Assembly: GCA_945871905.1 (NCBI GenBank)
Contig: CAMBXL010000006.1
Span: 1 to 64,000 of the forward strand
Reading direction: 5' to 3'
Source of the DNA: Chitinophaga pinensis
GTDB lineage: Bacteria > Bacteroidota > Bacteroidia > NS11-12g > UBA955
Length of the DNA stretch: 64,000 nucleotides
Both the position numbers and the translations under genes were made by a program. Positions 1 through 64,000 of this stretch are shown piece by piece. Below the pieces are notes generated by a model. That model was not told the origin of the DNA. It worked only from the letters and a program-made list of their open reading frames with translations, and made no database searches. Position 1 is the stretch's first letter; each line of letters begins with the position of its first letter.

Positions 1-683
1 TTTTTATTTTGTTTGTTTATTGACCAATAAGTATGTTGAGTAATTTTATCACCTTGTATTTCAAGATAAGTGCCTGCTTGTAATGATTTAATACCATTTA
101 CTAATGTTTCATGAGACGTTACGGTATGGAAAGTCAAAAAATCACCCAAGGCATTTTCATTGATCTGAAAAGCAGTATTTTGCCCCTTCATTATGGTCCT
201 TATTTCAGACGCAAAACTAAGTTGGTGATGCTCATTAACAAAATAGTACATTGGCTTAACGCCTAATCTATCTCTTATTAAAAAAACTTTATCTGCCATA
301 CAATCATACAAAGCAATAGCAAACATGCCATCTAAGTGTTCAACAAAGGAAATTCCCCACTTAAGGTAAGCCGCTAATATTACTTCCGAGTCGGTTTGTG
401 TTTTGAAATCATAGTCAGTTAAGCTTGCTTTAAGGGTTTTGAAATTATAAATTTCACCATTAAACACCATTACTACTTGTTTATTATTCGACCACATGGG
501 TTGGTGGCCAAGAGAAGACAAATCAATAATTGAAAGGCGGGTTTGTGCCAATGCAACTTTGTTATTTAACCATATTCCATCGTCATCAGGACCACGGTGT
601 TTCATTGCTGAAACCATTTTTTTGATGTCAATAGCGGCTTGTGACTGCTCTTTAAAATTAATAATTCCGCTTATTCCACACAT
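1..683 (-). CDS. asnB: Asparagine synthetase (glutamine-hydrolysing)-like, N-terminal part
   Basis: Reading down from an ATG at 683, the frame opens with MCGISGI and stays open to the window edge (about 227 codons), so the C-terminal synthetase part lies outside. Cys2 is the N-terminal nucleophile of class II glutamine amidotransferases, and the domain also shows RGPDDDG, NGEIYNF and RDRLGVKP. In the family this domain frees ammonia from glutamine for the ATP-dependent amidation domain. Such genes in polysaccharide loci often amidate uronic acids rather than make asparagine; that role is inferred here. The start overlaps the end of the upstream glycosyltransferase gene by 13 bases, so the two are probably co-transcribed. 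A second copy of this domain is in the fusion at 37014-40091. Confidence 0.9.
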   Translation of the reverse strand, partial: MCGISGIINFKEQSQAAIDIKKMVSAMKHRGPDDDGIWLNNKVALAQTRLSIIDLSSLGHQPMWSNNKQVVMVFNGEIYNFKTLKASLTDYDFKTQTDSEVILAAYLKWGISFVEHLDGMFAIALYDCMADKVFLIRDRLGVKPMYYFVNEHHQLSFASEIRTIMKGQNTAFQINENALGDFLTFHTVTSHETLVNGIKSLQAGTYLEIQGDKITQHTYWSINKQNK

Positions 684-1738
684 GCTGTACTGTTATAAAT
701 TTGATGGATAGATTTTGACCACATTTGTTGTGTTAATTTCAAACCATTTTGGTAACTATTTTCTGCCATTTGCCATAGTTCATCGTCGGTTTTATTCATG
801 ATTTGTTCCAGTGCACTTTGCAATTCAACTTGATTCAAAGGACTAAAAGAATAACCATTACTCAAATCGAGAAACAATGAGGCTGCACCTACTTTATTGC
901 TTAAAACAAGAGGCAAAGCAGACAAACTCATTTCGTGAACTACTACACCCCAAGGTTCGTAAACACTAGGCAATACAAAAACACCTGCTTTCATAATCTC
1001 CTCTTTCATATTTGATGGTTGAACAAAACCGTGATGAAAAATAGATTCATGTTCCACACGCTCCTCAAATAACTGACCTAGTCCATAGCAATGAAGTTCC
1101 CATTTATTGTTTTGTTTCGAATTGGCATTGATGAATGCTTGCCACAATGTATTTAGATTTTTCTGTGGAATATAGCGCGCCACACTGATTAAAGTTTTGG
1201 GATAAACGCTGTCTTTATTGGCTAGCTTTTGTTCACCAATTGTTTGGTATAAATCAACATCTGCCACATACAATCCTTTATAAATACACTTAGAATGAAA
1301 CCCTAATTTCTTTGCGTAAAGTGCTTGAGAATCGCCCGCCACAAATGCATAATTAAAAGATTTAAGCATTGTTTTTTTGGCAATCAAAGACCAAATTTTT
1401 TGTTTCCACGACCCTTGCCAAGGGGTATCTAACATGAGCACTTTGTGTTTGACTTGCGTCAATGACTTAGTTAGTTCAATATAAAATTTATTAATCCAAC
1501 CAGAGCACAATAAAATATTAGGATTAAAATCTTCGACTAATTTACTGATTTCAGTATGCTTTTGCGAATCGTAAGTAAACCATTTAGACCTTGGCAGTTC
1601 ATTAAAAACAAAAGGAGCTTCAGGGTTAATTGGATAGTGAATAATAAGTAATTCCGAATCAGGATAATCGTGCAAAAACTGCTTTAAACTTGCAATTGTG
1701 TATGCTGCTAACTCAGTATATAATATTAATACGCGCAA
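671..1738 (-). CDS. GT4-type glycosyltransferase
   Basis: A 355-residue GT-B fold enzyme that should move a sugar from a nucleotide donor to the growing glycan at the inner membrane face. The C-terminal half carries the donor-site signature VYEPWGVVVHEM (residues 259-270), with E261 and E269 forming the EX7E pair of retaining GT4 enzymes, and an ISVARYIPQKN loop near residue 184. The frame begins at TTG (1736-1738). No ATG lies near by, and the upstream ATG at about 1749 is followed at once by a stop. The gene heads a short unit with the asparagine synthetase-like gene downstream and faces the divergent wzy-like gene. Donor and acceptor cannot be predicted. Confidence 0.85.
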   Translation of the reverse strand: MRVLILYTELAAYTIASLKQFLHDYPDSELLIIHYPINPEAPFVFNELPRSKWFTYDSQKHTEISKLVEDFNPNILLCSGWINKFYIELTKSLTQVKHKVLMLDTPWQGSWKQKIWSLIAKKTMLKSFNYAFVAGDSQALYAKKLGFHSKCIYKGLYVADVDLYQTIGEQKLANKDSVYPKTLISVARYIPQKNLNTLWQAFINANSKQNNKWELHCYGLGQLFEERVEHESIFHHGFVQPSNMKEEIMKAGVFVLPSVYEPWGVVVHEMSLSALPLVLSNKVGAASLFLDLSNGYSFSPLNQVELQSALEQIMNKTDDELWQMAENSYQNGLKLTQQMWSKSIHQIYNSTACVE

Positions 1739-1744
1739 AATATT

Positions 1745-1761
1745 TACATTTGCAAAGATTA
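1745..1761. promoter_or_regulatory. Overlapping divergent promoters around a TTTGCAAA core
   Basis: The 33-base gap between the divergent genes holds TACATTTGC (1745-1753) on the plus strand, a full match to the Bacteroidota -7 element TAnnTTTG. On the minus strand AATCTTTG (1760-1753) matches 7 of 8 positions. Both share the palindrome TTTGCAAA. Starts about 7 bases downstream would give leaders of roughly 8 to 15 bases. No clear -33 TTTG was found on either side, so the call rests on the -7 elements and the lack of other space. Confidence 0.45.
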
Positions 1762-1771
1762 ACTATAATAA

Positions 1772-3007
1772 ATGAATTTCAAAACCTTATTGATGTGGTG
1801 TATGTTGATTTCAGTGTTTTTTACAGCATCTATCAAAAATGCGTTTGGGTTATTTGATTTTTATTGGTTTTATGTTGTTTATCTAATAGTTTGGTTGCGT
1901 GGTTTTTATGTCGTTGGATTTAAGAAAATTATCTTTAATGTTTTTTCTATTTCGTTAGGAGCAATTATTTTGTTAAGTGTCCTCAATTTCTTTCTATTTA
2001 ATTACCCTATTTTTGATTTAAGCAAACAAGCCATTGGCTTTATTTTCTGTGGGCTAGCATGGTGGTTGACCATGTACGAGTTTCAGCATGATTTTAAACC
2101 CATCATAAAGGCTTATTTGGGCATTGCACTTGTTGCAGCTGTATTGTGTATTCCCGAACAACTGTTGCACATTAACAACCTGCATATTACACCTAAGAAA
2201 GGCGCTTTTATGGGATTATACAGGTGTTATAGTTTTTGTGAAGAACCGTTTTACTTGGCTATGTTACTTGCCCCTGCATTGGTATGGTATTTACAACAAT
2301 GGTCAGTCCTTAACAAGTATCAAAAAATAGCTGTCTTTTTTCTATTAAATGGCTTATTCATGACCTTTAGTGGGGCTGCTTGGATAGGAATATTGGTTTA
2401 TGGTATTTTGGTCATGTTCAAAAAATCAAGTTTAGTTTACAAAGCTTTATTAATGATTATTATTACACTAATGAGTTTTTTAATTGGTAGTTATCATGGC
2501 ACACAAAAACGCATATCCGATACTGTTGAAATTTTTAAATCATTTCCACATTTACCAAGTTATCAGCAACTTATAAAAACAAATTCTTCATCACGATCCA
2601 TTTATCTGCATACAATTACGGCTTGGGAACAGACCAAAAAAAACCCCATAACCGGAGGTGGTTTGGGGAGTCATCAAGAGGCTTATAGGAGAGTTGTTAT
2701 TGAACCTTTAAATAAGAGGATAAAACCTTTTTCAGTTCATCTGAATGCAGCAGATGCAGCCTCGGGTTTAATTCGTTGGATATCCGAAATGGGCTTATTA
2801 GGGGGAGGCTTGATTGTTTTGTTATTAGTACAATTGTTGTACATTAAGAGAGGGGCTAACAATGAAGCGGCAGGCTCCTATTGGATTATCCATTTAATAC
2901 ACGGAGGGAACTATTTCATCCATGGCAGTTTCTTTTTTCTGTTCTTGAATTTCAGAACTTGGCGCTTGATTCAATTGAATAGAAGCAATAAAGAAAGCAA
3001 ACCATAA
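1772..3007 (+). CDS. O-antigen ligase/polymerase-like membrane protein (Wzy/WaaL family)
   Basis: A 411-residue polytopic membrane protein with many hydrophobic segments from residue 5 onward. Near residues 151-161 it has RCYSFCEEPFYLA, and at 291-302 NPITGGGLGSHQ at the start of a large periplasmic loop. That loop motif is typical of the O-antigen polymerase/ligase superfamily, which joins lipid-linked repeat units or moves glycan to lipid A. The start ATG follows the divergent promoter directly. It is the only plus-strand gene in the left 59 kb, and its last 114 bases overlap the 3' end of the opposing minus-strand gene of the same superfamily. Polymerase and ligase cannot be told apart from sequence. 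Confidence 0.75.
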   Translation: MNFKTLLMWCMLISVFFTASIKNAFGLFDFYWFYVVYLIVWLRGFYVVGFKKIIFNVFSISLGAIILLSVLNFFLFNYPIFDLSKQAIGFIFCGLAWWLTMYEFQHDFKPIIKAYLGIALVAAVLCIPEQLLHINNLHITPKKGAFMGLYRCYSFCEEPFYLAMLLAPALVWYLQQWSVLNKYQKIAVFFLLNGLFMTFSGAAWIGILVYGILVMFKKSSLVYKALLMIIITLMSFLIGSYHGTQKRISDTVEIFKSFPHLPSYQQLIKTNSSSRSIYLHTITAWEQTKKNPITGGGLGSHQEAYRRVVIEPLNKRIKPFSVHLNAADAASGLIRWISEMGLLGGGLIVLLLVQLLYIKRGANNEAAGSYWIIHLIHGGNYFIHGSFFFLFLNFRTWRLIQLNRSNKESKP

Positions 3008-4258
3008 TTGCCACGTGTAAGGATTGAGCGAAGCCACCATAAAACTTTCGAAAAATGCCATAAAAATAGTGGCAAAAACAAAAGGGACTAAACGACTGCT
3101 GTTGAATTGGTGTTTTACAACGTAGGTGATTAAACCAATTAGATAGGCCAATAAACCTAATAAGCCTGTATTGAGCCAAATGGTTAAATATGAATTATGG
3201 ATATTACCATAATTGTGAATCAACATGGGTAAAATTTTAACATAAGCTTTGTCCCATTTAGAATACTCCTCGTAAGAAAACCCATGGCCCAACCAATAGT
3301 TATTTTGAATTTCCATCCAACAGGCTTGCCATATGTAGATACGTCCCGAAGCATAAGAAAAGGTATCCAAGCGCAGTTCCTTTTCAAGGTCGGCAGCCAT
3401 TACCAACTGTTCAAATAAGAGCATTAAATAGTTATATCCAATAGCGATACCAATAATTAAAACCAAGCCTGCAAAAAAACGCACTCTAAAAAGGCTGAAT
3501 ACAAAGAAGATGGTTAATGCAAAAATTGAATTTCGAGAACTTGCTAAAACTATAGACAACAGAAAAACAGACAATATTGCCCAGAAAACACGTTTGCTGA
3601 ATATTTGAGGAATCTTTTCTTTAATTAAATACAAATTCATGATGAACAAAGTAGAAAAAATACCTACCCCATTAGGATTACGATGAATACCATTGAAACG
3701 ACCATACTGGGCGAAACTTGCAGGATTTACTCTAGACAATACAATGCTTATAAAATACAGAAAAGTAGTAGTAATAATTAGTTGTTGAAGAAATAACAAG
3801 CCGTCTCCCTTTTCAAAAATTAGCAGTAATAAAACTGGAATTATCCAAATAACTAATCCATAGGAAAATAACTTTTGCAATCCTACCATTGAAAAATTAG
3901 CGACCAATAATCCCAATAAAGCTATTCCTAAGTAGTACCCAAAATATCTAAGATAGGTGTATTGAAAATTTGTTTTGTTTTTTACAAATAACATGATGGC
4001 AATAGCCACAATGGCTAAGTCTTTTCCATTTTTGCCAGACTGAGAAAATAAACTTGAATTACTATCGGAAAACAACAATAAACTGGTAAAAACAATAAAT
4101 ACGTATCTGTAATTTTCTTTACTTATATCATTTAAAATGACCAATAATGCTGCAATCATTGCCACTATAGAACCACCAAACGAGGAAAGCACTAACAGCA
4201 ATAATCTTGCTAATAAAGGATAACAAAGTTTTAGGTAATATTTAAGCTCTTTGATCAA
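2894..4258 (-). CDS. O-antigen ligase/polymerase-like membrane protein
   Basis: A 454-residue polytopic protein. Wzy/WaaL-type features are RFNGIHRNPNGVG (187-199), SGRIYIW (304-310), LGHGFSYEEYS (323-333) and NIHNSYLTIWLNTGLLG (352-368). Arg and His in these loops are the usual functional residues of the family. It starts with TTG, whose bases form TTGA with the stop of the upstream GT4 gene, so translation is probably coupled. The hydrophilic tail after about residue 430 is encoded in the stretch that also encodes the C-terminus of the opposing gene. It is either the polymerase for this glycan or a ligase. Confidence 0.75.
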   Translation of the reverse strand: MIKELKYYLKLCYPLLARLLLLVLSSFGGSIVAMIAALLVILNDISKENYRYVFIVFTSLLLFSDSNSSLFSQSGKNGKDLAIVAIAIMLFVKNKTNFQYTYLRYFGYYLGIALLGLLVANFSMVGLQKLFSYGLVIWIIPVLLLLIFEKGDGLLFLQQLIITTTFLYFISIVLSRVNPASFAQYGRFNGIHRNPNGVGIFSTLFIMNLYLIKEKIPQIFSKRVFWAILSVFLLSIVLASSRNSIFALTIFFVFSLFRVRFFAGLVLIIGIAIGYNYLMLLFEQLVMAADLEKELRLDTFSYASGRIYIWQACWMEIQNNYWLGHGFSYEEYSKWDKAYVKILPMLIHNYGNIHNSYLTIWLNTGLLGLLAYLIGLITYVVKHQFNSSRLVPFVFATIFMAFFESFMVASLNPYTWQLWFAFFIASIQLNQAPSSEIQEQKKETAMDEIVPSVY

Positions 4259-5385
4259 GCTGTCAGAAACTTATTAAAATGTTGAATGTATTGGTGAATC
4301 ATTTGGCTCCAAAGATAAGACTTAACCTTGGTTTGAGATGCTCTTTTTTGGGACATTAAAGTCACTGAATTGCCATTGATATAAGACAACATAGCCATTT
4401 TTAAATCATTCACTTGATCTGCTTGTATTAAACAGCCATTTTCATGACTAACCAATTCAGATACAGCACCCACATCTGTTGCAATCACTGCCAATCCACG
4501 TGCCATTGCCTCTAAAATAACCGTGGGCATTCCTTCAGCGCGAGAAGGAAGCAACAACACATCTGCACTGTCGAGTATGGCTTGTATTTTACTTTCCTCT
4601 TTTACACTTCCCCAATACTTTATTTTGGGATTTTTTATTTGAAGTGTTTCAGGAATAGGTCCTATAAAATCAATCGTAAATTGATGTTCATTACTAATAG
4701 ATTGAATGACTTCTGCCAAAACATCTAATCCTTTACGGAATTCATATCGACCCACAAATACAAATTTTGTAGGCGTGTTTGCCTCTTTATCTTTTAAATT
4801 ATGATTAAACCAAGCATCATCTATCCCTATTCCACAATTAAACACACCTTTACAAAAAGGTTGCATAATAGCACTTAGTTGTCCTCCCAAGGATTGGGCA
4901 AACTTGGCATTTTTTAGGATACTTTTAGCGGGAATTTTCAATAAGAATTTTTCAATTTTATCTAGGTTTGAATAGGGTGTTTGAAACATTTCCAATCCGT
5001 GTAAATTAACCACAATAGGGGCTTTAAAATTGTTTTGATTCCAAGCCCAAGCTGTAAAACCTTGAACATATACCAAGTCGTACTGTTGAATAGATGCTTT
5101 ATAATAGTCCCAAAGTAATTGACTGTATCGCCAAGAATTATAAAGATAATGTCCGGGAAAAGGATTAGAAGAAGGGAAATTAAAATTATCAATTTGAGTC
5201 TTTATTAAGCCGGTTTTTTGCTGAACTTCATCAGTGCTTGTCAATTGATTGGGCGCATACACACAATGTGCTAAAGTAACATTGACACCTTCATTTTCTA
5301 AATATTGGGCCAAGTAGAAGGAATGCTTTTGCATCCCTCCCATTACAAAAGGGAAAATACCATCAGTCAATAGGAGAATTTTCAT
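4255..5385 (-). CDS. GT4-type glycosyltransferase
   Basis: A 376-residue GT-B enzyme. The N-terminal acceptor domain begins LLTDGIFPFVMGGMQKH, a glycine-rich loop typical of GT4. The donor domain has FVGRYEFRKGLDVL (210-223) and SRAEGMPTVILEAM (281-294), with the EX7E pair at E284 and E292, then ATDVGAVSELV. It is expected to be a retaining cytoplasmic transferase. The ATG follows the GT2 gene by 5 bases, and its TGA overlaps the TTG of the next membrane protein gene, which places it in a tight four-gene set (7336 down to 2894). Confidence 0.88.
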   Translation of the reverse strand: MKILLLTDGIFPFVMGGMQKHSFYLAQYLENEGVNVTLAHCVYAPNQLTSTDEVQQKTGLIKTQIDNFNFPSSNPFPGHYLYNSWRYSQLLWDYYKASIQQYDLVYVQGFTAWAWNQNNFKAPIVVNLHGLEMFQTPYSNLDKIEKFLLKIPAKSILKNAKFAQSLGGQLSAIMQPFCKGVFNCGIGIDDAWFNHNLKDKEANTPTKFVFVGRYEFRKGLDVLAEVIQSISNEHQFTIDFIGPIPETLQIKNPKIKYWGSVKEESKIQAILDSADVLLLPSRAEGMPTVILEAMARGLAVIATDVGAVSELVSHENGCLIQADQVNDLKMAMLSYINGNSVTLMSQKRASQTKVKSYLWSQMIHQYIQHFNKFLTA

Positions 5386-5390
5386 TTATT

Positions 5391-6146
5391 TTAAATATTA
5401 GTAATCAATGAATTAAAAAAATGTTTAAACCGCCTCAATATCCACAACGGCCAATATTTTTTTCCATATTGCCATTGTATTTTTAATTTTTCTTCATACA
5501 TTTTTTTAGTAAATACATTCGTTTTTGTTTCTTTATGTATTCTGTATTGAGCTATATGTTCTTTAATAAATTTAGCTTCTTTGTTTTTGAAAATCCATAA
5601 AATGAGTTCATAATCAAAACAGAATGAATATTTAACATCAAAAAGTGTTCTGTCAATTTGATTTAAATTAAAAAAACAAGCCGGTTGATGTATACTAGGC
5701 ATCATTGATTGGGTCAGTAATTTTTTAAAAGAAATTGATTCCCCAATAAATGGACTAATAATATTGTTATTTTCATCTATCACTTGACACTGACCATAAA
5801 TTAAAGCAATCTGAGGTGTGCTTATAAAAGCATCAACCATTAATTGAACAGCATTTGGTTCTAATAAATCATCTGAATTGATATAAGCAAATAGTTGGCC
5901 CTTAGATTGTTTCAAGCCCTTTAATAGCGCTTCTGTTTGTCCACTGTCTTTTTCACTTGCCCAATATTTGAGTGAAGGGCTGTAATGTTTAATAATCTCT
6001 AAAGATCCGTCTGTTGAACCTCCATCAATTATTATATATTCTATATTTTTATAAGTTTGATTTAATACTGATAAAATAGTCTGTTCAATAAAATTAACTT
6101 GATTGAAGGATGGCGTAACAATTGAAACTAATGGGTTTAGATTCAT
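5391..6146 (-). CDS. GT2-type glycosyltransferase
   Basis: A 251-residue GT-A fold enzyme. It shows the family start VSIVTPSFNQ (7-16), the nucleotide-binding IIDGGSTDGS (39-48) and the metal-binding NSDDLLEPNA (90-99, D92 and D93 as the DxD-like pair). Members of this WcaA-like group are inverting transferases that use NDP-sugars in the cytoplasm. The start ATG overlaps the upstream GT4 stop as ATGA (6143-6146). The sugar is not predictable. Confidence 0.87.
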   Translation of the reverse strand: MNLNPLVSIVTPSFNQVNFIEQTILSVLNQTYKNIEYIIIDGGSTDGSLEIIKHYSPSLKYWASEKDSGQTEALLKGLKQSKGQLFAYINSDDLLEPNAVQLMVDAFISTPQIALIYGQCQVIDENNNIISPFIGESISFKKLLTQSMMPSIHQPACFFNLNQIDRTLFDVKYSFCFDYELILWIFKNKEAKFIKEHIAQYRIHKETKTNVFTKKMYEEKLKIQWQYGKKYWPLWILRRFKHFFNSLITNI

Positions 6147-7336
6147 CTTATTTTTTCAAATACTGATAGTATCATTTGAGCTGCATGTTCCCATTGATAT
6201 TCCGCTTCAATTTTTGTTTTAAAGGTATTCCCTAAACGCAAACGCAATTCTGAATCTTCTATCAGCTTTATCATTGCACTTGCTATAGAATCTGCTCCTT
6301 TTTCAATCAATATTCCATCTTTTAAATCTTCCATAACATCATTCACAGGACCATTATTTGGAGCTATAACTGCTTTTCCCAATATCCCATACTCAAATAT
6401 TTTAATAGGTGAGCCATACCAATTGGACCCCGGCATAACACAGATGTCCATTTGCTTGATGTAAGCAGGCACATGATGGTGTGGCACTTTTCCAATAAAA
6501 TAAACCCATTCTGAAATCTTTAATTGCTCCACTTTTGTTTTTAAAGAGTCGAGCAAACTTCCACCCCCTACTATACACAATTGTGCTTTATATCCCCTGT
6601 CTATTACAAGCTTAAAGGCTGCAATTAAATCTTCTACATCGTGATGTGGTAATATAGAACCTACAAATCCTATAATTGGAACTTCTTTTTTAAAATTTAC
6701 TGGTTCTTCTAATACATTCTTCTGAGTAAATTCTTTGATGTTTATTCGATTTGGTGAAATACTTATTTTATTACTTTCAATCCCATATCGTTCTACTAAA
6801 AATGATTTTAAAGCACTTGACACAACCCATACTTGGTCGGCTGCTTTGTATTTTCTTTTTTCTTTAAAATGACCCAAACCTGTCCATAAACTACTTCCTT
6901 CTAAATGCTTCATTTCTTGAACAAAAGGAGAGTTTACTTCAATAAAATATTTAATATTATACTTTTTTACAACAGAGACTGATGAATCTTGCAAATATTC
7001 CGAGCGTTCATAAACCAAATCAGGTTGATGTTTTATTATTGCAGCTTCTAAGCACTTTGCAGCTCGACGGTCGTGCATCATCAAACGAAAATCTTTGAGA
7101 GTAACCCAAACATAGCGAGGAATTATTTTTTTAATCAATCCTTTTAACCCTGAGTGAGTTATAGCTTTTCCATCCTTGTAGGGCACTTCTTCTAATGTTG
7201 TACCACCCATTATTACGGGAATAACTTCTACCCCCTTATTTTGTAAAGCAATAATTGTTTCACGCTGATGGGTTGCATAACCTACCTCCGTAACAATATC
7301 GTGAGTTGGATGAGGAGAATAGAAGATTATTTTCAT
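6143..7336 (-). CDS. GT4-type glycosyltransferase
   Basis: A 397-residue GT-B enzyme. The N-terminus IIFYSPHPTHDIVTEVG is followed by a domain with VNSPFVQEM. The C-terminal half has GFVGSILPHHDVEDLI near residue 223 and SPIKIFEYGILGKAVIA near 310-326, where the IKIFEY glutamate stands at the second Glu of the EX7E site. This IKIFEY form is common among GT4 enzymes of capsule loci. It is the first gene of its set, directly after the 7.4-7.9 kb repeat array, so any promoter must be in or beyond the repeats. Confidence 0.87.
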   Translation of the reverse strand: MKIIFYSPHPTHDIVTEVGYATHQRETIIALQNKGVEVIPVIMGGTTLEEVPYKDGKAITHSGLKGLIKKIIPRYVWVTLKDFRLMMHDRRAAKCLEAAIIKHQPDLVYERSEYLQDSSVSVVKKYNIKYFIEVNSPFVQEMKHLEGSSLWTGLGHFKEKRKYKAADQVWVVSSALKSFLVERYGIESNKISISPNRINIKEFTQKNVLEEPVNFKKEVPIIGFVGSILPHHDVEDLIAAFKLVIDRGYKAQLCIVGGGSLLDSLKTKVEQLKISEWVYFIGKVPHHHVPAYIKQMDICVMPGSNWYGSPIKIFEYGILGKAVIAPNNGPVNDVMEDLKDGILIEKGADSIASAMIKLIEDSELRLRLGNTFKTKIEAEYQWEHAAQMILSVFEKIR

Positions 7337-7376
7337 TTATTGGGGGAATTAACTGGGGAGAGCAATTGGGGAAGAT

Positions 7377-7895
7377 TTAACCACAGAGAGCGCAGAGAAA
7401 ACACAGAGGGCACTATGTGAGAATTAAAAGGAGAACACAGAGATGCTCTTTGAGCATTTAGGAACATTTAACCAATTGGGACACTGGGTGCTTTTAACCA
7501 CAGAGAGCGAGAAAACACAGAGGGCACAAAGTGAGAATTAAAAAGGAGAACACTGAGATGCTCTTTGAGCATTTAGGAACATTTATCTAATGGGGACATT
7601 GGGTGCTTTTAACCACAGAGAGCGCAGAGAAAACACAGAGGGCACAAAGTGAGAATTAAAAGGAGGGCACTGAGATACTCTGCGAGTATTGGGGAACATT
7701 TAACCACAGAGAGCGCAGAGAAAACACAGAGGGCACAAAGTGAGAATTAAAAGGAGAACACTGAGATGCTCTTTGAGCATTTAGGAGCATTTAGGAACAT
7801 TTAACCACAGAGAGCTCGGAGAAAGCGCAGAGAGCACAAACTGAGAATTAAGAGGAGGGCACTGAGTGCTCTTCGAGCATAGAAAGTATATATTA
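7377..7895 (+). repeat. Family A repeat array (five units of about 90-115 bases)
   Basis: This fills the 572-base gap between genes at 7336 and 7909. Units begin with TTTAACCACAGAGAGCGC or close variants near 7377, 7494, 7608, 7699 and 7799. Each is made of AGAG-ending words about 9 bases apart (CACAGAG, GCGCAGAG, ACACAGAGG). Inside the units lie small perfect hairpins: ATGCTC-TTT-GAGCAT in several, ATACTC-TGC-GAGTAT in the third, TGCTC-TTC-GAGCA in the last. No ORF or cas-like gene belongs to the array. It is a mirror image of the array on the other side of the GxxExxY gene. Confidence 0.9.
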
Positions 7896-7908
7896 TTAAT
7901 TGTATTGG

Positions 7909-8289
7909 TTAAAGTTGACCATTAATGACTCTTTTTATTCCATCCTTTAATCTAAAAACATTAAAATTTATTAATAAACCAAGTTTAAATCCTCCAAGTT
8001 TTAAATAGGTAAGTGTTTGAGCAAGATGAACGTCATTTAATGATTCCACACTTTTTAACTCAATGAGAATAGTATCATCCACCAATAAATCAATTCTATA
8101 TCCACAATCTATTTTTACCTCTTCAAAAATTATAGGCATTGCCTTCTCTTTTTCAACTTTATGCCCTTCTTTTACTAACTTATAATATAAACATTCTTGA
8201 TAAACACTTTCTAATAAACCTGGACCTAGTGTAGTATGAACTTCTATTGCATGTCCTATAATTTTTGTAGCCAATTCATTTTCTATCAT
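7909..8289 (-). CDS. GxxExxY-family protein (PD-(D/E)XK-like fold)
   Basis: A 126-residue protein with the family signature GLLESVY (G24, E27, Y30) after IIGHAIEVHTTLGPG. The core has D66 (YRIDLLV) and E77 plus K79 (LIELKS), the D...ExK arrangement of the PD-(D/E)XK nuclease superfamily to which this family is assigned. No biochemical role is established as far as I know, and DNA cleavage is an inference from fold. It has the full family length. Inverted family A repeat arrays lie on both sides. It shares no pathway logic with the glycan genes around it. A second member lies at 32212-32583. Confidence 0.85.
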   Translation of the reverse strand: MIENELATKIIGHAIEVHTTLGPGLLESVYQECLYYKLVKEGHKVEKEKAMPIIFEEVKIDCGYRIDLLVDDTILIELKSVESLNDVHLAQTLTYLKLGGFKLGLLINFNVFRLKDGIKRVINGQL

Positions 8290-8324
8290 ATAAATTGATT
8301 ATTTTGGTTTAATTCTCCACCAAA

Positions 8325-8670
8325 GTTCTAAGATCTTCTCTGTCTCTCTTTTCTTATTATTCTCTCTGACCTATGTGCTTTTTCTCAGTGCTCTCTGCGA
8401 CAATTCCTCCATGCTCGAAGAGCATCTCTGTGTTCTCTTTTTCCCCTCTCTCTGCGCTCTCTGTGCTCTCTTAGTGTTCTATGTGGTTATCTTCTAAAGC
8501 TCGAAGAGCTTCTCTGTCTCTCTCTTCTTATTATTCTCTCTGACCTCTGTACTTTTTCTCAGTGCTCTCTGCTCCAATTCCTCCATGCTCGAAGAGCTTC
8601 TCTGTGTTCTCTATTTCCTCTCTCTCTGCGCTCTCTGTGATCTCTTAGTGCTCTCTGTGGTTAATTGCTC
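8325..8670 (-). repeat. Family A repeat array, mirrored, two long direct copies
   Basis: This fills most of the 406-base gap from 8290 to 8695. It reads as the reverse complement of family A (words such as CTCTGCG, CTCTCTGTG) and ends CTCTGTGGTTAATT near 8655-8668. It consists of two similar copies of about 175 bases, starting near 8334 and 8509. Hairpins inside are ATGCTC-GAA-GAGCAT near 8411 and AAGCTC-GAA-GAGCTT near 8497. Together with the 7.4-7.9 kb array it encloses the GxxExxY gene in inverted orientation. Confidence 0.88.
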
Positions 8671-8695
8671 TGCGCTTTTTATTGTTAAAATACTT

Positions 8696-9667
8696 TTATG
8701 CTTTCAGCACATCTTCTCTGTAATACGTCTTTTGGGGGATATTTATTTCAGTGCGATGGAATACATCAGGAATGGAATTGCCCGCAATTATCATTTCAAT
8801 AAATGGATGGTAATAACTTGGTATATTCTTTTTATTAGCAACAAAAAAATTTGCATCAAACAAGTCAGCTCTTTGAATAAACGCAAACATCATTTGTGCT
8901 GAATAATGATCGACATTTGGCCCTTTTTCTGCTTTTGTAGGTGCAAAATATTCGCTTTCTTCTATTCCTTTGTACCCTTTTCCATTTGGATTGGGATAAA
9001 ATTGATAAGTATGTGCTTCAGCAATTCCCAATTGTTTTGTTAAGTTCAACTGATGAATCATCCAACGCAAAGGACCTTTAATCGCTTTCAACAAAGGATT
9101 TTGTCTTAAATTATCAGTCGTTCTTTTTTTATCGGGAGTCCAAATCAACAAAGTTGCTGACAATTCTTGAGGAATAAATACAACATGAGGTTCCCAACTG
9201 TCCACTGTGCTTGGATTCCAATCCTTCTGATGAAAATGTTTGCTTATTTTCATCTCAACTTCCAAGTTTTCTGGATTGACTTGAGGATTTTTTTCAAATA
9301 AAAAGCTTTCATAACCTGATCCAAAAAAAGCATTGGTGGTTAACATGTAATTGTTATGGTGGTGGATGCAATGCGCCGCAATATTGTCTCTTTTTTCCTT
9401 ATCGGGCGGAAACAAATGAATTTTCAAATTAAAATGCTCCGTTTCATAAACATATAAAAAAGGAATATTATAGCCTGTCCATTCCTGTTTCAAGAACCCT
9501 TGATCTAAAAAATTTCTTTGAATAACTGCTTTTAAAAAATCATAGTCTTGACCCATTTCTAACAAAAGTGGTGCTACTTTTTGATGAAATTCCTGACGGT
9601 TGTCGTAGGTTTTATCTAACTCCAAAAGTTTTTGTATGTAAGGAAATGCGTTTAGTAAATGTTGCAT
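8696..9667 (-). CDS. Conserved-looking protein of unknown function, possibly cupin-like
   Basis: A 323-residue protein that I do not recognise. It has no signal peptide or membrane segment and looks cytoplasmic. A histidine-rich stretch AAHCIHHHNNYMLTT (97-111) followed by SGYESFLFEK (117-126) resembles a cupin metal site (two or more His, then Glu), but this is only a visual match. The rest is rich in aromatic residues (for example WGPLRWM-like and YQFYPNPNGKGYKG segments). The ATG start has a clear frame, with 70 bases to the next gene upstream. It lies inside the glycan locus, next to a GT2 enzyme, so a role in sugar modification is possible but unproven. Confidence 0.6.
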   Translation of the reverse strand: MQHLLNAFPYIQKLLELDKTYDNRQEFHQKVAPLLLEMGQDYDFLKAVIQRNFLDQGFLKQEWTGYNIPFLYVYETEHFNLKIHLFPPDKEKRDNIAAHCIHHHNNYMLTTNAFFGSGYESFLFEKNPQVNPENLEVEMKISKHFHQKDWNPSTVDSWEPHVVFIPQELSATLLIWTPDKKRTTDNLRQNPLLKAIKGPLRWMIHQLNLTKQLGIAEAHTYQFYPNPNGKGYKGIEESEYFAPTKAEKGPNVDHYSAQMMFAFIQRADLFDANFFVANKKNIPSYYHPFIEMIIAGNSIPDVFHRTEINIPQKTYYREDVLKA

Positions 9668-9737
9668 TTGTATTTATTAGTTTTTGAGATACAAAAATCT
9701 ATTATTTATGTCTATTTAAAAAATGATTGTGATTAGT

Positions 9738-10664
9738 CTATTCAACCTTATCTACGACAAAATTAGGTCGTTTTCTACTTGCATCTAAAGTACGCCATAA
9801 ATATTCTCCTAATATACCAATTGCAACCATTTGGAAAGCGGATACAAACAAAAAGACTAGCATCATGGCGGTCCATCCTTCTACAGCAATATTTCCTACA
9901 AAACGATTATACAAAATGAACAACGCATATAATATGGCTACAGCACCTAAAATAAATCCTGAAACCGTAATTATTCTTATAGGTGCAAATGAAAAAGCGA
10001 CAAATGAATCGACAAAGAGTTTAATTTTTTTCTTCATGGTCCAACGGCTTTTTCCTGCTTTTCTTTCTAATCTTTTGTATGGTATGGTTATGTACTCATA
10101 TTTCAACCAAATGAATAAATACAAACTATTTGAATTTTTTTCATCCATTGCTAGTACTTCTTCTTTCAGTTTCTTGTCAAATAAGACATAATCAAAGCCC
10201 CCTTTTGGTAAATTTGGTAAGGCGTACTTCCTGATTAAAAATTGGAATGTATTGGCAAACACTTTACTTAAAAATGGGTCCTCACGGTCTTCCCTATTTC
10301 CCATCACCAATTGGATTCCTTTTTGCCAATGCGCAAACATTTTGGGCATCAATGAAATTGGGTCTTGCAAGTCAGCGGAAATGATAACATTACAATCGCC
10401 AGTTGCGTGTTGCATCCCAGCCAGTATGGCATTGTAACTTCCAAAGTTACCTGACAGTTTAATCAGTTTTACTTTTTCGGGATACTTAGCTTTGAACTTT
10501 TGCAATTCTTCCCAAGTATTGTCTTTTGAACCATCATCAACCATTACATACTGAAAGGTAGTGCCTTCGGGAAAGTTTTGTTCATTCTCTATCAATTCCT
10601 CAGATGTAGTAGGGATGTTGAGTTCGTTATAGTAACAGGGTATAATTATTGATAATTGGGGCAT
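9738..10664 (-). CDS. Polyprenyl-phosphate glycosyltransferase (GT2, GtrB/ArnC-like)
   Basis: A 308-residue protein. The GT-A domain has LSIIIPCYYNE (4-14), VDDGSKDNT near 42-50 and SADLQDP near 96-102. The C-terminal third has two hydrophobic helices (about 228-253 and 265-290) ending in GILGEYLWRTLDASRKRP. This layout is that of enzymes that load a sugar onto undecaprenyl phosphate at the inner membrane. The loaded sugar is then flipped and used by GT-C transferases, of which the window has at least two (24286-25863, 29892-31970). It stands alone between short gaps, so its operon links are unclear. Confidence 0.85.
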   Translation of the reverse strand: MPQLSIIIPCYYNELNIPTTSEELIENEQNFPEGTTFQYVMVDDGSKDNTWEELQKFKAKYPEKVKLIKLSGNFGSYNAILAGMQHATGDCNVIISADLQDPISLMPKMFAHWQKGIQLVMGNREDREDPFLSKVFANTFQFLIRKYALPNLPKGGFDYVLFDKKLKEEVLAMDEKNSNSLYLFIWLKYEYITIPYKRLERKAGKSRWTMKKKIKLFVDSFVAFSFAPIRIITVSGFILGAVAILYALFILYNRFVGNIAVEGWTAMMLVFLFVSAFQMVAIGILGEYLWRTLDASRKRPNFVVDKVE

Positions 10665-10666
10665 TG

Positions 10667-10735
10667 GTTGAGTGGTTAATGGTTAATAGTTATTAGTTAA
10701 GAGTTTCACGCCGTTCAGCGTGAGGTTATTAGTTA
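10667..10735. repeat. GGTTAATGG word repeat with a CACGC/GCGTG hairpin
   Basis: The 115-base gap between genes holds repeated words of the form GGTTAATGGTTAATAG and GTTATTAGTTAAG. Between two such words sits TTTCACGCCGTTCAGCGTGA (10704-10723), a small hairpin with a CACGC/GCGTG stem. Similar words occur at 11885-11920 and 51375-51408, and the same hairpin type near 59366 and 59432. No promoter was recognised. Confidence 0.75.
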
Positions 10736-10779
10736 AGGAATGTAACTTAATTATTTATAGACTTTTAGTAATGCTGTAT

Positions 10780-11880
10780 TTAACTAAAAAATGCTTTAAC
10801 TTTTTCGATAACTTGCATTTGTTGCGCTTCAGACATCCCTTGGTAAAGAGGAATACTTAATGTTTCATTGGCAATTTTTTCGGCTATAGGAAAATCACCT
10901 TGTTGGTAATTTAATTCTTTGTAGGCTTTTTGTAAATGTGGTGGAACGGGATAATGAATAACAGTTCCAATACCCTGTTCTGTTAAATATTTTTGCAATT
11001 CATCTCTTTTAGCGGTTCTAATTTGATAAATGTGATACACAGAAGTGCAATTTTCGGCATTTTGAGGCAATGTTAAACCGTTTATTCCTGCCAATTGTTC
11101 ATCGTATATTTTTGCTAACCTTTGTCTCTCTGCAGTGTCTGCAGGTAAATATTTTAATTTAACATTGAGTAAAGCGGCTTGTAATTCATCTAATCTTGAA
11201 TTAACCCCTTTTATCTCATTGTAATATTTAACTTGTGATCCATAATTCCTAATTACTTTGACTTGATTATGCAATGTTTCATCATTGGTCGTAACAGCTC
11301 CTGCATCACCCAAAGCTCCTAAATTTTTTCCAGGGTAAAAACTTGTGGCATTTAAATGTCCAAAACTACCTGCCAATTTACCATTGCACAATGCTCCTTG
11401 TGATTGCGCATTGTCTTCGACTACTGCCAATTTGTATTGATTGGCTATTGCCATAATTTTATCCAATTCAGCGGCTTGACCATATAAATTAGCTGGAATG
11501 ATGGCTTTTGTTTTTGAAGAAATTTTAGCTTCTATTAAATCAGGGTGGATGTTACAAGTAGCCCAATTTGGTTCTACAGGCACAGGAATTGCGCCCACAT
11601 AAGAAACAGCTAACCATGTTGCTATATAAGTATTTGAAGGCACTATTACTTCTTCACCTTCGCATATATTAAGTGCTTTTAACGAAAGAATCAATGCATC
11701 CAATCCATTTGCAACTCCGACGCTAAATTTTGTTTGGTTGTATTGGGCATAATTTTGCTCAAATAGTTCTAAATGCTTTCCCATAATGTACCAACCCGAT
11801 TGGAGTACATTGTCAAAAGCTGTTTTAAGCTCCTCTTGATGAGCTAAATTAATTGATTTTAAATCTAAATAAGGAATCAT
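10780..11880 (-). CDS. fdtB: Sugar aminotransferase, DegT/DnrJ/EryC1 family (FdtB/QdtB-like)
   Basis: A 366-residue PLP enzyme of the sugar aminotransferase family. It shows GVANGLDALILSLKAL near 55-70, VEDNAQSQGA (154-163; D156 for the PLP pyridine nitrogen) and FYPGKNLGALGDAG (181-194) with the Schiff-base lysine K185. Together with the FdtA-type ketoisomerase and the acetyltransferase just upstream it should convert a dTDP-3-keto-6-deoxyhexose to the 3-amino sugar. The VIRNYGSQVKY and GVNSRLDELQAALL stretches are typical of the FdtB/QdtB/TylB branch. A repeat-filled gap of 271 bases separates it from the acetyltransferase. Fuc3N and Qui3N cannot be told apart from sequence. Confidence 0.85.
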   Translation of the reverse strand: MIPYLDLKSINLAHQEELKTAFDNVLQSGWYIMGKHLELFEQNYAQYNQTKFSVGVANGLDALILSLKALNICEGEEVIVPSNTYIATWLAVSYVGAIPVPVEPNWATCNIHPDLIEAKISSKTKAIIPANLYGQAAELDKIMAIANQYKLAVVEDNAQSQGALCNGKLAGSFGHLNATSFYPGKNLGALGDAGAVTTNDETLHNQVKVIRNYGSQVKYYNEIKGVNSRLDELQAALLNVKLKYLPADTAERQRLAKIYDEQLAGINGLTLPQNAENCTSVYHIYQIRTAKRDELQKYLTEQGIGTVIHYPVPPHLQKAYKELNYQQGDFPIAEKIANETLSIPLYQGMSEAQQMQVIEKVKAFFS

Positions 11881-12151
11881 TGTATGGGGGTTAATGGTTA
11901 ATGGTTATTAGTTAAGGGAATTAGCTTTTGTCATCCGGAGTGCCTTTACTGAGCTAGTTTACCCTGAGTTTATCGATGGGAAGTGCTCTTGAAGGTTGTC
12001 ATCCTATGAGCGTGTCCGCCTATGGAGAATGTCAGCCATAGGCTGATGTACGGAAGGAAGTCAAAAGGTTATCTGTTTACTTTCTTGTCGCCCTTCGATA
12101 TTATTCAGCATAGCTGAATCACTCAGGGTGACAAGAAAGTTGAACTTTTTT
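11881..12151. repeat. Mixed dispersed repeats between two sugar-pathway genes
   Basis: It begins with GGTTAATGG words (11889-11920). A GTCATCC...AGTCA element follows, holding a 38-base segment (11947-11984) that recurs with a few changes at 51452-51490. A small hairpin TCAGCC-ATA-GGCTGA lies near 12043-12057. The long hairpin at 12080-12139 closes the region. No coding frame is credible here. Confidence 0.75.
12080..12139. repeat. Nested hairpin element (GTCRCCCT/AGGGTGAC ends)
   Basis: An outer stem CTTTCTTGTCGCCCT (12080-12094) pairs with AGGGTGACAAGAAAG (12125-12139) with one G-T wobble. Inside lies a second perfect hairpin, ATTCAGC-ATA-GCTGAAT (12103-12119). It starts 13 bases past the stop of the acetyltransferase gene and could attenuate or end minus-strand transcription, though the T-run (12145-12152) is on the plus-strand side. 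The GTCACCCT/AGGGTGAC ends match the two elements at 26398-26498. Confidence 0.7.
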
Positions 12152-12703
12152 TTAATTTTGAATTAATCTTTCTTCAACTACTTCGTAGTTGTTTCCTTGA
12201 CTATCTGTAAAGATATTTGTTGAAATTTCTTTTAATTTTTCACCATTGTTATTTACCCATCCATTTTGTTTGGCTGGGTTGCCAACCATCAATGCATTTG
12301 GAATAACATTCTTTGTTACCACACTCCCTGCAGCAATAAGGGCATGTTCCCCAATTTCTAATCCTCCAAGAATGGTTGCATTAGCACCAATACTACATCC
12401 TCTACGTAAATTGGTTTTTTGAAATTTACTAGGATATTGTTTAGATTTGGGATATTGGTCATTTATAAAAGTGGCATTAGGACCAATGAATACAGAATCT
12501 TCTACCCTAATTCCATCCCATAAATAAACACCACTTTTTACAGTAACATTGTCACCAATAACCACATCATTTTCTATAAATGTATGGCAATTGATGTTGC
12601 AATTACTTCCGATTATGGCATTTTTTAAAATCACTACAAACTGCCAAATAGTAGTTTTTTCACCTATTTGCTTCGTTTGCACATCTGCTAAAGGATGAAT
12701 CAT
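12152..12703 (-). CDS. Sugar O/N-acyltransferase, left-handed beta-helix (FdtC-like)
   Basis: A 183-residue trimeric hexapeptide-repeat transferase. Successive I/V-G-X4 rungs run from about residue 10 to 150 (for example IGSNCNINCHTFIENDVVIG and IGANATILGGLEIG). The C-terminal AAGSVVTKNVIPNALMVGNP is typical of acetyl-CoA-dependent sugar acetyltransferases. Next to the ketoisomerase and DegT genes, the likely reaction is N-acetylation of the dTDP-3-amino sugar. The start ATG overlaps the upstream stop as ATGA (12700-12703). Another acyl group or an O-linked target cannot be ruled out. Confidence 0.82.
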   Translation of the reverse strand: MIHPLADVQTKQIGEKTTIWQFVVILKNAIIGSNCNINCHTFIENDVVIGDNVTVKSGVYLWDGIRVEDSVFIGPNATFINDQYPKSKQYPSKFQKTNLRRGCSIGANATILGGLEIGEHALIAAGSVVTKNVIPNALMVGNPAKQNGWVNNNGEKLKEISTNIFTDSQGNNYEVVEERLIQN

Positions 12704-13104
12704 TTTTTTTGTAATGCTTTAAAATCTTCGTAACTTCTGATATAATCTGCTTCGTTGTATATACTTGATGCAATAACTAACTGGACCGCATTGTGTGAAT
12801 ATTGCATGGTGTGCCAACATAGTTTGGGCATATAGAGTCCCATATCAGGCTTGTCTATTACAAATACATTAACGCTTCCATCGGGCATTTCGGTATTCAC
12901 TATTATTCGACCTGCCATTGCTATAAGTACCATTTCCGTCTCATAATGAGCATGTCTTCCTCTTACTACTTCTTCGGGGGTATAGTAGGTCCAGAAATTT
13001 CGCTTAATTTCAAATGGGATGTCAGCATTAGATTCTCCTATAGACAAATAGCCCTCGGATGGTTTTCCAATGCGTTTAAAATTGATAATTTGGGGGGTGT
13101 TCAT
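12700..13104 (-). CDS. fdtA: dTDP-4-keto-6-deoxyhexose 3,4-ketoisomerase, cupin (FdtA/QdtA-like)
   Basis: A 134-residue single-cupin protein, the usual length for FdtA/QdtA. It opens INFKRIGKPSEGYLSIGE. The active-site region is WTYYTPEEVVRGRHAHYETE, with the RGxHAH histidine pair that these isomerases use for proton transfer. The tail has CWHTMQY and a DYIRSYEDF segment also typical of the family. It supplies the 3-keto substrate of the aminotransferase at 10780-11880. The substrate-making rmlA and rmlB genes are not in this window. It ends in an ATGA overlap with the acetyltransferase. Confidence 0.87.
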   Translation of the reverse strand: MNTPQIINFKRIGKPSEGYLSIGESNADIPFEIKRNFWTYYTPEEVVRGRHAHYETEMVLIAMAGRIIVNTEMPDGSVNVFVIDKPDMGLYMPKLCWHTMQYSHNAVQLVIASSIYNEADYIRSYEDFKALQKK

Positions 13105-13118
13105 TGGGCGGATTAATG

Positions 13119-14372
13119 CTAATTAATAAGTTTTAATAATTGATTTTGGGTTATATTAGAAATCTCATGATTTTTGAAGTTATAGTTAGGATTAAAAATT
13201 ATAGTATTATTTAACCAATTCTCATAAATCATTTTCAATTTTTCTTTGGCATTTGTTTCATTTATTGCATAACCTAACTTGTTATTTTCTATATAATTAG
13301 CCGTTTGACCTTCTTTTGAAATAACTACTATCGATGTATGCATTGCTATGTATTCATAGAACTTAGTACTGAAGGAATAATTTAAATCATCCGTCAGAAA
13401 TAATAGGGCTAAATCACTATTTTGTATTTCTTCATAAACTTTTGATGTGGAAACCTCTCCATTAAATTTTAGAAAATCCAAATTACTTGATATTTCATTA
13501 AATCCATTTGGAACATATCCAAAAAAATCTATTTGTAAATGATTCTTAATATTAGGTAATTCTTCAATCAGTTCAATTAATGCATCACAAAATATCTTGA
13601 ACATGTGCAATGATTTATCATATAAAGTTCCTGTAAAAATAAATCTACATTTCTTCTTTTGTCTTTTTGATACATCTATACTTCTTATGTCTTCAATATC
13701 AAAGCCATTAGGAATTGTAATGCATTTATCTTTATTTATTTCTATTAAGGATTTAAAATAAATACTCATTTCATCAGACACTGAAATGACTTTATCATAC
13801 TTTCTTATAACTTCTTCTTCTTTGTACTTTTCAAAGCCAAGGCGTTTTTTTGACAATCCTGTGTATCCAAAACTTGTTTTATTATTGGTCCAAGGATCCC
13901 TAAAATCTACTATAAAAGTTACATTTGGATATTTTTCTTTTAATTTAATCACTTCGTATGCCATATGATATGGCGCACAACTCACAATAATTTTATTTGT
14001 TCCAGAATTAATCTTTTTTTCTAATTCAATCAGTAATTTTTTTGAAAAAAAGGAAGAATGGTCGAAAAAACTACCTTTTACAATTGCCTTTACATAATAC
14101 CATGCTAACCTATATTGAATTTTTTGAATAATTCCCTTTGGAATAATTGTTAATATATAGGGATAATTCATAGGCAGAAAAGTGATATTTTCTTTGTACA
14201 AAATAATATCATTCTCCCAATTACTTTTTTTGTTTAAATTTTGCTTATCAGCACCTATAACATGGACATTTATACCAGCTTTTTGAATATATTTTGCAAA
14301 TTTTGCCCATCGTCTTCCTCCAATTCCATCGTACGGAGGAAAAGTAAAGCAAACTATTGTTACACTATTCAA
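13119..14372 (-). CDS. GT-B glycosyltransferase (GT4-like)
   Basis: A 417-residue protein. The start resembles the WbuB-like branch: VCFTFPPYDGIGGRRWAKFAK. A DFRDPW motif near residue 155 (common in GT4 enzymes of O-antigen loci) and the FTGTLYDKS donor-side loop near 245 support the call. The C-terminal site reads SFSTKFYEYIAMHTSIVVIS, where the Glu of FYEY stands for the second EX7E residue. The frame starts with TTG (14370-14372); no ATG precedes it within the open frame. It lies 6 bases after the amidotransferase gene. Confidence 0.8.
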   Translation of the reverse strand: MNSVTIVCFTFPPYDGIGGRRWAKFAKYIQKAGINVHVIGADKQNLNKKSNWENDIILYKENITFLPMNYPYILTIIPKGIIQKIQYRLAWYYVKAIVKGSFFDHSSFFSKKLLIELEKKINSGTNKIIVSCAPYHMAYEVIKLKEKYPNVTFIVDFRDPWTNNKTSFGYTGLSKKRLGFEKYKEEEVIRKYDKVISVSDEMSIYFKSLIEINKDKCITIPNGFDIEDIRSIDVSKRQKKKCRFIFTGTLYDKSLHMFKIFCDALIELIEELPNIKNHLQIDFFGYVPNGFNEISSNLDFLKFNGEVSTSKVYEEIQNSDLALLFLTDDLNYSFSTKFYEYIAMHTSIVVISKEGQTANYIENNKLGYAINETNAKEKLKMIYENWLNNTIIFNPNYNFKNHEISNITQNQLLKLIN

Positions 14373-14378
14373 ATTTTA

Positions 14379-15512
14379 TTACCTTAGTTTTTTAAATAAT
14401 TTAGTAAATCCACTTATTCTTTTCATAAATCTAGAATGTTGAGGATACAATCCTGTTTCATATGATTTATATTCTAAGTGTGACTTTACAGGACTTTTCA
14501 TGAAATTTTCAAACATATCATTATCAATGCCTAATTTCTTTAAAACAAACTCTTTATCTTCTTCTAATTGCAATTCAGATGAATATGGATTTTTTTGAAT
14601 TTCAATAAGGGCTTCATCTCTTGTTATTTGTCCCGAACAAATTAAATTAGACAAATGAGCTTTACGTTTATCATAACCAAATTTTTCTTTTAAAACATAC
14701 CCTTGATAAAATCTTGTAAATATGGATTCGTAATGTTTCCCTCCATAGTCTCTCCAAGCAAATTCTTTTATAATGGTTTCTTTTGCATCATTTTTATCAT
14801 AGTCAACAAATTCTAAAAGGTTTAATCTTTCAATTTTTTCAATTAATTGATATTTTGAATATTCAAAAAATCCCATCATTGGAAATGTCTTCAGTTTTTT
14901 AGTGCCATGTTTAGCATGAATGTCAATAATGTTAGCAACATCCATTTTACTCCATCTCATCGTTTTAGGCAAAATAGCTTCAGTTTGAAAGTTATGGCCA
15001 GTTAGAATGTATTTTATTTTATGTTTACTTGACTGTTTGTACAACATTGCAAAAAAACCATGGTCTGTTGGTATTTCCCAATCTAATACAGAAGCTTTTA
15101 TATAAGAAAGCTGTAAATCCTTGAACTCATCCCAATCTACTACATAGGTATATAAATCAAAACCAGTATGACTTATTATTGAATCAATATTTTTTACAGC
15201 CAACTCTGAATTCCATCCATTGTCAAAATGTATTAAAAGTGGATTTAAGCCCCATTCTTTTGCTAAATAAGCCAAATAACTACTGTCAACCCCTCCACTT
15301 AAACCCATTATTGAATCGTACTTTTTGCCTACACCATTCTGTTTAATTTTATCAAGTAATCCTTCAAGTTGTTTACTTCTAATTTCTAGTGAGGGAAATT
15401 CATCAACATACTTTTTTTTGTAATTTGTACAATAATTACAAACACCATTTTCATCAAAAAGTAAATAAGGGTCATCATTTGTATCAAGGATACAATTTTT
15501 ACATATTTTCAT
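14379..15512 (-). CDS. N-acetyl sugar amidotransferase (WbpG/PseA/LegA-like)
   Basis: A 377-residue PP-loop enzyme. Four cysteines in two CxxC pairs (C4/C7 and C25/C28) make a likely zinc site. SGGVDS (72-77) is the ATP pyrophosphatase loop. HFDNGWNSELAV and YGGKHYESIFTRFYQGY are hallmarks of the family. Members use ATP and ammonia to turn an N-acetyl group into an acetamidino group on a nucleotide or nonulosonic sugar. The ammonia usually comes from a HisH/HisF-like pair, and exactly such genes follow upstream (15517-16257 and 16513-17136). A paralogue forms the C-terminal half of the fusion at 37014-40091. Substrate is unknown. Confidence 0.9.
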   Translation of the reverse strand: MKICKNCILDTNDDPYLLFDENGVCNYCTNYKKKYVDEFPSLEIRSKQLEGLLDKIKQNGVGKKYDSIMGLSGGVDSSYLAYLAKEWGLNPLLIHFDNGWNSELAVKNIDSIISHTGFDLYTYVVDWDEFKDLQLSYIKASVLDWEIPTDHGFFAMLYKQSSKHKIKYILTGHNFQTEAILPKTMRWSKMDVANIIDIHAKHGTKKLKTFPMMGFFEYSKYQLIEKIERLNLLEFVDYDKNDAKETIIKEFAWRDYGGKHYESIFTRFYQGYVLKEKFGYDKRKAHLSNLICSGQITRDEALIEIQKNPYSSELQLEEDKEFVLKKLGIDNDMFENFMKSPVKSHLEYKSYETGLYPQHSRFMKRISGFTKLFKKLR

Positions 15513-15516
15513 TAAA

Positions 15517-16257
15517 TTATAAAACTTCAGAGGGATAATTGATTAAAATTGATTTAGGATCATTGTTTCTATATACAAACAAACTCCCTGCTGCAATTGC
15601 ATTTGCGCCATTAGCGACCGCTTCTTTCATATTTTGAGTGTTGTTACATCCACCCATTGCAACTATAGGAATACTTAAACTTTTTAACTCAGATATCATT
15701 TCTAAATTGTATCCTACAAAGGTACCATCTCTGTCTATATCTTGTAAAATTATTTCTCCTATTCCATATTCTATCATTTCTAATGCAAAAGATTTGATAT
15801 CCTTCTTTATATACGCTTTGCCTGAATTAAAATGTGGACGAAGTTTTCCTAATATATTTTTTTTAAAATCAAGCGACATTACTACACTTTGAGCACCATA
15901 AATACTTGCTATTTGGGTTATCACTTTAGAATTTTCTTGTAAAACTGAATTTAAAACAACTTTTTCAATTCCTAATCCAAATATTTTCTTGGCTTGTTCT
16001 AATGTTTTTATTCCTCCTCCATAACCTAAAGGCATAAAAGCCTCACCTGCCATTTCATAAATTAACTTATAATTGGGTTCTTTATTTTGCTTAGAGGCTT
16101 CAATGTCTAAAATAATAAGTTCATCTACTCTTTTTTCATTAAAAATTTTAATAGCATTTAATGGATCGCCAATGTAATTAGGATTTTTAAACTTTACTGT
16201 CTTTACCAATCGATTACCCATTATGGTTAAAACTGGTATTATTCGTGTTCGACTCAT
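15517..16257 (-). CDS. hisF: HisF-like ammonia-channel partner of the sugar amidotransferase
   Basis: A 246-residue (beta/alpha)8 barrel of the imidazole glycerol phosphate synthase cyclase family. It starts RIIPVLTIMGNRLVKT: residue 11 is Thr where histidine-pathway HisF has the catalytic Asp11. The second catalytic Asp is kept in MSLDFK near 128-133. The barrel phosphate loops GGGIKTLEQA and AMGGCNN are present. A lost Asp11 and the neighbouring amidotransferase suggest the protein passes ammonia for amidination rather than making histidine; no other his gene is near. The gene ends 4 bases before the amidotransferase start. Confidence 0.86.
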   Translation of the reverse strand: MSRTRIIPVLTIMGNRLVKTVKFKNPNYIGDPLNAIKIFNEKRVDELIILDIEASKQNKEPNYKLIYEMAGEAFMPLGYGGGIKTLEQAKKIFGLGIEKVVLNSVLQENSKVITQIASIYGAQSVVMSLDFKKNILGKLRPHFNSGKAYIKKDIKSFALEMIEYGIGEIILQDIDRDGTFVGYNLEMISELKSLSIPIVAMGGCNNTQNMKEAVANGANAIAAGSLFVYRNNDPKSILINYPSEVL

Positions 16258-16512
16258 TGTTTGGTATGTTTAGTTGTTGGCTTTTGGGATGAGATGTCTC
16301 CTACGTCGACATGACAGCCTTGTTTTCGTTTCGTTTAAAAACTTTTACAAACGCTTTCTCAGTTACTATTCCGGTTACCCCCGGCTGTCATTCCGACTAC
16401 GGAGGAATCTTGGTTCTCTTTTGGTTTAGCTGTTGGGATAAGACATCTCCTGCGTCGACATGACAGCCAGGGTTAAGAACATGACAGCCTTTTGAATTAC
16501 TTGATAGCCTAG
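16258..16512. repeat. Dispersed repeats splitting the hisH-hisF pair
   Basis: The gap holds two similar copies of a segment with GTCTCCTACGTCGACATGACAG (first copy near 16291-16312) and CATCTCCTGCGTCGACATGACAG (second near 16443-16465), written here as near matches. Between them lies TGTCATTCCGACTACGGAGG (near 16387). These look like copies of a family of small mobile palindromic repeats. No coding frame or promoter is evident. Confidence 0.7.
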
Positions 16513-17136
16513 TTAGCCAATATGTTCCAGAAAGGCTTTGAAAAAAGCTTGTCCGAATACATGCGACTTTTCAGGATGAAACTGAACCCCAATAATGTTA
16601 TCTTTTATAATTCCATTGTGAAACGTTTGTCCTCCGTATTCGGCTGTCGATAAAACATCTTTCTGTTCTTTACAATTGACAAAATATGAATGGACATGGT
16701 AAAAACGAGGTACTTCTTCTTCGAAACCACAATCACTAAATGGTTTTTTAATAAAATGAGTATCAGACCATGCCATGTGAGGTACTTTAATTTCCTTGTC
16801 TGCAAATATAAATTTTTTAGTATTAGCTTCAATCCATCCTAAACCACTGCAGTTACCTTCTTCGCTGAATGAAGTCATTAATTGCATGCCTAGACATATC
16901 CCTAAAATTGGTTTTTTTTGGATTAACACTAAATCATTAAGCACTTCTATTAAACCTTGGTTTTGCAGATTTTGCATCCCTTGTGTAAAGTGACCGACCC
17001 CTGGCAATATCAAGCCTTTAGCAGATTGCATTACTTCAATGTCATTGCTTATTACTACCTGACCTGCCCCCACTTTTTTTAACATGTTTTTGATAGAAAG
17101 GGGATTTCCAAGGCCGTAATCAATGATAACTATCAT
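16513..17136 (-). CDS. hisH: HisH-like glutamine amidotransferase
   Basis: A 207-residue class I glutaminase. The nucleophile is C81 in LGICLGMQLM, and H187 with E189 (VQFHPEKS) complete the triad. IIDYGLGNPLSIKNML at the N-terminus is typical of HisH. In the WbpG/PseA-type systems a HisH paralogue frees ammonia from glutamine and hands it through the HisF-like barrel to the sugar amidotransferase; the local gene set supports that role over histidine synthesis. Its ATG overlaps the stop of the upstream gene as ATGA (17133-17136). A 255-base repeat region separates it from its hisF partner. Confidence 0.87.
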   Translation of the reverse strand: MIVIIDYGLGNPLSIKNMLKKVGAGQVVISNDIEVMQSAKGLILPGVGHFTQGMQNLQNQGLIEVLNDLVLIQKKPILGICLGMQLMTSFSEEGNCSGLGWIEANTKKFIFADKEIKVPHMAWSDTHFIKKPFSDCGFEEEVPRFYHVHSYFVNCKEQKDVLSTAEYGGQTFHNGIIKDNIIGVQFHPEKSHVFGQAFFKAFLEHIG

Positions 17137-18380
17137 ATTGAATTAATTTTTTTATTTAACAAAGTTAAAAACTCGTTATAATTATTAAAAGAATTATCAT
17201 ATAAACTTGTAGAAAACAATGGGAAATTTTTATTTTTTTCACGCCAAACTATAATTTCTAATCCTAAATTATCTCTTTCAAAAAGTATTGCAGAATAAGC
17301 ACAAATGCCAATTTTCACAGAATTAAAATCAATGGATGAAGACTCATTTGAATCATAATAGCATATTTTGCTTTCATCAATAAACAATTGATAATATTTT
17401 TTAGCTTCCTCAATATGTTTTTTTTCTTTGGGGTGTAAATATATTTTTAAAGTCAAATCGTTATCATTTACATACTTAGCTACAATTCTTAGGCATTCTT
17501 CTTCATCTTCTGGGTTTGCAAAAAGAGCATTTGTTAATTTTGTTTTTCTTCTAAGCCATCCTCCATGGGAATAAAAACCTAATAAATATTTGTATTCATT
17601 TTTATTTGTTATATAATAATTATCTGATAGGTATTTTTTTGAATATTCTGGGGGCCAAATCTCAATCTCTTTATAAAATATTATTTCTTTAAACTTTAAA
17701 TTAAACTCTTCGACTTGGTAATTACTACTTAATACAATTACATCTGTCATTAAATTTTGATTATGGGCAATTAAAGCACCTGGAGAAGGATGTTTAAAAA
17801 TTTGCATTTCTGAGAATTCCTTCAATAATAAATACAAAAAATTAGCATCTTTCTCAGATGTATTAAAAAAATGCAAAATTTTAGGTTGAACAAGGCTTAT
17901 ACAATTTATCAAATTGAGTGCTTCAATAAACTCTGAAAAAATTAAAGCAATTTGAACTCTATTTTTACAAATAATAGTTATCGGTATCAATAAAATAGAT
18001 AAAAAAATTAAGTATAGGTATGTCCTTACTTTATTTTTTGACATCAAGAGTTCATCCCTAAAACAACAAGTCACTAAATTTACATCATATTTTTTTTTCC
18101 ATATTACATATTCTTTAGTTGTTTTACAATTTGCTACACTTGCTTCAAAAATCAAAACATCATTTTTTTTAAAATCATAATTCTTTGAACTAAGATTTAT
18201 TAAAACACGTTTTAATATCTTAAAACCAATAAGTCTATCATTTGCTGCAGAATCAGGCAGTCTAAAAGTAGGTTTAGATATAAGTTCTTTACCTGCTATT
18301 CGCCATCGCTGATTTCCCACTTGAAACAAACCACAAAAAATGGCTTTTAAAAACCAAAAAAATACTTTGATTTCTATCAA
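17133..18380 (-). CDS. Unknown protein, possible GT-B sialyltransferase-like enzyme
   Basis: A 415-residue protein not recognised with certainty. It has a short hydrophobic patch near residues 130-145 that might be a membrane contact. In the C-terminal half it shows KIYLHPKEK near 316-324 and then GICAYSAILFERD near 365-377. An HP motif followed by a serine-containing loop before a Glu is the arrangement seen in bacterial sialyl- and polysialyltransferases and capsule GT-B enzymes. With a NeuB-like synthase and an SpsF-like activating enzyme directly upstream, a nonulosonate transferase is a reasonable guess. It starts with TTG, coupled to the NeuB-like stop as TTGA. Confidence 0.5.
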   Translation of the reverse strand: MIEIKVFFWFLKAIFCGLFQVGNQRWRIAGKELISKPTFRLPDSAANDRLIGFKILKRVLINLSSKNYDFKKNDVLIFEASVANCKTTKEYVIWKKKYDVNLVTCCFRDELLMSKNKVRTYLYLIFLSILLIPITIICKNRVQIALIFSEFIEALNLINCISLVQPKILHFFNTSEKDANFLYLLLKEFSEMQIFKHPSPGALIAHNQNLMTDVIVLSSNYQVEEFNLKFKEIIFYKEIEIWPPEYSKKYLSDNYYITNKNEYKYLLGFYSHGGWLRRKTKLTNALFANPEDEEECLRIVAKYVNDNDLTLKIYLHPKEKKHIEEAKKYYQLFIDESKICYYDSNESSSIDFNSVKIGICAYSAILFERDNLGLEIIVWREKNKNFPLFSTSLYDNSFNNYNEFLTLLNKKINSI

Positions 18381-19075
18381 CTTAAATTTAATGTTTTTCT
18401 GATGGTTTCAAACTCTTGAGCTGTGTTTTTTATTAGTGCCAAATCTTCGGCTGTCATGGCACCAAGATGTGCTTTTTCTGTTTCAAATTGAAAGGAATGT
18501 CTCAGAGTAAAATGTTTTTCTAAAACTTTTGCACCGTGGGCAGCTGCAAATAACGCACCTGAATTTCCTAAGGTATGATCTGAAATACCTGTAAAAATTG
18601 AGTTTTTAAAATCCGGCATTTCAAACTCATCAGTTCTTGTTGGATATTTTACTACACAGAACAAATACGTAGCATGATTATATTTTTTTACCAAATTGGT
18701 GTCATAGTCAGATGGAATAGAAACGAATGTTGGCAAATTCTTGCTCATAATGGCTTCTACCAAATCCGGTGATTCTTTGTGCATTCTCGCAGCTACTTTC
18801 ATATAAGGCAAATTCAACTCCATACACCAATCCAATCTTTCAAATGTAAAAGGGGTTGCAAACAACGGTATGTTGAGTTGGTCTGCAAAATTTTTCAATC
18901 TTTTTAGTTGTTCAAATGGCATAGATAAATAGGCCCTTTCTGCCCCAAATTGAGTTTCCGTGTACAGTTGAACTTTAATGGCATTTGCGCCAGCCATTTT
19001 TGATTGAAGAATCATTTGTTCGGCAATTTCTACTTGTCCGTGAAATTGTGGTGAGATTTCTGAGATTATAAACAT
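18377..19075 (-). CDS. NeuB/SpsE-like synthase lacking the SAF domain
   Basis: A 232-residue protein with the NeuB TIM-barrel core: KVQLYTETQFG near residue 39, FATPFTFERLDWC near 76-88, KVAARMHKESPDLVEAI near 97-113, GISDHTLGNSGALFAAA near 164-180 and VLEKHFTLRH. The family condenses phosphoenolpyruvate with an N-acyl hexosamine-type sugar to make a nonulosonic acid. Typical members have about 340 residues, with a C-terminal antifreeze-like SAF domain that completes the active site. Here the frame stops after the barrel and no SAF-coding frame follows. The ATG overlaps the SpsF-like stop. It may use a different substrate or be a shorter natural branch. Confidence 0.8.
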   Translation of the reverse strand: MFIISEISPQFHGQVEIAEQMILQSKMAGANAIKVQLYTETQFGAERAYLSMPFEQLKRLKNFADQLNIPLFATPFTFERLDWCMELNLPYMKVAARMHKESPDLVEAIMSKNLPTFVSIPSDYDTNLVKKYNHATYLFCVVKYPTRTDEFEMPDFKNSIFTGISDHTLGNSGALFAAAHGAKVLEKHFTLRHSFQFETEKAHLGAMTAEDLALIKNTAQEFETIRKTLNLS

Positions 19076-19776
19076 ATTTTTTTGTATCTATTTTGAATTT
19101 CAAATTTTGACTTTAATTCATATTTCCATGGCTCAAAGTTCATCTTTTCTAGCATATATTTTGCTACTAGAAAATCTTCGGTTGTATCCACACTAAACTT
19201 ATATTTTTCGTAAGAATATCCCTCTTCTTCACATGCTATTAAACTACTATTAAAGTTTTCTATGTTTTCGTAGAAATAAGGCATTACATGTTCAAAATGA
19301 TTTTTTTTATTAAAATTGGGATAGGATTGAAGAAACAAATCCGTTTTTATCACTTCTAAATTACAACCCATTGGATACCCTTTATTAGGCATCGAACTAG
19401 CAAATTCTATGCTGCTGTCAGACATTATTTTTTTTCCTTTTTCTAATATCTCTATATCGTAATAAGGGCTATCGCCACATATTCTGTATAGGGTCTTTTT
19501 ACGGGATTGACTTTTTAGTATACGAAAATATCTCGAAGCTACGTTGTCCTCATCTCCAGTGTAACAAGCAATTCTTTTACTTTCTGCATATTCTCTAATC
19601 ACATTGTTCTCTTCATTTAATGAAGTTGCTATATGGATGTCTTCCTTGTCAAAAACGTTTAATAATGTTTCTATTAAATAATCCAACATAGGTTTTTCAC
19701 CTATTAACATCATGCTTTTTCCAGGCAATCTACTTGACCCCATTCTGGCTTGTACAACAACAATATTGTCTGACAT
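19066..19776 (-). CDS. SpsF-like cytidylyltransferase family protein
   Basis: A 236-residue nucleotidyltransferase-fold protein. The N-terminus VVVQARMGSSRLPGKSM is the signature of the SpsF/CMP-KDO synthetase-related family, with RxGSxRLPGK binding the nucleotide. YRICGDSPYYDIEIL near residue 95-109 contains the acidic metal site. Such proteins stand next to NeuB/SpsE-like synthases and are thought to make the CMP-activated acidic sugar. The gene overlaps the NeuB-like gene by 10 bases, which supports a joint function. Activity on a nonulosonate is inferred from family and context. Confidence 0.83.
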   Translation of the reverse strand: MSDNIVVVQARMGSSRLPGKSMMLIGEKPMLDYLIETLLNVFDKEDIHIATSLNEENNVIREYAESKRIACYTGDEDNVASRYFRILKSQSRKKTLYRICGDSPYYDIEILEKGKKIMSDSSIEFASSMPNKGYPMGCNLEVIKTDLFLQSYPNFNKKNHFEHVMPYFYENIENFNSSLIACEEEGYSYEKYKFSVDTTEDFLVAKYMLEKMNFEPWKYELKSKFEIQNRYKKICL

Positions 19777-19777
19777 T

Positions 19778-20452
19778 TTATTTATTTTTGATTAAAAAAG
19801 CCCTTGTTGGAGAGCCAGAAACTTCACATTTAAAAGAGGGTAAACAACTCAAAATATAAAGTCCAGTTTCCACTTTCTCTAAATCTATCAGTAAAGGTGC
19901 TAATAACAATAAATTTTCGTTTGCTTCAAAAAGTTTAATCACTGGCTGATAGGATTGTTTTTGATTTTCAATTATTGGAGTATCTACCCCCAAAAGGGAT
20001 AAATTCAAATCAATCAATGTTTGGGTAAGACTTGGCTCAAAACATGGAGCATTTTTTAAATAACCAGGATTAGAATGATTATTGCCATAACCTGTTGAAA
20101 TAATCAACTTAGAACCTTTTAAATCAGACAATTCTATTCTATTTAAACCATTTAAAAATGATGCTAAAGTTACAGTATTATCAGTTAATTGAGGTATTAC
20201 AACCACACAACAAGTTCCAAAAAAAGCATCTAATTGAAAATCTTGCAACAACAATTGATTATTCAATTTGTGTTGCGATGTTTCAATATATGTACCTGTA
20301 TGGCTATGAATATTAAAATTGTAAACAGTACTTGCATCGCCATTAGCTGTTGCAAAAATGGTTGCAATTGAATTACTCCATTCTGATCTATAACTCCACA
20401 TACCATTGTAAATGGGTAATGTGATATCTATTAATTTGGATTGATTAAACAT
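19778..20452 (-). CDS. Cyclase-family protein (kynurenine formamidase-like fold)
   Basis: A 224-residue protein of the cyclase/metal-dependent hydrolase family. It begins IDITLPIYNGMWSY. The metal-site motif reads HSHTGTYIETSQHKL near residues 48-62, where the family consensus is HxGTHxDxPxH. The first and last His are kept, the second His is Tyr and the Asp is Glu. Members hydrolyse amides or cyclise polyketides. Here a role on a sugar acyl group or lactone is only a guess. It lies 1 base from the SpsF-like gene and overlaps the dehydrogenase by 8 bases, so it is part of the same unit. Confidence 0.75.
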   Translation of the reverse strand: MFNQSKLIDITLPIYNGMWSYRSEWSNSIATIFATANGDASTVYNFNIHSHTGTYIETSQHKLNNQLLLQDFQLDAFFGTCCVVVIPQLTDNTVTLASFLNGLNRIELSDLKGSKLIISTGYGNNHSNPGYLKNAPCFEPSLTQTLIDLNLSLLGVDTPIIENQKQSYQPVIKLFEANENLLLLAPLLIDLEKVETGLYILSCLPSFKCEVSGSPTRAFLIKNK

Positions 20453-21920
20453 TCAATGCTTTATTAATCTCATTCAAAATTTCAATTGCTGCTTTACTCT
20501 CAGAATCTATAGTTAAGCCAGCTGTGTGTGGCGAAACTATAAGATTTTCATGTTCACGTGCATATTTAATAACCGGATGATTCCATTTTTCTAGTTTTGT
20601 CTCATTAGAAATTACATCTAGTGCTGCAGCTTTTATTTTTCCACTTTTTAAATTTTCTATCATGGACGATTCATCTACAATTTCACCTCTAGCTGTATTT
20701 AAAAAATAAGCACCATTTTGCATCAAATCAAAATCTTGTTTTCCAAAAGAATTTACAGTTTCTGGACTCAAATGATAATTTATAGAAACAATCTCAACAT
20801 TTTTCAATAACTCTTCTTTGTTTGAAACTTGTGTAACATAAGATTCTTTAATAGTCTTAAAAGGGTCATAAGCTAAAATTTTCATTCCAAAAGCATGACA
20901 ATATCTTGCCAAATTTGAACCGATTCTGCCATAACCAATAATTCCTATGGTTCTACCGTTTAATTCTATGCTTCTAAACTCGTGTTCCTTTTCTCGCCAT
21001 TCGCCCATTTTTGCCCTAAAAGTCACTAATGGAATTTTTTTTACCATAGCCAAAAGTAGAGCAAAAGTATGTTCTGAAGAAGCATGTATATTTTTAAGAA
21101 AATCCGAGGTTTTGATGCTACATATTTTAATCCCTTGATTTTCAGCTTGTTTAATATTAATATGATTTGTTCCGGTAGAGGGAGAGGCCATTATTTTTAA
21201 ATTCTTTGCCTGACCGAATATCTCATTATCAATATAATATGGAGGACAAGTACCCGTTATCCAAATCTCAGCATTTTTTAATAATGAAACTATTACCTCT
21301 GCAGGTGCATTAAAAGCATAAGTAATCTCAAAATTATCTTCAAATAATGTTTTAACTTGTGCTGGGAAAAAATCATAAGGAGCAGAAAACAAAAGCTTAG
21401 ACTTATTATTCTGTGATTTTAAGATTTTATATGGTGGTTTTAATCTAATGGGATGATACGGAAAGAAATCTTTAGCAATTAAGGTTTCCGCCACCAATTG
21501 ATCGATAGAATTTGTAATGTTTAATTGGTTGAAATACTCTTTTATATGTATTTCTTCAGGTTTGTTTTGGTTGTTTTTAAATAAAACTTTAACTATTTCA
21601 ATTTCGCCTGATTTAAAAATAGTTGGTTGATTTAAGTGAATGATTGTTTGCCATAAATCTAGCGATAACAAAGGAAAATCATCTCTTAAATAAACCATTT
21701 TTTCTGAATCATTCTCAACTTTGTCACAAATAATATTATCTGTATAATCCTGAAATTCAATTAGCTTTTCTTTTTCTATGTTTGGTATACAAATATTTGA
21801 TTTTTGTTTAAAATGATTTTGAATTGCATTTAACAAATAAGTCCAATGTGGATGTCCGCAAAGAAGAATATCTTCTTTTGAATGTCTATTGATTAAAAAA
21901 TTAATAGGTTCTATTTGCAT
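20445..21920 (-). CDS. D-2-hydroxyacid dehydrogenase with an extra N-terminal domain
   Basis: A 491-residue protein in two parts. Residues 175-491 are a D-isomer-specific 2-hydroxyacid dehydrogenase: GIIGYGRIGSNLA (326-338) for NAD, R411 in NTARGEIVDE, and H465 in VSPHTAGLT. Such enzymes are about 310-330 residues alone. The first 170 residues are extra. They contain LLCGHPHWTYLL and MVYLRDDFPLLSLDLW (75-90), which recalls the acidic loop of nucleotidyltransferases, but I cannot assign them. The gene overlaps both neighbours by 8-10 bases. Oxidation or reduction of a keto or hydroxy acid precursor of the acidic sugar is plausible. Confidence 0.8.
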   Translation of the reverse strand: MQIEPINFLINRHSKEDILLCGHPHWTYLLNAIQNHFKQKSNICIPNIEKEKLIEFQDYTDNIICDKVENDSEKMVYLRDDFPLLSLDLWQTIIHLNQPTIFKSGEIEIVKVLFKNNQNKPEEIHIKEYFNQLNITNSIDQLVAETLIAKDFFPYHPIRLKPPYKILKSQNNKSKLLFSAPYDFFPAQVKTLFEDNFEITYAFNAPAEVIVSLLKNAEIWITGTCPPYYIDNEIFGQAKNLKIMASPSTGTNHINIKQAENQGIKICSIKTSDFLKNIHASSEHTFALLLAMVKKIPLVTFRAKMGEWREKEHEFRSIELNGRTIGIIGYGRIGSNLARYCHAFGMKILAYDPFKTIKESYVTQVSNKEELLKNVEIVSINYHLSPETVNSFGKQDFDLMQNGAYFLNTARGEIVDESSMIENLKSGKIKAAALDVISNETKLEKWNHPVIKYAREHENLIVSPHTAGLTIDSESKAAIEILNEINKALNV

Positions 21921-22996
21921 ACCGTTTCTGCTATAATTTCTGCAATTACTTTAGCACCATCTGTTCTATAATTATGTGTTATCATGTTTCTTTTGATGAT
22001 GTCGTATTCGCCTTCAAAAAAATCGTCTAGAACTTTTTCTGTGTTTTCAACGAGTTTTTCTAAGCTTGTAAAAGAACCTAAACCATCTTCTTTTACAAAA
22101 AGCTTGTTTTCTCTCATTTCTGGATTTAAAGTTTCTCCAAATAAAAGCATAGGTGTCCTGCAAGCTATACATTCAGAAATCGTATTAAAACCTGCTCTAC
22201 CCACTACCAAATCCATACTTGAAATATAATCTAACAACAATTCAGACTCAGGAATCAAAGTGATATTATCGCCTACAATATTTAATTTCTCAGGCAAATA
22301 AAACTGATAATTTTTAAACAGATGCAACTGTTTGGCAATATTTTCCATTGCTATTTTATTGACACCTGAGCCACTATCTATAAATAAAACATGTTTTTTA
22401 TTCTTGTCCAATTTTTTAGGAATAGGTGTGTGATGCCTAACAATTAAAGGCACCTCTACAACTTTTTTTCCATAAAATTGAATGATTTCTTTAGGTGTAT
22501 ATGGGGGGAAAAACAATACATCTGCCAACATTGCCCTTTTCATCATTTTATAGATTACATCATGATTAATGGCAGGCGGGTAAAATTTACTAAAAAACCA
22601 ATCCCAGGTAAAATGTGCTACACCAAAAGAAGGTATATTTATTTTGTTTGCAATTTCAAATGCTTCATAAACAAAGTCTGAAATAATAAAGTTAACTTGA
22701 TTATTCTCTTCTAATTCCTTTTCAATATATTCATCTGATAATTGATTGTATCCTTTATAATAATCTTCAATTTTTTCACGATCGGGAGTGCCTTTATCAG
22801 TTTTATGCCAAATAATGTTATTGAATTTATTTTGATATTCAATACCAGGAATGATTCTCTTAGCATCCTCTATATGTCTCTGTGTTTGAATTAAAACCTC
22901 CAATGAGGGTATTAGAAAACTCAATTCTTTAAAAACAGCACTTTGCCTAACTAAAGGGCCAAATCCTTCATCAGTTATATATAATTTAGTTTTCAA
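21911..22996 (-). CDS. GT28/MurG-like glycosyltransferase
   Basis: A 361-residue GT-B protein. The C-terminal donor domain has LLLDYISSMDLVVGRAGFN near residues 253-271 and TISECIACRTPMLLFG after it, matching the G-x-N/GT...E...P pattern of MurG and UDP-glycosyltransferases. The N-terminal half has ISDFVYEAFEIANK and FGVAHFTWDW, typical of the acceptor domain. The frame starts with TTG (22994-22996), and the TTG forms TTGA with the upstream GT4 stop, so translation is coupled. It overlaps the dehydrogenase start by 10 bases. Confidence 0.8.
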   Translation of the reverse strand: MKTKLYITDEGFGPLVRQSAVFKELSFLIPSLEVLIQTQRHIEDAKRIIPGIEYQNKFNNIIWHKTDKGTPDREKIEDYYKGYNQLSDEYIEKELEENNQVNFIISDFVYEAFEIANKINIPSFGVAHFTWDWFFSKFYPPAINHDVIYKMMKRAMLADVLFFPPYTPKEIIQFYGKKVVEVPLIVRHHTPIPKKLDKNKKHVLFIDSGSGVNKIAMENIAKQLHLFKNYQFYLPEKLNIVGDNITLIPESELLLDYISSMDLVVGRAGFNTISECIACRTPMLLFGETLNPEMRENKLFVKEDGLGSFTSLEKLVENTEKVLDDFFEGEYDIIKRNMITHNYRTDGAKVIAEIIAETVCK

Positions 22997-24270
22997 TTTT
23001 CTATTGATTTATAAAACAAATTATAATTCTTTTCCGCATCAAAATATTCCTCCCAAAACTGTCGAACTCCTTTCCTAAATTCAATAGTGTTTTTAGGAGA
23101 GTTATTAAACTCTGTAATAAATTGCGCCACTTCCTTCATTTCAGTTTCCAAAGGAATTAAAATTCCTGTTTCTTCGGTCACTATTTCCTTACATCCTCCA
23201 ACATCTGTGCTTATAACAGGAATTCCAAAACTGATTGCTTCCATCATACTTACAGGGATTCCTTCAATAGCAGAAAGACTTATAAACAAATTGATTGATT
23301 GATTCTTATAAAAGGTAAAGATTTCTTCATTTTTCATTGAACCCAATTGAATAAATTCAATATTATTATTTTCTTTTAACTTTTCTTTATTTATATTGTA
23401 TTCTTCTAACTTTGGGTCATTTGAGTTCAAACGCTCATCTCCGATATGATACCATCTCAATGGGAAATCGACAAATTGAAGCATTTCAGCAATTTTATGG
23501 ATACGCTTATGGTGCCTAAAGCTTGCGCAGCTTACAATTGTAAAGACAGTTTCAGTGTTAAATTGATTTATTCCATTTTCATTGCTTCCCAAATAAATGG
23601 TCTCAATCTTTTCTTTGAAATTTAAATATCTATCGTGTAAATATTTCTTTCCCATGTTTGAAACTGGAAATATTTTATCGAAATTCTTAAATTGAAAGTT
23701 CCGAAAAAGAATTTTATTTCGAATTGAAACATGGTCTTCGTATAAATCGCCACTGTGCGCTCGAGATACTGCCTTATTAATCCACCCTTTTTTGTGCATC
23801 CATGCTAAATAAAGACAGTCGTAAAACCAAAAAGAATAGCCTATTAGTGAGGATGAATTAGGTTTTAGGGATGAGTGGGTCTCGATAGACACTGGGATAT
23901 TCTCTTCTGGCTTATCCTTAAGCCTTTCACCTTTACAATTGAGCCTAATTCTTATACATTCTGCTTTGAATATATTAGAAGCCAATAAAGCAATGGATTT
24001 TTTGAAAGTGAGTATTTTTTTAATTTCAAAACATTCACTTATGTATATGCCTAAAATTGGAAATAAATTTTTTAAAACTAGATTAAGTGGTTTGTAGTTG
24101 TTCCAATCGACAAATTCTTCAAAAACAATCACGTTTCTAGGTAAGGCATCTTTGCCTTCCAAAACTTCAACTGAAAATAAATAGATAATATCAACTTTAC
24201 TTGCTACCCTCTTTATATCATTGATTACAAAAGGGGACTCGATTTCATCTACAAAATAGGCTAAGGGCAT
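22993..24270 (-). CDS. GT4-type glycosyltransferase
   Basis: A 425-residue GT-B enzyme. The donor site SAIEGIPVSMMEAISFGIPV has the EX7E glutamates, followed by STDVGGCKEIV. Upstream are VSCASFRHHKRIHKIAEML and WYHIGDERLN, which form the phosphate-binding side. The C-terminal 150 residues closely resemble those of the transferase at 41921-43138 (EGxPVSxMEAISFGIP, FxKGVxxFWxxxFDAxKNY), so the two are paralogues. The gene starts with ATG, 15 bases after the GT-C gene. Confidence 0.86.
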   Translation of the reverse strand: MPLAYFVDEIESPFVINDIKRVASKVDIIYLFSVEVLEGKDALPRNVIVFEEFVDWNNYKPLNLVLKNLFPILGIYISECFEIKKILTFKKSIALLASNIFKAECIRIRLNCKGERLKDKPEENIPVSIETHSSLKPNSSSLIGYSFWFYDCLYLAWMHKKGWINKAVSRAHSGDLYEDHVSIRNKILFRNFQFKNFDKIFPVSNMGKKYLHDRYLNFKEKIETIYLGSNENGINQFNTETVFTIVSCASFRHHKRIHKIAEMLQFVDFPLRWYHIGDERLNSNDPKLEEYNINKEKLKENNNIEFIQLGSMKNEEIFTFYKNQSINLFISLSAIEGIPVSMMEAISFGIPVISTDVGGCKEIVTEETGILIPLETEMKEVAQFITEFNNSPKNTIEFRKGVRQFWEEYFDAEKNYNLFYKSIEN

Positions 24271-24285
24271 TTTAAAAAGTTGATT

Positions 24286-25863
24286 TTATATTTTTTTGTA
24301 AATCCTATTTTTACCAATCGTTGTATCCAATACAAAATTATTTTTTGTTTGCATTTCAAATATAGAATTAAGTTTATTTAAATCATCTGCATTAAGAGTA
24401 TTGTTGAAACTATTCAATAACGGTGGATATCCTCCTTTAAAGACCACTATTTCGCATTCCCAAATTAATTCAGGTTTATCCAAATATGATTTTAAAACAA
24501 AATTTGAAGTTTTAGGCCTTTCACTTGCAAATGGATGATAGGGACTAGTATGAATCGAATGTCTAAAGGGATATAGAATACTCCCATCAATTCCAATTAC
24601 TTTATCACCAAAATTAGATTCTAAATGCTGATATAATTGTGTCGATTCTGCCCTTGTAATTAACATCTCTTTAGAATTATATCTATTGAATATCGTTGGT
24701 AATATTTTCGTATAAAATGCAAATGCAGAAACTCCGAAAAATAGAATCAAAAATCCAATGGAAATCTTTTTGTAAATACCATTGAGACTTAATTCACTAA
24801 TAGTATTAAAGCTTAACCAAATTAATACAAATCCTGTCCATAAATAATGAGGCCATAATCTCTTGGTTAAAACCATAACTGACAACATTAATATCAGTCC
24901 TATAGTACTTATGACAAATGTTAGTAGGCCCTTTTTGTCTTTGTTTTTTAAATAGTTAATGGCTGAATAGATAGTCAATGCAAAGGCTAACAAAACGAAC
25001 AAATAAGCTAAAAAGTGTGACCCTAAATAACTTCCCCCTAAACCTGATTCCAACCATTTAATAAATCCTAAACTAGAGTCATCATAAGATTTTGTTGTGC
25101 CAAAAACTATTTCATGTAAATAAGTTTTTAAGTAAACAGGTTGTATTGGTGATAACAATAAGCAGGGAACTCCAATAAAAAATCCAATAAAAAACCACTT
25201 TATTCCTTTAAATCCCGATTGTAAATTTGCTTTAAATCCAAAACTTTTGTTTATAAACAGAGGAAGCAAAAACAATAATGGCAATAGAAGTAGAACATTA
25301 ATTTTAATTGCTAATGATAATCCTAACCAAAAATAATATCTGCCAAATATATAATTGTTCTTAAACAAGCCTCTTAAAAACATTGCAATAAAAAACAACT
25401 GAAGAGGTTCTGGTTTGGGCATCTGAACAAAATAGATAGAATACATAACACCTGCACTTCCAAACAAAAATAAGAATTGATTCAATTTTGTTTTAATAAA
25501 CAGATTATTTAAAATTAAAAAACTTATTAATATCCAAACAGAATGTGTCATTCGGATGGCATAAACCATCCCTTCTAAACCCCATATTTTAAAAGGAACA
25601 TAAGCAAACAGTGAATCCGTATAAAACATGACTCTGCCATAAAATAAAACATCTCCACCAATGATAGCCAAAACAAAGTGTTTCCAACTTAATGGATTTA
25701 GTATACTGTATACTTCACGAACTGTTAAATATTCATCATGTCCTGCAATATAATGATTGATATTTGCACCCTCCAAAAACTGCAAGTTTAGAACTGCAGC
25801 TAAAGAAAGGAAGAGAATACTAAAAAGTACTTCAATGGGGTGGTTTTGGATGAATTTCTTCAT
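24286..25863 (-). CDS. GT-C-type membrane glycosyltransferase (GT39/ArnT-like)
   Basis: A 525-residue polytopic membrane protein with about ten hydrophobic segments. The first periplasmic loop has GHDEYLTVREVYSILNP (about 40-56), an acidic motif where GT-C enzymes keep catalytic Asp or Glu. LGLSLAIKINVLLLLPLLF and LTKRLWPHYLW are typical of dolichyl-phosphate-mannose-type transferases. The soluble tail from about 395 to the end is periplasmic. It should use a polyprenyl-phosphate sugar, which a GT2 such as 9738-10664 or 53330-54049 could supply. The gene begins just after a family B repeat. Confidence 0.75.
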   Translation of the reverse strand: MKKFIQNHPIEVLFSILFLSLAAVLNLQFLEGANINHYIAGHDEYLTVREVYSILNPLSWKHFVLAIIGGDVLFYGRVMFYTDSLFAYVPFKIWGLEGMVYAIRMTHSVWILISFLILNNLFIKTKLNQFLFLFGSAGVMYSIYFVQMPKPEPLQLFFIAMFLRGLFKNNYIFGRYYFWLGLSLAIKINVLLLLPLLFLLPLFINKSFGFKANLQSGFKGIKWFFIGFFIGVPCLLLSPIQPVYLKTYLHEIVFGTTKSYDDSSLGFIKWLESGLGGSYLGSHFLAYLFVLLAFALTIYSAINYLKNKDKKGLLTFVISTIGLILMLSVMVLTKRLWPHYLWTGFVLIWLSFNTISELSLNGIYKKISIGFLILFFGVSAFAFYTKILPTIFNRYNSKEMLITRAESTQLYQHLESNFGDKVIGIDGSILYPFRHSIHTSPYHPFASERPKTSNFVLKSYLDKPELIWECEIVVFKGGYPPLLNSFNNTLNADDLNKLNSIFEMQTKNNFVLDTTIGKNRIYKKI

Positions 25864-25870
25864 AGGGGAT

Positions 25871-26028
25871 TTTTAACGCAGATTGCGCGGATTAGGCTAT
25901 TGACAATTCTTTTAATACTTATTTTCACTGATTTTTTGAGCTAAGCTCACTTTTCTTGAAAAGAAAAAAATCTGTGTTAATTTTTTAGCAGTTGCTTATG
26001 TAATTTTAATCTGTGAAATCTGCGGTTA
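25871..26028. repeat. Family B repeat element
   Basis: The left end TTTTAACGCAGATT (25871-25884) is mirrored by AATCTGCGGTTA (26017-26028) at the right. Inside are GAGC-TAA-GCTC (near 25938) and TTTTCTTGAAAAG-type hairpins, plus further AATCTG words. The right end supplies the stop codon of the GT2 gene (TAA at 26028-26026). No ORF lies inside. Confidence 0.8.
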
Positions 26029-26829
26029 GGCTTTTACTTTGTTTCTTAATTCGAAAATATACTTAAATATACGTTTCATGAGTTTAATACGGACCTTCCA
26101 ACTACTTCCGCTACCACCTTTGGCTTCGCCTGCAACTCGCTTTGCAAAGTAAACCGGAAAATCAATGATTTGTCCTTTCTTTTTGGCATGGTAAAGGAAG
26201 TATAAGTCTAAAGAAAAATCATGAGGGGCGTCTTTTTCAATGCTGTCGAAAAATGTTTTGCTGAATAATTTGGGTTGAGCATTGATTTCAGTTAGTCTTG
26301 TTCCTAATACCAAACTTGATAAAACACCCATACCCCAAGAAAAGAAGGCTTCCATTGGTCTACGATTTTTTCGGTATCCTTTTACGAGAACCCAGCTGTC
26401 ACCCTTCGATACATCCGCTTGGGGCGGACACTCAGGGTGACACTGTGTATCTTTGTCATCCTGAGTGACAGACATCGTCTGGTGTACCGAAGGATGACTA
26501 TTATATATCCCTAACGCTTTCAGCACATCCATCGGGTCTGTTTGTCGGTCGGCATGGGTTAAGGAGAGGATATTGCCTTTGGCAGCTCTTAATCCAGTTA
26601 AAATACCATAACCATAACCAATATTTTTTTCTACGGTGACAACTTTAAATATATTTTGGTTGCGCTTGGCTAGTTCTTGTTCAAATACGGCTGCGGAGTT
26701 GTCGGTGGAGCCGTTATTCACCAATATAATCTCTAAGTCCTGATGGGCTGCAGCCACAGGGTCTAGGGAGTTAAACAAGAATTCTAAATTATCTTGTTCG
26801 TTATAGCAAGGGAGGATAATGGATAACAT
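26026..26829 (-). CDS. GT2-type glycosyltransferase carrying an in-frame repeat insertion
   Basis: A 267-residue protein from the ATG at 26829. The frame extends 18 codons further upstream, but those codons are family C repeat sequence, so the start at MLSIILPCYNEQDN is preferred. Motifs are LPCYNEQDN, LVNNGSTDNSA and SLTHADRQTDPMDVL (DxD-like site). Family members go straight on to a WVLVKGYRKNRRP segment. Here about 36 residues (SHPSVHQTM...QADVSKGDS) intervene, and these are the translation of two GTCAYCCT-type repeat hairpins. The C-terminal VLGTRLTEINAQPKLF stretch is normal. The insertion follows the metal site and may or may not be tolerated. Confidence 0.82.
   Translation of the reverse strand: MLSIILPCYNEQDNLEFLFNSLDPVAAAHQDLEIILVNNGSTDNSAAVFEQELAKRNQNIFKVVTVEKNIGYGYGILTGLRAAKGNILSLTHADRQTDPMDVLKALGIYNSHPSVHQTMSVTQDDKDTQCHPECPPQADVSKGDSWVLVKGYRKNRRPMEAFFSWGMGVLSSLVLGTRLTEINAQPKLFSKTFFDSIEKDAPHDFSLDLYFLYHAKKKGQIIDFPVYFAKRVAGEAKGGSGSSWKVRIKLMKRIFKYIFELRNKVKA
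26398..26498. repeat. Pair of palindromic repeats inside a coding region
   Basis: Element one (26398-26441) begins GTCACCCT and ends AGGGTGAC, with an inner GTCCGCC-like arm (ATCCGC/GCGGA). Element two (26455-26498) begins GTCATCCT and ends AGGATGAC. Both have perfect 8-base terminal stems that differ by one compensating base pair (C-G versus T-A). They are read through in frame by the GT2 gene. A related nested hairpin lies at 12080-12139. Confidence 0.85.
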
Positions 26830-26839
26830 TGGTTTTATA

Positions 26840-26936
26840 TTTCTCGCAAAGGACGCAAAGTAAAGGCAGCACAAAGGGTGCAAAGAAAAAAAACCTTGGC
26901 GTCTATTGCGTGATCCTTAGCGGACTTTGCGTGAAA
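26840..26936. repeat. Family C repeat element with terminal inverted repeats
   Basis: The left end TTTCTCGCAAAG (26840-26851) and the right end CTTTGCGTGAAA (26925-26936) are mirror images except for one base. Between them are GCAAAG-type words about 9-10 bases apart. The element fills the gap between the GT2 start and the stop of the nucleotidyltransferase gene. Two more copies are at 28662-28760 and 29815-29887. Confidence 0.85.
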
Positions 26937-26940
26937 TCTC

Positions 26941-27711
26941 TTATGGTTTTACTTTGTTGTAATACTCTTCCCAATATTGGAAGGTTTTGTAATCATTTGG
27001 GGTTCCCCAACAAATGTAATGGTCTACTTCAAATACTTTGGCTTTATATCCCAACTGTATTACATCATTGATGCACTCATCTACATAAAATTCGTTGTTA
27101 ATTCGTCGGTTTTGGGCTATCATCCGCTCAGCCGCTTCTACAAAAAGTTTGCCTGTTTTAAACCAGAATGCACCTACCACAGAATGGTCATTCAAAGGTG
27201 TATCACTGATTGGTTTTTTAACTGACATTTCTTTTATATTGTTGTCTTTATCAATTTTTACCCATCCGTAAGCTTGAGGTTTTGCTAATACTGCAGGATT
27301 ATTTCTGAAAGTAAAAACGATGCAATCGGTATCGTGAGTTAATTGTTCAAATAACGCTTTGTTGTATAACATACCATTGTCACTGGCTCCAATAATTAAT
27401 GGAACTTCGTCGTTTATTAATTCTTTTGTTTTTAAACATGTTACTGCCTGACCTTCTGTTAAGTAATCTAAAATTACAGTTTGAGAATTTGGAAAATGCT
27501 CACTAAGATGTTGGTCTATTTGATAGTCTGAAATTTGAAAATCTCTAATAACAAATATGTACTTATCTCCTTGAGGCAAAGCATTAGTAGCGCTAACCAC
27601 CATGGGTTTGCCAAGAATAGGTAATAAAGGCTTAGGAGTAGTGTAACCTTCCTCTACAAAACGGCTACCTGCTCCTGCCATTGGGATGAGAATTGTGGGT
27701 TTGATATTCAT
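26941..27711 (-). CDS. Sugar-phosphate-type nucleotidyltransferase
   Basis: A 256-residue Rossmann-like NTP transferase. The N-terminal signature MAGAGSRFVEEGYTTPKPLL binds the nucleotide (GxGxRF...KP). GASDNGMLYN near residue 108 holds the metal-binding Asp, and FYVDECINDV and ICWGTPNDYKTF close the sugar site. The family transfers NMP to a phosphorylated sugar, polyol or small alcohol. The length lacks any acyltransferase domain, so it is a one-function enzyme. It stands between repeat elements, near a second nucleotidyltransferase, a class II aldolase-like gene and a kinase fusion. The nucleotide used cannot be told. Confidence 0.85.
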   Translation of the reverse strand: MNIKPTILIPMAGAGSRFVEEGYTTPKPLLPILGKPMVVSATNALPQGDKYIFVIRDFQISDYQIDQHLSEHFPNSQTVILDYLTEGQAVTCLKTKELINDEVPLIIGASDNGMLYNKALFEQLTHDTDCIVFTFRNNPAVLAKPQAYGWVKIDKDNNIKEMSVKKPISDTPLNDHSVVGAFWFKTGKLFVEAAERMIAQNRRINNEFYVDECINDVIQLGYKAKVFEVDHYICWGTPNDYKTFQYWEEYYNKVKP

Positions 27712-27729
27712 AATTTGTATTTAGGAAAG

Positions 27730-27888
27730 TTTAACGCCGATTTCGCAGATTATATTTAATTTGCTTATGCTTGAAAAATATATGTTCGCAGATTAATTTG
27801 CTTCGCAAATTTCCGCACTGCGGAAAAAATCTGCGTTAATCAAATGCTGCCAATTCTATTTTATTTTATCCGCGTAATCTGCGTTTAA
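27730..27888. repeat. Family B repeat element with two internal hairpins
   Basis: The left end TTTAACGCCGATTTCGCAG (from 27730) is mirrored by AATCTGCGTTTAA (27876-27888). Adjacent perfect hairpins lie inside: AATTTGC-TTC-GCAAATT (27795-27811) and TTCCGCA-C-TGCGGAA (27811-27825). The right 33 bases are also the last codons and stop of the next gene (27856-28647). Confidence 0.85.
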
Positions 27889-28647
27889 GATTTTAAATAT
27901 CTCCATCCAAGTATTGTATTCTTCCAAGTCTTTGGGTGTGCCCCACTGGCAGAAATAAGGAACATCGTCATAAACCAATACTTTTAGTCCATCTCTAACC
28001 ATTAGATTATAAACCAAACTGATATAGTATTCGCCATTTAGAGATACTTTTTCATCTATCAATTGTTGAAAATACTTTTTTACATATTTTCCTTTTGAAA
28101 AATAATAAGTGCCTCCTGAATGACTTGTTTTGGTTTTATCGACCTCAAATGAATACTTTTCTCTGATTTCAATTAGATTACTTTCTGCATCTTTTTTGCA
28201 GCTGGCATACAAATTTTCTGGATGTAATAAATGTGGATGAAATCCTGTGTAACATGGAATTGCACCTGCCACTTGTTTTTCTCTAACGGTTTTTGCAAAA
28301 TGTTCAAAGTCCCACACTTGAAAAAAGTCGCAATAATTAGTAATTACTTCTTCATCATCGTCTATTAAATCTAAAACTTGAGTCACTGCGTATACAGGGC
28401 CTAGTTTATGACCTTCAATAGAGATAATTTTACCTTCAGGTTTTATGCGTTTAAGTTCCGATTCTAATGGAGTCGATTTCAGGTGTTCTTGTCTACAGAT
28501 AAATATAAAATCATGATTACCAGGAAACATACTGATAACCCATTCAATGATGGGTTTGCCATTCACTTTAATTAAGGGTTTAATATCGGTGTAGCCGGCA
28601 TCCTGAAAACGTTTACCAAGACCGGATAGTGGAATGATGATTTTCAT
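27856..28647 (-). CDS. Second nucleotidyltransferase with repeat-derived C-terminus
   Basis: A 263-residue NTP transferase. The frame reaches up to 28716, but the first 23 codons are family C repeat, and the canonical start MKIIIPLSGLGKRF begins at the ATG at 28647. The nucleotide loop is LSGLGKRFQDAGYTDIKPLI. NYCDFFQVWD holds the metal Asp, and NGEYYISLVYNLMV and CQWGTPKDLEEYN complete the sugar site. The last ten residues, LNADYADKIK, are encoded by the end of a family B repeat, so the original C-terminus was probably replaced. The pair of nucleotidyltransferases may make two activated precursors for one glycan. Confidence 0.83.
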   Translation of the reverse strand: MKIIIPLSGLGKRFQDAGYTDIKPLIKVNGKPIIEWVISMFPGNHDFIFICRQEHLKSTPLESELKRIKPEGKIISIEGHKLGPVYAVTQVLDLIDDDEEVITNYCDFFQVWDFEHFAKTVREKQVAGAIPCYTGFHPHLLHPENLYASCKKDAESNLIEIREKYSFEVDKTKTSHSGGTYYFSKGKYVKKYFQQLIDEKVSLNGEYYISLVYNLMVRDGLKVLVYDDVPYFCQWGTPKDLEEYNTWMEIFKILNADYADKIK

Positions 28648-28661
28648 ATTTTTTTGGGGAG

Positions 28662-28760
28662 TTTCACGCAAAGGTCCGATAGCTATCGGACGCGAAGGTA
28701 ACGCTAAGAGCGCCAAATTTTTACTTTGTGGACTTTGCGTTGTCTTTACTTTGCGTAAAA
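28662..28760. repeat. Family C repeat element with a 16-base palindrome
   Basis: The ends are TTTCACGCAAAG (28662-28673) and CTTTGCGTAAAA (28749-28760). Right after the left end sits the perfect palindrome TCCGATAGCTATCGGA (28675-28690), which interrupts the GCAAAG word pattern. The element lies between the nucleotidyltransferase start and the stop of the class II aldolase-like gene. Confidence 0.85.
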
Positions 28761-28766
28761 CTGTTT

Positions 28767-29804
28767 TTACTTCATTAAGGATTTGCGATGTTTTTCCATG
28801 TCCATATTGTTGATATAATCTATTTCTTCGTTTGAAACAAAGCGTGGAGTTTGATTTAAACTCAAAATTGTATCAAACAAAAAACAATAAGCCGTCATTG
28901 TTTCGTGAATTGATTTGGCTTCTCTCTCACCGCAATGGTATCGAATTCCTTGATTTGGAATACAATTTATTTTTTTATTCGAATCCTCAGAGAAAGCTAT
29001 TTGATTGTGAAAAAAAACGGTTTGATCAGGAAACAATACTTGATTAAAAAAACCTTCTTCGACCTTGTGTTTTTGAAAAAATGACCATACAAAATCATAA
29101 CACGTAACAAAACAATTGTCTCTTTTATCCAATTCTGTTCTTGGATAATCAGATGATATCTCTAAAAGATCTTGAATCGTTTTATCTATGTTCATTAACA
29201 TGGTTTGAGCTTCATCTAAAACATTAGAATGTGCCACTATTCCATGATTTTCTAAAAAAAACACTTGTGGACGTTTTCTTTGTAATTCATCTGCTTTTTT
29301 GAGTTCTTGAGTTATTAAATATGACAAACCAAATCCAGGACTTACAAATGGGATATAGGCTATATCTAAATCTGTTTTAAACTGTATTTTTTTGAGTAAT
29401 TCAAATGGATTTGCTGTACAATTAATCAGATTTGACCAAACTGAATGTGTATGTACAACATATTTATCTAACACAGCATGAAATCCAGTTTCCATTGACG
29501 GTTTAGGATATATTTCACCTGATGAATTTTTTAAAATATTAGTTTGAATAGTCTCTAACGAAAGCTTTTCCTCTTTAGCTTTTTCTGTAACTTGTACATT
29601 GAAAAAATAATCTGAAATTTTTCGGGAATTTACTATTGAATACCCTGATTCTTCTGTAATCTCCTCAAACCTAAATCCTGATGCCTTAATAATCATGTTT
29701 CCATTATCGTCTTTAACCGAAGCATTACCTCCGGGACCTTGGATAAGGTCAGGACGGTTGACAAAGGGTTGTGTTAATAAAAGAAGAGAGTCTATTAATT
29801 TCAT
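28767..29804 (-). CDS. Class II aldolase/adducin-family protein
   Basis: A 345-residue protein. The N-terminal part has the family substrate loop GPGGNASVKD (23-32) and then IIKASGFRF. Metal ligands are seen in VVHTHSVW near residue 116 and FFLENHGIVAHS near 196, with the final histidine possibly from a later motif. Known members split or join sugar or polyol phosphates such as fuculose- and rhamnulose-1-phosphate. The usual size is 210-280 residues; the extra 100 C-terminal residues look specific to this branch. It sits with two nucleotidyltransferases, a kinase fusion and a phosphatase, which suggests making or breaking an unusual phosphorylated precursor. Confidence 0.8.
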   Translation of the reverse strand: MKLIDSLLLLTQPFVNRPDLIQGPGGNASVKDDNGNMIIKASGFRFEEITEESGYSIVNSRKISDYFFNVQVTEKAKEEKLSLETIQTNILKNSSGEIYPKPSMETGFHAVLDKYVVHTHSVWSNLINCTANPFELLKKIQFKTDLDIAYIPFVSPGFGLSYLITQELKKADELQRKRPQVFFLENHGIVAHSNVLDEAQTMLMNIDKTIQDLLEISSDYPRTELDKRDNCFVTCYDFVWSFFQKHKVEEGFFNQVLFPDQTVFFHNQIAFSEDSNKKINCIPNQGIRYHCGEREAKSIHETMTAYCFLFDTILSLNQTPRFVSNEEIDYINNMDMEKHRKSLMK

Positions 29805-29814
29805 ATTGTCAATA

Positions 29815-29887
29815 TTTCACGCAAAGTATGCTAAGAAAAACCCTTTGTGCTCATTGCGTGTATTCACTTTGCGCACTTTGCGTGAAA
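29815..29887. repeat. Family C repeat element, perfect 12-base ends
   Basis: A 73-base element with perfect terminal inverted repeats TTTCACGCAAAG (29815-29826) and CTTTGCGTGAAA (29876-29887). It fills the whole gap between the aldolase-like gene start and the stop of the GT-C-kinase gene. The shape recalls a miniature inverted-repeat element without coding capacity. Confidence 0.88.
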
Positions 29888-29891
29888 TGCT

Positions 29892-31970
29892 TTATTTCAT
29901 TTTTTCAAAGACAAAATACACCGTTAACAATTGTAACAAACCTTCATAATCCGCTTTCCATTGTGGATTGTAAACCCCAATTTCTTCCAATTGTGGTATT
30001 AATTGATAGGCTATTAATTCAATCTCATTTTCGGTTATAGTACCATATAAACATAAATACTGATGAGCATTGTCAAACTCATGATCTACTTTTAATGATC
30101 CTGTCATATTTAACTTATCAATGATTTGATCTAATCCTACACTATTTGTAAATCTTAATTTCAAAGCAATCTGTGCTTCGGTTTCCAAATCCAGTGGATT
30201 GATTTCATTTAAACTATAAAAACTTGCTACTATATCCGCATGAAGGGCTTGGTTTTTAATGTACTTCTCTGAGTCTTGTTCTCTGGTTTTCAATTGTTCT
30301 AAAACCTGTTCTGGAGAATACCCTCTTTTAGCTACATCTCTTTTTACTTTCCACCATACTCTTAAATTTTCTTGTGGCTGCATGAAGATTTTTAAATCAT
30401 AAACATCCAATTGATTTTGTAGATAAAAGGAATGTAACCCCTCAAATAATATTAATTTATTTGGCTTAAGAAAAGTAGGTATTGTAAACTTGCCAGTATT
30501 GTGGTCGTAAAAACTACGCTTTACTGTTTGTCCAGTTTTTAAACTTTTAGCTTGGTCTAATTCTTGATGTAAGTGGTTAGCCCTTGGGTCTAAATGTGTA
30601 AATTTTTTCCAATTTTCATTACCCCTCTCCCATTTGTGCATGTCGTCTCCACGAATGATTGTTGTATTTTGTTGCTCAAAAACAGAAGATAAGGCATTGG
30701 TTAACGTTGATTTTCCAGCCGCCGAATCACCACCTATGCCTATCATGTAGGGTTGTGACAAAAATTTAGCTTGAATGTTGCTGCTAATACCATTTTTAAA
30801 CAACAAGTAAGCCATAATTATTAGTGTAGTTTGTAACAATGTAAAAGCAATGTTTAATAGAGTGCCATTGTAAACCAAATACGATGAATCTACTGAAGCA
30901 AAATTGAAAGAATTTAGGTAGTCAGACTGTTGAATAAATCCGAAATAGATAAAATACAAAATAGTCAATATTACCAAAACCATTTGTTCTCTTTTACCAT
31001 GCTTAATGACAAAGTAAATCAACAAAGGCATGATCCAAAAATACCACCCTTGCATAGGTGCTATCATGAGTGTCAATGCTAAAAAGGTAAATGCTAAAAA
31101 TAATATTAACTGGTCACGGTTTACGAATTTGAAACTTAAGTACCACAAAACCAATACAAAATATACAGCAGGAATAAAGTAGATTTTAAGACTTGAATTA
31201 AACTGATAATACAAATCAAAAACCTGTTGTTGAACGGGATTATTATAGACCATATTGATATAGGCCTCTGAATTGATATATGTTAGATTTAACAACAATA
31301 CAGTTACAAATAGAATTGATATAACTGATATTATTTTTTTGAAATCTACAGATGGAATTCTCCACAGGTAAATAAAATAAAAAGGCAGCACTAATACCAT
31401 GTTTGTTTTACAAGCTATTGCCAGTCCTAAAATAAAAAAAGAATACTCTTGTTTATTTTTAAATAGAAAATACAAAGATCCTATCAAAAATGCCATTGGA
31501 ATAACATCTAATTGACCATGGAAATAGTTGATATAAATTAATACTGGAGACAGCCAATACCAAATCAAAACTTGGCGTGTTCTGGTCTTGAGCCATCTCA
31601 TTAACACAAATAGAATGCTTATATCAGCGATAAACAAAGGCAATCTGTACAAGAGGCTATCAATAAATAAAAAACCATCAATACCACCTGGGAAAAGTAC
31701 CCAAAACATTGCTCTAAAACTAGAAAACAACCATAACATTAAAGGTGGATAAGGAAATTCTGTTCCTGTTCCATTTTGAGCAAAATACTCATAGGGATTT
31801 GCAAAACCTGAGGAGATAAAATAGTTTCCAAAAGGAGCAAAAAGTTCACGTAAATAGTCTGAAGAATACAGAATTGAAAGCACAAGCTTCACCCCTACCC
31901 CTGCCCAAAACAGGCGGGATTTAAGAATGGGTAATTTGTGCTTACCTTGTTTGTCTTTTAAATGTATCAT
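29892..31970 (-). CDS. Fusion of GT-C membrane glycosyltransferase and uridine-kinase-like P-loop kinase
   Basis: A 692-residue protein with two clear parts. Residues 1-395 form about ten membrane segments with YFHGQLDVIPMAFLIGSLYF near 170 and LAIACKTNMVLVLPFYFIY near 205, as in GT-C mannosyltransferase-like enzymes. The conserved acidic loop is probably GTGTEFPYPPLMLW near 68-81. Residues 409-692 are a kinase of the uridine kinase/phosphoribulokinase type: Walker A GGDSAAGKST (413-422), RGDDMHKWERGN, RSFYDHNTGKFTIPTF, LILFEGLHSFYL and a lid-like KREQDSEKYI region. The linker is short. I know of no characterised fusion of this kind. Kinase substrate is unknown. The frame is open throughout, with no sign of sequencing joins. 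Confidence 0.82.
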   Translation of the reverse strand: MIHLKDKQGKHKLPILKSRLFWAGVGVKLVLSILYSSDYLRELFAPFGNYFISSGFANPYEYFAQNGTGTEFPYPPLMLWLFSSFRAMFWVLFPGGIDGFLFIDSLLYRLPLFIADISILFVLMRWLKTRTRQVLIWYWLSPVLIYINYFHGQLDVIPMAFLIGSLYFLFKNKQEYSFFILGLAIACKTNMVLVLPFYFIYLWRIPSVDFKKIISVISILFVTVLLLNLTYINSEAYINMVYNNPVQQQVFDLYYQFNSSLKIYFIPAVYFVLVLWYLSFKFVNRDQLILFLAFTFLALTLMIAPMQGWYFWIMPLLIYFVIKHGKREQMVLVILTILYFIYFGFIQQSDYLNSFNFASVDSSYLVYNGTLLNIAFTLLQTTLIIMAYLLFKNGISSNIQAKFLSQPYMIGIGGDSAAGKSTLTNALSSVFEQQNTTIIRGDDMHKWERGNENWKKFTHLDPRANHLHQELDQAKSLKTGQTVKRSFYDHNTGKFTIPTFLKPNKLILFEGLHSFYLQNQLDVYDLKIFMQPQENLRVWWKVKRDVAKRGYSPEQVLEQLKTREQDSEKYIKNQALHADIVASFYSLNEINPLDLETEAQIALKLRFTNSVGLDQIIDKLNMTGSLKVDHEFDNAHQYLCLYGTITENEIELIAYQLIPQLEEIGVYNPQWKADYEGLLQLLTVYFVFEKMK

Positions 31971-32009
31971 TTTTTATTGTATATGATATCTAAAATGAAT
32001 TTGAAGTTT

Positions 32010-32180
32010 TTTATCCGCAGATTAAAAAGAAAAACCGATTAACCAAAATGCTGTATAGATTATTTTCGCTGATATTTCTCTTCGTGAAATTAATACCTTG
32101 TTTTTCTTTAGGAAGCGTAATTTTTAACGCAGATTAATTCGAATTTTAAAACCTTCATTGCTGTTAATTTATTTTCGCTT
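32010..32180. repeat. Family B repeat pieces, left of the second GxxExxY gene
   Basis: The gap from 31971 to 32211 contains TTTTATCCGCAGATT (near 32010-32024) and TTTTTAACGCAGATTAATTC (near 32121-32140). Each is followed by a TTTCG... segment ending TTCGTGAAATTAATAC (near 32079 and 32191). They point toward the GxxExxY gene in the same sense as the family B left ends elsewhere. Confidence 0.75.
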
Positions 32181-32211
32181 TTATTTCTTTTCGTGAAATT
32201 AATACTCTATT

Positions 32212-32583
32212 TTATAAATTATATACCACTCTCTTGTGTATTAATGATTCAGAACCAAAGTTTAATATCATACATAGTTTTAATTCAGTGGCTTTTAAGT
32301 AATTTATGGCTTGACTTACATCATAATTTGATATAGCATTTGTTGCCTTAAGTTCAATTAAAATTAAATCCTCACAAAGAAAATCCGCTATGTAGAATTT
32401 GTTTAAGAATATTTCTTTATATTTTATCTGTAATTTTTTTTCTTTCTCAAACTTTATGCCTCTTTTAGACATTTCAACCTCTAATGCTTCTTGATAAACA
32501 GCTTCCAAAAAACCCATTCCTAATTCTTTATGAACATCAAAAGCAGCACCAATTATTTCATATGTCAGTTTATTAAAATCCAT
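32212..32583 (-). CDS. GxxExxY-family protein (PD-(D/E)XK-like fold)
   Basis: A 123-residue paralogue of the protein at 7909-8289. The signature GFLEAVY has G24, E27 and Y30 at the same positions. The nuclease-like core has D67 (YIADFLC) and E77 with K79 (LIELKA). Sequence outside these motifs differs a good deal, so the two copies are old or separately acquired. Family B repeats flank it on both sides, while the first copy has family A. No function in glycan synthesis is expected. Confidence 0.84.
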   Translation of the reverse strand: MDFNKLTYEIIGAAFDVHKELGMGFLEAVYQEALEVEMSKRGIKFEKEKKLQIKYKEIFLNKFYIADFLCEDLILIELKATNAISNYDVSQAINYLKATELKLCMILNFGSESLIHKRVVYNL

Positions 32584-32619
32584 TGTTAGTGCATATTTTA
32601 AACAATAATTATTTTTTAA

Positions 32620-32895
32620 TAACCGCAGATTGAGCAGATTTATTTAAGCTTATTCTTTATATAATATACTCAGTTTTAATTTACTCTCTCTGAACTAATC
32701 TAAAACTTTCACTTGTGAAAGAATCTGCAAAAATAATTATCAAGTATCGTTGGGTTTTAATCCCTATTAATCTGCGTTAAATTAGATTTATTAAATCTCC
32801 TAAAACACTTTAAATAAAACTTTCACTTGTGAAAGAATCTGCGAAAATAATTATCAAGTATCGTTGGGTTTTAATCCCTATTAATCTGCGTTTAA
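32620..32895. repeat. Family B repeats including a 73-base direct duplication
   Basis: The 357-base gap (32584-32940) contains AACCGCAGATTGAGCAGATT near 32622. Two 73-base copies follow, 32706-32778 and 32820-32892, which differ at one base. Each starts with the palindrome CTTTCAC-TT-GTGAAAG and ends with the right-end motif AATCTGCGTT. After the second copy comes a short family C-like CTTTGCGTCCTC with a TCGAATAACTCGGGG hairpin near 32914. Confidence 0.88.
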
Positions 32896-32940
32896 ATATT
32901 CCCTTTGCGTCCTCTCGAATAACTCGGGGGCGTGAAACCC

Positions 32941-33570
32941 TTAAACTTTGTAAGCCTTAATCCCTATCGCTTCTGCTCCTTTGATATCCTTTTCCTCGCT
33001 ATCGCCTATCATGATGCATTCTTCGGGCTTTACTCCCAATTTCTCCATAGTTAACTCAAACATATAGTTCCCTGGTTTTTCTATACCTGCCTCTTCTGAA
33101 CTTACTAAAAAATCAATATATCTTCCCAAGTCCAATTTCAACCACTTTTTCATTTGTATTTGAGCCGTCAAGTCCGTTACAATACACATTTTAATTCCTT
33201 TGTCTTTGGCCTCTTGCAGAAATGCTTCAACACCTGGCTTAAATTCCATTGTTTCCAAAAAAACGCTCCAATAGGTTTCTTCCATGTCCAATGCAAATTG
33301 GGGATTTGATTTCCCAAACAAAACCTCACTTGCTTTTTGGCCATACAGCAAACGGGAATGAGAAGCACCTTGTCCATTTAAATCGTGATGTATTTTTTCT
33401 CTCCCTGCTTTCCATGCCGCTTCAAAATCTGATTTAGATATGTTGTATTTCTCCGATGCTAAAACCTTACAGGCTTCATAGCCTGCTTGATGGCATGGCT
33501 TATAGGCATAGAGCGTATCGTCTAGGTCTAGGAGAATGGCTTTGATATTTGAGAGGGGGATGTGGTTCAT
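32941..33570 (-). CDS. HAD-superfamily phosphatase
   Basis: A 209-residue haloacid dehalogenase-like hydrolase. The nucleophile motif is LLDLDDTLYAY near residues 14-24. Motif II is CIVTDLTAQ near 133, the lysine lies in EEAGIEKPG, and motif IV is IMIGDSEEKDIKGAE near 187. The inserted cap after motif I marks subfamily I (phosphoglycolate phosphatase and 5'-nucleotidase-like). In capsule loci such enzymes remove phosphate from a sugar or polyol phosphate intermediate. With a kinase domain, aldolase-like protein and nucleotidyltransferases near by, a dedicated precursor phosphatase is likely but not shown. Confidence 0.82.
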   Translation of the reverse strand: MNHIPLSNIKAILLDLDDTLYAYKPCHQAGYEACKVLASEKYNISKSDFEAAWKAGREKIHHDLNGQGASHSRLLYGQKASEVLFGKSNPQFALDMEETYWSVFLETMEFKPGVEAFLQEAKDKGIKMCIVTDLTAQIQMKKWLKLDLGRYIDFLVSSEEAGIEKPGNYMFELTMEKLGVKPEECIMIGDSEEKDIKGAEAIGIKAYKV

Positions 33571-33635
33571 AAATATTAATTTTAAACGCTATATCACAAG
33601 AAATACGAGGAGGCCAAAAAACTTTGCGTCATTGC

Positions 33636-34208
33636 TCACCATAAATCAGGTCTTTTTGTACATACAGCATCTATGGGCATATGTTTCAATTTGGTTTTAA
33701 ACTCTTCTATTCTTGCTATATCATACCCCTGCAATTCAGGAGATACCAAACACAATTTAAAATGTTTTTTGAGAGTCTTATAATTTTCATGATTTAATGG
33801 TAAATCTGTGAAACAATCTACCCATACCCACTCCACCTTCCCTGCAAAGCTCATTACAAATTCTAAAGGTTCGAACTCTGAAAAGCGAACGGCAATTTTC
33901 GATACGCCTTTTTTCATGTATTTGATTAAAAAGGGTAGCGACAAGTCTAAAAAGAAATAATTCTCTATTTGATATTTTACCATCAAAGCTAAAATTCGTT
34001 CCTCCATACCTTCTGCTTTTGTATTGAGAATAATAAAACTGTGGTTATAGTATTTCAACCACTCATCAAAATCTTCACCATTTGCAAATGCATCGTGATG
34101 AATAATAATTTTATCTCCATAGGTACGTAAATCTAATTCTACACCATATTCCTTTGGTGTATCCTTTAGTTGTTGAATGGTATTAATGCGATGTGCTATT
34201 TTAAGCAT
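33636..34208 (-). CDS. Short GDPD-like (glycerophosphodiester phosphodiesterase fold) protein
   Basis: A 190-residue TIM-barrel protein. It has KIAHRIN at residues 3-9, GVELDLRTYG near 22-31 and IIIHHDAF near 34-41, which match the His, Glu, Asp and His of the GDPD metal and catalytic site. FFLDLSLPFLI and DAVCTKRPD fit the later strands. It is shorter than classical GDPDs (about 240-350 residues). It may split or transfer a phosphodiester-linked group of the glycan precursor. It lies 3 bases after the membrane protein gene at 34212. Confidence 0.72.
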   Translation of the reverse strand: MLKIAHRINTIQQLKDTPKEYGVELDLRTYGDKIIIHHDAFANGEDFDEWLKYYNHSFIILNTKAEGMEERILALMVKYQIENYFFLDLSLPFLIKYMKKGVSKIAVRFSEFEPLEFVMSFAGKVEWVWVDCFTDLPLNHENYKTLKKHFKLCLVSPELQGYDIARIEEFKTKLKHMPIDAVCTKRPDLW

Positions 34209-34211
34209 TAC

Positions 34212-35828
34212 TTATATCTTATATACATGTATTGAATCTACTACCGCTACTTTTTCATAAATGGGGATATCAATAGTTGAGATAATGTATTTAACATTTG
34301 CTTTTCGCAATTCATTTAAATTCCATTTTGGCGAACTAGTAATGATATTATATTTTTCAAACTCAAAAGAATATAAAAATGCCTTATTGGAAAATAAATT
34401 ATTTTTGCCAGCCAGAACAAATTCTTCACTATTAATACGCTTCCAAATCTCCCATTTTTCATTGGGATAAATATTAAGATATGCATCAAAAGTTTTATAC
34501 CCGTTAAACAATGCTATGCCCGGGACAAAACCCAAACAAACACTATTGTTTTTTTTTATTTCTGGATATTGTCTTGATAATTGTTTAAAAGCTGCTGTTT
34601 TATAATATTCATGAAAACTTATGTAACCTTCTTTTTTTTTGTAAATCCAAGTATTTCCAAAAACATTTTCGGCATCTGATGAACCATAATAGTCTTTTGG
34701 ATAAACCAAAAACATAACCCAAATAACTTGAAAAAACAGGAAAGTTTTTTTAAGAATTTCTGAATGTATAATGCTTAATGTATAAGCTAACAATCCATAC
34801 CACAAGAATGGAAACAAAGCCCAAAACCTAATATTTACCCTAGCATTCAACAAGTCTTGTTTATTAGAAATATAGATTGTTAAAAAACATAAAATTAAAA
34901 TAATTATTGGTATTATAAATAATTTAACACTCTCTAAAATTCCTTTTTTGATTACAATCCAAATTCCAACTACGAAAACTAAAAGTACTATTAAGATATG
35001 CAAACTATGGAAATGATAATGTCCAAAAAGAAATGCAAGTCCTGTAACACCAATTATTCCTTTAAAATTTAATGCATTATTCGAATAAACTATATCCATT
35101 CTATTAGATTCAAAACCACTCAGCAACAATTCAATCAATTGGAATTCCGTGAAAATAGAAACAATTCCCAAAAAAACAAAAGGCAAAACTAATCTGAATG
35201 ATAATTTCCATTGCTTATAAAAAATTCCTAAAATAGAAAGTATAAACAATACCGGAAAGGAAAATAGGTTACCAAAAGGAATAGAACTAAAAAAAGGAAA
35301 CACAATGATTATTATCCATTTGGTAAAGTTACAATTACCTTTAAATATTGATACCATTGCCCATGCTAAAATTGGGAGGCCTGCAACAGTTAAACTTGCG
35401 CCTGGATAAAAAGGTAAAAAAGAAAAAGCTAATGCTACACCATTAAAAATCAAGCTATTTTTAGTTATTGTTGATTTTAAAAAAATCCTCATGCCTATAA
35501 AAGCAATTAAGTGCTGAATTATATAGTGAACTACATAGGCAATAAACGGAGGAAACAAATAAAAACAAAAGCTCAAAAAATTATAGGCTGTTGGTAGGGT
35601 TGCTCTTGGCACACCGCCCATTACACCTTCTACTATGGAATTGCCTGACGACCAATAAGAAGTAGAGTTGCCTAAAAAAGTAAACAAAGGTAAAATGCCA
35701 TCTAAATTATCATGTACTAAAAACAAAGCATGGTTAGGCATAAACACTAAAGGAAAAAAGAATACAAACTGCATAATAGCAGAAAGCCACTCGTAAATAT
35801 ACTTTATTATTAATTGTTTAATTTTCAT
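34212..35828 (-). CDS. Polytopic membrane protein, possible GT-C transferase
   Basis: A 538-residue protein with ten or more hydrophobic segments. The first periplasmic loop has LVHDNLDGILPLF (about 37-49), an acidic HDNLD motif in the place where GT-C enzymes carry catalytic Asp. The last 130 residues are mostly soluble, with KGYISFHEYYKT and a YIISTIDIPIYEK stretch. I do not recognise a characterised homologue; uncharacterised families with an HDNLD loop exist in capsule loci. The gene overlaps the next GT4 gene by 11 bases, so the two are co-expressed. Confidence 0.65.
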   Translation of the reverse strand: MKIKQLIIKYIYEWLSAIMQFVFFFPLVFMPNHALFLVHDNLDGILPLFTFLGNSTSYWSSGNSIVEGVMGGVPRATLPTAYNFLSFCFYLFPPFIAYVVHYIIQHLIAFIGMRIFLKSTITKNSLIFNGVALAFSFLPFYPGASLTVAGLPILAWAMVSIFKGNCNFTKWIIIIVFPFFSSIPFGNLFSFPVLFILSILGIFYKQWKLSFRLVLPFVFLGIVSIFTEFQLIELLLSGFESNRMDIVYSNNALNFKGIIGVTGLAFLFGHYHFHSLHILIVLLVFVVGIWIVIKKGILESVKLFIIPIIILILCFLTIYISNKQDLLNARVNIRFWALFPFLWYGLLAYTLSIIHSEILKKTFLFFQVIWVMFLVYPKDYYGSSDAENVFGNTWIYKKKEGYISFHEYYKTAAFKQLSRQYPEIKKNNSVCLGFVPGIALFNGYKTFDAYLNIYPNEKWEIWKRINSEEFVLAGKNNLFSNKAFLYSFEFEKYNIITSSPKWNLNELRKANVKYIISTIDIPIYEKVAVVDSIHVYKI

Positions 35829-37014
35829 CCTTTAGTTTAAGTAATTGATTGTAAAGCTTTTCCATTTTGACTTCATAATCTAAATGGTCTTCGGCATATT
35901 TTCGCATTTTTTGGGGTAAATCTTGGTCTTCCAAGGCTTTTTTTGCAAACTCAATTACTTTTTCCATGTCAATGTGGCTATCATCATTGGGAAATTCTAA
36001 TGCAAACTCTTTGGACTCTTCATTCAAGTCAGGGTCATTATAGGCATAGAAAAATGGTAAGCCGCGGGCAATATATTCTCTTGTTTTAAGAGTTGATGCT
36101 TCTTTTAATTCTTTTTTAAACAAGGAAAGCGTTGAAACACCAATATGAACATCTTGTAATAGTTGATCAATTTCTAATTTATTTTTATAACCAACGATTT
36201 CAACATAACTTCTTTCTGGAATTTCACCACTTATTATATGGCCACAAATTAATAATTTAATTTTTTGATGAGGGTTTAATATATTATCTATTGAGTCAAT
36301 TAATCTATCTAATCCATTCCATGGAGCATTATTAGATGTTCCTTTTAGAAATATAATTTTTAAAGGTAGTTTTAAACCAATATTTTTTTTAACATCATAA
36401 CTCTTAACACTGATTCCATTTGGTATAACAATTACTTCTTTAGCGCCTTTATTTTCTTGATATTCTCCTATTTCTTTTGTAACAGCCACAACACCAGCAA
36501 TATTCTTGACAAATAATCTTCCAAATAATTTTTCATTTAAAATTGGTACAAAATTATATTGAAACCAACTTAAGAACTTAGAAGGTTTTAAGCCAAAAAG
36601 ATTATTATTTGCCAAACTTTTAATTTCTTCATATTCTTTTGATTGGTGTTCTGATATTATTTTTTTTCCGAATTTCTTTGAAATCTTATAAAGTAGAAAT
36701 GACGATCCTGGAAACCTGAAATATAATAAATCTGAAATTAAATAATACCTTTGTATATAGTCATGAGTTGCTTTATCTAAAATAATTTTTTGACCAATAG
36801 ATCTAAAATATTTCCATTTACACTTCTTTACAGGAATTAAATTTACAAATTCATTTAATGGTGTTATTTCGGATACTTCTGAACTTAAAAAAACACCTTC
36901 ACAATTTGCGCCCGCTTTATTCAGATATTTTATTTGATTAATTACTTTAGTTTGAACAGAAGAACCCTTTAAACTTGGTGATGTAAAAATGTATTTAATT
37001 GATAAATTATTCAT
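35818..37014 (-). CDS. GT4-like glycosyltransferase
   Basis: A 398-residue GT-B protein from the ATG at 37014; a GTG three bases further up is the alternative start. The start follows TGATG, one base shared with the fusion-gene stop, so translation is coupled. FTSPSLKGSSVQTKVINQIKYL starts the acceptor domain; IVIPNGISVKSYD and FLKGTSNNAPWNGLDRLI lead into the donor domain. The C-terminal site reads STLKTREYIARGLPFFYAY, where Glu of KTREY is the likely second EX7E residue. It is a cytoplasmic transferase of unknown specificity. Confidence 0.8.
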   Translation of the reverse strand: MNNLSIKYIFTSPSLKGSSVQTKVINQIKYLNKAGANCEGVFLSSEVSEITPLNEFVNLIPVKKCKWKYFRSIGQKIILDKATHDYIQRYYLISDLLYFRFPGSSFLLYKISKKFGKKIISEHQSKEYEEIKSLANNNLFGLKPSKFLSWFQYNFVPILNEKLFGRLFVKNIAGVVAVTKEIGEYQENKGAKEVIVIPNGISVKSYDVKKNIGLKLPLKIIFLKGTSNNAPWNGLDRLIDSIDNILNPHQKIKLLICGHIISGEIPERSYVEIVGYKNKLEIDQLLQDVHIGVSTLSLFKKELKEASTLKTREYIARGLPFFYAYNDPDLNEESKEFALEFPNDDSHIDMEKVIEFAKKALEDQDLPQKMRKYAEDHLDYEVKMEKLYNQLLKLKDEN

Positions 37015-40000
37015 CACGTTGTTTTTAACTTCTTTTTTAAATAATTAATGTATAAATATGGATTTAAATAAATTTCTAATTTCTTAAATCGTTTCAAATT
37101 TTTGGTATTGTATTGTTTATAATGACTATGTGGGATAGGTTTTTCGTTGATATAAGAATTTAACTCTTCGTTAGTTAAATCAAATTTCTTAGCAACAAAT
37201 TCGAAATCATTTTCAAGAATATCTTTGCTTGGATAGGAAGGCTTTTCTAATTCTTTTATTGCCTCTTGTTTACTTATTTGACCTGAGTTGATCAAACTTG
37301 CTAAATGCGCTTTTCTTTTATCTACTCCAAACTTTGCAGGTAATACATAGCCCTGATAAAAACGGGTGAATATAGATTCATAATGTTTACCACCATAATC
37401 TCTCCAACCCATTTTTTCTATTATCGTTTCTTTTGCGTTGTCCTTGTTATAATAGACAAAATCTAATAATGGATGAAATTGAATATTGTGTTTTTTGGTT
37501 TCCAAATATTCTTTTAATGGACTTAAAAGTTTAGTTGTTTTAAGTGGTTTTGTTCCAAATTTTTGGTGAATATCGTTAATATTATCAGTATCGGCTTTGT
37601 TATACCTCATTGAATGTGGTAAAATAAACTCTGTTTGATGATTAGTTCCTGATAAAATAGATTTAATTCCTTTACTTTTGGCTAAATTAAACAATGTTGC
37701 TTTTATCAAATGATCCGTTGGAACTTCCCAATCTAAAACTGATGATTTAATATAGGACAATTGTAAATCTTTAAACTCTTCCCAATCTACAACATGGGTA
37801 TATAAATCGAATCCTGTATAATCTACTATCCTATTGATATTGTCTACTGCCAATTCACTGTTCCAGCCATTGTCAAAATGGACTAACAAAACTCTAATAT
37901 TCCATTCCTTGGCTAAACAAACCAAATAAGAACTATCTACGCCACCACTCAATCCTAATATTGCTTGGTATTTTCCTTTAGCACTTTTGATAATCTCTAG
38001 TGAATCTTCTAAATACTTTTGCTTTTGGGTTTCAGAAAGTGGATTTAATACATAAGCTTTTTCATAAGCCTGACAGTGGTTGCAAACTCCATTACTATTG
38101 AATGTTAAACTTGGATCGTCATTGGTGTCTAATACACATTTACTGCACTGTATTGCTTCTGTTTTCTGCATAAATTCACTGATTAACTTGTAATTGATAG
38201 CTTGCCAAAGCTGAACTGCAAGAACATCTGTTATGGTTTTGTTTTTTAACTGTTCTAAAAAAACTGACTTGTCTTGGAAATTTAATTCTTTTAAAAACAG
38301 ATCTAATTCAGTTCTACTTAATAATTCTTGTGCATAACTGTTAAGCTCATTGTTAAACCATGAAACCAATGGAGAACCAATCCCAACTTTAAATGTTCTC
38401 TCTACTATAGAATGTGGTACTATCTCTTTTAATGCATCTCTAACTATTCTTTTGGTATATCCCATCCCCAATTTGTGTTCTATTGGTAATTGAAAGCAAA
38501 ATTCTACTAATCTATAATCCATAAATGGCATTCTTATTTCTACACTGTTTTGCATTGAAGCCCTATCAAAATGCATTAAATAACATGGCAAACTATAAAT
38601 AAAAAAATCATTAAGTATAATTTGATTTTCATAGGAAAATTCTTCAAAATGATATAATTCATCACTGAGATGATTGGCTTCATTAGGGATTTGTATTTTT
38701 TCTACTTTTGGCTTTTTCGATCTTAATAAAGATTTCAACTTAACTTTTAAACTATTCTTGTTTTTTTCTACTTGGCTTATCAGTGAACCGAGCCTTATAC
38801 TTACCGATTCTCTGTTATTTTCATGATACAGGTTCACCAAAACCTCTTTAACTAAAATTGCTTTTTTAATACTTCCAATTTCTAAATAGTAGTAAAACAA
38901 CTTGTCTAACATATACCGATAGCCAAATAACATTTCATCTACGCCATGACCATCCAATGATACAATCACTTTTTCATTGCGAACTCCTTCGTAAATTTTC
39001 GTAATAGCATTCATTGGCGTACCCGCAATTGTATCAAATTTTTTTGTAACCTGCTCTATTTCTTGAGCCAAGTGGTCCATATTGTTACTAATACAAACCC
39101 AATTTTCTTTGCCCCATTTTTCAGCTACTACTTCAGCATATTGTTTTTCATCCATTTCTGTTCCTGGAAAAACTGCTGTAATGGCTTTTTTACATTGTTG
39201 AGCTTGTCGACTGTTATTGTTTGATTTTTCACTTATGTGATTTACCATAGAATACACAGAGGAGGAATCTAAACCACCGCTTAATGCAGAAGCTAATGGT
39301 ACATCTGAACGCATTCTTATTTTACATGCATTTTCAAACAAATTATAAAATGACTTTACATTTTCTTCGTATGAATTGGTATTGGGTTTTTTTATTTTAG
39401 CTCGAATGTCATACCATCTTTTTTGCTTGGGCAATGGTTTCCCTTTTTGAATTGTTAAAGTATGTCCAGGAAGTATTTGATAAATGTTGTCATAAATCGT
39501 TAATCCTAATCCTTCATGTGCTAATGAATTGTCAACTATTTCTTTTAATCGTTCTTTATTAATTTTTCTTTCAAAACCTTCTAAATTTTTGAATGCAATA
39601 GTCTCAGAGGCAAAAGCTATAAAGTGGTCATTGAAAGTATAATAAAGTGGCTTTATCCCAAATCTATCTCGTGCTAAATACAAACTTTTGTCTTGTTCAT
39701 CCCAAATGGCGAATGCCCACATGCCATTAAACTTGTCTAAGCAAGTTTTGCCCCAGTGGGAATAGGCAGCTAATATTACTTCTGTATCTGTGTCTGATTT
39801 GAAAACATGACCCAACTGCTGAAGTTCTTCTCTGACTTCAATAAAATTAAAGATTTCGCCATTGTAAATAATCCAATAACGCCCCTCGGCATAACTCATG
39901 GGTTGTTTACCGGCTTCACTCAAATCTAAAATAGACAAACGGCGCTGACCCAAACCAAGCGTATTATTGTCAAACAGCTCATAACCTGCCCCATCGGGAC

Positions 40001-40091
40001 CACGGTGAACCATTGAATCCGTGAAACGTTTTAAAGTTTCATATGAAACTAAATCGTTATTAAATTTCCAAATACCTGATATTCCGCACAT
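37014..40091 (-). CDS. Fusion of asparagine synthetase with N-acetyl sugar amidotransferase
   Basis: A 1025-residue protein. Residues 1-635 are a full AsnB: Cys2 nucleophile, HRGPDGAG, YNGEIFNF, RDRFGIKPLYY, then the synthetase loop SGGLDSSSV (271-279) and MPFMDYRLVEF. Residues 647-1025 are a full WbpG/PseA-type amidotransferase: C649/C652 and C670/C673 zinc pairs, SGGVDS (715-720), HFDNGWNSELAV and YGGKHYESIFTRFYQGY, the last identical with the separate enzyme at 14379-15512. The frame is open across the join. One inference is that the glutaminase half feeds ammonia to both ATP-dependent halves in place of HisH/HisF. Normal AsnB and WbpG lengths are about 600-630 and 370-380. Confidence 0.9.
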   Translation of the reverse strand: MCGISGIWKFNNDLVSYETLKRFTDSMVHRGPDGAGYELFDNNTLGLGQRRLSILDLSEAGKQPMSYAEGRYWIIYNGEIFNFIEVREELQQLGHVFKSDTDTEVILAAYSHWGKTCLDKFNGMWAFAIWDEQDKSLYLARDRFGIKPLYYTFNDHFIAFASETIAFKNLEGFERKINKERLKEIVDNSLAHEGLGLTIYDNIYQILPGHTLTIQKGKPLPKQKRWYDIRAKIKKPNTNSYEENVKSFYNLFENACKIRMRSDVPLASALSGGLDSSSVYSMVNHISEKSNNNSRQAQQCKKAITAVFPGTEMDEKQYAEVVAEKWGKENWVCISNNMDHLAQEIEQVTKKFDTIAGTPMNAITKIYEGVRNEKVIVSLDGHGVDEMLFGYRYMLDKLFYYYLEIGSIKKAILVKEVLVNLYHENNRESVSIRLGSLISQVEKNKNSLKVKLKSLLRSKKPKVEKIQIPNEANHLSDELYHFEEFSYENQIILNDFFIYSLPCYLMHFDRASMQNSVEIRMPFMDYRLVEFCFQLPIEHKLGMGYTKRIVRDALKEIVPHSIVERTFKVGIGSPLVSWFNNELNSYAQELLSRTELDLFLKELNFQDKSVFLEQLKNKTITDVLAVQLWQAINYKLISEFMQKTEAIQCSKCVLDTNDDPSLTFNSNGVCNHCQAYEKAYVLNPLSETQKQKYLEDSLEIIKSAKGKYQAILGLSGGVDSSYLVCLAKEWNIRVLLVHFDNGWNSELAVDNINRIVDYTGFDLYTHVVDWEEFKDLQLSYIKSSVLDWEVPTDHLIKATLFNLAKSKGIKSILSGTNHQTEFILPHSMRYNKADTDNINDIHQKFGTKPLKTTKLLSPLKEYLETKKHNIQFHPLLDFVYYNKDNAKETIIEKMGWRDYGGKHYESIFTRFYQGYVLPAKFGVDKRKAHLASLINSGQISKQEAIKELEKPSYPSKDILENDFEFVAKKFDLTNEELNSYINEKPIPHSHYKQYNTKNLKRFKKLEIYLNPYLYINYLKKKLKTT

Positions 40092-40092
40092 A

Positions 40093-40797
40093 TTATATAT
40101 TAATTTTCAAAAACTCTATCCAATTATTATTAAAAATTCCTTCTTTTTCCTCTTCTGCCAAACCTAATTCATTAAATATTTGATTTAATATATTAACCTG
40201 ATTGCTTGGAGATGCAAAAGGATAGTCAGTTCCAAAAAAGAGTTTTTCTTTTGCTGTAAATTTTATAAGTTTTTTTAAATCATCTCGACAGCTTGAATCC
40301 TCCAAATATTGAAGAGATAAAGATAAATCATAACCAACATTAGTAAAAGTTCTTAAATGAAAATAATACTTTAATATTTCATAACCACCAGCATGAGCTA
40401 TTATAAATTTCCTGTCTGGAAAAACTTTAATTAGGTTTATTAACTCCTTCAAATTGGGTTGGTAAATTATATCCTCTCCATAATAAAAAGCATCGTAAAT
40501 AATAGGAATGTTTTCGTCTAATTCTTTCAGTCTTTGAATTAAAAACGGATAATCTTTTTCCGCGATTTTTTGAATTCTACTGTGAATTTTTAAACATACT
40601 ATTTTTTTTTCTTTTTTCAGGTTTTTGAAATATAAAATGTCTTTATCAAAATCAAAAATTAGACTATGATAATGATTGGGGTATAGAGATGAATATTGCT
40701 CATAAGATTCAATTGAATTGAAAATAATATTACCTGAAGATATGGAAATATCGTAATTTTCCATTCCTGTTTCTATATGTATATGACAATCGAACAT
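40093..40797 (-). CDS. Amidohydrolase-family (TIM-barrel) metal-dependent hydrolase
   Basis: A 234-residue protein with the amidohydrolase-2 type pattern. HxH at H5 and H7 (DCHIHIETG) starts strand 1. KIHSRIQK near 74 and FIIAHAGGYEI near 130 carry further ligands, and FFGTDYPFASP near 192 carries the last Asp. The family includes decarboxylases and lactonases that use one zinc. Here it ends one base before the start of the fusion gene and follows the class I aminotransferase by four bases, so it belongs to this unit. Substrate is not predictable. Confidence 0.78.
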   Translation of the reverse strand: MFDCHIHIETGMENYDISISSGNIIFNSIESYEQYSSLYPNHYHSLIFDFDKDILYFKNLKKEKKIVCLKIHSRIQKIAEKDYPFLIQRLKELDENIPIIYDAFYYGEDIIYQPNLKELINLIKVFPDRKFIIAHAGGYEILKYYFHLRTFTNVGYDLSLSLQYLEDSSCRDDLKKLIKFTAKEKLFFGTDYPFASPSNQVNILNQIFNELGLAEEEKEGIFNNNWIEFLKINI

Positions 40798-40801
40798 GTA
40801 A

Positions 40802-41920
40802 TTAAAATAAATTTAGTGTTTGGACAAGTTTTTCTTTGGGCACTACTGTTAGGCACACTCTTATGTAATCCTCAAATTGACTACCGTAATTTCTTCCTTG
40901 TGTTACTATTATCCCTTTGCTCTCCAAAGCTGAAATACAATCTTGTACGTTATCATATATAGGTGTAACTTTAACCATCATATAAAAAGAAGCTTCACTT
41001 TTTAACACCTCAAAACCTTTGGATTTTAAGATGGATTCGGCAATATGAAAACGTTCTTTATACACCTGTGAACAATAATGAGTAAAACTCTCATAAGTTT
41101 CTTTGTTTAGATTTTCTAAAAGAAACAATGCAAAGCTATTGACACAGGTGCTGATATGTTGGTTGAATAAATTAAATTTTTGGATAAACTCATAGTTCCC
41201 TTGGACATAAGCCAAACGCATACCAGGTAAAGACATAGACTTGGAAAGCGAACCCACTCTGATTACTGTATTGCTATTTATCCATTCATGCAGTGGCTCT
41301 TTAAGGTCAAATACCAAATTTTTATAAACCTCATCTAACACTAACCATATTTCTTGTTTCTCACAAAACGAAATCAAATCTTGTAATTGCTCTTTGGTAA
41401 ATAACTGCCCTATGGGATTATTGGGGTTATTCAATAATAAAACTTTCGTTTTTTGATTTAAAAGTTCTTGTTTTAGCTTTTCAAAATTATAAGAATTTGA
41501 ATTAAAATCATATTCAAAACCAGTCCAATTTATATTTAGACTTATACAAATATCAGGATAACTGAGCCAATAAGGCTGAAAGAACATGACATGGTCTTGT
41601 TGGTTTGTTATGGTTTTAAGGGTTAAATAAATGCCATATTTTGCTCCAGAACAGAGGCTTATTTCAGTTTGTGGATTAATATTTGGGTTCTCTTTAAAAA
41701 CTATCTGATGCAAATTTTTTAAAGCCTTTATACTGCCTTTGGTTGGAGTATATGCAAAGTTAGGTGATTGCACAAAATCCTTGGCTAAGTTAATAATCTC
41801 ACTTGGCGGAGGAATGTCAGGCGAACCTACCGCAAGATTTGCAAAAACCGGAATTTCACTAAGCCCTTTGGACATTGAAGCTGAAGGAGTAATATGATTT
41901 AATGAGTTGTTAAATCGCAT
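40802..41920 (-). CDS. PLP-dependent class I/II aminotransferase
   Basis: A 372-residue fold type I enzyme. NNPNNPIGQLF (residues near 162-172), LVLDEVYKNLVF near 195 and RVGSLSKSMSLPGMRLAY near 224-241 (Schiff-base Lys in SLSKS) match aspartate/histidinol-phosphate aminotransferase-like enzymes. The C-terminal RNYGSQFEDYIRVCLTV carries the substrate carboxylate Arg. Such an enzyme acts on amino acids or keto acids rather than on nucleotide sugars, so it may supply an amino acid for attachment by the ATP-grasp ligase at 44406-45596. Confidence 0.83.
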   Translation of the reverse strand: MRFNNSLNHITPSASMSKGLSEIPVFANLAVGSPDIPPPSEIINLAKDFVQSPNFAYTPTKGSIKALKNLHQIVFKENPNINPQTEISLCSGAKYGIYLTLKTITNQQDHVMFFQPYWLSYPDICISLNINWTGFEYDFNSNSYNFEKLKQELLNQKTKVLLLNNPNNPIGQLFTKEQLQDLISFCEKQEIWLVLDEVYKNLVFDLKEPLHEWINSNTVIRVGSLSKSMSLPGMRLAYVQGNYEFIQKFNLFNQHISTCVNSFALFLLENLNKETYESFTHYCSQVYKERFHIAESILKSKGFEVLKSEASFYMMVKVTPIYDNVQDCISALESKGIIVTQGRNYGSQFEDYIRVCLTVVPKEKLVQTLNLF

Positions 41921-43138
41921 TTAAATCGTGTTTAAAGACTTTAAAAAGTCAGTATAATTCTTATCTGCATCAAAATTATTGGCCCAAAAATCTTTCACTC
42001 CTTTTTTGAATTCATGATTTCTTGCCTTTGATTCTAAAAATTCTTGTATTTGAACAGCTGCTTGTGAAGGAATAAAATCAAGTTCTAACAATACCCCAGT
42101 TTGCTTACTTACTATTTCAGGCACTCCACAAATATTGCAACCCACTATTGGTATTCCAAAACTGATAGCCTCCATTAAACTTACAGGCAATCCTTCTAAT
42201 TCACTTACGTTAATAAACAAATCTACAGCGTTTGCTTTATAGCATTCCATTAAGTCTTTATTAGGTACAAATCCTTTAAAAGAATAGTTATCTATATTTA
42301 ATTCATTTTTAGCTTTTACTTTTACCTGTTCCATCCCAATGCCTGTTCCAAAATGAGTCCAGTGATAGGGGATTTTTAAGTGGCTTAGTATTTCAATAAT
42401 TAAATGAACTCTTTTGAGCGGAACAAAATTTGAGCATGAAACGATTTGATATATTTGATTATTTGAAATTGGATTTACTCCATTCTCAATAACTCCTAAT
42501 TTTGATTTTACTAAGTTTTTAGCCCTTGAAAAACGCTTATCCATATAATTTTGTCCATATTCTGACACTTGATACACTTTGTTTAACTTTGGTATTTCAA
42601 CATAACGAAAAGGGTGGTATCCTCTTCCTTGTTGTTGTTCATCGAAATCAAATCCATGTGTTCTGCTCACAAGTTTTCCTTGCAATCCCAATTGCTTTGC
42701 AATAGCTAAAATAGAAGCCCAATCATTGAACCAATAAGAGTAGTATAAAGTTTGATGGGGTTTAAAAAGGTTTAAATGGTTGATGGTGATTTTTAATTCA
42801 ATAGCATTATTTAATAATCCTACGAGTCTTTTAAAATTCCAATTAAACTGAGTAATATATTTAAATCGGTGTGGCGATTTAATAAATTCTAAAACAAACC
42901 ATTTAATAACTATCCATCCATGTTTTAGTAGTATTTTTTTAAGATAAACGGGTCTATTAGTTTCAAAATCTAGTACTTCCACATTGGGTGGCATGGGTAA
43001 TTTTTCTGAACCATGACTTGACAAAGGAAAAATAAAAATCTTTTCAAAAGCCTTTGACAAATAACTTATTTCTGTTTCCAAAAATGGTTCTCCCCCTTCA
43101 TGAGGAAATTTTTCGGTAAAGAGGTAAAGATGCTTCAA
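41921..43138 (-). CDS. GT4-type glycosyltransferase
   Basis: A 405-residue GT-B enzyme. It has YLFTEKFPHEGGEPFLETE at the N-terminus, a common start of a capsule GT4 group. VSCSNFVPLKRVHLIIEIL comes before the donor site, and SELEGLPVSLMEAISFGIP gives the EX7E glutamates. It is a paralogue of 22993-24270. The frame starts with TTG (43136-43138) and ends directly against the aminotransferase start. Sugar specificity is unknown. Confidence 0.86.
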   Translation of the reverse strand: MKHLYLFTEKFPHEGGEPFLETEISYLSKAFEKIFIFPLSSHGSEKLPMPPNVEVLDFETNRPVYLKKILLKHGWIVIKWFVLEFIKSPHRFKYITQFNWNFKRLVGLLNNAIELKITINHLNLFKPHQTLYYSYWFNDWASILAIAKQLGLQGKLVSRTHGFDFDEQQQGRGYHPFRYVEIPKLNKVYQVSEYGQNYMDKRFSRAKNLVKSKLGVIENGVNPISNNQIYQIVSCSNFVPLKRVHLIIEILSHLKIPYHWTHFGTGIGMEQVKVKAKNELNIDNYSFKGFVPNKDLMECYKANAVDLFINVSELEGLPVSLMEAISFGIPIVGCNICGVPEIVSKQTGVLLELDFIPSQAAVQIQEFLESKARNHEFKKGVKDFWANNFDADKNYTDFLKSLNTI

Positions 43139-43149
43139 TTAAAATACTT

Positions 43150-44409
43150 TTATAACCTTTGGAGACGAAATATTACCTTTTCAATAGGAGTCATAACAAC
43201 AATTGCAAGTTGAATTATAGCACAATGAATTTTACCCCAAATAGGGATATTGGATTTAATTTTATCTTCAATCGCATTCACAACCTCATTTACAGGGTAA
43301 TTATAACCATATTGCTGAAACCATTCCAAACTTTTCTTACCCATTGAATCAGTACTTACCTTTTCAGATATACAATTACTTAGCGCCTTCGTTAGGGTTA
43401 TTTTATCATAAGCATTAAGAATAGGATAGATAGTATTATCGTTTTCATCCCCTTTGTGTATGATAGTTTTTCCCATTGCCAATGCTTCATAAAGTGAAGT
43501 ATAGGCTGGAAAAGCATCTGCGAGTTGCCCCACAAATACATCACTAATTTTTAAACCATACAATAGATGTTTCTTTTCCATTTTAGGAAACCATTTTACG
43601 GAATCTGTTAACTCTAATTTATCTATCAATTCTTTAGATTTGTCAGTATCTGTTCCATAATCAATAGTTATAAGCGCAATTTTCTTTTCACGATAAATCG
43701 TTTTTAATTCTTTAATAGAATGAAAAAGTATGTCGTTACCCTTATCATGAATCGTATTTTTTGCAGCTACCCATTCATGCCTTACATGATGAAAAATCAC
43801 AAAATCGAATTCACTTCTAATTTGGTCAAACTCTTTTTTATATTGTGATTTATTTAGATACTCCTGTGTATATTGAGGGGTATATAAATAAGGAATTCCA
43901 ACTATTCTTTTGCCAAGTGGGTTAATTTTTCTTCTTTGTTTCTCCATTACCTCAGGAGCATTATTCATACTTAAAAAATCGGCGTATTTAATTCCATAGA
44001 ATTGTTGTTTTGCCAACAAATGTAGTTTTAATAACCATACAGGCGGTGGAAATCTATTTAACTCATAAAAGGGATAATGCGTTAAATCGGTACCAATAGC
44101 ATAAAACATATTCAGCTTAATTCCGGCTTTCCAAAGTATTGAAGGTGCCCACTCAACACCAATATAAAAATCAAAGCCATTTATTTTATCTCTTATTTGT
44201 TTTTTTGTTAATTTTAAAAGATCGTCCCTATCCCATCCTAAATTAATTTTTTTTAGACTTATTATTGGTTCATGTGAATCTGCTTCTATTTTAAAATGAT
44301 TATATTCACTTAAAAAAAAAATTGTAACATCATATCCTTTGTCTATCAAAGCTCTTGCAGTTACTGATGGAATATTATTCATATTACCAAGGATGGCAAT
44401 TTTTTTCAT
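43150..44409 (-). CDS. GT-B glycosyltransferase, GT4-like
   Basis: A 419-residue protein. It opens IAILGNMNNIPSVTARALID, a Rossmann-type glycine loop. NPLGKRIVGIPYLY and FVIFHHVRHEW near residue 205 lead into the donor domain. DVFVGQLADAFPAYTSLYEALAMGKTII is the C-terminal nucleotide site, with Glu in LYEAL as the likely EX7E end. A final hydrophobic stretch near 395-410 may touch the membrane. The ATG overlaps the ATP-grasp stop as ATGA. Confidence 0.75.
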   Translation of the reverse strand: MKKIAILGNMNNIPSVTARALIDKGYDVTIFFLSEYNHFKIEADSHEPIISLKKINLGWDRDDLLKLTKKQIRDKINGFDFYIGVEWAPSILWKAGIKLNMFYAIGTDLTHYPFYELNRFPPPVWLLKLHLLAKQQFYGIKYADFLSMNNAPEVMEKQRRKINPLGKRIVGIPYLYTPQYTQEYLNKSQYKKEFDQIRSEFDFVIFHHVRHEWVAAKNTIHDKGNDILFHSIKELKTIYREKKIALITIDYGTDTDKSKELIDKLELTDSVKWFPKMEKKHLLYGLKISDVFVGQLADAFPAYTSLYEALAMGKTIIHKGDENDNTIYPILNAYDKITLTKALSNCISEKVSTDSMGKKSLEWFQQYGYNYPVNEVVNAIEDKIKSNIPIWGKIHCAIIQLAIVVMTPIEKVIFRLQRL

Positions 44410-45596
44410 AAAATTTCTTCAATTTCAAATTGTATTGTATTTTCTGCTTTTTTTGCTATTTCAAGAGCAGTTTCTCTGTCAATTCCTTTACTAACAATAT
44501 ACCCAGCTCTCTCTAGAGAATTTTTTAAATCACCTACCACTTCTCCCTCTTTTTTTAAAATTCCAATATCAAGTATACCATTCCATTTTTTTACGTCTTC
44601 TAAACCTATAACTTTTTTTAAAATTCCATATCTTGGATTGAAAAATCTATACGTTGCTCCCTTTTTCTCTATTAAATTTAATTCTATTTTATCTCCCGTT
44701 AACAATTTTGCAACAGTTAAAGGTGCATTGATTCCACTCACAGCTTCTATAATGGTATGAAAAATGTGGCCTCCACCTCCTCTTGCTCCCATTTCTACCA
44801 TCACTATTTCCATGTTGTTTATTATCACTTCTGTGTGAGCCATTCCGGTATGTATGCCCAATGATTTAACTGCTTTTTTAACCGTTTCTTGTACTAAGGC
44901 TTCCTGTTTCTTGTCTAATTTTGCATGGTAATTAAGGGAAGTTGCAACACGGGTTCTTAGGTCTGGTTTTTCCTTGTCACTCATTGCTAATACATAAACT
45001 TCACCTTCAATACTTATAGTCTCTATAGTGAGTTCAATCCCATCCACAAAACTTTCACAAATAAACCTGTTATTTCTAACATATGGTTTAGCAAATTCAT
45101 ATGCCCATTGTAAATCCTCCTTTGATTTTAGTACAGAAATTCCTCTTCCTGATCCTCCACTATCTGTGGGTTTAATAACACATGGATATCTCACTGCCTG
45201 AACATTTTCTTCTAATTCTTTTATAGAAGAAAATATAAAATACTTGGGATTAGGGATACCGTTTTTGGCCCAAGTATCTCTCATTATTCCTTTATCTGTA
45301 GCTGAAATTGCAGCTTCTTCTGAAATTCCTTTTAAACCTAATTGCTCTGAGACAAAAGCGGCACTTACTGTTCCCCAATCATTAATTGGCATAATAGCAT
45401 CTACAGGGTTTGATTTTAGGTAGTCAAATAAAATATTTTTATCAGAAAAATTCAGATTTACAAACTCATCGGCATATTCTGCTGCAGGGGCTTCATTATT
45501 GCCATCAATTGCAATAGTATAAAATCCACCTTCTTTGAGTTTTTTATACACATTAATATTGTAAAAACCTGCACCTAAAACCGCTATTTTTTTCAT
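44406..45596 (-). CDS. ATP-grasp ligase
   Basis: A 396-residue enzyme of the carbamoyl-phosphate-synthase-like ATP-grasp family. It shows a Rossmann pre-domain (VLGAGFYNINVYKKL), CVIKPTDSGGSGRGISVL near residue 139 as the ATP loop, ICESFVDGIELTIETIS, and VEMGARGGGGHIFHTII near 271-287 with metal and substrate residues. Such ligases join a carboxylate to an amine through an acyl phosphate. In a glycan locus the likely product is an amino acid-sugar amide or a dipeptide. It is coupled at both ends by ATGA overlaps to the GT-B and RraA-like genes. Confidence 0.85.
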   Translation of the reverse strand: MKKIAVLGAGFYNINVYKKLKEGGFYTIAIDGNNEAPAAEYADEFVNLNFSDKNILFDYLKSNPVDAIMPINDWGTVSAAFVSEQLGLKGISEEAAISATDKGIMRDTWAKNGIPNPKYFIFSSIKELEENVQAVRYPCVIKPTDSGGSGRGISVLKSKEDLQWAYEFAKPYVRNNRFICESFVDGIELTIETISIEGEVYVLAMSDKEKPDLRTRVATSLNYHAKLDKKQEALVQETVKKAVKSLGIHTGMAHTEVIINNMEIVMVEMGARGGGGHIFHTIIEAVSGINAPLTVAKLLTGDKIELNLIEKKGATYRFFNPRYGILKKVIGLEDVKKWNGILDIGILKKEGEVVGDLKNSLERAGYIVSKGIDRETALEIAKKAENTIQFEIEEIL

Positions 45597-46282
45597 GCTA
45601 AAGGGTTTTCTTCTGGTTTAAATTTATTGCTTTCCGGGTCTTGCAAATATTTTTTAAGACATACCGTATCGTAAGTACTCCATTTTCTTCTGTCGACACA
45701 ATCGAACCAAATATCTTCCTGTTCTTCTATCCAATCCAATTTATTTAAAAATTCTTCATTGTGTAATTCTTTTGGAATAATCACTACCCCACTATCATCG
45801 CAAACTGCAATGGTATCGTCATATTTTGCTCTTCTTTCCTCAATAATACTATTATCTAAATCTATTTCACTTGGCTTATTGAAACAACCTATTGGAGTTA
45901 TCCCTTTTAACCAAATGGGATAATTTTCTTTAATTAAATGTGGAATATCTCTTAACTTGCCTAGAACGATTAATGCTTCCGATTGACTGTAAAGCATTAA
46001 ATACTTAGTCACTAAGTCTCCAAATATGGCTCTTTCGCCACAGTTAAAGGGCTCTGTAATAATAATTAAACCGCTTTCAATATCGGCAATTTGTCTGTGG
46101 TGTTCCCAATTGCTTTCATTGAGGGCATACGTCCATTTCACTCTTCCAACTTTAAAATGTTGTCTATTTAAAGGGTATAGACCATAATCTAAATTGCCTG
46201 TTTTATTCATACAATCAGCTACTTCAGTCGCACTGATTCTATTTTTTTTTATTTTTTGGATGATTTGATCAGTAATATTCAT
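45593..46282 (-). CDS. RraA-like family protein (possible aldolase/lyase)
   Basis: A 229-residue protein of the RraA/HMG aldolase-like fold. ISATEVADCMNKTGNLDYGLYP (first part), then FGDLVTKYLMLYSQSEALIV near residue 90 and LGKLRDIPHLIKENYPIWLKG carry the family G-D...G..RD..... pattern. Later, IAVCDDSGVVIIPKEL matches the D-x-x-GVVVIP strand. Family members include 4-hydroxy-4-methyl-2-oxoglutarate/oxaloacetate lyases and RNase E regulators. In this unit a lyase or aldolase step on a pyruvyl-type or keto acid precursor is more likely than RNase control. The residue set is longer than RraA (about 160). Confidence 0.75.
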   Translation of the reverse strand: MNITDQIIQKIKKNRISATEVADCMNKTGNLDYGLYPLNRQHFKVGRVKWTYALNESNWEHHRQIADIESGLIIITEPFNCGERAIFGDLVTKYLMLYSQSEALIVLGKLRDIPHLIKENYPIWLKGITPIGCFNKPSEIDLDNSIIEERRAKYDDTIAVCDDSGVVIIPKELHNEEFLNKLDWIEEQEDIWFDCVDRRKWSTYDTVCLKKYLQDPESNKFKPEENPLA

Positions 46283-46292
46283 AATATTATAA

Positions 46293-47243
46293 TTAATATA
46301 AAACTTTAAATGCTTCTGCAGTTTTCAAAACACCTTCTTCTAAATCTACTTTTGCTTTAAATCCTAAAATATCGTTGGCTTTGTCAACACTTGGTATTCT
46401 TAATGCTATATCTGCGGAAAGTGGTGGTCTGAATTCAATTTTTGAACTTGAGTTCAGCACTCTACAAACTGTTTGTGCTAATCCTAATATGGTGATTACT
46501 GCCCTTGCATTACCAATATTAAAACTTTGACCTATGGCATTTGGATTTTCTAAACAACGGAACAAGCAATCCACAAAATCATCAACATAACACCAAGCTC
46601 TAATTTGATTGCCATCCCCATCTATATATATAGTTTCTCCTGCCAATGCTTTTTTTATAAATATTTGAATTGCTCCTTCACCAGTTTGCCCAGGACCATA
46701 GACATTAAATGGTCTAACAGTTACAATTGGCAATTTGTATTTTTCGTAGTAAGCGTGTGATAAATGTTCTCCAGCTAACTTACTTACCGCATAAGTCCAT
46801 CTAGCCTCTCCAGTAGTTCCTGCTACAGTTTGATCTGTTTCAGAAGAACGAAATGCCATAGAACCAAACACCTCTGATGTTGAAAAGTCAATTAATCTTT
46901 CAATTCCGCCTGCTTGATAGGCCGCTTCTAATAAATTAGCGGTGCCAATCATGTTTACCCTCATGGTTTTAACTGGATCTTTAATAACCGTATCTATTCC
47001 TGCAATTCCTGCAGCATGAACAATAATATTGTTACCTTTAATAGATTTTTCTAACAATGGGTAATCTAATACATCCCCTTTAATTATTTTTAAATTAGGA
47101 TGGTCTGACAATCCACTACTTGTCAGCGTGTCTCTGTGAAAATTATCATAAACAACTATTTTATTGTCATGAATAAGCGTTTTGATTAAGGTGTTGGCAA
47201 TAAAACCAGCTCCTCCGGTGATAAAGATATTTTTATTTTTCAT
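46293..47243 (-). CDS. NAD-dependent sugar epimerase/dehydratase (extended SDR)
   Basis: A 316-residue extended short-chain dehydrogenase. The nucleotide loop is [13 protein letters not shown] (8-20) and the catalytic pair is Y151 and K155 in [10 protein letters not shown], with Ser/Thr in [10 protein letters not shown] near 119-128. [11 protein letters not shown] and [17 protein letters not shown] are standard for GalE-like enzymes acting on NDP-sugars. It may be a 4-epimerase, a 4,6-dehydratase or a decarboxylase; sequence alone does not say. It follows the DegT gene by 11 bases. Confidence 0.85.
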
Positions 47244-47254
47244 TTTTATACTAT

Positions 47255-48355
47255 TTATAATTGATTGATTGCTGAGATTACTTTATTTATCTCCTCTTGT
47301 TGCATTTGAGGAAATAATGGAATGACCAAACCTTGGTCAAATGCTTTTAATGCATTTGGAAAGTCTGTTTTAGAATTATATCCATATTTATTTTTGTAAT
47401 AAATCACTTCAGGGATACATTGTGCCCCATAGTTAGCGCCCACTCCTAATAACTTCAATTTTTCTATTGCCTCATTCTGAGTGATACCTTCTAGCAAAAG
47501 ATGAAAAGATTGTAAACTATGAGTATAACCTTGAGGTATATGAGGTAATATTACTTTAGAATTTTTTATTTCTGAAAAATAATGCGCTGCAATTTCATTT
47601 TTTTTACTTAAAATTTCTTCAAATCTATTAAACTGTGAAGCTACTAATGCAGCTTGAAAATCTGTCATTCTGTAATTAAAACCGGCTTCTACAAATCCTG
47701 TTTTTCCTTTGGTTACATCAACCCCATGGTTTCTAAGAATTCTGCATTTATAAGCAAATTCTTCATCATTCGTTGATATTAATCCCCCTTCGCCAGAGGT
47801 TATGGCTTTGCGAGGGTGTAAAGAAAAAGAGGCGCTTTGACCAAATGAACCTGTTTTTTTATTTTCGATACTAGCACCCAAAGCGCAAGCGGCATCTTCT
47901 AAAAAAAAGAGATTATGTTTTTTGCAAATATTGTTAATTTCTTTCGCATTTGCCGCAAGTCCAAACTCATGAACGGCCAATATGGCTTTAGTTCTTGGGG
48001 TTATTTTTTGTTCGATTAATTTAGTGTCAATGTTGAATGTATTGATATCTATATCTACAAAAACTGGAGTAGCTCCCACTAATTCTACAACATTGGCAGT
48101 AGCCACATACGAAAAAGCTGGAACTATCACCTCATCACCTGGGCCTATCCCTAATACTTTGAGCATAATATGCATGGTGGCAGTACCATTTGAAACCGCA
48201 ATAACTTGTTTAACGTTTAAATAATCGGCAACAGCTATTTCTAGTTTTTCAACTTCTTGACCTTGAACTAGCATGCCAGTTTTAAGTACATCAGAAACGG
48301 CATTGATATCCTCATCAATCAGCCAAGGTTTTGTAATTGGGATAAAATTTGACAT
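47255..48355 (-). CDS. DegT/DnrJ/EryC1 sugar aminotransferase
   Basis: A 366-residue PLP enzyme counted from the ATG at 48355. The open frame runs 17 codons further, but these lie inside the wzt-like gene and the protein start [16 protein letters not shown] is canonical. The ATG shares one base with the wzt stop (TAATG). Residues include [28 protein letters not shown] (150-161) and [14 protein letters not shown] (178-191) with the Schiff-base lysine K183. It should aminate a keto-sugar nucleotide, probably the product of the SDR enzyme next to it. This is distinct from the FdtB-like copy at 10780. Confidence 0.85.
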
Positions 48356-49626
48356 TATTTCAATTTTAAAATATCTACTTTTGCAGGAGCAAGATTCCAT
48401 TCCCATGGATAGCTCTCTGTTGCTATTTTTGCTGCTTTGATTACTTCAAAAGCCAAAATATTTTCATGCATATCGATTGTAAGTGAAGTCGCCGTATTGT
48501 GAATACCCGGTGTAATCATAAAATTTCCTGGTAATAAATTATTCTCGAGTTCAAGTTCTATAACATTTTCACCTATATGAAGTGAAAAAGGAATGTTTTG
48601 ATATTGGTTAAGTGCATGAAAAAGTATAGTGCCATTATTATCACTTATCTTTATATCAATTGATGCTGTTGGGACAGAAATGCTTGATTCTACATAAATT
48701 TTTATTCTAATTGGCTCCTTATAAAGTGTAGTTTCCGATATATTACCCTCATGATTAATCATTTCGATTTTTTTGATTAATGCTTCACCTGAACCAAAGC
48801 CTTTTTTATGTAACTCAATTTTTCCTGTTTGATCTCCTGATTGATTTATTCTAAGATACCTGTTAACTGTTTCATCTATATTACCATCATATGTCAAAGT
48901 TCCATTCTCTAATAGTAAACCTCTGTTACAAAGCGTTTTTACCGCTCCCATATTATGACTCACAAACAACACTGTTCTTCCTTCCCCACTTACCGATTTC
49001 ATTTTACCAAGGCACTTTTTTTGAAACTCAGCATCCCCTACCGCCAAAACTTCATCCACCACCAAAATCTCAGGTTCTAAATGTGCGGCTACAGCAAAAC
49101 CTAATCTGACGTGCATGCCCGAAGAATATCTTTTAACGGGGGTGTCTATATACCTTTCTACCCCAGAAAAATCGACTATTTCATCAAATTTAGATTTTAT
49201 TTCAGCCTTACTCATCCCCATTATCGCCCCATTTAAAAATACATTTTCGCGACCTGTTAACTCCGGATGAAACCCTGTACCAACTTCAAGTAAACTTGCC
49301 ATCCTTCCATGTATAGAAATCTTACCAGTTGAAGGTATTGTTACTCTAGATAATATTTTTAGAAGCGTACTTTTGCCTGCTCCATTTTTTCCAATAATCC
49401 CCAAGACTTCTCCTTGTTTAACATCAAAATTTATATCTTTCAATGCCCACACATATTCTGATGACCCTTTTTTTGAACGGTCATTCGTTTCTCCAATTTT
49501 CGCAAATGGATCTTCTTTTCCTTGTAAATTATAAAGCCACCGTTTAAAGTCAGCTGCCATCGTTTTACTCCCTACTTGACCCAAGCGGTATTGTTTGGAT
49601 ATATTTTCTAATGTGATTGCATTCAT
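48355..49626 (-). CDS. wzt: Wzt-like polysaccharide ABC transporter ATPase with C-terminal domain
   Basis: A 423-residue protein. Residues 1-240 are an ABC ATPase: GIIGKNGAGKSTLLKIL near 72-88 (Walker A), RYSSGMHVRLGFAVAA as signature, EILVVDEVLAVGD as Walker B, and FVSHNMGAVKTLC. Residues 275-423 are a beta-rich extra domain, as in Wzt proteins that recognise the finished end of an O-antigen. With the Wzm-like permease at 50534 it exports a completed chain across the inner membrane. The methyltransferase between them could add the terminal mark. A typical Wzt has about 400-430 residues. Confidence 0.88.
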   Translation of the reverse strand: MNAITLENISKQYRLGQVGSKTMAADFKRWLYNLQGKEDPFAKIGETNDRSKKGSSEYVWALKDINFDVKQGEVLGIIGKNGAGKSTLLKILSRVTIPSTGKISIHGRMASLLEVGTGFHPELTGRENVFLNGAIMGMSKAEIKSKFDEIVDFSGVERYIDTPVKRYSSGMHVRLGFAVAAHLEPEILVVDEVLAVGDAEFQKKCLGKMKSVSGEGRTVLFVSHNMGAVKTLCNRGLLLENGTLTYDGNIDETVNRYLRINQSGDQTGKIELHKKGFGSGEALIKKIEMINHEGNISETTLYKEPIRIKIYVESSISVPTASIDIKISDNNGTILFHALNQYQNIPFSLHIGENVIELELENNLLPGNFMITPGIHNTATSLTIDMHENILAFEVIKAAKIATESYPWEWNLAPAKVDILKLK

Positions 49627-49633
49627 TAACCTT

Positions 49634-50524
49634 TTATTTAACCTTATAAATTACACTAAGTGTAGGAAGAAGATTTTGCATGTTAGTACCTAATATTTTT
49701 CCTATTAAAGAGATAAATCTTTTTTTATTCGGCAATTTATTAATATCATAGTCTATAACTCTATTGCCCATATAGTCAAAAGGTGCTTGTGTCGATAAAT
49801 AGTTCTCCATATTCCTAAAAGCATAATAATTTGTTATCAATTCAAATCTTTTCAAATGTTTTTTCAAAAATCTTAAGGAAACCGGTTGTGAAATACCTGA
49901 CCAAGAACATTTAACCCACCCTTTTTTAATTATTATTTCTCGAATTCTTATGGGCAGATAATGAAAAAACAATTTCCCTGTATCATGTCCATCTATAGGA
50001 AAAGTATAGTTAGGAGCATTAAAATAACAAAGTTTATTTATGTTTTCATTAATCGATTTAAGAAAAACTCTCTGACAATCTCTCGATGCAATACTATAAT
50101 TCCCAGTATTTGACAAATGTTCAATTGTCTGATATGAAATTATCACATCGAAATTATGATTAAAATTCATTGCAGAATCACACATTTCATTTACTATAAT
50201 ATCTTTCCCTAAAAAAAACTTTACAATTTTAATTCCAAAATCTAATCTATCTCTATCTAAATCAAATAGTGTTATATTTCTATACCCTAAAAGATACAAA
50301 GCTAGTGACATTTGTCCGTCACCAGAAGCTAAATCAATAATTCTATCTTCTATTTGCATTCCATTATCAATTAATGGAACAATTACCGCTTGTTTAAAAT
50401 ATATTGTTTTTTTGAAATATCTGATATAATCATCAGTGCTTTCAAAGAAACCAATAGGGAAATTCTCATATTCAGGTAATTCTAAACCAAAATAATTTTT
50501 AAAAGTATTTTTTAATAAATCCAT
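49634..50524 (-). CDS. Class I SAM-dependent methyltransferase
   Basis: A 296-residue protein. IIDLASGDGQMSLALYLLG (62-80) is the SAM-binding glycine loop, LFDLDRDRLDFGIKI has the acidic residue for the ribose, and ISYQTIEHLSN near residue 128 follows as motif IV. The gene sits between the two ABC transporter genes, in the place where O-antigen loci often keep chain-capping methyltransferases. A capping role is an inference; a sugar ring methylation during unit assembly would fit equally. Confidence 0.8.
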   Translation of the reverse strand: MDLLKNTFKNYFGLELPEYENFPIGFFESTDDYIRYFKKTIYFKQAVIVPLIDNGMQIEDRIIDLASGDGQMSLALYLLGYRNITLFDLDRDRLDFGIKIVKFFLGKDIIVNEMCDSAMNFNHNFDVIISYQTIEHLSNTGNYSIASRDCQRVFLKSINENINKLCYFNAPNYTFPIDGHDTGKLFFHYLPIRIREIIIKKGWVKCSWSGISQPVSLRFLKKHLKRFELITNYYAFRNMENYLSTQAPFDYMGNRVIDYDINKLPNKKRFISLIGKILGTNMQNLLPTLSVIYKVK

Positions 50525-50533
50525 AATTTCTAA

Positions 50534-51367
50534 CTAAACCGTATCCATAAAACTTTTTTCAACCTTGTGGAAGGTTACGATACCCACAAAGAGTAAAACA
50601 AACATATAGGTGGCACTGATTGCCAAGTTACTTATACTGAAAACACCCTCGCCCAAAAAACCGTATTTAATGGCTTCAATAATGGAACTCATTGGGTTCA
50701 ATACATTTAACCAAAAACGCAAGTCTTCGGATAAAATACTAAATGGATAAATGATAGGTGATGCATACATGAGCAACTGAACCCCAAAACCAACCAAAAA
50801 TGTAAAGTCACGGTATTTGGTGGTTAGTGAACTAATTAAAATACCAAAACCTAAGCCCAAACCGGCCATCATCATTACAAATATGGGCAACAGAACTACT
50901 GTCCAATTGGGTTGAATAGCACCAGTCCACCAGTAGTAAAAAAAGACAACTAAAAATAAAATAAACTGAATGCCAAACTTAATTAGGTTGGAAATAACAA
51001 CCGACAAAGGCGTTATTAATCTTGGAAAATAAACCTTACCAAACATGCCTGCATTACTTACAAAGGTGTTGCTAGTGGCTGTAAGGCAACTGGCAAAATA
51101 ATTCCAAAAAGTTAAACCACTAAGATAAAATAGCAAAGGTGGTATGCCATCCGTTGAAATTTTGGCAAAATTGCCGAATATAAAGGTAAAAGTAACGGTG
51201 GTAAGAATAGGTTGAATAAAGAACCAAATAGGACCTAAAACTGTTTGCTTATAAACCGCCACAAAATCTCTACGCACAAAAAGCATCAACAAATCACGGT
51301 ATTGCCAAATAGCCTTGAAGTCTATGTCGTACCATTTGTTTTGGGGTTTTATTTCGGTGGTGTACAT
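50534..51367 (-). CDS. wzm: Wzm-like polysaccharide ABC transporter permease
   Basis: A 277-residue ABC-2 type permease with six hydrophobic segments. DLLMLFVRRDFVAVYKQTVLGP (residues near 26-47) is the typical coupling region that precedes the membrane domain. AIKYGFLGEG and the C-terminal FHKVEKSFMDTV close the protein. It pairs with the Wzt-like ATPase at 48355 to carry a polysaccharide across the inner membrane. Its upstream region is a 540-base stretch of repeats, beyond which lies the antiterminator gene. Confidence 0.87.
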   Translation of the reverse strand: MYTTEIKPQNKWYDIDFKAIWQYRDLLMLFVRRDFVAVYKQTVLGPIWFFIQPILTTVTFTFIFGNFAKISTDGIPPLLFYLSGLTFWNYFASCLTATSNTFVSNAGMFGKVYFPRLITPLSVVISNLIKFGIQFILFLVVFFYYWWTGAIQPNWTVVLLPIFVMMMAGLGLGFGILISSLTTKYRDFTFLVGFGVQLLMYASPIIYPFSILSEDLRFWLNVLNPMSSIIEAIKYGFLGEGVFSISNLAISATYMFVLLFVGIVTFHKVEKSFMDTV

Positions 51368-51907
51368 GGGGGGAATGGTTATTGGTTAAGGGTTAATAGT
51401 TATTGGGTTTTGTAACCCACTAGTTTGAGCCTATTCACGTGATGGAGTTTATACTGAGCTAGTTTACGCTGAGTCTATCAAAGGGAAGTAAAAGGTGGCA
51501 TTCTAAATTGAAAAAGTCTCGATGACTATGGTTCGAGTGCCTCACCATGACATTCGAGAGTTTCTTATCGTTCAGAGTGGTTGTTTATGTGTTTATTGTT
51601 TCTCCTCGCGCTCTGCAGTTACTTATGTTCACTCACTCTGCACACTCCCGAATGACTCGGGAATATTCTCCCATGCTCAAAGAGCATCTCTTTGCCCTCT
51701 TCTCCCAGCCCTCTCTGTGTTCTCCCGAATGACTCGGGAGTGCTTTCTCAGTGCTCTCCGTGGTTAAATTCCAACTGTGTCTATGCTCGAAGAGCATCTC
51801 TGTGCGCTCTTTCTATATACTCTTTGCGCTCTCCCGAATGACTCGGGAGTGCTTTCTCTGCGTTCTCTGTGGTTAATTTCCTCTCCTTGATATTACCCGT
51901 ATTCTTC
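51368..51907. repeat. Repeat-filled gap: word repeats, dispersed hairpins, mirrored family A
   Basis: From 51375 it has GGTTATTGGTTAAGGG-type words. At 51452-51490 is the 38-base segment shared with 11947-11984. At 51524-51550 is an ATGGT...ACCAT hairpin with TCGAG arms. From about 51590 to 51890 come family A words in mirrored sense, ending CTCTGTGGTTAATTTCC near 51870. Hairpins inside are TCCCGA-ATGAC-TCGGGA (three times: near 51647, 51723 and 51831), ATGCTC-AAA-GAGCAT near 51673 and ATGCTC-GAA-GAGCAT near 51783. The predicted frames across it only translate repeats. Confidence 0.82.
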
Positions 51908-52417
51908 TCAAATCAACTTCAATTGCTTATACGAGATATTAATTTTCATGCTTCCTTGTAAATTCTCAAAATGAACATATACAAATTCAGGATTTATTAA
52001 CTGATAAACTTCGCCTTCCGTTCCTTTTAAAGGGCCACTTATCACCATTACTTTTCTGCCCTCTGATAATTGTTTGGAGTCAACTTCACTCAATTCTACA
52101 CTATAACCGTGCTGTACTAAGGATTTTATAATATCAATTTCATATTGGTAAACAATTGCAGGCCTTCCATTGAATAATAAATAGGATACAAAACTGTCAT
52201 AAGTTTTCAGTGAATCTATGTTGATTGTTGATTCTTTGACAAACACATACGAATTAAACAAAGGTTTTTCTATAGTCTGTTTCCGATCTTTTCTTGTTGA
52301 TACTGACTTTACTAATGGTAAATACACTTCGCTACCCATTACAGTTAGTTTATCGGCTAACCTTTTTTCATGTCTCGACTTGGTGTATATAACATACCAT
52401 TTTTCTTTGTTTTTCAT
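51908..52417 (-). CDS. UpxY/NusG-like transcription antiterminator
   Basis: A 169-residue protein from the ATG at 52417; a TTG six bases up is possible but less likely. The NGN domain starts EKWYVIYTKSRHEKRLADKL, then LPLVKSVSTRKDRKQ and PLFNSYVFVK. The C-terminal KOW-like part reads GRKVMVISGPLKGTEGEVYQL near 120-140. Specialised NusG paralogues of this kind head capsule operons in Bacteroidota and let RNA polymerase read through very long transcripts. It lies immediately upstream of the export genes of a long minus-strand gene run, consistent with that job. Confidence 0.88.
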   Translation of the reverse strand: MKNKEKWYVIYTKSRHEKRLADKLTVMGSEVYLPLVKSVSTRKDRKQTIEKPLFNSYVFVKESTINIDSLKTYDSFVSYLLFNGRPAIVYQYEIDIIKSLVQHGYSVELSEVDSKQLSEGRKVMVISGPLKGTEGEVYQLINPEFVYVHFENLQGSMKINISYKQLKLI

Positions 52418-52556
52418 ATTCAAAGCACCGCCCCCTCAGTTACATTATCTGTCTGAGTATGGTCTATTAAAATCTACTGATACCAATGGTTTCAGTAATT
52501 ATTTATTTATTTCTTAAAATAGTTAAACAATTAACTTTTTTAAGTGTTTTTTTTAT

Positions 52557-53087
52557 TTACTTCTCCCACAATAATAAATAAGAATTCTTTTCATTATTGA
52601 TTAACTTATCAACTTGTTTTGCCTCACTGTACACTTGATAATTAATGGTTTTCTCAATTTTTTTCTTGATTTTCAAACACAATTCATCCATAAAAACCAC
52701 ATCAATTTCTCCAACAATAAGCAAATCTATGGTTTCGCTGTTTAATCCTCTTGCAAATGAGCCACTTAAATACACTTTTTTAACATCTCCCAAACGTTTA
52801 ACTAAATATTCAACTATCCAATCAATGCCTGTATACTTTAAAATAATGCTGCTTATATCGTTAAATAAAGGATGCTGCTTGTTTGCTTGATAGATTTTTT
52901 TGTTGCCTTCAAACTGTGAATTAAGCATGCCTGCTTCTTCTAATTTGTTTAACTCTAACCTTATGGCATTGGTACTTTCTCCAAACTCCGATTCCAAATG
53001 CCTTAAATAAGACTTTGTCTCACTGTTTAAAAAGAATTTTAAAAGCAGTTTGATGCGTGTTTTGGAAGAAATTAAGGATTCTATCAT
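52557..53087 (-). CDS. Winged-helix protein with C-terminal nucleotidyltransferase-like domain
   Basis: A 176-residue protein. Residues 1-85 look like an ArsR-type winged helix: SSKTRIKLLLKFFLNSETKSYL and ESTNAIRLELNKLEEAGMLNSQ (recognition-helix region), with the wing in EGNKKIYQANKQ. Residues 85-176 show KKVYLSGSFARGLNSETIDLLIVG, the GSxxxG...D pattern of small MNT/polymerase-beta-like nucleotidyltransferases, with part of the acidic triad. Proteins of this layout are common at the head of Bacteroidota capsule loci and probably act as regulators. A perfect palindrome overlaps its own promoter. Confidence 0.78.
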   Translation of the reverse strand: MIESLISSKTRIKLLLKFFLNSETKSYLRHLESEFGESTNAIRLELNKLEEAGMLNSQFEGNKKIYQANKQHPLFNDISSIILKYTGIDWIVEYLVKRLGDVKKVYLSGSFARGLNSETIDLLIVGEIDVVFMDELCLKIKKKIEKTINYQVYSEAKQVDKLINNEKNSYLLLWEK

Positions 53088-53090
53088 CTG

Positions 53091-53115
53091 AATTGAGTAG
53101 CAAAACTACTCAATT
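53091..53115. promoter_or_regulatory. Perfect 10-base palindrome overlapping a minus-strand promoter
   Basis: AATTGAGTAG (53091-53100) and CTACTCAATT (53106-53115) are exact reverse complements around CAAAA. On the minus strand the centre reads TAGTTTTGC (53108-53100), a full TAnnTTTG -7 element. It lies 12 bases before the ATG of the winged-helix gene, so the leader would be about 5 bases. The layout suggests that the encoded regulator binds here and blocks its own promoter. It could also form an RNA hairpin, but only if transcription began further upstream. Confidence 0.65.
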
Positions 53116-53329
53116 ATTTGGTGTTATGCAAGTGCTATTTAACTGTAATGTGTTATTTTTAAGTTAATAGCTTTATTCCCAATTTCGACTCTCCTTTGCG
53201 AGTCATTATATTCTCTGTATTGCTTATTAATCGCAATCTCAAGTGCTAAGTGCAGCTTTAAAGAATCTACTTTGTTTTAAAAGAAAGTCACACCCTTTTT
53301 TGAATACTTAACAGGCACAATAAAACAGT

Positions 53330-54049
53330 TTAACTGTTCCACAAATTGTATTTCAAAATACAGTAAATCGCCCTGAAACCATCTTTCCATCCTATTTTTT
53401 TGCCTTCTTCATAGGTTCTGCCGTAATACGAAATTCCAACTTCATAAATTCTTATCCTTGGAATGCGTGCTATTTTTGCTGTTACCTCTGGCTCAAAACC
53501 AAATCGATTTTCTTTAAACTGAATCGACTTAATAATTTCTGACCTAAATACTTTGTAACAAGTTTCCATGTCTGTTAGGTTTAAATTGGTAAACATATTG
53601 GACATGAATGTCAATATTTTGTTGCCTATAGAATGCCAAAAAAACAAAATACGATGCGGATTACCCCCCATAAAACGACTACCATAAACCACATCGGCTA
53701 CACCATCCTCCAATGGCTTTAACAAAATATTATACTCGTTTGGATCATATTCCAAATCGGCATCTTGAATAATGATATAATCCCCCTGTGCTTGTTCTAT
53801 CCCCTTGTGAATTGCTGCACCCTTTCCCTGATTAACAGCTTGCTTGTATAACTGAATGTCTAAATGTGGATTTTCAGCTTTGTACTTTTCTATCGTTTCT
53901 TGGGTTTGGTCCGTTGAACAGTCATTAACAATCACTATCTCTTTCTGAATATTGTTCAATAAATTAACCTGCTGAACTTTGTTCAATATTAAATGTATGG
54001 TGGCTGCTTCATTGTAAGCAGGAATGATAATGGATAACTTTTTTGACAT
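53330..54049 (-). CDS. GT2-type glycosyltransferase (DPM1-like)
   Basis: A 239-residue GT-A enzyme. [27 protein letters not shown] near residue 40 and [11 protein letters not shown] near 92 (DxD-type site) match dolichyl/polyprenyl-phosphate glycosyltransferases of the DPM1 group. [18 protein letters not shown] is a possible amphipathic surface. No C-terminal membrane helices are evident, unlike the protein at 9738. It may load a polyprenyl-phosphate sugar for the GT-C enzymes of the locus. A weak stem AACAG/CTGTT lies just after its stop, near 53326-53340. Confidence 0.82.
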
Positions 54050-54051
54050 GT

Positions 54052-55080
54052 TTAAGCTTGTCTTTTTATATAGGGATTTAAATCGTAAATGCGTTCTATT
54101 ATTTCTACCACTTTCAAACCTTCTAAGGCATTAGTGGTAATGGTGTTTCTATGCAACAATGTGTCCACTACATTCTCGAATATATAATTGTGATTGGCAG
54201 CCGAACCTTTGTATGGTCCATAATCATTGGCAGGATTTGATGGCGGCAATTCAGGCATTTCGTAATCTTTGACATGACAATAAACCACTTCATTCATGTA
54301 TTGTCCACCAATTTTTATACTGCCATTCTTGGCAACTACCGTTAAGCTGCTTTCTAAATTTTGATTCCATACAGCAGTTGAATAATTCAAACTACCCATT
54401 CCGCCATTTAAAAATCGGAAATTCACAAAACCACTGTCTTCGAAATCTGTAAGGTCTTTGTGTGTAAAGTCATCAAATTTTGCTTGAATGTCTTTAATAT
54501 CACCAAACAACCAATACATAATGTCGATAAAATGCGAAAATTGCGTAAACAATGTTCCTCCATCTATAGACAATTGACCTTTCCACCCGTCTTTTTTATA
54601 ATATCTCTCATCGCGGTTCCAGTAACAGTTAATCTGAACCATGTAAATATCTCCTAAAATGCCATCGTCTATTACTTTTTTAATCCATTCTGAAGGAGGT
54701 GAATATCGGTTTTGCATTACGCAAAACACTTGCTTGGAAACTTGTAATGATTTAAAAATAATTTTTTCACAATCCGCTTTATTTAATGCCATTGGCTTTT
54801 CTATCACTACATGTTTTTTGTGCTCCAAGCCCATTAAGGCGTGTTCAGCATGAAACCCATTTGGCGTTGCTATACACAACACATCAAACTCAATACCACT
54901 AGTCAAAAGCGCCTCTAAACTATTGAAAAACGGAACTGAATATTGTTCGATACCCAATTCTTTCGCTTCTCTTGTATCTGCTAATGCTACAAGTTCTGAT
55001 TCTGGATGGCGAGTTACCATTTCTGCATGTCGCTTACCAATGTGACCACAACCTACAACTGCTAATTTAATTTTCTTCAT
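54052..55080 (-). CDS. Gfo/Idh/MocA-family oxidoreductase
   Basis: A 342-residue NAD(P)-binding enzyme. [14 protein letters not shown] (8-21) is the dinucleotide loop and [16 protein letters not shown] near 93 carries the conserved EKP lysine. [20 protein letters not shown] near 176-195 holds the catalytic His. It belongs near WlbA-type sugar 3-oxidases, which oxidise the 3-OH of an NDP-uronate or NDP-sugar, but other sugar or inositol dehydrogenases look alike. The start ATG and the stop of the ABC exporter overlap as ATGA, and the GT2 gene follows two bases later. Confidence 0.82.
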
Positions 55081-56807
55081 TCTTCTTTAATTAATTGATT
55101 ATTTTGAATCCTGTATTTAATGTTGCAAATATTAATGATTTTACTTTGATGTGCAACAATAATTATTGCCACATTGTGGTGATTGATTTGTTCGATACTT
55201 TCCTGAATAATCGCTTCTGTTTCTTCATCCAAAGCACTAGTAGCCTCATCGAAAATCAACAACTTGGCATTTTTATACAATGCTCTTGCTATGGCGATCC
55301 GTTGTTTTTGGCCTTCACTAATTTTAGAACCGTTTTCACCAATAACAGAGTAAATACCATTAGGAAGTAACTTTACAAATTCTTGTAATCCCGATTCTTG
55401 TATCACTTTTTGTAACTTTTCTGCATCAAATTCTCGACTAAGTGTAATGTTTTCATGCAGACTTTTGTTAAAAACAAATGGATTTTGATGAACAAACCCT
55501 ATCTGTGTCCACCAACTATTGATATGGTCTTGGTCTAATTTTACGCCATCAACCGTTATATTGCCTTCTTGAGTTTTAATGAGCCCTGTAATAATTTTCA
55601 TTAAGGTGCTTTTACCACTTCCACTTGCCCCACGAATCCCTATTTTTTCTCCCGGTTTTACTTTAAAAGAAATATCTTTCAATAATGGTTTTTCTGAATC
55701 GGAATATTGATAAGAAATGTGATTAATCTCTAATTCCTTATTAAATTCTACATGGTGGTGTTTGGCTAATACCGGATCGTGCGTTTCGAAATTAAAAAAA
55801 TCTACAATGTGCTGATACATTTTTAACTTCATGGCAGCAACCAACATTCTGTTTAAAGCAGGCACTAATCTAAATACTGATAACACAAATACTGCCGCCA
55901 AAGTTCTAAGTCCCGCAGGATTATCAGAGAAAAAATAGCCGTAAATAACCAAACAAATTACCGCAACCAATACAACAATTTCATTGGCTCGGGCAGGAAT
56001 ACTTTGATAAAACACGGAGCGCAAATCATTCTTAACCAAAGGCTGCTGTTTGCGTAAAAAATCATTGATAAAAAACACTGAAGATTGATTGAGCTTAATA
56101 TCTACGATACCATTTAATCCAAAATTTAAACTGCCAATGGTTTCTTCTCTCAACTGTTTGGATTGTTCTCCTAATTGATAAATTTTTTTCTTTGTCATTG
56201 TATTGACAAGATAAAAGGCTGGCGCAGTAATGAGTACGATAACCAAAAATAAGGTTGGATTAAAAACCAATATCAATGTTACGATAAACAAAAGCACAAT
56301 AAATTCACCAAATAAACTCACAAATGGCAATAAAATACCTGTTGAAAAATACAAAGAATGAAAATGTATTTTGTTAAATAATTCAGAAGTTCCCTTACCA
56401 ACAAAAGATTCATAAGGCTTACTGATTAAGTTATAAAATGATTTTTCGGTAAAATGATGAACAACCTCAACCGCTAAATTATTTAATTTTTTTTGTACAT
56501 AAACAGCAACAATATTCTTGAAAATAAAAAAACCAACTATTAAACCAATAAGTGTTATTAAAAACTGAGCTTCGGTTTGAAAATTAAAAGTTTGAAAAAC
56601 CCATCGTAATTTGCTACTTTTATTTAAAAAATTGCCGTCAATGGCTAACATCAAAACTGGAACAACGGTTGCTAAAGCAATTACATCTGCAAGTGAAACT
56701 AAAGCAGTAATAATTAACAAAACCTTTCCCCTCCTTCGTTCTTTATTGTCCAATAGTTTACGAAGTGAACGAATAGTATGTTTTATAGCATTGGTTTTAC
56801 TAGGCAA
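55077..56807 (-). CDS. MsbA/PglK-like ABC exporter (membrane plus ATPase domains)
   Basis: A 576-residue half-transporter. Six hydrophobic segments lie in residues 22-320. The ATPase part has GIRGASGSGKSTLMKIITG near 392-410 (Walker A), IGFVHQNPFVFNKSLHENI (Q-loop), KISEGQKQRIAIARAL (signature) and LLIFDEATSALDEE (Walker B). Its family includes flippases for lipid-linked oligosaccharides (PglK) and lipid A (MsbA). In a locus that shows no Wzx gene, a flippase for a polyprenyl-linked unit is a fair guess. The frame starts with TTG (56805-56807). It is the first gene of the locus after a good promoter. Confidence 0.86.
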   Translation of the reverse strand: MPSKTNAIKHTIRSLRKLLDNKERRRGKVLLIITALVSLADVIALATVVPVLMLAIDGNFLNKSSKLRWVFQTFNFQTEAQFLITLIGLIVGFFIFKNIVAVYVQKKLNNLAVEVVHHFTEKSFYNLISKPYESFVGKGTSELFNKIHFHSLYFSTGILLPFVSLFGEFIVLLFIVTLILVFNPTLFLVIVLITAPAFYLVNTMTKKKIYQLGEQSKQLREETIGSLNFGLNGIVDIKLNQSSVFFINDFLRKQQPLVKNDLRSVFYQSIPARANEIVVLVAVICLVIYGYFFSDNPAGLRTLAAVFVLSVFRLVPALNRMLVAAMKLKMYQHIVDFFNFETHDPVLAKHHHVEFNKELEINHISYQYSDSEKPLLKDISFKVKPGEKIGIRGASGSGKSTLMKIITGLIKTQEGNITVDGVKLDQDHINSWWTQIGFVHQNPFVFNKSLHENITLSREFDAEKLQKVIQESGLQEFVKLLPNGIYSVIGENGSKISEGQKQRIAIARALYKNAKLLIFDEATSALDEETEAIIQESIEQINHHNVAIIIVAHQSKIINICNIKYRIQNNQLIKEE

Positions 56808-56836
56808 TTGTTAATTAGGGATTTATAGTTTCCGTT

Positions 56837-56845
56837 GCAAAAGTA
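56837..56845 (-). promoter_or_regulatory. Likely promoter -7 element of the polysaccharide locus
   Basis: The minus strand reads TACTTTTGC (56845-56837), a full TAnnTTTGC match, about 30 bases before the TTG start of the ABC exporter gene. No clear -33 TTTG was found 19-20 bases further up. It is the only strong candidate in the 188-base gap before the first gene of the locus, so it may start the long transcript. Confidence 0.5.
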
Positions 56846-56995
56846 AATAGAAATATTCTATTTTATTATGTTTGAATTTGAACATATTGAAGTTGTATTA
56901 GTTGATAATTTAATATAGAGGTTTGTGTGAAAGAATTTACAGTGTTGTATAACTTCATTCCAAATAGTTACTATTAACACTCAACCATTACAACA

Positions 56996-58288
56996 TTAAC
57001 TAACCCTGTAAAGCAAAGTTCTCTCTATCGCCCTTGCCAACTCTTTCTCCACCTCTACTTCGTTTGCAAACTTTTGCCAATCGGCTACTGCTGCTCTCAC
57101 TTGCTCAATCAATTGAATCGGTTTTTTAATGTTCATTTTGTCTGCAATGGATATAAAATCCTTGAGTTCAAAATCCGTTCTTTTGCCTTCAATACTCAAA
57201 GCATGTTGACTCACCCAAGGACTGTTGGGTCGGTATGCATGGCAAACATCAAATGCAGGAGACAATCGCCAAACGCCGCTTTTGTCCATTAAAAAAGCAA
57301 AGTTTTTGGTGTGGTCATCGCAATTGCGAGCCATCACATTAAAAACCATCCTAATAAACAGTTGTTGAGCATCCGAATATGGCAAACCTAACAAACGCAT
57401 GGTTTCAAACAATTGCTCATAGCTGTATAAACCCACTTCGTTAAAATCGTAATGTTGCAATCCGCAAAAACTCTGCATGTGCAGTTTTTCATTACCTTGT
57501 CTATCAAACCTTTTAGTCATAAAATGTGCTCTGCCATGTTCCTCAAAAAGTTGACAGTCTTCCATAACGATACCAGCTTGTCTTGCCATTAAATAATAAG
57601 CCATTTCAACCCTTCCGTAGCCACTGCTAGCGCCAAATTGGGTATCAGTAACGCCATCAAATTTGATTAACCAATGCTCAAAACCCTCTGGAATGTCTGC
57701 TTGTCCGCTTCTAACTTGTTTCGTCTTGGGATTAAAAGCAATGACAGCCTTGGCTCTGGCACCTCCTGCCGAAGTACCAATTTTAAGCATATCAACCAAT
57801 TTTTTTTCATCCTCAATAGTCAATTCGCTTTTAAAATCTTGTCTGTCTTGTAAAATTTTTTCGGCTATTTGAACCAAACTATTGATTTCCAAATCAAAAT
57901 CTTTGTCGTCGGGTTTAGGATAATTGGGGATAAATTCTAAAGCGCCCATCCCTCTGTTGCCAATAAAACAAAGTATTTCAACCGGATTCAGACTATTACT
58001 CGGTCTGTTGTTTTTTTGCAACCATGCATTGATAATGGCATTTCCATATTTATCAGGCAAAACATCAGCCAACAAACCAGGCAATCCCTTAAAAGTATTG
58101 ATATTGCGCAATTCAGGAAATGAAAATATTGAATTTTGATTGGCTTTCGGCATCTTAATTGGGCTAATATCCCAACCTTTCAATTTAAAAGAAGTATCAA
58201 ACTCAAAACTAGCAGTAGCACTGGCAGTGTTCCAAGCTATGGCTCCAACCAAATTGCCCCAAATATTGATAAAAGCAGTTGTTATCAT
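56996..58288 (-). CDS. hipA: HipA-like serine/threonine kinase toxin
   Basis: A 430-residue HipA-family kinase. TSAGGARAKAVIAFN (172-186) is the ATP/phosphate loop, HWLIKFDG near 205-212 carries the Lys, and ARNCDDHTKNF (320-330) with D324 or D325 is the catalytic loop. SPAFDVCH (343-350, D347) binds metal. In HipBA pairs this kinase phosphorylates glutamyl-tRNA synthetase or related targets and slows growth. It lies 6 bases after the hipB-like gene. All key residues are present, so it is probably active. It lies upstream of, and is not part of, the glycan locus. Confidence 0.88.
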   Translation of the reverse strand: MITTAFINIWGNLVGAIAWNTASATASFEFDTSFKLKGWDISPIKMPKANQNSIFSFPELRNINTFKGLPGLLADVLPDKYGNAIINAWLQKNNRPSNSLNPVEILCFIGNRGMGALEFIPNYPKPDDKDFDLEINSLVQIAEKILQDRQDFKSELTIEDEKKLVDMLKIGTSAGGARAKAVIAFNPKTKQVRSGQADIPEGFEHWLIKFDGVTDTQFGASSGYGRVEMAYYLMARQAGIVMEDCQLFEEHGRAHFMTKRFDRQGNEKLHMQSFCGLQHYDFNEVGLYSYEQLFETMRLLGLPYSDAQQLFIRMVFNVMARNCDDHTKNFAFLMDKSGVWRLSPAFDVCHAYRPNSPWVSQHALSIEGKRTDFELKDFISIADKMNIKKPIQLIEQVRAAVADWQKFANEVEVEKELARAIERTLLYRVS

Positions 58289-58294
58289 TAGCGT

Positions 58295-58648
58295 TTACCA
58301 ATCGGATTTTTTATCATCTTTGGGTATGGATTTGGAAGCTCTTTGACGTTTTTTATACTTGGACTGCATTTCTGCTAGTTGCAAAGGACTTAACTCTGTT
58401 TCTATCTCAAAAAAAGAAAGAAAATCTAATTGTCCCAATGCTCGCATTACTTGAATAAAAGTGAGTAAATTGGCTCCACCACCCGATTCCAATTCAATTA
58501 ATGTGCTGCGATTAATGCCTGCATCTGCGGCCAACTGCGCTTGTGTTTTGTTGATGTTTAGACGCTTATTTTTAATAAAATCGCCCATTTTCTGTAAGAG
58601 TGCTTTATCGGTAAAAGCTTTGTAGTTAATGTTGTAATTAGTTAACAT
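58295..58648 (-). CDS. hipB: HipB-like helix-turn-helix antitoxin
   Basis: A 117-residue Xre-type regulator. The helix-turn-helix is IKNKRLNINKTQAQLAADAG followed by INRSTLIELESGGG (residues about 25-58). The tail LTFIQVMRALGQLDFLSFFE is common to HipB-like antitoxins that partner long HipA kinases. The C-terminal 30 residues are highly charged (KKRQRASKSIPKDDKK), a likely flexible end. The start codon lies inside an inverted repeat (58627-58650), so the protein probably represses its own gene. Confidence 0.85.
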   Translation of the reverse strand: MLTNYNINYKAFTDKALLQKMGDFIKNKRLNINKTQAQLAADAGINRSTLIELESGGGANLLTFIQVMRALGQLDFLSFFEIETELSPLQLAEMQSKYKKRQRASKSIPKDDKKSDW

Positions 58649-58650
58649 TG
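58627..58650. promoter_or_regulatory. HipB-type operator O1 (TAATGTT-N10-AACATTG)
   Basis: TAATGTT (58627-58633) and AACATTG (58644-58650) form an inverted repeat with a 10-base spacer and one mismatch. It covers the hipB start codon. The same half-sites with the same spacing occur at 58771-58794. Further single half-sites are TAATGTT at 58668-58674 and AACATTA at 58747-58753. Confidence 0.6.
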
Positions 58651-58770
58651 TAATTATAAAACCACCTTAATGTTGATTTTACACTACAAAGTTAACACAT
58701 AATTTTGATAATAAAAAACAGATAGTAAAAATTGTTGCTTTTAACCAACATTAGTAATATAATTTGCAAT

Positions 58771-58794
58771 TAATGTTAATATAATTCAACATTA
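58771..58794. promoter_or_regulatory. HipB-type operator O2 (TAATGTT-N10-AACATTA)
   Basis: A perfect inverted repeat, TAATGTT (58771-58777) with AACATTA (58788-58794) and a 10-base spacer, 123 bases upstream of hipB. It matches the site at the start codon in sequence and spacing, which suggests cooperative binding or looping by the antitoxin complex. Confidence 0.6.
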
Positions 58795-58834
58795 TATTTA
58801 AAACGTTGATTTCTATGACAAAAAACTCTCTACG

Positions 58835-59284
58835 TTGAGCTTTTTAATGGAAACTCTAACCACGGAGAACAAAAAGGGAGAATTAACCACAGAGATCGCA
58901 GAGAAAACACAGAGAACACAAAGAGACTGTTGAAAAGAGAGCACAGAGATGCTCTTCGAGCATGGGGGATTAATCAACACCGAGACATATAGGTGAGCGC
59001 AGAGTGATGAAAACAAAAAGAACACAAAGAAAAAATTATAGCCTCGGGTTTTAACCCGAGGATATGAGTAAACACACACAATCCTTTTTGGCGACTTTTT
59101 TGCTTCTCCCTTGCAAAAAAGATGACAAAAAGCACTCTTCGGAAGGCTTTTTAATGGAAACTCTAACTACAGAGAACATAAAGGGAATTTAACCACGGAG
59201 AACGCAGAGAAAACACAGAGAGCGCAGAGTGAATCATTAAGAGGGGAAAAAGAGAACACAGAGATGCTCTTCGAGCATGGGACT
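58835..59284. repeat. Family A repeats as a direct duplication of about 130 bases
   Basis: Part of a 1016-base gap without a gene (58649-59664). Two similar copies run from about 58835 to 58970 and 59140 to 59284. Both begin CTTTTTAATGGAAACTCTAA and contain AACCACRGAG words and the hairpin ATGCTC-TTC-GAGCAT (near 58950 and 59266). Between them are two perfect hairpins: CCTCGGGTT-TT-AACCCGAGG (59042-59061) and CTTTTTTGC-N9-GCAAAAAAG (59095-59121). Open frames across the region only translate the repeats. Confidence 0.85.
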
Positions 59285-59359
59285 ATAAAAGGTTGGCGTA
59301 GTGACATGAAATCCTCCATAGGTGGACAAGCGCTCTGGGTGAAAATAAAACAGCAATTA

Positions 59360-59580
59360 AACAATCACGCTGAACGTCGTGAAACAATTTTAACCTCCTA
59401 AACCCATTAAACACCTAAACAGCTAAACAATCACGCTGAACAGCGTGAAACAAATAAACAACTCAACAACTAAACGCATAAACAATTTAAACCTCCTCAA
59501 CCTTTTAAACCCTTTAAACACTCTTCGAGAGCCTTAGAGTGACAAACACCTAAACAAATAAACAATCACGCTAACAATCA
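59360..59580. repeat. CTAAACA word repeats with CACGCT/AGCGTG hairpins
   Basis: Right part of the 58649-59664 gap. Words such as TTAAACACCTAAACAGC and TAAACAATCACGCTGAAC repeat irregularly. The hairpin TCACGCT-GAAC-AGCGTGA is perfect near 59432-59449, an altered copy is near 59366, and a broken one near 59564. A further degenerate copy lies at about 62803. No promoter element was confirmed before the gene at 59665. Confidence 0.75.
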
Positions 59581-59664
59581 CCCTCTAATTTGAGATTGTT
59601 TAATTTTTGTTGTGCCAAATTTTAGTTTTCTTTGCAAACAGAAACAGACTAATTAAAGAGCATT

Positions 59665-60252
59665 GTGTTTGAAATAACCCCAAAAGAACAAATTTTAAAA
59701 TCAATTAGGAAAAACTTGGTTCAACCACTTAGTAATCCCTATGCAAACATTAATTTGGACCTACAAGTTACTTCGCCTTCTATGCAGTTTGCTGATGAAA
59801 ATTTTGTCGTTGAATGGACTAATGCTGGCTATTACTTCCAAACCTATAATGGTCCTTACGATTTATTAAATAAAATTTCTGCTGGCATACAATCTTTTCA
59901 ATTGGGCACTCCTGCCTTGTCTGAAAAATATTTATGCGGTTTATTTGACGAACACGAACTTCAGTATTTAAAACCTGAAACAATGCACTCTTCACTCATT
60001 TCAAGTGTTGCTAAACTTGAAAGTGGTTCGCAAACACTCTTCTTCAATTCGGAAATTCAACCCGTTATTCATTTCAATAAAGCAATCAATCTTATCCTAT
60101 TCTGTTCGGCTCAACACATTGAAAACATTGAAGAAAATAAATATTTTAGTGATATTAGCATTAAAAACAATGTTAAAGTACAATTGCAAATGGACTTCTT
60201 TAAATCCTTTGAAAAAGTAATTCTATTGGTCGAGGAAACGCCCTTAGCTTAA
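59665..60252 (+). CDS. Protein of unknown function
   Basis: A 195-residue protein without signal peptide or membrane segments. I do not recognise the family with confidence. The start FEITPKEQILKSIRKNLV resembles the N-terminal helix of LutC-type (LUD) proteins, but the rest (SPSMQFADENFVVEWTNAGYYF, FNKAINLILFCSAQHIEN) does not show the family's catalytic features. The frame starts with GTG (59665-59667), with AAAGAG about 8 bases before as a weak ribosome site. It converges with the T9SS protein gene, with four bases between stops. Confidence 0.65.
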   Translation: MFEITPKEQILKSIRKNLVQPLSNPYANINLDLQVTSPSMQFADENFVVEWTNAGYYFQTYNGPYDLLNKISAGIQSFQLGTPALSEKYLCGLFDEHELQYLKPETMHSSLISSVAKLESGSQTLFFNSEIQPVIHFNKAINLILFCSAQHIENIEENKYFSDISIKNNVKVQLQMDFFKSFEKVILLVEETPLA

Positions 60253-60256
60253 AGTT

Positions 60257-62473
60257 TTATTGCCCTAAAGCAATTTTATAAAACGCATTTGAACTTTTTC
60301 CCTCTATTCTTAAAATGTAGATATTGTAAGGCAAATTAAACAACAATTCACTTTCTCCTATCTTATTCTCTAATAGCAATTTACCGTCTATTGAATAAAT
60401 CTTTAGTTTTACATTTTCTGTACCATTCCAAACCAACAAATTACCGTTTTTTACAGTCCACATTTTTTCTGATGATAATGGTGAAATGCTTAACTCTGTT
60501 AATACTAAACCATCACTTTCGTTTACACAACCAAAATTATTATAGGCCAAAACTTTATAAGTGCCGTAACCAAGTGAATTAATTGTAGTTTTACTCGTAT
60601 CCACTGCTTTATTATTGTAATACCAAACATAAAAACCACTTGCATTGGTACTCAAAACGCCATTGGACTCTGAAATACTTGGTTTGTTAGGAATAGCAAC
60701 TGTATTTAATTGCAGTGTATCTGAATAATAAAAACAAGCCGAATCAGTCAATCTAACATGGTATTTTCCGGCTAAATTAGTTGTATGAGTTTGTGCTGTT
60801 CCTTGCTTTACAAAAACGCCATTTCTATACCAATCGTATGTGCCCGACTTGCCTGAACTACTTAAGGTTGTATTGCTGCCTTCGCAAATAGAATCTACAC
60901 CTGAAATATTCATTTTAGGTACTATTCTTGGAACTATTTCCATCGAAAAACTGTCATTGGCATTAAACCCATCATTGGTTTGATTGGGCAAATAAATCCA
61001 TCCGTATATTCTTTGTTTTTCTGGCTTTAAATACAAATTTGTTACATTAATAAAACTCGATTGTTTTGAACCTAATGAAGATGACAATATAATGGTAGTG
61101 TCTCTTTCAATCTCATTGATAAAGTATTTTAACTTAAATCGGGTTATTGGATTAACACCATAGTTTGTTAAGTACAATTTTAAATTAAAATCCAAGCAAG
61201 CATTGTTATGAACTGCACGGTCGGGCATCACCCCCAAGTCTTGAGCCATACAATTTGAAGAAGGACTTATTTGTTTGGTTTTAGTAGCCACAATATTTTC
61301 CCAAACATCCCATGTAGCTGTTCCTTTGATTCTTACGTGTGAAACGAAACTTAAATTACTGCCATTATTTGTAGCAAATTGTGACCCATTTATTTTATTA
61401 AAACACAAGTTTGAAGAAGGGTCGGCGTGTTTGGTAATAGCAATACTAGGGAATATCATACTGAACCCATAATCTTGATGTCTGAACAACCCTAAAAGTG
61501 TTGAAGCTGTTGAAGGTGAAAATCTTTTGTAATGACAAGAGCGAATATTAAACTGATAATCCGCATACAGCACACAAGCATCGTTATTGTACTTACCTCC
61601 CAATAAAACCATTGTGTCATTAATAATTTGAATGGAACTCAGTGAATTTAATGTCGAGTTTACAATTGTTTTAGTGCTAATTGGCGAAAAAGCAGTATCG
61701 TAAATACCAATTCGTTTGTCACTTCCTACTACATACAATTTTTGATTAATGCGATCATAGTCAGCATCTGTAATATTGAAATCATTGGAACTGATTATTG
61801 AAGTTAAGCTATCTCCATTTGCTTTAAGCTTAATAAGTCCCAATTTAGAACCATATTTTTGAAATAAAAGAATATTTGAACCATTGGTTTCTGCCATTTT
61901 ACTAATGACTGAAGAGGTATTGGTAGTCCTGTAATCTAATAATCTGAACCATTTAAGATTGCCATTTGGTGCTATTCTAAATACACCACTTCGTGAACCC
62001 CATTCACCAAATTCGTAATAGGATACGTTTGTTCTTACTGAAACTAAGTAATCACCATTGTTAAGTTTAATAATTTTATCGGGGTGTTCATCTAAACCTG
62101 TATTGTACCAATTGGCCCATATAATTCTTCCTGATGTGGTGGCTTTGATAATACCCACATTTGAAGTGCCTATTCTTCCCAAAACCAAAAATGTAGAATC
62201 GTTTTCCATGATTCCGCCTTTACCATATATGTTCTGAGAAATACTTCCATTTTGAGTTTTAAAAGACATTGTCCATTCTTCGCCATTTTTAAAACTAAAC
62301 CTTTGAACACTCAATAAATCGATAGTGCCAAATGCCATAAAACCAGAATCAGATGCTTGAATTCTGTATATATTACTCGTTTCATTTACATTGCCATAGC
62401 AGTTTACAGACTCTTGTGAAAATGCTATAAAAGGGAGTAAAGAAATAATAATTGCAACTGTTTTTAAATTCAT
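60257..62473 (-). CDS. Secreted surface protein with T9SS C-terminal sorting signal
   Basis: A 738-residue protein from the ATG at 62473. The frame runs 44 codons further up, but the signal peptide MNLKTVAIIISLLPFIAFSQ and the promoter at 62495-62525 fix the start. Residues about 25-430 are repeats of beta-propeller-like blades. Two Ig/PKD-like modules follow (DSICEGSNTTLSSSGKSG and the next one near PNKPSISESNG). The last 75 residues (VKLKIYSIDGKLL, YNIYILRIEG) match the type A sorting domain that the type IX secretion system uses to send proteins to the cell surface. The biological role is unknown. Confidence 0.82.
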   Translation of the reverse strand: MNLKTVAIIISLLPFIAFSQESVNCYGNVNETSNIYRIQASDSGFMAFGTIDLLSVQRFSFKNGEEWTMSFKTQNGSISQNIYGKGGIMENDSTFLVLGRIGTSNVGIIKATTSGRIIWANWYNTGLDEHPDKIIKLNNGDYLVSVRTNVSYYEFGEWGSRSGVFRIAPNGNLKWFRLLDYRTTNTSSVISKMAETNGSNILLFQKYGSKLGLIKLKANGDSLTSIISSNDFNITDADYDRINQKLYVVGSDKRIGIYDTAFSPISTKTIVNSTLNSLSSIQIINDTMVLLGGKYNNDACVLYADYQFNIRSCHYKRFSPSTASTLLGLFRHQDYGFSMIFPSIAITKHADPSSNLCFNKINGSQFATNNGSNLSFVSHVRIKGTATWDVWENIVATKTKQISPSSNCMAQDLGVMPDRAVHNNACLDFNLKLYLTNYGVNPITRFKLKYFINEIERDTTIILSSSLGSKQSSFINVTNLYLKPEKQRIYGWIYLPNQTNDGFNANDSFSMEIVPRIVPKMNISGVDSICEGSNTTLSSSGKSGTYDWYRNGVFVKQGTAQTHTTNLAGKYHVRLTDSACFYYSDTLQLNTVAIPNKPSISESNGVLSTNASGFYVWYYNNKAVDTSKTTINSLGYGTYKVLAYNNFGCVNESDGLVLTELSISPLSSEKMWTVKNGNLLVWNGTENVKLKIYSIDGKLLLENKIGESELLFNLPYNIYILRIEGKSSNAFYKIALGQ

Positions 62474-62494
62474 TTTGGAAATTTTAATAAACTT

Positions 62495-62525
62495 CAAATA
62501 TATTATTTTTAATTTTATTGTCAAA
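62495..62525 (-). promoter_or_regulatory. Strong Bacteroidota-type promoter
   Basis: The minus strand has TTTG (62525-62522), a 19-base spacer and TATATTTG (62502-62495), matching the -33 TTTG and -7 TAnnTTTG elements of the Bacteroidota primary sigma factor. Transcription would begin near 62488, about 15 bases before the ATG at 62473. The rest of the 399-base gap (62474-62872) shows only a degenerate CACGCT-type hairpin near 62803 and the promoter of the opposite gene. Confidence 0.72.
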
Positions 62526-62839
62526 TTATTAAAGAAAATGATTGTCATCATCTTTGTTAAAATAGTAACCATAATCATCTGACAAAAAAGTGATTGAAGT
62601 ATCATTTACAAAAAAAATACTTTATGCCCATTTATAACCAACTAGTAACTATTCCTCAAAAGCGATAAAAATTAATTATTAAAGTGAATTTAAAATATTT
62701 ATACAGATGATTTGGAAGGTAAACAACGTTTTTTCTATCATATCCATCTTTGGTATATAATTTATTAATGCTTTTAAGCTAATAACCTATAACTGTTAAA
62801 CTCACTCGGAACAGCGTGAAACTATTAACCAAAAATCCA

Positions 62840-62848
62840 TAAGTTTGC
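62840..62848 (+). promoter_or_regulatory. Promoter -7 element before the tryptophan dioxygenase gene
   Basis: TAAGTTTGC (62840-62848) is a full TAnnTTTGC match on the plus strand, 24 bases before the ATG at 62873. A -33 TTTG at the usual distance was not seen. Start of transcription would be near 62855. Confidence 0.55.
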
Positions 62849-62872
62849 AGACAATTTATATAATAAAACAAA

Positions 62873-63784
62873 ATGACAGTAAGAGAAGATATTTTAAAAA
62901 GAATTGACGAAAAATATGCCGCCATCAATCAGAATTCGAATGTACACCTTGAGGGCTTAGTTCACGCCAATCCTATCACTTATTGGGATTATATTTTGCC
63001 TGAAGCTTTGTTGGGTTTACAAATACAGCGTACTACCTTGCCCGATGAAATGGTGTTTATTATGTACCATCAAATCAATGAATTGTTATTTAAAATGATT
63101 CTTTGGGAGATAGATCAAGTCAGTAACGCTCAATCCATTGAGGCCGCTTTTTTTACCGAAAAACTTCGTCGTGTAAGTCGTTATTTTGACATGTTATCCT
63201 CTTCTTTCGATATCATGGGCGATGGCATGGAAAAAGAACAATACATGAAGTTTAGAAACACATTGACGCCTGCAAGTGGGTTTCAAAGTGCACAATACCG
63301 ATTAATTGAATTTGCATCAACAGAAATTATCAACTTAATAGACAACCGTTTTAGGGCCACTATCGACCGTAACACTCCTATTGAACATGCCTTCGAACAT
63401 TTGTATTGGCAAGCTGCTGGAAAAGACTTTGCTACCGGTCATAAAAACACTTTATTGGTCAATTTTGAGAAAAAATACAAGCATGATTTATTGTTGAAAA
63501 TGGAAGATTATAACACTACTAATTTGTGGACTAAATTTCAGCAATTATCTGTACATGTTCAACAAGATGAAGCCTTGATAAAAGCCATGCGTCATTACGA
63601 CTATACGGTGAATGTTAGTTGGGTAATGGCGCATTACAATGCCGCGGGTAAATACTTAGGCAATGCCGAAGCCACGGGAGGTAGCGATTGGCGCAAATAC
63701 ATGCACCCCAAATACCAACGCAGAATTTTCTTTCCAGGGTTGTGGAGCGAAGATGAATTGAAAAATTGGGGAGAAGGGTTGTAA
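62873..63784 (+). CDS. kynA: Tryptophan 2,3-dioxygenase
   Basis: A 303-residue heme dioxygenase that opens the indole ring of L-tryptophan to N-formylkynurenine, the first step of the kynurenine pathway. It shows YHQINELLFKMILWEIDQ near 65-82, RNTLTPASGFQSAQYRLIE near 122-140 (active-site loop), HLYWQAAGKDFATGHKNTLL near 172-191 and NAEATGGSDWRKYM near 275-288 with the conserved TGGS loop. The heme His lies in the later helices (VMAHYNAAGK region). The length is slightly above the bacterial average. A promoter lies directly upstream. It has no link with the glycan locus. Confidence 0.92.
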   Translation: MTVREDILKRIDEKYAAINQNSNVHLEGLVHANPITYWDYILPEALLGLQIQRTTLPDEMVFIMYHQINELLFKMILWEIDQVSNAQSIEAAFFTEKLRRVSRYFDMLSSSFDIMGDGMEKEQYMKFRNTLTPASGFQSAQYRLIEFASTEIINLIDNRFRATIDRNTPIEHAFEHLYWQAAGKDFATGHKNTLLVNFEKKYKHDLLLKMEDYNTTNLWTKFQQLSVHVQQDEALIKAMRHYDYTVNVSWVMAHYNAAGKYLGNAEATGGSDWRKYMHPKYQRRIFFPGLWSEDELKNWGEGL

Positions 63785-63824
63785 GTAAAATACAATATTT
63801 TTCACCTATTTTCGTTTGGTGAAT

Positions 63825-64000
63825 ATGAAAAAGTTTTTGGTTTTTTTAGGCCTTTTTTACGCTTTAGGGTTATCTGCGCAATACAAATATCAAATAAAAG
63901 CCAATTTGCTTATTAGAAATGGCGGTTTTACCAATGGTTTTAATTTGGGTTTTGAAACCCTGCACAAGAAAACCAATTTTCTAATCGATTTCCAAACTTT
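63825..64000 (+). CDS. Secreted or outer-membrane protein, N-terminal part
   Basis: An ATG at 63825 opens a frame that runs off the window (58 complete codons). The first 18 residues, MKKFLVFLGLFYALGLSA, form a signal peptide ending before QYKYQIKANLLI. After it, alternating residues (NGGFTNGFNLGFETL) suggest beta-strands of an outer-membrane barrel. TATTTTCG about 24-30 bases upstream is a near match to a -7 element. The family cannot be named from this fragment. Confidence 0.6.
   Translation, partial: MKKFLVFLGLFYALGLSAQYKYQIKANLLIRNGGFTNGFNLGFETLHKKTNFLIDFQT

Follow-up and report, generated by a model that had tools for sequence, protein, structure and literature searches.

The fused gene and its surroundings

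Within the window, by which is meant the whole 64-kb stretch of DNA that was analysed, a cell-surface sugar cluster contains one long open frame in which an AsnB-like amidotransferase is joined to an N-acetyl sugar amidotransferase (NASAT). HisH and HisF are present in the same cluster. The relevant features are:

14379..15512, minus strand: second, separate NASAT, 377 aa (TIGR03573, 292.0 bits)
15517..16257, minus strand: HisF2/WbuZ-type protein (NF038364, 307.2 bits against a cut-off of 310)
16513..17136, minus strand: HisH-type glutaminase subunit (TIGR01855, 197.8 bits, cut-off 105.4)
37014..40091, minus strand: fused frame, AsnB-like amidotransferase plus NASAT, 1025 aa
38172..40091, minus strand: AsnB-like part, residues 1–640, Ntn glutaminase and PP-loop synthetase
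37017..38171, minus strand: NASAT part (WbuX/WbpG type), residues 641–1025
38172..38177, minus strand: junction codons, Glu639-Phe640
38169..38171, minus strand: kept ATG (Met641), a possible internal start

The 1025-codon frame is real in the assembly and both of its halves have intact motifs, which bears out the sequence-only reading in its claim of a single frame combining AsnB with a WbpG/PseA-type enzyme. The AsnB-like part carries Cys2, RRLS (50–53), NGE (77–79), SGGLDSSS (271–278) and DGHGVDE (380–386), and the NASAT part carries the membership motifs of its family, a tetracysteine set (CxxC at 649–652 and 670–673) and the PP-loop SGGVDS (715–720), as described previously for NASATs (PMC10607449). 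The frame accordingly holds a single Ntn glutaminase alongside two PP-loop sites, the same complement of one glutaminase and two ATP pyrophosphatases that had been proposed. It scores above the curated cut-offs of both families, with 259.4 bits for TIGR03573 (cut-off 203.2) and 412.9 bits for TIGR01536, asparagine synthetase B (cut-off 267.1).

The AsnB half shares with E. coli AsnB (TIGR01536; 1ct9) the two-domain fold, the Cys2 glutaminase and the SGGLDS loop. The Glu of the GEGSDE motif is important for aspartate amidation in asparagine synthetase, whereas the residue aligned to it in the window protein is His382, within DGHGVDE, and for this reason the protein is not classed as an asparagine-making enzyme. 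Among the 31 collected AsnB sequences of at least 40% identity, DGHG is found in 30, DGHA in one and GEG in none, while Cys2, NGE and SGGxDS are intact in all 31, a state that, judged from the alignment, is unlike that of a decayed relay. Like WbpS, WbqG and PGN_1234, which are linked to uronamides, the window protein is AsnB-like and comes from a surface-glycan cluster; unlike them, it falls below the cut-off of TIGR03108 (eps_aminotran_1, WbpS-type; 345.4 bits against 816.9), has only a putative acceptor, and belongs to a type fused to or coupled with NASAT. Because of that score, its likeness to WbpS is a claim about how it may work and not about membership. The NASAT half differs from the usual arrangement of the WbpG-WbuX-PseA family (TIGR03573; solved structure 8wex) in lying C-terminal to an AsnB-like partner, with no HisH/HisF directly adjoining. 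The protein at 15517..16257 is a near full-length match to the AglZ/HisF2 acetamidino modification protein (NF038364) that narrowly misses the cut-off, and it is therefore named HisF2-type only. No uronic-acid dehydrogenase was found within the 64-kb window; two NDP-sugar dehydrogenases scoring above cut-off lie outside it.

The junction and its age

In the two nearest relatives, the AsnB and NASAT genes are separate, with a TAA 2–3 nt ahead of the NASAT ATG. At L006 (the same locus as L132) the junction reads GAA TAA TTT ATG, the stop falling between the codons that match Glu639 and Phe640, and at L007 (the same as L131) it reads GAA TAA TT ATG, the stop lying 2 nt before the ATG. The window has GAA TTT ATG (assembled letters at the joint, within 38100–38250, GAATTTATG); the TAA is missing and the start codon of the relatives is kept as Met641. 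Compared with L006, the difference is an exact, in-frame, 3-nt contraction of an AATAAT repeat and not of a homopolymer run, and on this comparison the single frame is most likely due to a 3-nt deletion that removed the stop codon. A NASAT match occurs in 14 of the 70 genomes from the same family, and that of the window is the sole one to stand in a frame longer than 1000 aa; the two matches closest to it, in G040 and G017, are unfused. It is likely, on these sequence comparisons, that the stop codon was lost recently and that the fusion is young. The low dN/dS values (0.06–0.11) were set aside as a sign of a functional fused gene, since for a young fusion they mostly reflect the time before it arose. 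Amino acid changes found only in the window number 34 in the AsnB half, against 19 in L131, and 11 against 10 in the NASAT half, and the excess in the former could represent relaxation.

The database search for the same domain order that the sequence-only reading had suggested found it in two more distant proteins, P0003 and P0004, so the AsnB–NASAT fusion has arisen more than once. Such fusions are nevertheless rare (2 among the 120 matches listed), and none was found among the papers listed in the literature searches, which covered a minority of the subscription journals. Fusions of NASAT to other glycan proteins on its upstream side are common, the partners being glycosyltransferases (P0005, P0009–P0012 and many others), a hexapeptide acetyltransferase, and HisF (P0106). 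In the glycosyltransferase and HisF fusions, as in the window, the N-terminus of NASAT is joined to a protein of a glycan cluster, but the partner is not AsnB; in P0106 it is the HisF type thought to deliver ammonia to NASAT.

AsnB–NASAT gene pairs in other genomes

Unfused AsnB–NASAT pairs recur, and in most paired loci the starts and stops overlap or nearly touch. This tight coupling, together with the repeated fusion, favours a physical partnership of the two proteins. HisH/HisF lies within 1 kb of none of the 15 NASATs that have AsnB directly upstream, compared with 41/94 of the others (Fisher p 0.0009, the loci not being independent), and when only loci with 1.5 kb of sequence on both sides are counted the figures are 0/13 and 39/84, again for non-independent loci. 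The 0/15 pattern is what would be expected had AsnB replaced HisHF, though an upstream AsnB also occupies the usual place of HisHF. On the tree, the NASATs with a paired AsnB group together, needing 5 changes compared with 14.4 in shuffles.

Across whole genomes, the window-type HisF2 is present in 16/16 examined genomes with a pair (12 with the long AsnB type and 4 with an AsnB of 31–34% identity), in 31/33 other NASAT genomes, and in 1/30 genomes lacking a window-type NASAT match, the one exception having a NASAT 0.7 kb away. HisF2 thus tracks the window-type NASAT both with and without a paired AsnB, and the apparent mutual exclusion of AsnB and HisHF beside NASAT was rejected as an adjacency effect only. 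In each of the ten paired genomes checked, HisH and HisF are no more than 1 kb apart. For 15/16 paired genomes, another NASAT or NASAT-like gene could explain the retention of HisHF. The clean case is G184, where the single NASAT is the AsnB-paired one and HisH-HisF lies 23 kb off; its pair is, however, atypical, with a 53-nt gap, a DGHA motif and a long branch in the NASAT tree. G460 and G448 likewise have HisH-HisF apart from any NASAT found. A Wbp-like trio beside the pair was considered as a clue to the substrate and dropped, as it shows no clear enrichment (2/15 paired loci, L133 and L152, against 5/87 others).

Discussion

The locus is probably best explained as two coupled glycan-modifying genes that have become fused, each half likely keeping its own reaction with no sharing of ammonia. 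Starting from what is observed (the separate genes of the relatives, the missing TAA and the intact motifs), we infer the reactions, acceptor and ammonia route as follows. A 3-nt deletion would have removed the stop between an AsnB-like gene and a NASAT gene, giving one protein of 1025 residues. Glutamine would be hydrolysed in the AsnB half, and an internal tunnel of that half would carry the ammonia to its own ATP-pyrophosphatase site, where the AsnB half likely amidates the carboxyl of a surface sugar in the manner of WbpS. Precedents for uronamide formation by AsnB-like proteins are PGN_1234 (by deletion), WbqG (required) and WbpS (proposed) (PMC7468200; see also PMC6025236). The NASAT half is predicted to use ATP to activate an N-acetyl group, which it would convert to an acetamidine, and the HisH-HisF pair of the same cluster likely supplies ammonia in trans to both NASATs; the existence of a HisF–NASAT fusion, P0106, is in keeping with such a supply. 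Counting against this account are the lack of HisH/HisF beside the AsnB-paired NASATs, the tight coupling and repeated fusion of the pair, the failure to find a uronic-acid dehydrogenase in the window and the TIGR03108 score below its cut-off.

A plausible alternative, to which we give a little less than an even chance, is that the joint is a neutral readthrough with no function of its own, ribosomes still initiating at the retained Met641 so that both the fusion and free NASAT are made. The frequent joining of NASAT to other upstream glycan proteins is in keeping with this. P0003 and P0004, however, have no Met near the joint, so that the fused form may be their sole product, although both are known as protein only and GTG or TTG starts are possible. 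Neutral readthrough is compatible with two fused genes that keep separate reactions and does not exclude that account.

The sequence-only reading had named the AsnB glutaminase domain as a possible source of ammonia for NASAT in cis. That it does so in both the fused protein and the two-gene pairs, replacing HisH-HisF, agrees with the lack of adjoining HisH/HisF in tightly spaced pairs, with the repeated fusion and with the grouping of paired NASATs on the tree. The idea is weakened, and is now unlikely, because HisF2 is retained in all 16 paired genomes, including G184 with its lone paired NASAT; it was the co-occurrence tests and the G184 layout that lowered it from the leading position. A similar AsnB also occurs with no NASAT in 7 of 15 genomes, which is not a frequency as these were picked for having an AsnB locus without NASAT, and AsnB has kept its synthetase motifs. 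Structure prediction lends no support either: both halves fold well, but their relative placement is uncertain (pTM 0.70, with the NASAT half folded within the whole chain and only three fusions among the 45 rows of the alignment). The more elaborate proposal, that one AsnB glutaminase feeds both ATP-pyrophosphatase sites so that one sugar receives a carboxamide and an acetamidine and NASAT is freed from HisH-HisF, is improbable, but if true this three-site protein would represent a second, independently evolved route of ammonia delivery for acetamidino sugars. Least probable is an indel error in the window assembly that conceals two separate genes, a reading favoured by the stop at the same place in both relatives (only 2–3 nt differ), the internal ATG and the reliance on a single assembly, but opposed by the exact in-frame AATAAT contraction and by the other proteins with this domain order.

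The case shows that a domain fusion found in a single genome can be of very recent origin, and that comparison with the nearest relatives should come first. The recurrent, mostly translationally coupled AsnB–NASAT gene pair is a more durable finding than the fusion. The ammonia source of NASAT enzymes has been little tested, and the recurrent pair, its fusions and G184, whose HisH-HisF is unlinked to its one NASAT, open the question to direct test. Should AsnB and NASAT share one sugar as substrate, the predicted glycans would carry an amide as well as an acetamidine.

The Fused Gene and Its Junction

The frame at 37014..40091 (-), 1025 aa, joins an AsnB-like part (residues 1-640) to an N-acetyl sugar amidotransferase (NASAT, TIGR03573) part (641-1025), and the sequence-only reading of it as one protein with one glutaminase and two PP-loop sites is correct, provided that 3 nt at the joint hold. 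In its two nearest relatives, L006 (the same locus as L132, genome G017; 82% identity to the AsnB half and 89% to the NASAT half) and L007 (L131, genome G040; 89% and 93%), AsnB terminates with GAA TAA and the NASAT ATG lies 3 nt (L006) or 2 nt (L007) further on. The window reads GAA TTT ATG, with exactly 3 nt of the AATAAT repeat absent relative to L006 and the NASAT start ATG retained as what is now Met641; that this 3-nt difference is an indel error of a single assembly is distinctly improbable. Within the same family, 14 of 70 genomes match the NASAT half (E 1e-30), and only the window's match lies in a frame above 1000 aa; within the class, 75 of 395 genomes match it (E 1e-85), and the longest other frame among the matches listed is 818 aa. 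From these comparisons the fusion looks young. The AsnB half has 34 amino acid changes unique to the window, against 19 in L131, and dN/dS between the window and its relatives is 0.06-0.11 in both halves, a low value that mostly reflects time before the fusion.

The same domain order was sought in database proteins with the NASAT half (length ratio 0.55 to 1.75; 529 matches, domains read in the best 120). Among these 120, two carry precomputed AsnB glutaminase domains, P0003 (1025 aa, 63% identity) and P0004 (1024 aa, 56%), while most others have glycosyltransferase domains. Neither P0003 nor P0004 has a Met near the joint, and the AsnB of P0004 is of a different type, with GQG where the window type has GHG. 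In the NASAT tree the window groups with L131 and L132 to the exclusion of P0003; since those two relatives are unfused, the fusions in the window and in P0003 most plausibly arose independently. A hexapeptide acetyltransferase is fused to NASAT in P0008 and at locus L148, and the 652 aa database protein P0106 has a HisF domain at the N-terminus of its NASAT, which is evidence, at the sequence level, of a HisF–NASAT partnership. Judged from such proteins, NASAT genes are commonly fused with their upstream neighbour, so an AsnB–NASAT fusion alone would be weak evidence of channelling.

The AsnB Half

Of 118 AsnB-like proteins gathered from the fetched loci, 31 share at least 40% identity with the one in the window; Cys2, NGE and SGGxDS are conserved in every one of these 31. 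At the position of GEG in E. coli AsnB, 30 of the 31 have DGHG and one DGHA; the full set has 70 DGHG, 11 DGHA, 12 DGQG, others in the rest and no GEG. The window's AsnB half is a member of this broad set. Fifteen genomes (completeness not given) were chosen for an AsnB locus of 40-51% identity without NASAT in the fetched DNA: NASAT is absent from seven, including Thermoflexibacter ruber DSM 9560 (L021), and lies elsewhere in eight. Since AsnB is kept without NASAT and has its own synthetase motifs, this half most likely has its own acceptor. According to PMC7468200, uronamide is lost on deletion of PGN_1234 in P. gingivalis, the AsnB-like WbqG of E. coli O121 is reported to be required for uronamide, and such a role is proposed for WbpS; H. 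pullorum wbpS is a further functional precedent (PMC6025236). These proteins are assigned to TIGR03108, whereas the window protein falls below its cut-off, so the likeness to WbpS types would be one of function, not of membership. A Wbp-like gene trio lies near the AsnB–NASAT pair in L133 and L152, with no clear enrichment.

Neighbouring Genes

10780-13104 (-): DegT aminotransferase, NeuD/hexapeptide-type acetyltransferase and FdtA-like protein, near the HisH–HisF–NASAT group
14379..15512 (-): separate NASAT
15517..16257 (-): HisF2-type gene
16513..17136 (-): HisH-type gene
18377-19075 (-): short NeuB-like protein, 232 aa, only a partial match to NeuB/PseI models
19066-19776: CTP_transf_3 cytidylyltransferase, adjoining the NeuB-like gene
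29892-31970 (-): 692-aa protein whose C-terminal part carries a phosphoribulokinase/uridine kinase domain (409-585)

The genes at 10780-13104 resemble a 3-acetamido-3,6-dideoxy sugar route, and such a sugar is a possible substrate of the separate NASAT. The NeuB-like protein has a 69% relative in L150. The long N-terminal region of the 692-aa protein has no Pfam match, and relatives matching over roughly its whole length occur in L131 (72%) and L132 (89%). At about 1-683 (-) an AsnB-like gene is truncated by the end of the window's contig (C6), and contig C22 begins with a C-terminal AsnB half (SGVGGDE); possibly these are one gene split by assembly.

Ammonia Supply to NASAT

Around the 103 NASAT matches of the family and class searches, the window's two left out, 102 regions (most about 17 kb) were fetched, holding 109 NASAT genes. 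AsnB lies directly upstream (<300 bp, same strand) of 15 of the 109, ten being of the window's long type (at least 41% identity) and five at 31-34%. Junction spacing was read in 16 pairs, these 15 and L017, taking the ATG nearest the AsnB stop, which favours short gaps: the NASAT ATG overlaps the stop or is at most 11 nt from it in 12 of the 16, the overlap is 23 nt in L174, the gaps are 53 nt in L187 and 95 nt in L150, and L133 has no NASAT ATG near the stop. HisH or HisF occurs within 1 kb of none of the 15 AsnB-paired NASATs versus 41 of 94 others (Fisher p 0.0009, the loci not being independent), leaving 53 of 94 unpaired NASATs with neither. Taken alone, these adjacency counts would suggest that AsnB replaces HisH–HisF and would favour the proposal that AsnB delivers ammonia to NASAT in cis.

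Such a replacement is nevertheless not supported at the genome level, where, with the window HisF2 as query, a HisF2-type gene was found in all 16 genomes with an AsnB–NASAT pair (at least 44% identity), as in 31 of 33 other NASAT genomes (36-54%; absent from G415 and G423). Among 30 genomes in which no window-type NASAT was matched, only G074 has such a HisF2, with a NASAT 0.7 kb from it; six more of the 30 lack window-type HisF2 but carry NASATs belonging to a different subfamily that scores higher. HisH and HisF are less than 1 kb apart in all ten paired genomes read out. In G184 (99% complete, 130 contigs) the sole NASAT is AsnB-paired and a HisH–HisF pair is kept 23 kb away, the AsnB–NASAT pair being not quite typical in its 53-nt gap, its DGHA motif and its long branch; both NASATs of G460 are apart from HisH–HisF, as is the above-cut-off NASAT of G448, which also has a divergent NASAT-like frame. 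Delivery in cis is thus rather unlikely. From the retention of HisF2 in paired genomes and these three layouts, HisH–HisF likely serves NASATs in trans, AsnB-paired ones included, although the other 15 paired genomes have a further NASAT or NASAT-like gene that might explain its retention.

The NASATs of the higher-scoring subfamily (339-368 bits) are in G006, G010, G015, G019, G021 and G025, and one in G017 has its own HisF (about 30% identical) and HisH beside it. The divergent NASAT-like proteins of G032, G299, G324 and G448 (frames of ~610-619 aa) are below the TIGR03573 cut-off, and that of G032 is encoded just downstream of HisH–HisF. In the two NASAT genomes lacking HisF2, the NASATs are within ~590 aa frames, joined to an N-terminal region in L222 (G415) and, at a contig end, to the acetyltransferase in L148 (G423).

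The paper on 8wex (PMC10607449) describes the structure and function of NASATs as little known. The best-supported account, held with moderate confidence, is that two coupled glycan-modification genes were recently fused, that the halves would carry out two separate reactions, and that the NASAT half would be fed by HisH–HisF in trans.
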